Virus record (IMG/VR): IMGVR_UViG_3300036981_000153
Location: 1-20,573 of that record
Source of the DNA: a virus
Reading direction: 5' to 3' (one strand)
DNA length: 20,573 nucleotides
The position numbers were made by a program, and so were the translations under genes. Each line of letters starts with the position of its first letter. The first letter of the stretch is position 1. The notes beneath the pieces are model-generated. The model made no database searches and was not told where the DNA came from. It was given only the letters and a program-made list of their open reading frames with translations. This document shows, piece by piece, positions 1 to 20,573 of the stretch.

Positions 1-1
1 T

Positions 2-277
2 ATGGCTGCTAATATCAAAATCTATAATAAAGGTAATGGTATAGTATCTATAGGTATAAGTAAAACCAACAGTATAATGGGGGTAGGAAAGGAAAACCCC
101 TTAACACTGGGGCAATATGCTAATATCTTTGAACATGGGTCAGCAGTAAGGGGTATTGCTCCCCGACCTCTATTTGGCCCAACCTATAAATTGATGGGGG
201 GTAATGCTACTCTAACCGCCCGAGTAATAGCCAGTATTGGAGTAGTAATGGCCGCTAAATACAAAATAAAAGTATGA
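2..277 (+). CDS. gp10-like connector / tail-completion protein (possibly 5'-partial)
   Basis: The 91-residue product has a central stretch (about residues 41-66) reading as a short aromatic/acidic segment with FEHG, then APRPLFGP. This resembles the 'E/H-F-G-T ... PARPFL' signature of HK97 gp10-like and Mu gpG-like virion morphogenesis proteins, which sit at the head-tail interface. Its place directly before a terminator-like gene and the sheath fits that role. The ATG is at base 2, so only one base of upstream sequence is visible. The protein is short for the family (usually 110-160 residues), and the true start may lie before the window. It ends with an ATGA overlap onto the next gene. The family call rests on one motif plus position. 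Confidence 0.5.
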   Translation: MAANIKIYNKGNGIVSIGISKTNSIMGVGKENPLTLGQYANIFEHGSAVRGIAPRPLFGPTYKLMGGNATLTARVIASIGVVMAAKYKIKV

Positions 278-984
278 TAACTGCTCCTAATATCCAAGAC
301 CTAATCGAACTCACTATCTTTCATGCAATACGGGGAGAATGTGTAAACAGGGGCTATTTGCCAGATATAACTGCTTATGAGGATTCCCCTACAGGCTATA
401 ACCAATACCAGGCAGATATAAAATCCATAGTAGATAGTGAAAAGGGGTTTGCTATAGAGGTATTTAATAACTCTAACCCACAGTATAAGGGGCTAAAGAA
501 ACCTCCCCGTATCGTAATAATCTCAGAGAACTTCCTACCTGGTACCACTGGCGTAGATGGTACAGAGATGTATGAGAAGATAGGGGATAAGTTTAGAGGA
601 TACACATTACCCAACCTATTAGCCTCTTTCACCTTCAGGGTACACCTCATAGGGTCTACTGCTAAACAGATAAGGGAGTTAACCAGTATACTGTCAAAAG
701 CTATACCCTTCCGAGGATTTAAATCCCTGTTCTTATCGGAATACCCAGAAGAGGGAGTACAGACTTTCTTCATAAATAATATAGGCTTTGGGGATATTGG
801 CATGGCTTCAGATGATCTCTTAGAAAGGGTATACCGCTATGAGATAGAAGACTTACTCAATTCGGAGTTAATAACTTACACCACTACTCACGTTAAGTTA
901 GTAGAGATATCTCTGGCAAGCCACATTAACCAAGAAATACTGGGAGAACCTGATCATACTTCCATCACACCTCCTCGAGATTAA
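274..984 (+). CDS. Candidate tail terminator / neck protein
   Basis: A 236-residue soluble protein with no signal peptide or membrane segment. I do not recognise a firm family signature. It lies between a gp10-like connector gene and the tail sheath, the slot where contractile-tailed phages usually keep the tail terminator (T4 gp15/gp3-type or lambda gpU-type) that caps tube and sheath and joins the tail to the head. The middle of the protein (about residues 75-150) alternates beta-type strands and a helix, compatible with that fold. It starts inside the upstream stop codon (ATGA), implying coupled translation. The function is inferred from gene order; another neck protein is the main alternative. 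Confidence 0.45.
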   Translation: MITAPNIQDLIELTIFHAIRGECVNRGYLPDITAYEDSPTGYNQYQADIKSIVDSEKGFAIEVFNNSNPQYKGLKKPPRIVIISENFLPGTTGVDGTEMYEKIGDKFRGYTLPNLLASFTFRVHLIGSTAKQIRELTSILSKAIPFRGFKSLFLSEYPEEGVQTFFINNIGFGDIGMASDDLLERVYRYEIEDLLNSELITYTTTHVKLVEISLASHINQEILGEPDHTSITPPRD

Positions 985-1027
985 CCGTATATATATATTA
1001 ATTACTTAACCTAAAAATCAGTTTGTT

Positions 1028-2563
1028 ATGGGCCAGCCTAGCAATTTAACTATAAACCTAATAGATAACTCCATAGGGGTTTCGACCCCCTCTAAGGGGA
1101 TAGTATTTGTACTGGGGACTACCCTTAGGGGCCCAGTAGCAGACCCTTCAACTCTTATTACCAGTCAGAGACAGTTCTTAAATCTGTTCGGTAATGACGG
1201 TGGGGAATTTACTATTGCCTGCTTACGTATGATACAGTTGGGGGTAGTACTCAGGGTTAACCGCATAACTGATGGTACTGATGCTATCGCTACTAGTGAC
1301 CCTATCACAGATGGTTTGGGAACTCCCCACAATCTGTTTGGGTTTGTAGCTAAATACCCTGGAGTAAACTACAACTCAGTATCCATTTCAGTAGAACCCG
1401 CTAGTAATGGGGATACTTTAGCTTTCGACTTATCCATCACCCACAGCCTAGATACTTACTTAAATGAGTATTATACAAACCTGAAGATAGTAGGTAAGCC
1501 TACCATTGGAACATCTCATTACCTGGATATAGTTTCTAAGAGGTCTAATCTGGTAGAACCTGTATATGAGGACCTATCAGCCTTAGCTGCTGCAGATATA
1601 ACTCCGGGGCAGCAAACTGTTACCTTGGGAAGTGATACTTTAGGTGCTGATGGAGATACACCAGATGTTGCTGATTATGTGGGTACTTTAGCTGGTAAAA
1701 CTGGGTTCTACGCATTCGATAACTATGATGATTCTTATATCATAGCAGCCCCCGGTACCTCAGATGATAATATCAATCTTATTGAGGATGGTGTAGATTA
1801 CGCTGCTGGCCGTAAAGATCTTATCTACTTCCAGCACCTTGATAATGGGTCATTGGATGCCTCTGCTTTGGTAACCGCTAGGGACTCAGAAAACTCTCCT
1901 TACATTTTCTTTACTGCTGGGGGTTTAATAGTAACCCACCCCACCACGGGGATAGTAACAGAGATATCTGAACTGGGCGATGTTATCGCTGCTGCTGTAA
2001 AGGTACATAACAATATTGGGGAATGGCGAAGCTTTACTGGGCAGACTTATGGATTACTACCTAATACTTTAGGGGTTGTGAATAACTTTGGTACTCCAGC
2101 CCAGCTCGCCGACCTCAAGATACTGGCTGGTAATCAAATAAATGTAGTGGTTAGGAAAAACGGCCTAACCTACCTGAATGATGATTACACGGGAATGATA
2201 GACCCATCAGCTTTGAATTTCGCATCTATCACCTTTATGGTAATGTTCATCACTAAGTCTATACGGCCTACTTTAGAGAAGTTCTTGGGATACCCCAATA
2301 CCTTTTCAACCTGGGAGAAGATATACTACACCGTTAAACCTTTCCTGGATAGTATGGTAACCAAAGAAGTTTGGTATTCCTATGAATGGCAAGGAGATCA
2401 ATTCACAACCTCTCTGGCTAACTTGCAGATAAACAATGCCCCCGATGTGGAAGATGGCAAATACAAAGCCCGTTTATCCATAAGAAGTATAGCCCCATTA
2501 AAAGACTTCGTACTGGACTTCGTACTGGACTCAAGTGCTGGCCTAACAGTTACACCTAATTAA
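1028..2563 (+). CDS. Contractile tail sheath protein
   Basis: The 511-residue product forms the contractile outer cylinder of the tail. The N-terminus (about residues 15-60) has the family pattern: a glycine-rich strand, then LRGPVADPSTLITSQRQF and an LFGNDGG turn, matching the 'G.T..GP...P..ITS...F...FG' start of sheath proteins. The C-terminal 80 residues carry the conserved last domain (EVWYSYEWQGDQFTTSLANL, then a basic strand and a DFVLDF-type end) that mediates sheath contacts. Length is normal for the compact sheath class. It is followed 22 bases later by the tube gene, as in most myoviruses. There is no Shine-Dalgarno sequence before the ATG, and the 43-base leader (985-1027) is very AT-rich with an alternating TA run. 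Confidence 0.93.
   Translation: MGQPSNLTINLIDNSIGVSTPSKGIVFVLGTTLRGPVADPSTLITSQRQFLNLFGNDGGEFTIACLRMIQLGVVLRVNRITDGTDAIATSDPITDGLGTPHNLFGFVAKYPGVNYNSVSISVEPASNGDTLAFDLSITHSLDTYLNEYYTNLKIVGKPTIGTSHYLDIVSKRSNLVEPVYEDLSALAAADITPGQQTVTLGSDTLGADGDTPDVADYVGTLAGKTGFYAFDNYDDSYIIAAPGTSDDNINLIEDGVDYAAGRKDLIYFQHLDNGSLDASALVTARDSENSPYIFFTAGGLIVTHPTTGIVTEISELGDVIAAAVKVHNNIGEWRSFTGQTYGLLPNTLGVVNNFGTPAQLADLKILAGNQINVVVRKNGLTYLNDDYTGMIDPSALNFASITFMVMFITKSIRPTLEKFLGYPNTFSTWEKIYYTVKPFLDSMVTKEVWYSYEWQGDQFTTSLANLQINNAPDVEDGKYKARLSIRSIAPLKDFVLDFVLDSSAGLTVTPN
2504..2527 (+). repeat. 12-bp tandem direct repeat in the sheath C-terminus
   Basis: GACTTCGTACTG occurs twice head to tail (2504-2515 and 2516-2527), encoding a duplicated Asp-Phe-Val-Leu in the last beta strand of the sheath. 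It looks like a small in-frame slippage duplication. Confidence 0.75.
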
Positions 2564-2585
2564 TAATCTTTAATACCTTAAATAT

Positions 2586-3050
2586 ATGGCAAAGATAAGC
2601 CCCAGGAAATTATTTAATTTCACCATTTACTTTCCTGAATTACCCTATGAGCCTTTCTTAGTACAGAAAGTAAACTTACCCGATTCAGAGGTAGAAATAG
2701 CTGAACACTCAGAAGGTAATCATGATATCAAAACTGGTGGCCGGGTTAAAGTGGGAAACATAACCCTTGAGAATATCATGAGGTCTACTGCTGGTACAGA
2801 ATCCATGATGTTCTGGGATTGGAAAAACCTGGTAGCTGATCCTTTCCTGAATGGTGGTGCTGAGCCCGCTTTGTACTACAAAACCATGGTAGTTAAGGAG
2901 TACGGTACCAATGGGGTAACGGTAATAAATGAATGGGTATGCACTGAAGTATTCCCTATCAAAATAAACGGATTACCTCTTGATCGTAAATCCTCAGAGA
3001 ATACCGTAGAAAATGTAGAGCTGGCTTGCAACTACATCAGCAAGTTCTAA
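2586..3050 (+). CDS. Tail tube protein (T4 gp19-like family)
   Basis: The 154-residue product stacks as hexamers to make the rigid inner tube that DNA passes through. The sequence has the gp19-type arrangement: an N-terminal strand (KLFNFTIYFPEL), then VQKVNLPDSEVEIAEHSEGN, DIKTGGRVKVGNITLE, and a C-terminal strand ending in a short aromatic tail. The VNLPDSEVE...EGN...IKTGGR segment is characteristic of short-tube proteins of contractile phages and injection systems. Length is typical (140-165 residues). It follows the sheath by 22 bases and is followed by an intrinsic terminator, which would help favour the very abundant sheath and tube transcripts. No Shine-Dalgarno sequence is present. 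Confidence 0.92.
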   Translation: MAKISPRKLFNFTIYFPELPYEPFLVQKVNLPDSEVEIAEHSEGNHDIKTGGRVKVGNITLENIMRSTAGTESMMFWDWKNLVADPFLNGGAEPALYYKTMVVKEYGTNGVTVINEWVCTEVFPIKINGLPLDRKSSENTVENVELACNYISKF

Positions 3051-3072
3051 CGCTAGCTACTTAATACTACCC

Positions 3073-3111
3073 AGGGGGACTATATACTTATATAGTTCCT
3101 CTTTTTGTTTT
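3073..3111 (+). terminator. Rho-independent terminator after the tube gene
   Basis: Bases 3073-3085 pair with 3090-3102 (13 pairs, two of them G-U) around the tetraloop ACTT, followed at once by TTTTGTTTT. It lies 22 bases past the tube stop codon and 18 bases before the next gene, so the downstream genes depend on read-through or on a promoter in the few bases left. Confidence 0.88.
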
Positions 3112-3128
3112 AACCCAATTATAAATCT

Positions 3129-4016
3129 ATGAAACCCGAAAATGTAACTGCCTTTACCGAAACCCTAGCTGCTCACATGGAGATGGCTATGATAAATGCC
3201 GAGGGAGTACCAGTATCAGCCATCACCCTACCCTCAGGTAGCTGGGTGATAATTCGTGAACAGAATGGTGAAGATGATGGTATTATCTCTAACGCCTCTC
3301 TTCACAAAGATGCCTCAAGTATAAATCTCTTTGTAAAGGCTATTGTAGCTTTCTCTCCAAAGGCTAAAGATAAAAGGGGTATACTTACCTTAGAAGAGGT
3401 ATTAGATATGCCAGTACGAGATAAGTATGTTATTATTGTAAAATCCCGTATCTTCTCTATGGGCAACCTATTAGAGTTCTCATTTACATGGGATGATAAT
3501 GAGGGTATACCAGACCATTATGAAGAAAATCTCGAAAGGTATATATGGGACTATTCTTTACCATTTCCTGAGCTAAAGAGCCCTGATTATGATCCTGAAA
3601 GAGTTGCTGCTTATAAAGTATTCCCAGATAAAGATGGTTGGGTATATATGGATATGACTGGTAAGGTATCGGTAATACTAGAGGAACTAACCTCTACACC
3701 AGGAATTAAGAAATTAAGGTTTAAACTCCTAAATGGTTGGGCAGAACGGAAGCTATTGGCTATGGGAGATAATGGTATGAATGTTAACACAAAACTATTA
3801 ACTCGAGAACTCCAACTATTAGTGGGGGATAACTGGCTAAAAGTAGAAACATTTAAGTCTTTTAAATCCCCCGAAATGGCTATACTACGTAAAGCAGTAG
3901 CAGACTATGACCAGGAGTTTGATGGTAATACTGAAGTTACTAACCCTCGCACTGATGCCATTCAGATTGTACCCTTAATGGCCATAGCCAATTTTTTCTT
4001 TCCTCAGGGGACCTGA
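3129..4016 (+). CDS. Tail assembly chaperone (gpG-like, zero-frame product)
   Basis: A 295-residue protein lying between the tube and the tape measure, the conserved place for tail assembly chaperones that coat the tape measure while the tube polymerises. The N-terminal part has LPSGSWVIIREQNGEDDGII (residues 34-53), and the rest is a mixed alpha/beta acidic protein with no membrane segment. The strongest support is structural: a TTTTTTC slip site lies six codons before the stop, and the -1 frame stays open for 54 further codons. That is the G/GT arrangement of tail chaperones. It is much longer than lambda gpG (140 residues), so the function rests on position and frameshift rather than on a recognised domain. 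The ATG lies just after the terminator and has no Shine-Dalgarno sequence. Confidence 0.72.
   Translation: MKPENVTAFTETLAAHMEMAMINAEGVPVSAITLPSGSWVIIREQNGEDDGIISNASLHKDASSINLFVKAIVAFSPKAKDKRGILTLEEVLDMPVRDKYVIIVKSRIFSMGNLLEFSFTWDDNEGIPDHYEENLERYIWDYSLPFPELKSPDYDPERVAAYKVFPDKDGWVYMDMTGKVSVILEELTSTPGIKKLRFKLLNGWAERKLLAMGDNGMNVNTKLLTRELQLLVGDNWLKVETFKSFKSPEMAILRKAVADYDQEFDGNTEVTNPRTDAIQIVPLMAIANFFFPQGT
3992..4016 (+). promoter_or_regulatory. Programmed -1 ribosomal frameshift site (TTTTTTC plus hairpin)
   Basis: In the zero frame the heptamer reads T TTT TTC (3992-3998), which fits the X XXY YYZ rule exactly. Both tRNAs can re-pair one base back. Five bases downstream, TCAGG (4004-4008) pairs with CCTGA (4012-4016) around the GGA loop, a small hairpin overlapping the zero-frame TGA at 4014-4016. 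The spacing is in the range known for frameshift stimulators. Slipping gives entry into the -1 frame, which is open to 4162. Confidence 0.8.
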
Positions 4017-4162
4017 TAGGGGATTATTATTCTGTAGCCCAGTTTAATATCCACATGTCAGTCAGGGAATTTAAGAAGCTCCCCTATTCCCATAGAAAAC
4101 GCTTACTAGACCTATGCAAGGAAGAGAGTGAAAGGAATAAAGCTAAGTATTCCACCACTTAA
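3998..4162 (+). CDS. gpT-like extension of the tail assembly chaperone, read after -1 frameshift
   Basis: This 54-codon stretch has no start of its own at its 5' end and is read in the frame one base behind the upstream gene. Joined at the slip site, the product would be 290 + 54 = 344 residues. The extension contains DYYSVAQFNIHMSVREFKKL and then a basic/acidic helix (SHRKRLLDLCKEESERNKA). In the G/GT system, the T part of such fusions binds the tail tube while the G part binds the tape measure. An internal ATG at 4055 could give a separate 35-residue peptide, but it has no obvious ribosome binding site and the frameshift explains the layout better. The stop codon is 40 bases before the tape measure start. 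Confidence 0.75.
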   Translation, partial: LSSGDLIGDYYSVAQFNIHMSVREFKKLPYSHRKRLLDLCKEESERNKAKYSTT

Positions 4163-4202
4163 TCGGAACAAGCCCATTTTTTTTAAATAAAAGGATTATA
4201 CT

Positions 4203-6380
4203 ATGATTCTAGGGGCATACGGCTCAAGCCAAATTAATATAGGATTAAACGTCCACTTAAGGGATAACTTCTCTGGGCCAGCAGCCCAAGTAAAGGCTGC
4301 ATTTGGCTCATTGAAGGATGAACTTAAGATGTACCAAGAAAATCTCCGGGCAGCTAGGAATATGTACGGGCAGTTATTTGCTGCTGGTTCTCTAGCTACC
4401 ATGGGTATGGCGGGTATGTATAAGGAAGGTGCTAAATTCGACTATGTTATACGGGGTGCCGCTGCTGCCGCTGGTTCATCTAATTCCGAATTTAAACAGT
4501 TATTTGACTTAGCCAATAAAATCGGGGGTACTACAATGTTTACCCCTGGTGAGACAGGCCAAGCTATGAGAGAATTAGGTTTAGCTAACTTTGATACTAA
4601 AGGTATTTTACAAGCTACTGAACCTATAGTAAACTTAGCTGGGGCTTCCATGACTAACCTAGCAACCTCAGCCCAGATTGCCATCAACACCATGTACCAG
4701 TTTAATAAGACTGCTGCCGACATGGGAAATATAACAGACTTACTAACCTATGCCTCAAACAAATCCGCTATCAACTTAACAGACTTAGGGGAATCTCTAA
4801 AGTATGTATCAGCTACAGGGGTTGACTTAGGACAAAGCTTACCTGATGTATTAGCCATGTTAATGGTATTGGGTAATGCAGGTTTAAAGGGAAGTATCTC
4901 TGGAGTTGCCATTGAAAACATGATGCGGTATATGGCCTTAGGTTTAGGCCAGTACGGTAAAACGGGTAGGGCTAAAGCCTGGGAAGCATTTGGATTAAAC
5001 CCCAAAGATTTAGTAACCCAGGAAGGTGATCTTAAGCCTGTAATGGATATCTTTAAGGCTATGTCTGTAGCATCCTCTAAGATGGGGGATGTTGATAAAC
5101 AAAACATGCTTTACCAGGTATTTAATGTACGTGGTAAAAGGGCCGGTAGTAAACTGTTACAACAGTTAGGCCAATGGGAAAAATACCGAAATGCCTTAAA
5201 TACCCAAGAAGGTAAACCTGGCTTTGCTAAGAACATTATGAACTTCATGATGGGTGGGCCAGAAGGAGACATCCAAAGGATGCACGGAGCTTGGCTATCT
5301 TTTGTGAATGAATTCACCCAAGCTGTAGCCCCTTTAGCTGCTGCCATATTAGGACTACTTAGGGGTATAACTAAACTGATGACACTATTTACTGGAAACC
5401 CCATAGGTAGGGTAATTACTGCCTGGATAGCTGGTTTAATAGTTTTAAAAACTGTTGTATGGGGTCTTAAGTTTGCCTTTTCTACATTAGCCCTTTCTCA
5501 ATCCTACCTTCATGGTAGCTTTACTGGGATGAAGACCGCTATGATGACGGGTTGGCAACAACTCACTGGGGCAGCTTCTGCTTACGGCAGTACAGTTATG
5601 GCAGTAGGTATAGCCTCTATGAGAGCGGGTATGGGTGTTGGGGGTAAGGCAGGAGGTTTTAAACCCGCCTTCTTTTCTAATGCCGGCTTGGCCGCTAACC
5701 TGGCTATGAATGGAGTTATGATGGGGGCAGGGGGTAGATTTTTTAAGAAAGGGATGTTTGGGGGAGTTACTCGTATAAGTACTGCTGCCGGTCTAAAAGC
5801 TGCTACCACTTACGTTAAACCAGTTGGGTTTGGGGCAGGTATGGGAAGGTCACTGTTTCAATCTCGGGTAGCTGCCGGTGGGGCGGGTGCTTTACTTGGG
5901 GCTACTGGTGGAAATTTAATAAAGAAATTAGGTACTGGGGCTCTGAGTAGAGTATTAGGGTTTGCAGGGGGTCCCTGGGGTATAGCTTTAACTGCTGCTC
6001 TTACCCTTTTACCTATGATCTTTGGATCACTAACAGGTTCTCTTGGGGCTAACACGGAAGCAACTAACAAAAACACAGAAAGTACAGAAAAATCCGCAGT
6101 AGACAATAGGTTAGCACTAGCCCGGTTATCAGATGCTATAGGTACAAAGGAAAGAGAAGTAAGTAACCTATACGCTATGGCTGGTGCTAACAAAAACATG
6201 GCAGATTGGCTACTGGAAAGAAGAAAGAATGAATATCTATCAGACCCAGCTGCCTATGGTAATCGTAAATTTTACGACATGAGTAAGCCTGGTACTGTTA
6301 GTGTATACGTAGCAGGGAAACTAACCGAGACTATAAACCATGAGCTTAACAAACAGCTTAATGTAATAATAAATCCATAA
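4203..6380 (+). CDS. Tail tape measure protein
   Basis: The 725-residue product sets tail length and is ejected ahead of the DNA. The N-terminal 310 residues match the phage tape-measure core: a coiled helix (residues 30-60), then GTTMFTPGETGQAMRELGLA (109-128), repeated helices with ATSAQIA and DLGESLKYV, and the LPDVLAMLMVLGNAGLKGS segment. Hydrophobic stretches at about 372-431 and 592-613 are the usual membrane-compatible regions of this family, and a glycine/alanine-rich region spans 455-590. At roughly 1.5 angstroms per residue, the tail would be near 110 nm. It is one of only a few genes here with a Shine-Dalgarno-like element (AAGGA, seven bases before ATG). The stop overlaps the next start (TAATG). 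Confidence 0.9.
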   Translation: MILGAYGSSQINIGLNVHLRDNFSGPAAQVKAAFGSLKDELKMYQENLRAARNMYGQLFAAGSLATMGMAGMYKEGAKFDYVIRGAAAAAGSSNSEFKQLFDLANKIGGTTMFTPGETGQAMRELGLANFDTKGILQATEPIVNLAGASMTNLATSAQIAINTMYQFNKTAADMGNITDLLTYASNKSAINLTDLGESLKYVSATGVDLGQSLPDVLAMLMVLGNAGLKGSISGVAIENMMRYMALGLGQYGKTGRAKAWEAFGLNPKDLVTQEGDLKPVMDIFKAMSVASSKMGDVDKQNMLYQVFNVRGKRAGSKLLQQLGQWEKYRNALNTQEGKPGFAKNIMNFMMGGPEGDIQRMHGAWLSFVNEFTQAVAPLAAAILGLLRGITKLMTLFTGNPIGRVITAWIAGLIVLKTVVWGLKFAFSTLALSQSYLHGSFTGMKTAMMTGWQQLTGAASAYGSTVMAVGIASMRAGMGVGGKAGGFKPAFFSNAGLAANLAMNGVMMGAGGRFFKKGMFGGVTRISTAAGLKAATTYVKPVGFGAGMGRSLFQSRVAAGGAGALLGATGGNLIKKLGTGALSRVLGFAGGPWGIALTAALTLLPMIFGSLTGSLGANTEATNKNTESTEKSAVDNRLALARLSDAIGTKEREVSNLYAMAGANKNMADWLLERRKNEYLSDPAAYGNRKFYDMSKPGTVSVYVAGKLTETINHELNKQLNVIINP

Positions 6381-7081
6381 TGGCTAGGGTTATAACTAAA
6401 CCAATAACAGAGGTACCCTCATTACCACGGGATTACGTAGGACAGAACTCCTACCGGACTATCCTGGAAACACAGCAGGCTACTACTTCTAAATCTATAG
6501 TAAAGCCTGTAAAGAACCAGGACTGGATCACTATCATTGATATTGATCACCGTAGGGATGGCGCAACTCAAAAGACCTATGATTATATAACCTTACCCAC
6601 TATCCCATTAGAGGTAGAATATAATAATGAATCTTCTCTACAAGCGCTTCCCTCATTTGGTAGGAACAACCCTTTCTACCAATATACTGGTTCTGAAGAT
6701 ACCCTCTCTTTCACTATAGATTTCTACTCTAAGGTACACGCTAAAGATGACGTAATTTACTGGTGCAGGTGGTTAGAGGCTATGTCTAAGGCTGATGGGT
6801 ATAGGGGTGGCTTACATAGGTTAATGATCCAGTGGGGTAGGAACTCTAAGCTATTTAGTATGGACACTTGGTTTGTATCTAAACTAAATACCAAGCTATC
6901 TCTATTCCAGGGTCACATGGACCTACTACCTTCTCAGGCTTTTGTTGATATATCCTTTGTAAAGGTAGTAGACCACAACAGAATAACCCAAGAAATCTTT
7001 GGGCAATTCAGACAGCCCCAAATACCTAAACTACAAAACACACCTACTTTACCTAACCTTTCTTCACATGGCCTATTATGA
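6380..7081 (+). CDS. Tube-hub adaptor, CIS_tube-like baseplate protein
   Basis: A 233-residue protein. The segment at about residues 70-115 (TIPLEVEYNNESSLQALPSF, then GRNNPFYQYTGSEDTLSFTI) resembles the N-terminal part of contractile-injection-system tube/adaptor proteins, which sit between the first tube ring and the hub. In several phages and injection systems, such proteins carry a LysM domain at the C-terminus. Here the LysM domain is encoded by the next, overlapping gene. Position between tape measure and hub agrees with this. The N-terminal 60 residues are polar and low in predicted structure. I recognise the pattern from family knowledge only, so the exact family name is uncertain. 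Confidence 0.62.
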   Translation: MARVITKPITEVPSLPRDYVGQNSYRTILETQQATTSKSIVKPVKNQDWITIIDIDHRRDGATQKTYDYITLPTIPLEVEYNNESSLQALPSFGRNNPFYQYTGSEDTLSFTIDFYSKVHAKDDVIYWCRWLEAMSKADGYRGGLHRLMIQWGRNSKLFSMDTWFVSKLNTKLSLFQGHMDLLPSQAFVDISFVKVVDHNRITQEIFGQFRQPQIPKLQNTPTLPNLSSHGLL

Positions 7082-7322
7082 CACTATAAGAGTAATTAAA
7101 TTCTCAGATGGTACTAAGATAGCTGAGGACATTACCCCTGCTCCTAAGGTTACTGGGGAGGAGGAGACTTGGGTTGTGGGTCAGGGGGACACTCTACTGA
7201 GTATCTGCTTTGCTAAATATCAAAACCACAAAGACTGGGATATAATAGCTAAGTTCAATAATATTGAGGACCCATTTAACTTACCCATAGGTAAAACTTT
7301 ACTAATACCAAAACAGAGATGA
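7068..7322 (+). CDS. LysM-domain baseplate protein
   Basis: An 84-residue protein with a LysM domain at about residues 35-83: WVVGQGDTLLSICFAKYQ, then a helix with WDIIAKFNN, then PIGKTLLIP. Inside baseplates such domains are structural, helping wedge or hub proteins bind, rather than acting on the host wall. I chose the ATG at 7068 (14-base overlap with the adaptor gene). The longer reading from 6999 adds 23 residues that simply run through the adaptor coding sequence and look unrelated to the domain. There is no signal peptide. It ends with an ATGA overlap onto the hub gene, so adaptor, LysM protein and hub are probably translated in coupled fashion. Confidence 0.82.
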   Translation: MAYYDTIRVIKFSDGTKIAEDITPAPKVTGEEETWVVGQGDTLLSICFAKYQNHKDWDIIAKFNNIEDPFNLPIGKTLLIPKQR

Positions 7323-9364
7323 TACTGGGAAGTAAGCTACCCTCGGATTACCAGATAGCCCATCCAAGATTAATCATCATGGATAGGAACAGTAATGAGT
7401 TAATAGACTCATTAGCCCCTGGGGTAGCGTTAGACCAATTCAGTTACTCCTACTCTGAGGATGCTGCTGATGAAGGGTCTGTAACTTTTAAGTTAACTAA
7501 AGTTGATCAGTTCAACATATTAGCCTTCCGGAAATACCAACACCTGATACTAACCTGGGGTTACCTGGGTGATATGTCAGAACCCATAAGAGTATTAATA
7601 ACTAAGGTAACTGAGACCTATACAGCCAATGGCTTAACCTTACTCCTCAGCTTCTCGGATGACTTCTCGGTATTAAGTGCCGGTAAAAGCTCTACTCTAC
7701 TACAAGCAGAAAACCTTAAGAAGTACTTAGAATGCTTACCTAAGCTGGGCATAGTGGTACAGGCCCTAAAAGCCCAAGCTAAAAACCAGTCGGTTATCAA
7801 GGACTACGCTACTGGCGAGGTACTTCAAGTAGATTGCGTATTAGCCCCTTACTTAATAACTTTAAGGCAAAGGGATAAAGTACACCATGATGCTTCCTAC
7901 TACCATACCAGAGAATTTAACCTCCAAGACGTTCCTGGATTCTGGTCACCCCTGCAGCTACCTGAGGCAGTAGCAAGGGTGATAATACAAAATGAAACAG
8001 GCTCACCCTATGGGGGAGAAACTGAGGTATGTGATGAGAGTGGTAATAGGCCAGTAGATATAGCGAAATTCAAGGCAGAACAGGATCGGCTAGAAAAGCT
8101 AAAGGCTAATGGTATTAAAGTAACAAACGTCCCAGACAGGGTATTCTTTGGTATACCAGAAGGAGCCCAGGGTGAGGGGCAAACTGTAAAAGAAGTAGTA
8201 ACCAGTTTACTTGATCAGTCCACCACTGACACTTGGAAAGTAACTGGCCATGGTAATGCTATGGTAATATATAATAAGAACTTACACCATGACCCAACTA
8301 GAGAGTACATCTGGGGTGGGGAACCTGGGTACTTATTAGATATAACTTTTAGCACTGACTCCCTTTATTCAAGCAATGACAGTGCCTTTTCAAACTTAAC
8401 AGTAGACCCAGAAACTGGGGCCCTTACTGTAAAAGAGTTTATAGATAATAAGAAAAACATGGATGATCTTAATGCCTATGCTGTTGAACAGGCTAATGAT
8501 TTCCTAGCTTCCTTAGAATCTATAACTGGCCCATTAAAAAATCCTTATGATAGTTGGAGTGCTGGTGATTATAAAGATAAAGTGGAAATGGAGAGTAATC
8601 TCATCCGAGCTGTCTACGATCCAAGGGGTTCTGCTAATTGGTTAAAGGGTGATCTAGACCCTAACATAGGTACTATAGGACCCCAAAGGGAACCTGAGTC
8701 TACCCGAATGAAGCTTGATTCAGATTCAGAAGGTAATCCCCGTATCCCTATTTATAGGCCTAAGCATGATATTAATTCCCCAGTAGTAGTAGGCCCGGTA
8801 GAGAAAGAAATGGCAGCACTTGACCAATCTATCTCTAAAATGAAAGAGGGCAGTAGTACCGGCCGTTTGAAAATAACTGCTACTATACTGGGAGACCCAT
8901 CAGTAGTTTGCCATGAGAATATCATATTAAAAGGTGTAAGCGCTAAACATATAGGGATATGCCACATCACTACTGCTACCCATACCATAAGCGCTAAAGG
9001 CTATCAGGTAGCTTTAGACATGTACCCAGTGGGACCTTTACCCTCGGGAGTTACTACCGCCAAGAAAACTACTGGTAAAAAAGAAGCAACAGAAGCTATC
9101 TGTAAAACCTGTCCTCCTCCAGGTACCCCTAGTATCCCAGATCCTGACTTAATAGAAAGATACCCACAAAAGGACTTCTTAATAAGCTATAAGGATAATA
9201 AGGGGGAACAACAATACCGGATGGTAAGGGCTACCGACTGGGGAGCTACCGAGGCTAATATACTGGGTTTAAAAAACCTGGGCGCTATACTACCGGGATA
9301 CAGTCCCAATACCCATATCCGTATAAAAGAGTCTAAAGATAAAGCTAACCTAGTAACCTACTAA
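7319..9364 (+). CDS. Baseplate hub protein (late control gpD / gp27-like)
   Basis: A 681-residue protein expected to form the trimeric hub that connects the tube to the spike. The first 110 residues form beta strands with a 'spike in solution' pattern (FSYSYSEDAADEGSVTFKLT, then LILTWGYLGD), as in gpD and Mu gp44 proteins. About residues 515-570 form the conserved last domain (DPSVVCHENIILKGVSAKHI, then ISAKGYQVALDM), matching 'G.P.l..G..v.l.g......G.y.v....H..s..GY.t.l'. Relative to simple gpD proteins it is enlarged by a central insertion (about residues 150-330) and by a C-terminal tail of about 88 residues starting near a CKTC motif (595-598). It overlaps the spike gene by one base (TAATG). 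Confidence 0.82.
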   Translation: MILGSKLPSDYQIAHPRLIIMDRNSNELIDSLAPGVALDQFSYSYSEDAADEGSVTFKLTKVDQFNILAFRKYQHLILTWGYLGDMSEPIRVLITKVTETYTANGLTLLLSFSDDFSVLSAGKSSTLLQAENLKKYLECLPKLGIVVQALKAQAKNQSVIKDYATGEVLQVDCVLAPYLITLRQRDKVHHDASYYHTREFNLQDVPGFWSPLQLPEAVARVIIQNETGSPYGGETEVCDESGNRPVDIAKFKAEQDRLEKLKANGIKVTNVPDRVFFGIPEGAQGEGQTVKEVVTSLLDQSTTDTWKVTGHGNAMVIYNKNLHHDPTREYIWGGEPGYLLDITFSTDSLYSSNDSAFSNLTVDPETGALTVKEFIDNKKNMDDLNAYAVEQANDFLASLESITGPLKNPYDSWSAGDYKDKVEMESNLIRAVYDPRGSANWLKGDLDPNIGTIGPQREPESTRMKLDSDSEGNPRIPIYRPKHDINSPVVVGPVEKEMAALDQSISKMKEGSSTGRLKITATILGDPSVVCHENIILKGVSAKHIGICHITTATHTISAKGYQVALDMYPVGPLPSGVTTAKKTTGKKEATEAICKTCPPPGTPSIPDPDLIERYPQKDFLISYKDNKGEQQYRMVRATDWGATEANILGLKNLGAILPGYSPNTHIRIKESKDKANLVTY

Positions 9365-10017
9365 TGGACGTCTCCAGTATATTAGCCAACATCCGTAAAT
9401 TTGGGTTAGAATTCGTAGGTTTATACTATGGGTCCTATCCCGCTTACGTGATTAATAATGAGGACCCCAGAGGTATGAATATGATACAGGTATCTCTACC
9501 CACTTTATTAAACCCCACTTCAGAATTGCCATGGGCACTACCAAAGGGGGTATTCTCTGGGGATAACTATGGGGCCCAATGTTTACCAGTAGTAGGTGAT
9601 ATGGTATGGGTAGAGTTTCAAATGGGTAGGTTGAAGAATCCTATCTGGTCCCACTACTTTCCCAGTAAGGGGAGTAAACCCGAAGAATTTAAAAGTACTA
9701 AGGTATATGGGTTTAAAACCCCAAAGGGCCATATAATAACCCTGGATGATGACCTGGACACCATCACTGTTATTCACAGTAAAGGTGGGGAAATATCTTT
9801 GGATGAAGATGGTATATACCTATCCTCTACCGCGGTAATTAACATAAGCAATGGTTCTACTAAGGTACAGATAACTGAGGAGGGAGTTAATATAGACTCT
9901 GACAAGGGTATCTACTTAGGGGGTAGTAAACAAGTACTGTATGCTAAGTTACCTGATCTATCTGTAATAACCGATCTATCTCAAGTGGGTATTTCTAATA
10001 AAGTTAAGGTAGGATGA
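9364..10017 (+). CDS. Baseplate spike protein (gpV / gp5-like, OB-fold plus beta-helix)
   Basis: A 217-residue protein expected to cap the hub and puncture the outer membrane. Residues 1-105 have OB-fold features: RGMNMIQVSLPTLLN, WALP, and CLPVVGDMVWVEFQMGRLKN before PIW, as in phage baseplate assembly protein V and VgrG-type spikes. Residues 120-200 are short repeated strands (FKTPKGHIITLDDD, ISLDEDGIYLSS, VQITEEGVNIDSDKGIYL), typical of the triple-stranded beta-helix needle. No lysozyme domain is inserted, unlike T4 gp5, and no PAAR-like tip with His/Cys metal ligands is obvious. The gene overlaps the hub gene upstream and the next gene downstream (ATGA). Confidence 0.83.
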   Translation: MDVSSILANIRKFGLEFVGLYYGSYPAYVINNEDPRGMNMIQVSLPTLLNPTSELPWALPKGVFSGDNYGAQCLPVVGDMVWVEFQMGRLKNPIWSHYFPSKGSKPEEFKSTKVYGFKTPKGHIITLDDDLDTITVIHSKGGEISLDEDGIYLSSTAVINISNGSTKVQITEEGVNIDSDKGIYLGGSKQVLYAKLPDLSVITDLSQVGISNKVKVG

Positions 10018-10406
10018 AACACATAGATGTAGAATTAGAATTACGGAAAAAGCTTGGTATCACTATTCATAAGAATATGTCTATACCTGAGATACTGGGC
10101 CAGTGGCAAAAAGTACCACAACCCATACAAGCTGCTTACCCAGAGATAACTCAATCTATTGCTAAACTACAAACCGCCTATTCATTGTATCTAACGGGTA
10201 AAGCCTTAAAGGAAACTTTGCATGAAGCGTATATAATACAGAAGGAGGTTTTAGAAGATGGTTCATCTTTCCTTTATGCCCCCTCTTTACCTATCGCTAA
10301 GCTATCAGATAAAGGCCAAGAACTTATCCTGCAAGGGGAGGCTGCCGCATTAAATTATGCAGTAGACTTTGCCTATACCAAACTGGTAGAAAGCCTAACC
10401 AAATGA
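10014..10406 (+). CDS. Small helical baseplate-region protein, unknown function
   Basis: A 130-residue, mostly helical, soluble protein that I do not recognise. It is charged at the N-terminus (KHIDVELELRKKLG) and has alanine/leucine-rich helices from about residue 45 to the end. It starts inside the spike stop codon (ATGA), with a weak AAGG/AGG purine stretch just upstream, and ends 23 bases before the gp25-like wedge gene. Placement between spike and wedge suggests a baseplate part, an assembly chaperone or a tip-associated factor, but the sequence itself shows no diagnostic motif. Confidence 0.7.
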   Translation: MKHIDVELELRKKLGITIHKNMSIPEILGQWQKVPQPIQAAYPEITQSIAKLQTAYSLYLTGKALKETLHEAYIIQKEVLEDGSSFLYAPSLPIAKLSDKGQELILQGEAAALNYAVDFAYTKLVESLTK

Positions 10407-10429
10407 TATGAGACTAGACCTTATAGTAT

Positions 10430-10837
10430 ATGGCAAATAACTTATTAAGCACAGTAGATCAAAAGGGTTTAACTTTTCCTATTATTATAGCGGAAGGTAC
10501 AGTGGCACTATCTGGGTATAAAGAACTCATAGAATCCTCTATCCTTAATATTCTACATTGGCCATTACATACCTTAGACTTTAATCCAGACTTTGGATCA
10601 AGGTTGGAAGAGCTACTGGGAGAACAAAATACCGTTGTATTAGCGACTCTAGTAAGAAAGTTCTTATATGATGCACTAACTTTATATGAACGTAGAATAA
10701 GTATACTAGATATATCTATAACTATACCCACGGTATCTTCTATGCACGTAGTAGTTAGATATATTATACTCGCCACTTCAGTAGTGGGAGAATTAGAAAT
10801 AACCCGTGAAATCCCCGCCCCTGATGAAACTAACTAA
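10430..10837 (+). CDS. Baseplate wedge protein (gpW/gp25-like)
   Basis: A 135-residue protein with the GPW/gp25 pattern: an N-terminal hydrophobic strand (FPIIIAEGTVALSG), a segment SILNILHWPLHTLDFNPDFG, then SRLEELLGEQN, where NPDFGSRLEELL (residues 52-63) matches the signature 'RPdFG..l.elLFe'. The C-terminal half has a helix followed by beta strands, as expected. Members form the inner wedge that links the sheath initiation ring to the J-type protein. The family was once called lysozyme-like, but no muramidase activity is implied. The stop overlaps the baseplate J start by 14 bases, so the two are probably co-translated. Confidence 0.87.
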   Translation: MANNLLSTVDQKGLTFPIIIAEGTVALSGYKELIESSILNILHWPLHTLDFNPDFGSRLEELLGEQNTVVLATLVRKFLYDALTLYERRISILDISITIPTVSSMHVVVRYIILATSVVGELEITREIPAPDETN

Positions 10838-12530
10838 CCCCTGGGTAGGCTATCTAGATAGATCCTACAAAACTATAAAAGCCTCTATCCTAACCCGTAT
10901 CAGAGTAACTATACCAGAGCTAACTGACCTAAGTGACAGCAATATACTGGTAATAATAATCAGTATCTTTTCAGGTATAGCGGAACAACTGAACTACTAC
11001 ATTGATACCGCTGCAAGGGAGTTATTCCTAACCACTGCTAAACGGACTTCCTCTGTATATAAAATATCCCAACTGCTAAACTATTCAGCTAAGGCCCGTA
11101 CAGCAGCTTCTGTAGATTTACTATTTACTACAGATGCCCCTGTAGATAACCCTGATTTAGTAATACCCATAGGTACTGTAGTAACCTCAGATAATGGGTT
11201 CCAATTTATAACCACAAAAACTTTAGCTTTTACCCCTAATACCTCAAAACTAATAGTTCCCGCCAAGCAGAGGGTAACTATTAGCCCCTATACAATAACC
11301 AATAATACCCAACCTGGCTGGAGTATACCCCTACCCCCTGATTATGAACATGGGTCAGCGGGGCTACAGGTAGATGGCATAGCTTGGACTCTCAGGGAGA
11401 CATTAGCATTCTCTAGATACGGTAGTGCTGATTTCAAGGTAATAGCTTATCAAACTGAGGGGGATGACGGTACTATAGGCCACCAGATCCAAGTAGGAGA
11501 TGGGCTATTGGGGATGTACCCAGAGGAGGGAACTAATATTACTATAAGCTACTGTATCACCTATGGCAGGAGTGGTAATTACGTACCCGCTCTTTCCATA
11601 AACACCATTCAAAGTAGTATAACCATACCCGTACAGGACCCAGCAGTGACTCTATCAGTAACTAACCCCCTATCTCCAAGAGGGGGTACTGATGTAGAGG
11701 GTAGAGCAGAGATAGTAAAATATGCCCCCTTATCTCTTAAGACTTTAGACAGGGCAGTAACTAGACAGGATTATATTGACATAGCTAAACTAGCTCCGGG
11801 TGTAGATAAGGCAGCTTTACACTTTAACTGTGGTAAATATGTAACCATCTACGTAGCACCCACTGGGGGTGGTATAGCTCCAGATAGTCTATTAGGTGAG
11901 GTACAAATTTACTTTGACTCCCGTAAGATGGTAACCACCCTTACCAGTATAAAGGCGGCAGGGGAGACCTTTATCAGTATGGAAATACAGGCAGTTGCAA
12001 AATTTAGGGTAGACCCCACCTTAGCCAGGAGAGATATAGAAGAAGCTTTAATCACTGCTTACTCTGAGAGCACCAGTGATATAAATAAACCTGTAAGATT
12101 ATCTGATATCATAGCTTTAGTAGATAACCTAGATAAGGTAGACTACCTAACAGTACATAACCTGTCTGCAATACCTTACGCTAGGCCTGTAGGGCATGAT
12201 CAACAGCTTTCATGGAATGCTCAGGTTGGGCCAAGCTCGGTTGAGATACTTAAATGGAAACTAATATTCACGGGTGGAGTTTTTAAACTCTACAAGGGCA
12301 TAGACTTTGTATCAGATATAGCTTCTAATGCTGTGTATGATATACCAGGTCTGTTAACTATCCAACCCATAGAGTCAACTGGTACTCCTTTTAATGGTAT
12401 GTATTGGGAATTTTATACTTACCCCTTTAATACTGATATAGTATTACAGGATTATACTGTACCCCGTATAGATCCCTATATGAACTACATAAACTTGACT
12501 GTAACTGGCCAATCCTATATAAATGGATAA
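10824..12530 (+). CDS. Baseplate J-like wedge protein (gp47 / gpJ / gp6 family)
   Basis: A 568-residue protein. Residues about 285-335 hold the Baseplate_J signature: LSPRGGTDVEGRAEIVKYAP, then LDRAVTRQDYIDIAKLAPGV, closely fitting 'GG.d.Es..e.r..a......RAvt..Dye.la...pgv'. The N-terminal 100 residues form helices with a wedge-like pattern (ILVIIISIFSGIAEQLNYYI). The protein joins neighbouring wedges around the hub and carries tail protein I. I chose the ATG at 10824. A GTG at 10806 would add six residues, but the ATG gives the usual short N-terminus and a 14-base overlap with the previous gene. It overlaps the tail protein I gene by eight bases. Confidence 0.9.
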   Translation: MKLTNPWVGYLDRSYKTIKASILTRIRVTIPELTDLSDSNILVIIISIFSGIAEQLNYYIDTAARELFLTTAKRTSSVYKISQLLNYSAKARTAASVDLLFTTDAPVDNPDLVIPIGTVVTSDNGFQFITTKTLAFTPNTSKLIVPAKQRVTISPYTITNNTQPGWSIPLPPDYEHGSAGLQVDGIAWTLRETLAFSRYGSADFKVIAYQTEGDDGTIGHQIQVGDGLLGMYPEEGTNITISYCITYGRSGNYVPALSINTIQSSITIPVQDPAVTLSVTNPLSPRGGTDVEGRAEIVKYAPLSLKTLDRAVTRQDYIDIAKLAPGVDKAALHFNCGKYVTIYVAPTGGGIAPDSLLGEVQIYFDSRKMVTTLTSIKAAGETFISMEIQAVAKFRVDPTLARRDIEEALITAYSESTSDINKPVRLSDIIALVDNLDKVDYLTVHNLSAIPYARPVGHDQQLSWNAQVGPSSVEILKWKLIFTGGVFKLYKGIDFVSDIASNAVYDIPGLLTIQPIESTGTPFNGMYWEFYTYPFNTDIVLQDYTVPRIDPYMNYINLTVTGQSYING

Positions 12531-13245
12531 TCTACAAATACCTAAGCTAAACACAAAATTCCCCAACTATTTTTGGGAGAAGGATACTGCCTTAGTACTG
12601 TCCCGGCTATTGGCTGAGTTAGATAATGAGATGGTAGATTATTATTATGCTATACCCAATTTACTATGGCAGTATGACTCCTGGGAAATTGATGGAGACT
12701 TCCTAAACTATCTAGCAGAGATGCTGGGAAATCCTCCCAGTCTACCTTATGGCCAAGAGTATGGGGGTAATAATTTCCCATATAGAACTCTATTAAAATT
12801 TATACCTATTGTATATAAATATAGGGGTACTGACCTTGGGTATGTTATGATGTTTAAGTTGATCGGCTTAGATGTTTGGACAGAAGATTTGGGTATACCC
12901 ATATATAGGTATGACGATGAATACCTGTATGATGAGGGGTTAAGGTATGATGGTAATTGCCCAGCTTGCTCATACTATAACCTACACATCCGGGAAAGTA
13001 TAGATGGAGATAGCCCTAATTGGCCCACTATAGCTGGGGAGAAATCCCCACAAGAACTACTAGACATTCTATCACCCTTCATAAAGTTTGTTGAGCCCAT
13101 TAACGCAGTATTATCTAAAATTATATATGGGGATAATACCGAAGAGCCTATAGAAAATAACTGGATATTAACCACGGGTATATGGGCTAATCAGTGGAGA
13201 TGGGATGATTCTAAGTACTGGAGAGATGAGCCTTTAGCACCTTAA
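12523..13245 (+). CDS. Tail protein I-like baseplate wedge / fibre connector
   Basis: A 240-residue protein directly after baseplate J, where P2 gpI-type proteins sit. The first 120 residues are helical with a family-like run: ALVLSRLLAELDNEMVDYYY, WEIDGDFLNYLAEMLGNP, and a later PYRTLLKFIPIVYKYRGTDL. A core of 'L..la...g......w....rr..i......ry.GT..a' is typical of tail protein I. The C-terminal half is rich in Trp, Tyr and Asp (GIWANQWRWDDSKYWRD near the end) and has a CPAC pair at about residues 146-149. Family members connect the wedge to the tail fibre, and the fibre gene follows 28 bases later. Confidence 0.8.
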   Translation: MDNLQIPKLNTKFPNYFWEKDTALVLSRLLAELDNEMVDYYYAIPNLLWQYDSWEIDGDFLNYLAEMLGNPPSLPYGQEYGGNNFPYRTLLKFIPIVYKYRGTDLGYVMMFKLIGLDVWTEDLGIPIYRYDDEYLYDEGLRYDGNCPACSYYNLHIRESIDGDSPNWPTIAGEKSPQELLDILSPFIKFVEPINAVLSKIIYGDNTEEPIENNWILTTGIWANQWRWDDSKYWRDEPLAP

Positions 13246-13273
13246 CTAAGTTACACAATTAAATTATACAATA

Positions 13274-14218
13274 ATGGCAAGATACGTATTCACAGGAGGT
13301 GACGGGGCTACCGGGGAAACTGGTTTAATCGTAAGGAACGGGCTTAATGCTAACTTCTTAGAACTCTACAATTCTCTACATGCTAGGGCCCACTCTTTAA
13401 CCAGCGCCACAGACCACTCAGCATCAGCTGCAATTGATAGGGGTAAATTTCTTAAATCCCACCCAACTACCGGTTTACCAGTATGGCTGCCTATTGCCAT
13501 AGATGATCTACCCGGTACAGTAGCATCGGCATCTGACCTAACCAACCACATACAAAATGAGGACAATCCCCATGGAACAAGCTTATACCAGATATCAGAG
13601 GCCGGAGCGGGTATAACCTTTATCCCCATAAATAATACAGTCGGTATTAATGTAGCTTTAATTGAGGGGGTAGGTTTAGATTTTGATGTAGAATCTGGTA
13701 AATTTCTACGTGTAAATAATACTAATCTACTCAACCAGGGTAGTACCCCAGACTCTGATAATGACGTGATAGGAATAACCTATCAGACTGGGGAATCCTC
13801 TTACCTACTAACACTGGGAGATCTTAAAGCCTGGCTACTATCAGGGGGAGCTTCTATGCTACAGACCTATGTAGTTGACCCCACCACGGGTAAACGGGTA
13901 GAGGTAGTAGCTACTGGTGCTGGTGTAACTTGCTCCTGGAGCAGCGGTAATAATTTAAGCCTTAATATCCCAGCCGGGGTAGAGGTCTTAAGTTTAATGG
14001 TAAGCTTATCCGGCTATCCTAATATGGTACTAATGGTAAACTATAGCTCTACAGACCGGGACTCTGGTATCTGGTACCCCATGATGCAGGCTTGGCGTAT
14101 GGATACAAAAAACCAATTAGTGGGTGTAACCTTAACTGGCGATGCTATAACCTTAAACAAGTTCACTATTGCAGGTCTAATAAACACTACCACAAATAAC
14201 ATAAGAATAACCATATAA
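13274..14218 (+). CDS. Tail fibre protein
   Basis: A 314-residue fibre-like protein. The N-terminus starts with a YVFTGGDGATGETG segment and then His-rich tail-fibre repeats: HARAHSLTSATDHS (residues 36-49) and LTNHIQNEDNPHGTSLYQI (89-107). The latter matches the short 'H......NPHg.t..qi' repeats common in phage tail fibres. The remainder is beta-rich and Ser/Thr/Gly/Asn-rich, ending in a strand-only domain (about 220-314), as expected for a trimeric tip. It abuts the next gene with a one-base overlap (TAATG). I could not identify an intramolecular chaperone, so the tip may be carried by the next protein. Confidence 0.72.
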   Translation: MARYVFTGGDGATGETGLIVRNGLNANFLELYNSLHARAHSLTSATDHSASAAIDRGKFLKSHPTTGLPVWLPIAIDDLPGTVASASDLTNHIQNEDNPHGTSLYQISEAGAGITFIPINNTVGINVALIEGVGLDFDVESGKFLRVNNTNLLNQGSTPDSDNDVIGITYQTGESSYLLTLGDLKAWLLSGGASMLQTYVVDPTTGKRVEVVATGAGVTCSWSSGNNLSLNIPAGVEVLSLMVSLSGYPNMVLMVNYSSTDRDSGIWYPMMQAWRMDTKNQLVGVTLTGDAITLNKFTIAGLINTTTNNIRITI

Positions 14219-17200
14219 TGGCAGAGAAACTATTCCAAGCCCGTATTGACATATTAACTGTAATAGAGCTTAGTAGTACACTATGGGATATTACAGCTAA
14301 TGTTGTGGATATATCTGGATCTTTTACAGCTCTTGATATGCAAGTGGGGGATAAGGTACTGATAACGGGGGTAGGAGTAACTGGTATTACAGTATACGAT
14401 AGGTATGTAGTAGTAGAGATAATAGGTAGAGATACTGTTTTCTGTAACTTTACTATTTCCTATGATGAAACGGGTACTCCAAAGACGATGAACGGTTACC
14501 CCCTAACCGGGCCCCACTTAGTGGGTAGGGCTTATGGCACAGACAACATACTAATGGAAATGCCATCATCCCATGAGATAGAAGATGAGTTCAGGAAAGA
14601 CCAGGGCATGGTTAATATGAACCTACATGAACTAGCCACCCACAGTGGGCCTGGTGGTATTCTTGAAGATGATATCCTGGCATTCGCTGAAGGTGCTTAC
14701 AGACCCTACTGGGAAAAACCTGACAGTGAGGTAGCCTCCCCAGTAATATACTATGGGGCAATAGAGGATCCCACCCAATTACCTTCGGGGATATCCAGGG
14801 TATTCTTAAATGGCGCTTGGGTAGCAACTGCCTTTGAAGTGTTCAAACGGGATGAAATTGAGGGCAAGGTAAGAGAAAACCGACTGAGGGATAAGTGGCT
14901 AAGATTAGGTAGTGGGGCAGCATCGGGCCAATTTGAGGTTAGTGAAAATATGCTACATATAGGGGGATACACTCCCGGGGGTACAATAATAACCCGCATT
15001 GGTAGCACCGGTGAATTTTCAAGTACTAATGCCTTCAAACCCGTTAGTATCTCAGTATTGGGTCAAGAGGTTAGCTTTACTAATCCTACCACATGGTATG
15101 CAAGGCTAGTTTTTATTGGGGGAGAATTTGATACCCGTTCTGAATTTTCCAATGAATTTACTTTTTTAACTTCCGATACCCAACCCTTTACAGGCTTATC
15201 CTATTACTGTTTTGATCAAGGGCACTTCTCTGGGTTTGTTATGATATACGGTACTGAGCCAGGTGTATATACATATTTAGAAAGTTACTGGGGGGTAGAG
15301 TCTCCCGCTTACTTCGAACTTTCTTTAGGAGAGTTAGTTCCAGACTTACCTACTCTAAGGGCTATCCCTTATGAAAAGATTTTGGCACCTGCCCCAATTA
15401 ACCATGAGTATATTGAGGTGGATGACTTCAACCAGCTTTTCTCGGTTAACATGACAAATATCAAACTCCTAAAGGGGTTGCCCGTTTATGATACTGTAGA
15501 AGATGCTAGGGCTGATGGGCTACCCGTGAACCAATTATTCAGGACTTCAACAGGGCACGTGATGATAAACTTCTCTACTGCCCTACCCATGAGGTTTTTA
15601 GCGGATTATAACAATACTTATGAGGCTACCTTACAAGCTAACTTTGATTTTATTTTCCCAGATCCCCCTTCCGTACCCTTTACTATAGATTGGGGAGATG
15701 GAACTCCTCCTGAAGAAATAACAGAATACATTAATAAAGGTACAACATTTGCGATCTTCCTTTCTCACACTTATGGGAGGTTATCTGTTTGTACCATAAC
15801 ATGGAACTTTGATATTATAGAAACTCCCGTATACATAGGTATTGGCGGAGCTATAACAGGCTGTCCCAGCCTTGTGGAGCTACCCTGTATCAATTGGTGG
15901 TTTTACGATGCTATGGAGTTTCCGGATGAAGTACTTTATGTTGGGGTTGAAACATTAAATGTTTACACAACTAAAATCTTTACTCTAAACCTTGATTGGT
16001 TTACATCTTTAAAAGTAGTTAACATCTCCATATGCCCAATGTTTACAGGTCTAGGTTTAACCACGAGCCACATCATAGAGGAACTTTACATAGACCAATG
16101 TTCTGAATTTATTAATTTACCTGACTTATCTCTTTTACAGGGGTTACACTACCTTAGTTTTAATAGCTCAATAAACCTACCTTCAGCTTCTATTAATGAG
16201 ATATTGGGTTACTATAAAGATACCTACCTTCCAGAACTACTTCAAGTGAACCTATCAAACACGTCATTTGCCGATCCAACCCTGCTTAGTGAGGCTATGG
16301 CTAATAACCCACAATGTATTTTTTACGTTGATACCTCTATGGCACTAGCTGGGGTCATAACCAGTGTTGCCAATACCAGTATAGGGATCCAGTTAGCATT
16401 CCCGGAACTTATAGGTGGGGGTTTTACAATATATTTTGGGGATGGGGACTCGGCAACCTTTAATAATAATACCAGTACTCTGATCACTGATTGGGGCACT
16501 TACTACAGTGGGGAGATTAACCATGAGTATGTGAATGCCGGATACTATGAGGTTAGGGTAGAAGTAGATTTACATACTGCTGGGGTTATTAAGATATGGC
16601 TTGATCCCGATAACCAAGGGGTTATGCAATCTTTATTTATGTACAGGGACTTGGTACAACTTTGGGTGGGTTCTTATGATGGCCAAGATATTTCAAATGC
16701 TACCAACCTAAGGAAGTTAGAAATAAACAGGGCAACTGAAGTGGGTATCCCTAACCTAAGTAAACTAACCCAACTAGTAACGTATGAAGATATTGGATCT
16801 CTTACTACCACACCAGCCGATTTTTCCTACAATACCCTGTTAGAAAACCTAACCATAGCAGAAACCTATTTGGCTACTCCCCCAGACCTATCCCCTTTCG
16901 TATCTACTTTAAAGTATCTAAATATATCCTATTGTGGGAACCTAGCATCCCCACCAGACATAACGGGGTTAACTACCTTACAGGTATTAACCCTACTAGG
17001 GTGCACTCTATTTACCCAATCCCACATTGATAGTTTATTTGATTACTTCTCTGTTTTAAGGCCTACTATAGTGGCAGCTCAATTAGGGGGGAATGGTAGA
17101 ATCCCAACCCTAAGTAAGGTAGCCGCCGCACAAGCAGCAAATCCACAATGTAGCTTCGAGTGGGATGAAACAATATTTTTAGCAAGGGTTTCCGTTGGCG

Positions 17201-17907
17201 CTAACGAAGAAGCTAATTTTGCTTTGGTTACCCCAGCAGAGAATACAAACCCTGTAAGATTTGATTACGGGGATTCCAATTACGATGATATTTATAATGA
17301 CGTAACCAAAATGGACGGGTATGCTTATTTTGCAAATCAATCGTATGTATATTCTGGTGATTATGAAGTAAGGATAGACAACAATTTATCGGATTGTTAT
17401 TTACTAAGTGTAAACAGGGCGCTTATCGTAAACTTGCACACTATGCCACTTATGAAGTATTTGTGGTTATTTAATTATAGAGGAACAGAATTACCCGACT
17501 TTACAAAAGTTCCTTTACTAGAGAATTTTCAACTGGTAAATTTTACTCAATCATTACCCGTTATCGACCTTTCGGGGTTGCAATACCTAAATACATTTAA
17601 TATTTATGAAGGGGAAATAGCGGGGATTGATATTTCAGATTGCCCTTTACTTGAAGAAATAAGTATTTATGCAGTAGCACTGGCAGAAATACCAACACTT
17701 ACAGGACACGATTATTTAACGATCCTTAGCTTGCGATACTGCGAATTAACGGTTGAATTGGTAGATGAAGTTCTAACGTATTTCGGTACATATAGGGCTA
17801 CAATAACGTATGTTTATTTAGACCAGAATGCCGTCCCAACGCCGAGCGTATTGCTTGCAGCCCAAACAGCAAACCCTCAATGTACATTTACCGTAGACCA
17901 AACTTAA
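14218..17907 (+). CDS. Large PKD-like / leucine-rich-repeat tail protein, probable receptor-binding protein
   Basis: The longest gene in the window (1229 residues). Residues 1-450 are a beta-rich, fibre-like region that probably attaches the protein to the tail. From about residue 470 there are three copies of a composite module. Each has a PKD-like beta sandwich (IDWGDG at 490-495 with HTY at 517-519; YFGDGD at 739-744 with HEY at 769-771; DYGDS at 1016-1020 with SYVYSGDYEVR). Irregular leucine-rich repeats follow (for example LPDLSLLQGLHYLSF; PDITGLTTLQVLTLLGC; LPVIDLSGLQYLNTF). A helical cap closes each module, ending in ANNPQC (695-700), AANPQC (973-978) or TANPQC (1217-1222). The protein ends seven residues after the last cap. 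In bacteria PKD and LRR modules bind proteins and carbohydrates, so a host-recognition role is likely but inferred. A structural fibre shaft is the alternative. Confidence 0.78.
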   Translation: MAEKLFQARIDILTVIELSSTLWDITANVVDISGSFTALDMQVGDKVLITGVGVTGITVYDRYVVVEIIGRDTVFCNFTISYDETGTPKTMNGYPLTGPHLVGRAYGTDNILMEMPSSHEIEDEFRKDQGMVNMNLHELATHSGPGGILEDDILAFAEGAYRPYWEKPDSEVASPVIYYGAIEDPTQLPSGISRVFLNGAWVATAFEVFKRDEIEGKVRENRLRDKWLRLGSGAASGQFEVSENMLHIGGYTPGGTIITRIGSTGEFSSTNAFKPVSISVLGQEVSFTNPTTWYARLVFIGGEFDTRSEFSNEFTFLTSDTQPFTGLSYYCFDQGHFSGFVMIYGTEPGVYTYLESYWGVESPAYFELSLGELVPDLPTLRAIPYEKILAPAPINHEYIEVDDFNQLFSVNMTNIKLLKGLPVYDTVEDARADGLPVNQLFRTSTGHVMINFSTALPMRFLADYNNTYEATLQANFDFIFPDPPSVPFTIDWGDGTPPEEITEYINKGTTFAIFLSHTYGRLSVCTITWNFDIIETPVYIGIGGAITGCPSLVELPCINWWFYDAMEFPDEVLYVGVETLNVYTTKIFTLNLDWFTSLKVVNISICPMFTGLGLTTSHIIEELYIDQCSEFINLPDLSLLQGLHYLSFNSSINLPSASINEILGYYKDTYLPELLQVNLSNTSFADPTLLSEAMANNPQCIFYVDTSMALAGVITSVANTSIGIQLAFPELIGGGFTIYFGDGDSATFNNNTSTLITDWGTYYSGEINHEYVNAGYYEVRVEVDLHTAGVIKIWLDPDNQGVMQSLFMYRDLVQLWVGSYDGQDISNATNLRKLEINRATEVGIPNLSKLTQLVTYEDIGSLTTTPADFSYNTLLENLTIAETYLATPPDLSPFVSTLKYLNISYCGNLASPPDITGLTTLQVLTLLGCTLFTQSHIDSLFDYFSVLRPTIVAAQLGGNGRIPTLSKVAAAQAANPQCSFEWDETIFLARVSVGANEEANFALVTPAENTNPVRFDYGDSNYDDIYNDVTKMDGYAYFANQSYVYSGDYEVRIDNNLSDCYLLSVNRALIVNLHTMPLMKYLWLFNYRGTELPDFTKVPLLENFQLVNFTQSLPVIDLSGLQYLNTFNIYEGEIAGIDISDCPLLEEISIYAVALAEIPTLTGHDYLTILSLRYCELTVELVDEVLTYFGTYRATITYVYLDQNAVPTPSVLLAAQTANPQCTFTVDQT
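15625..17904 (+). repeat. Three-fold PKD-LRR-cap protein repeat inside the receptor-binding gene
   Basis: Module 1 covers about 15625-16335, module 2 16336-17169 and module 3 17170-17904. The helical caps align throughout: INEILGYY, IDSLFDYF and VDEVLTYF at residues 659, 937 and 1182, each leading to NPQC followed by a Phe-x-x-Asp ending (IFYVD, SFEWD, TFTVD). The modules are clearly diverged at the DNA level, so this is an old duplication or assembly by exchange rather than recent copying. Module 3 also uses different wording of codons (more CG-containing and GTT/TTG codons) than modules 1 and 2. Confidence 0.75.
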
Positions 17908-17911
17908 CAAT

Positions 17912-18457
17912 ATGGAAACAGGATTTTTAAAACAGTATTTTATAGTAGGAGAAAAACTACTATGCTTTATCCCAAGGACGGGAAGCACAAGCCTGTTAAA
18001 ACTGATAGAGGATAAACATTACCCTTTTATGCGGAATGTTAAAGTAGCCCCTCAATTTCGTATTCCCTCCCGTCCCGATGACGGGAAAAGCGAACTGGTA
18101 AGCATGATTCGGGAACCCCTTTCCCGTTTCCTTTCGGGCTGTGCTCAAAAAGGCTATACCGTGGAACAAGGTATTGCAGAACTGCAAAAGCCAAGGGTAG
18201 ATATTCACATTCGCAGCCAGTACACATTTCTAAGCGAAAAACGGGAAACCAAACTGTTTCGCTTTCCCGATGAACTTACAGCCTGTGCCGAATACTTAAA
18301 CTTACCGACACCCATACCGCATTTGAATGTAAGCGTAACAAAACCTGAATTAACACCGGAACAGGAAGCCTGGTTAAACCAATACTACCACATAGATCTA
18401 AAACTGTGGGAAGATGGGAAGATAACCTACCCTTTGTTAATGTTACAAATTAAGTAA
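17912..18457 (+). CDS. Sulfotransferase-like enzyme encoded in the tail-fibre cassette
   Basis: A compact 181-residue protein resembling PAPS-dependent sulfotransferases of the Golgi-type/Sulfotransfer_2 group, which move sulfate to sugar hydroxyls or tyrosine. The 5'-phosphosulfate loop is visible as CFIPRTGSTSLL (residues 18-29), and the 3'-phosphate site as MIREPLSRFLSGC (65-77, with R67, R72 and S75 in the expected spacing). HIRSQYTFL (99-107) corresponds to the 'H..pQ..fl' segment. The C-terminus has LNVSVTK, then YYHIDLKLWE, matching the usual 'N.s ... Y..D..ly' end. It is shorter than most relatives (230-300) but keeps all core elements. It starts four bases after the receptor-binding gene with no Shine-Dalgarno. 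A small perfect inverted repeat (17942-17948 with 17957-17963) lies in its first codons. Its GC content looks higher than that of the tail genes (33 of 60 bases over 18061-18120). The substrate is unknown. Confidence 0.8.
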   Translation: METGFLKQYFIVGEKLLCFIPRTGSTSLLKLIEDKHYPFMRNVKVAPQFRIPSRPDDGKSELVSMIREPLSRFLSGCAQKGYTVEQGIAELQKPRVDIHIRSQYTFLSEKRETKLFRFPDELTACAEYLNLPTPIPHLNVSVTKPELTPEQEAWLNQYYHIDLKLWEDGKITYPLLMLQIK

Positions 18458-18500
18458 CCTGCCCCTGTCAATACTACTTATTATAATTAAAGGCTAAACA

Positions 18501-18830
18501 ATGACCACTTACCTAATTAAAAGAGAAAGAACCATAACTCGCCAAGAGGGAGACGTAGCAGATGTAGTGTTTACGGTGCCTAATATATTCAATCTAGTAG
18601 GTAAAACAATTAAGTTCAAAGTATATACTTATGCTAAAGAAGAGATACTAGAACTCTCTTCTGGGAATGGCATAACGGTTGATACACAGACCATAACCTG
18701 CTTATTATCACCTTCTCTTTTAGTGGGCTATGCAGGTAAACATAGGTGGGAATTGGAAGCCTCTGATATAACTGGCCCTATTACCATAGGTAAGGGGGAC
18801 TTCATAGTAACCGGTGAAAACATAACTTAA
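18501..18830 (+). CDS. Small beta-sandwich baseplate/fibre-attachment protein (BppU N-terminus-like)
   Basis: A 109-residue, all-beta protein. The layout resembles the Ig-like N-terminal domain of baseplate upper proteins and fibre attachment proteins: an opening strand with a positive-then-acidic turn (RQEGDVADVVFTV), FNLVGKTIKFKVYTY ('dLtG..v.f.v'), a GNGITVD turn, a strand with a glycine turn (LLVGYAGKHRWELEAS), and GPITIGKGDFIV at the end. Such domains dock fibres onto the baseplate. The gene follows a 43-base gap containing AAAGG seven bases before the ATG, one of the few Shine-Dalgarno-like elements here. It overlaps the next gene by one base (TAATG). The family assignment is by pattern only. 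Confidence 0.6.
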   Translation: MTTYLIKRERTITRQEGDVADVVFTVPNIFNLVGKTIKFKVYTYAKEEILELSSGNGITVDTQTITCLLSPSLLVGYAGKHRWELEASDITGPITIGKGDFIVTGENIT

Positions 18831-19084
18831 TGGCTGAACTACTGGATATCTCTATTGATACCCCAATATACATTGAGCTAGAGATAACTGGGGGTATAGC
18901 TATAAACTTTGTACAGTCTGGTCCCACCGGGGCCCATGGCCTATCCGCTTACCAGATGGCTGTTGCCCGTGGTTACGTAGGAACAGAAGAGCAATGGCTA
19001 GCAGATCACTTCCAAAGGATTTGGAAACAACAGGACGAACCCATAGGGGCAGCAGATGGGGACCTCTGGATAAAACTAAGATAA
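18830..19084 (+). CDS. Small tail-fibre accessory protein with GPTGAHGLSAYQMAV motif
   Basis: An 84-residue protein. The centre has a short collagen-like Gly-X-Y start (GPTGAHG) followed by LSAYQMAVARGYVGTEEQWL (residues 38-57). This matches the frequent phage fibre motif 'G..G.SAYe.A...GfvGTe.eWL'. The end, with EPIGAADGDLWIKL, resembles the 'P..GDLWi' closing strand seen in fibre and adaptor proteins. No membrane segment or signal peptide is present. It shares a start/stop overlap with the preceding beta-sandwich gene, suggesting that the two form one attachment unit. Confidence 0.65.
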   Translation: MAELLDISIDTPIYIELEITGGIAINFVQSGPTGAHGLSAYQMAVARGYVGTEEQWLADHFQRIWKQQDEPIGAADGDLWIKLR

Positions 19085-19111
19085 TATAACCCTAAAACCA
19101 ACACAACAATC

Positions 19112-19555
19112 ATGGAAGAAAGTAAATTCGGCATAAATGCCAACGTATTAATTCAGCTATTCGGGGCTGATGGCCAACTCAAAGAACAAAGAGAAGTACA
19201 TAATACTGTAACCACTGTGGGTAAGAATGGTATTATGGACCAGATATTAGCTTCCCCTACTCTGGCTAAGATGGGCTGGATGGAAGTAGGAACTGGTACT
19301 GGTGGTGTAACTACTCTTAACGCTTATATCTCTGGGAGTAGAGTGGCCTTTACCTCTAAGACACGGGGCACTAATGTCATCACAGTAGTAGCTGACTTCG
19401 CTGCCGGGGTAGGTACTGGTAATATCACAGAAGCTGGTACATTTAATATTGTTACCCAGAACACTGCTGATATGTGGATGTATGCCTCCTTCACTGCTAT
19501 CCCCAAAGGAGCATCAGATACTCTACAGATTACCTGGACTCTGACAGGAGCATAA
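19112..19555 (+). CDS. Probable virion / fibre-associated protein (unknown beta-rich family)
   Basis: A 147-residue, beta-rich protein without signal or membrane segments. It has a layout I know from phage structural genes: an N-terminal strand with a turn (LFGADGQLKEQREVHNTV), TTVGKNGIMDQIL, MGWMEVGTGTGGVTTLNAYI, a strand with VADFAAGVGTGNITEAGTFN, and a final polar strand ending in LQITWTLTGA. The 'vGtG......t.L' and 'itEaG.f' elements occur in small proteins near tail-fibre clusters, but I know no defined function. It is the last gene before a strong terminator and begins 27 bases after the fibre-accessory gene. Confidence 0.65.
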   Translation: MEESKFGINANVLIQLFGADGQLKEQREVHNTVTTVGKNGIMDQILASPTLAKMGWMEVGTGTGGVTTLNAYISGSRVAFTSKTRGTNVITVVADFAAGVGTGNITEAGTFNIVTQNTADMWMYASFTAIPKGASDTLQITWTLTGA

Positions 19556-19574
19556 TAATTTCCCAGTATTTTCC

Positions 19575-19616
19575 GGAGTACCTACATTCCCAACATGGTT
19601 TGTAGGTACTCCTTTT
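19575..19616 (+). terminator. Rho-independent terminator closing the fibre cassette
   Basis: Bases 19575-19586 pair perfectly with 19601-19612 (12 pairs) around a 14-base loop and are followed by TTTT. It starts 19 bases past the preceding stop codon and ends 30 bases before the next gene. Confidence 0.88.
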
Positions 19617-19646
19617 AGTAATTTACCATAAATACCTTAATACATT

Positions 19647-20486
19647 ATGGCAATAAATTCAGTAGACCAATGGCTAGCATCCAACCGGCAAAGGGTTCGT
19701 ATTTGTAAAACAACAGCTCGTACTTCCGTTGCCCTGAATACCTTCCACATGTTTGAACTTGGTGGAAACCCAGGAGCAGGAACTAATAACGGAACCAATA
19801 CAGCAAATGGCGGGGCAATTCAAACAGATGCTACAGCGGGATATCCTGATGTTTCTTTTTCTACTGGCATCGGTTACCTTACAAAAGTTGAATTCGGCAA
19901 TACAGTCGCCGGCAGGCTTTCGTTGTTTGACAGGCTGGTAAAAATGGGACCTATCAATTATAACAATGCCGCTATTACCCCGACTGCAGATACTCAACCC
20001 GATATCACAGGCCGCTGCCCGGATTATCCCGGATCCGGTAGTGTTTATGGTGCCAGGAATGAATTGTGGTTCGAGGCCCTGGGTACGTTTACCAGCGCTA
20101 CCGCCTTTACTGTTACGGTTACTTATAGGAACCAGGCAGGCACTTCTGGCCGTTCTGCAACTATGCCCACCCAGGCTGCCGCTGCTCTTACACTCGGTAA
20201 GATGATCCAGCTTTCCCTTCAATCAGGTGATACGGGTGTACAACGCATAGAAGGAGTTACAGTAACAACTGGAGCTGCAGCAGCCGGTACGTTTAATATT
20301 AATATCATGAGATCCTTGTGGACGCAAGGCAGGGTTCCTATAGCCGGTGGTGGGGATATCCATGATATTTTTAAAACAGGTGCGCCACAGGTATATGGGG
20401 ACAGCGCTATTATGCCCTTAGTAGTAACAGATTCAGGTACATCATCCGGATTGCCCGAAGTTTCCTTTGATATATGTAATGCGTAA
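19647..20486 (+). CDS. Glycine/alanine/threonine-rich probable virion protein, unknown function
   Basis: A 279-residue protein that I cannot assign. It is mostly beta, with a polar GGNPGAGTNNGTNTANGG segment (residues 39-56), LSLFDRLVKMGPINYNNAAI, GRCPDYPGSGSVYGARNELW, and TVTVTYRNQAGTSGRSATMP (residues 152-171), which reads like a surface-exposed beta domain. No signal peptide or membrane segment is present. Placement after the fibre cassette and the absence of enzyme motifs suggest a structural virion component, perhaps a decoration or tail-tip protein. GC content looks higher than in the tail genes (35 of 60 bases over 19981-20040, against 25 of 60 over a sheath stretch at 1381-1440). It is the first gene after the terminator at 19575-19616 and overlaps the next start (TAATG). 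Confidence 0.7.
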   Translation: MAINSVDQWLASNRQRVRICKTTARTSVALNTFHMFELGGNPGAGTNNGTNTANGGAIQTDATAGYPDVSFSTGIGYLTKVEFGNTVAGRLSLFDRLVKMGPINYNNAAITPTADTQPDITGRCPDYPGSGSVYGARNELWFEALGTFTSATAFTVTVTYRNQAGTSGRSATMPTQAAAALTLGKMIQLSLQSGDTGVQRIEGVTVTTGAAAAGTFNINIMRSLWTQGRVPIAGGGDIHDIFKTGAPQVYGDSAIMPLVVTDSGTSSGLPEVSFDICNA

Positions 20487-20573
20487 TGTCTGACATACTC
20501 CGTAACTTATTTGGGAGTACTCTGCAGGGTTCTGACTTAATCAAAAAGAACCCTGCAGATAATTCGCAGGTAA
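20486..20573 (+). CDS. Start of an unidentified gene, cut by the window end
   Basis: An ATG overlapping the previous stop codon (TAATG) opens a frame that stays open for 29 codons to the end of the window. The visible protein begins MSDILRNLFGSTLQG, followed by a lysine-containing polar stretch. It is too short to assign. Close coupling to the gene before it suggests a related structural function. A perfect inverted repeat lies within its first 25 codons. Confidence 0.6.
   Translation, partial: MSDILRNLFGSTLQGSDLIKKNPADNSQV
20521..20559 (+). repeat. Perfect 13-bp inverted repeat early in the last gene
   Basis: Bases 20521-20533 (TCTGCAGGGTTCT) are the exact reverse complement of 20547-20559, separated by 13 bases. 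The 5' arm begins 35 bases after the start codon. No T-run follows, so it is not a simple terminator. As RNA it would form a strong hairpin; as DNA it is a dyad-symmetric site. Confidence 0.75.

Follow-up and report, generated by a model that had tools for sequence, protein, structure and literature searches.

The protein of 1229 residues encoded at 14218-17907 (+ strand) of the window, by which we mean the whole 20,573-base virus record that was analyzed, carries three repeated composite modules, each combining a PKD-like front domain with leucine-rich repeats (LRRs). A single copy of this module, followed by a homologue of the same partner gene, occurs in an otherwise different phage. We consider it fairly probable that the protein is a modular adhesin associated with the contractile tail of an uncultivated phage, that its LRR faces bind the host surface, and that module and partner gene constitute a mobile cassette. 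These observations are best explained by host recognition, which is the most likely putative function.

Three diverged modules in one protein

A first-pass annotation had described three composite modules in a gene at 15625-17904. The open reading frame is real, but it begins at 14218, and position 15625 falls inside the first module. Residues 1-444 (14218-15549), presumably the virion anchor and shaft, gave no family match, no relative, and no convincing solved structure. The modules follow on the same strand: module 1 spans residues 445-708 (15550-16341), with a PKD-like domain at ∼15592-15804, irregular LRRs, and the motif NPQC at 16306-16317; module 2 spans residues 709-986 (16342-17175), with a PKD-like domain at ∼16345-16563, LRRs that number about one repeat more than in modules 1 and 3, and NPQC at 17140-17151; and module 3 spans residues 987-1229 (17176-17904), with a PKD-like domain at ∼17176-17382, LRRs, and NPQC at 17872-17883. 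NPQC lies at residues 697, 975, and 1219, and each module ends ∼7-8 residues beyond it. The proposed GDG/GDS turn is present in every module, as WGDG, FGDG, and YGDS, respectively.

The repetition is clear when it is evaluated quantitatively. Compared with 1000 shuffles, local alignment scores were higher by 5.5 SD for modules 1 and 2, by 13 SD for modules 1 and 3, and by 26 SD for modules 2 and 3. Leave-one-out profiles, which took in the single module of the second phage (L002) besides those of the window, gave 60-110 bits for every module, with 1000 shuffles reaching at most ∼8 bits. For the PKD-like half alone the scores were 19-40 bits, against a shuffle maximum of 11; for the LRR half they were 45-87 bits, against a maximum of 10. 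The front and rear halves each repeat independently, far above shuffled sequence, and the shuffle tests and profiles together bear out the threefold composite architecture first proposed.

The three modules share 20-29% identity with each other and 27-36% with the L002 module, and no DNA-level tandem repeat was found within the window modules, which argues against recent duplication. These values suggest that the modules either were copied long ago or come from a wider pool of such units, two origins that four sequences cannot separate.

Folds of the two halves

The LRR class of the modules is firm, since profiles and model agree. We took as LRRs repeats of the LxxLxL type, 20-29 residues long and recognized by LRR profiles, and the modules contain such repeats: Pfam PF25019 matches at 35.2 bits (cut-off 27), LRR_4 matches the L002 protein at 33.5 bits (cut-off 27), and a profile built from the modules matches LRR chains in the PDB down to E = 2e-14. 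The AlphaFold model of module 2, computed with the four modules as the alignment (pLDDT 80.5, pTM 0.78), opens with about seven strands and continues as an LRR solenoid of parallel strands, with two helices near the end. At Z∼14-15 it matches LRR proteins in the PDB, among them SALM2, internalins, and VLR-derived repebodies.

The assignment of the front domain to the PKD family is only suggestive: "PKD-like" is a fair description, and membership is not established. Pfam PKD matches module 2 alone, at 19.8 bits, below the cut-off of 23.5, and has no match in module 1, module 3, or the L002 protein. The motif [WFY]GD[GS] is found in all modules, while the full HEY...GYYEV pattern is confined to module 2. 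When the modules were aligned by hhalign with the PKD domain of a baseplate-region protein from a related locus (L010, see below), only the GDG turn was aligned (E = 0.097). In the module 2 model, seven strands are predicted ahead of the LRRs, but a PKD fold match is not separable from the LRR part, and the list of PDB structure matches is filled by LRR proteins, with no separate PKD match. Of the PKD-plus-LRR architecture in the earlier description, the LRR part stands, and the PKD part holds as PKD-like, short of the Pfam cut-off.

The structure prediction recommended at that stage was informative at the level of the single module, where it returned a beta-sandwich followed by an LRR solenoid. 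The model of residues 445-1229 (785 residues, two-row alignment) was poor, with pLDDT 46 and pTM 0.33, and its overall shape is not reliable; a helix-strand-helix-strand end recurs in it at each module end. The helical cap said to end in NPQC needs revision in one respect: NPQC is present at all module ends, but in the module 2 model the last helix (residues 256-265, module numbering) leads into a turn formed by NPQC and then into a final beta strand (270-273).

A single-module relative and its shared partner gene

In the viral collection, the module profile matched one further locus, on the contig L002. This contig, from another phage, encodes a 288-residue protein with one module and a different N-terminus, its gene lying behind those for terminase and portal. 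The LRR unit of this protein is a 69-bp, 23-residue repeat present 3.2 times with 91% match, indicating that LRR number changes by unit duplication. The expected variation of modules among relatives is therefore seen, as three modules in the window gene versus one in L002 and as LRR-unit expansion, in a comparison that rests on one relative. The N-terminus of the single-module protein has a repeating Y-x-G motif (L002 7902-7990, MYKGDKEIVKMYVGETQIIKRYKG), which was not found in phage records. Close relatives of the whole protein were absent from phages, plasmids, and viral contigs; neither the module profile nor the protein had a match in the phage collection as a whole; and the module pattern gave no confirmed relative in the genome collection.

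Four bases downstream of the adhesin gene lies a gene for 181 residues (17912-18457, + strand) that the first-pass annotation overlooked. A homologue directly follows the adhesin gene in L002 as well (8781-8984). The L002 contig stops after 68 residues of the partner, and over these the two proteins are 66% identical; at the DNA level the two phages share 78% identity across 174 bp that begin in the last adhesin codons and continue into the partner gene. Nothing else in these comparisons of window and L002 gave a further substantial match. Because the same gene comes next in both phages, the unit is better described as a two-gene cassette, and the occurrence of a single module beside the same partner in an otherwise different phage points to a modular, probably mobile adhesin. 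The cassette occurs in two contigs that otherwise differ, with different N-termini and either one or three modules, and it would have moved between phages by recombination.

The partner gene is the least expected part of the finding. Its protein resembles sulfotransferases in its motifs (CFIPRTGSTSL, MIREPLSRFLSG). We defined sulfotransferases by PAPS-binding motifs in order (IP[KR]..., then R..P..R..S) together with C-terminal Q.xF and Y..D motifs, and in an alignment with seven Sulfotransfer_2 proteins the motif order is alike. Both main motifs occurred in order in none of 20,000 shuffles, for a motif chosen after the fact, and with a sulfotransferase profile the protein ranked 4 among 2000 shuffles. 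The protein has no match in Pfam, NCBIfam, or the PDB; the gene is absent from phage records, where even at E = 10 only chance-like matches appear; and a pattern scan returned only the L002 contig. The statistical support for a resemblance to PAPS-binding motifs is moderate. That a phage sulfotransferase in a mobile two-gene cassette sulfates the LRR adhesin or its glycan target, and so tunes binding or blocks superinfection, is a speculative extension that we regard as improbable.

Genomic setting, probable function, and known relatives

The virus record encodes a contractile tail, including sheath, tube, tape measure, a hub/lysozyme-like protein, a gp25-like wedge, and a gp6/J-like wedge. 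On the + strand, the gene for the last of these (J, 10806-12530) is followed by genes for a 240-residue protein (12523-13245), which comes after J in relatives too, a 314-residue protein with no family match directly upstream of the adhesin gene (13274-14218), the 1229-residue adhesin, the 181-residue partner, and small fibre-like genes at 18501-19084. These last encode a 109-residue protein with no family match and an 84-residue protein that contains a brief collagen-like stretch, GPTGAHG, and weakly matches tail and tail-fibre proteins. The adhesin gene thus lies among the baseplate and fibre genes, where a receptor-binding or tail-fibre gene would be sought.

To place this locus, we compared it with other viruses carrying J. 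Seventeen viral loci share the J gene at 32-63% identity, and gut phage records share it at ∼32-38%; most of the loci that extend far enough have a recognizable homologue of the gene after it. Neither the adhesin nor its N-terminal part was found in these loci, and the modules are absent elsewhere in those viral records; because some loci end soon after J, the longer ones alone give a firm absence. Retention of J, and usually of the next gene, with the adhesin missing is as expected of an adhesin slot, and the gene probably occupies a variable one. In L015, the matching place behind J is occupied differently, by a 1560-residue protein (10282-14964) that matches DUF2793 and tail fibres. In L010, the gene after J (11722-12935) runs off the contig; its protein has a clear C-terminal PKD domain (PKD_4, 46.3 bits) and a weak Tail_P2_I match, which shows that baseplate-region proteins in this group can carry PKD domains. 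A contig of a Cloacimonadota MAG (L022) carries J and the following gene with the same coordinates and scores as L014; this contig may represent a prophage, or phage DNA binned in error, and would then offer a hint about hosts. In a whole-genome profile search of 125 genomes of the phylum of this MAG, all matches were partial and mostly confined to the LRR portion.

The mechanism that we favor builds on this setting. Because the N-terminal part matches no family, attachment to the virion is argued from gene order: the first 444 residues would anchor the protein to the baseplate or fibre region. The concave LRR faces of the three C-terminal modules would then engage a ligand at the surface of the host cell, with the PKD-like domains serving as spacers or co-binders and the three copies providing reach or avidity. 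The L002 protein adjoins portal and terminase, outside any tail cluster, and a protein with this module need not always be a tail protein.

This position of the L002 copy near head genes also fits a different reading, in which the modules are environmental adhesins for mucus, epithelial, or matrix glycans that keep the phage near its hosts, as has been proposed for the PKD, BACON, and Ig-like proteins of gut myoviruses and for T4 Hoc. Adherent gut phages carry PKD and other Ig-like domains, and BACON/Ig-like proteins conferred epithelial binding on a different phage that displayed them (PMC13370021). We nevertheless consider this unlikely: the bulk of each module is LRR rather than Ig-like, the copy in the window belongs to the baseplate/fibre region, and no LRR protein is described in that study. 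PKD-like domains commonly act as spacers, and small fibre-like genes come next, so the modules could instead lengthen a fibre while another product, such as the small proteins encoded at 18501-19084, performs recognition. The C-terminal position of the modules, their strong divergence (identity as low as 20-29%), and the role of LRR arcs as typical binding surfaces make this quite improbable. Equally doubtful is a non-virion role in which adhesin and sulfotransferase-like protein form a mobile accessory pair in or on the infected cell, for example changing surface glycans so as to exclude other phages: the pair is conserved in otherwise different phages at different genome positions, but the window gene has tail genes around it and its large N-terminal part fits a structural protein.

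Should the modules indeed bind the host, as host recognition by the adhesin implies, the folds known from phage receptor binders would gain the LRR arc, and the sulfotransferase-like gene beside it would become a testable lead on modification of adhesin or receptor. The two phages clearly exemplify the use of whole PKD-LRR modules, either singly or in threes and joined to different N-terminal anchors, together with a conserved partner gene.

It is instructive to compare these modules with known proteins. We found no literature joining LRRs, a PKD domain, and phage receptor binding. The view that LRRs are unusual in a phage tail protein must be tempered, since LRR and PKD-domain proteins are known from other phages. 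A vibriophage tail module contains an LRR-like protein, the most variable there and proposed to act in host recognition, although the LRR call is weak (10% HHpred probability; PMC10945359). The BFVD proteins A0A8S5RYD6 and A0A8S5LDI4 are likewise LRR proteins of tailed phages. Unlike the window gene, neither the vibriophage nor the BFVD LRR proteins have been described as having PKD-LRR composite modules. The best structure match to module 2 in the viral library is the BFVD entry A0A6J5NQL4 (E = 1.7e-8 over 314 alignment columns), annotated in an uncultured Caudovirales phage as "PKD domain containing protein", which superposes poorly (TM 0.50/0.28, rmsd 11); judged from these models, it possibly has the same PKD-plus-LRR layout. 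In gut phages, PKD domains occur in every member of one group of myoviruses whose predicted hosts are Bacteroidota (PMC13370021); the adhesins of gut phages are modular, use PKD, and belong to myoviruses like the protein studied here, but they bind epithelium and no LRRs are reported in them (PMC13370021). Internalins, VLRs, and repebodies share the LRR solenoid with module 2 at the Z scores given above, but they are cellular or engineered, are only 11-20% identical, and show no PKD-LRR triplication. Against the LRR and PKD proteins already known in phages, composite PKD-LRR modules linked to a partner gene are a new variant.
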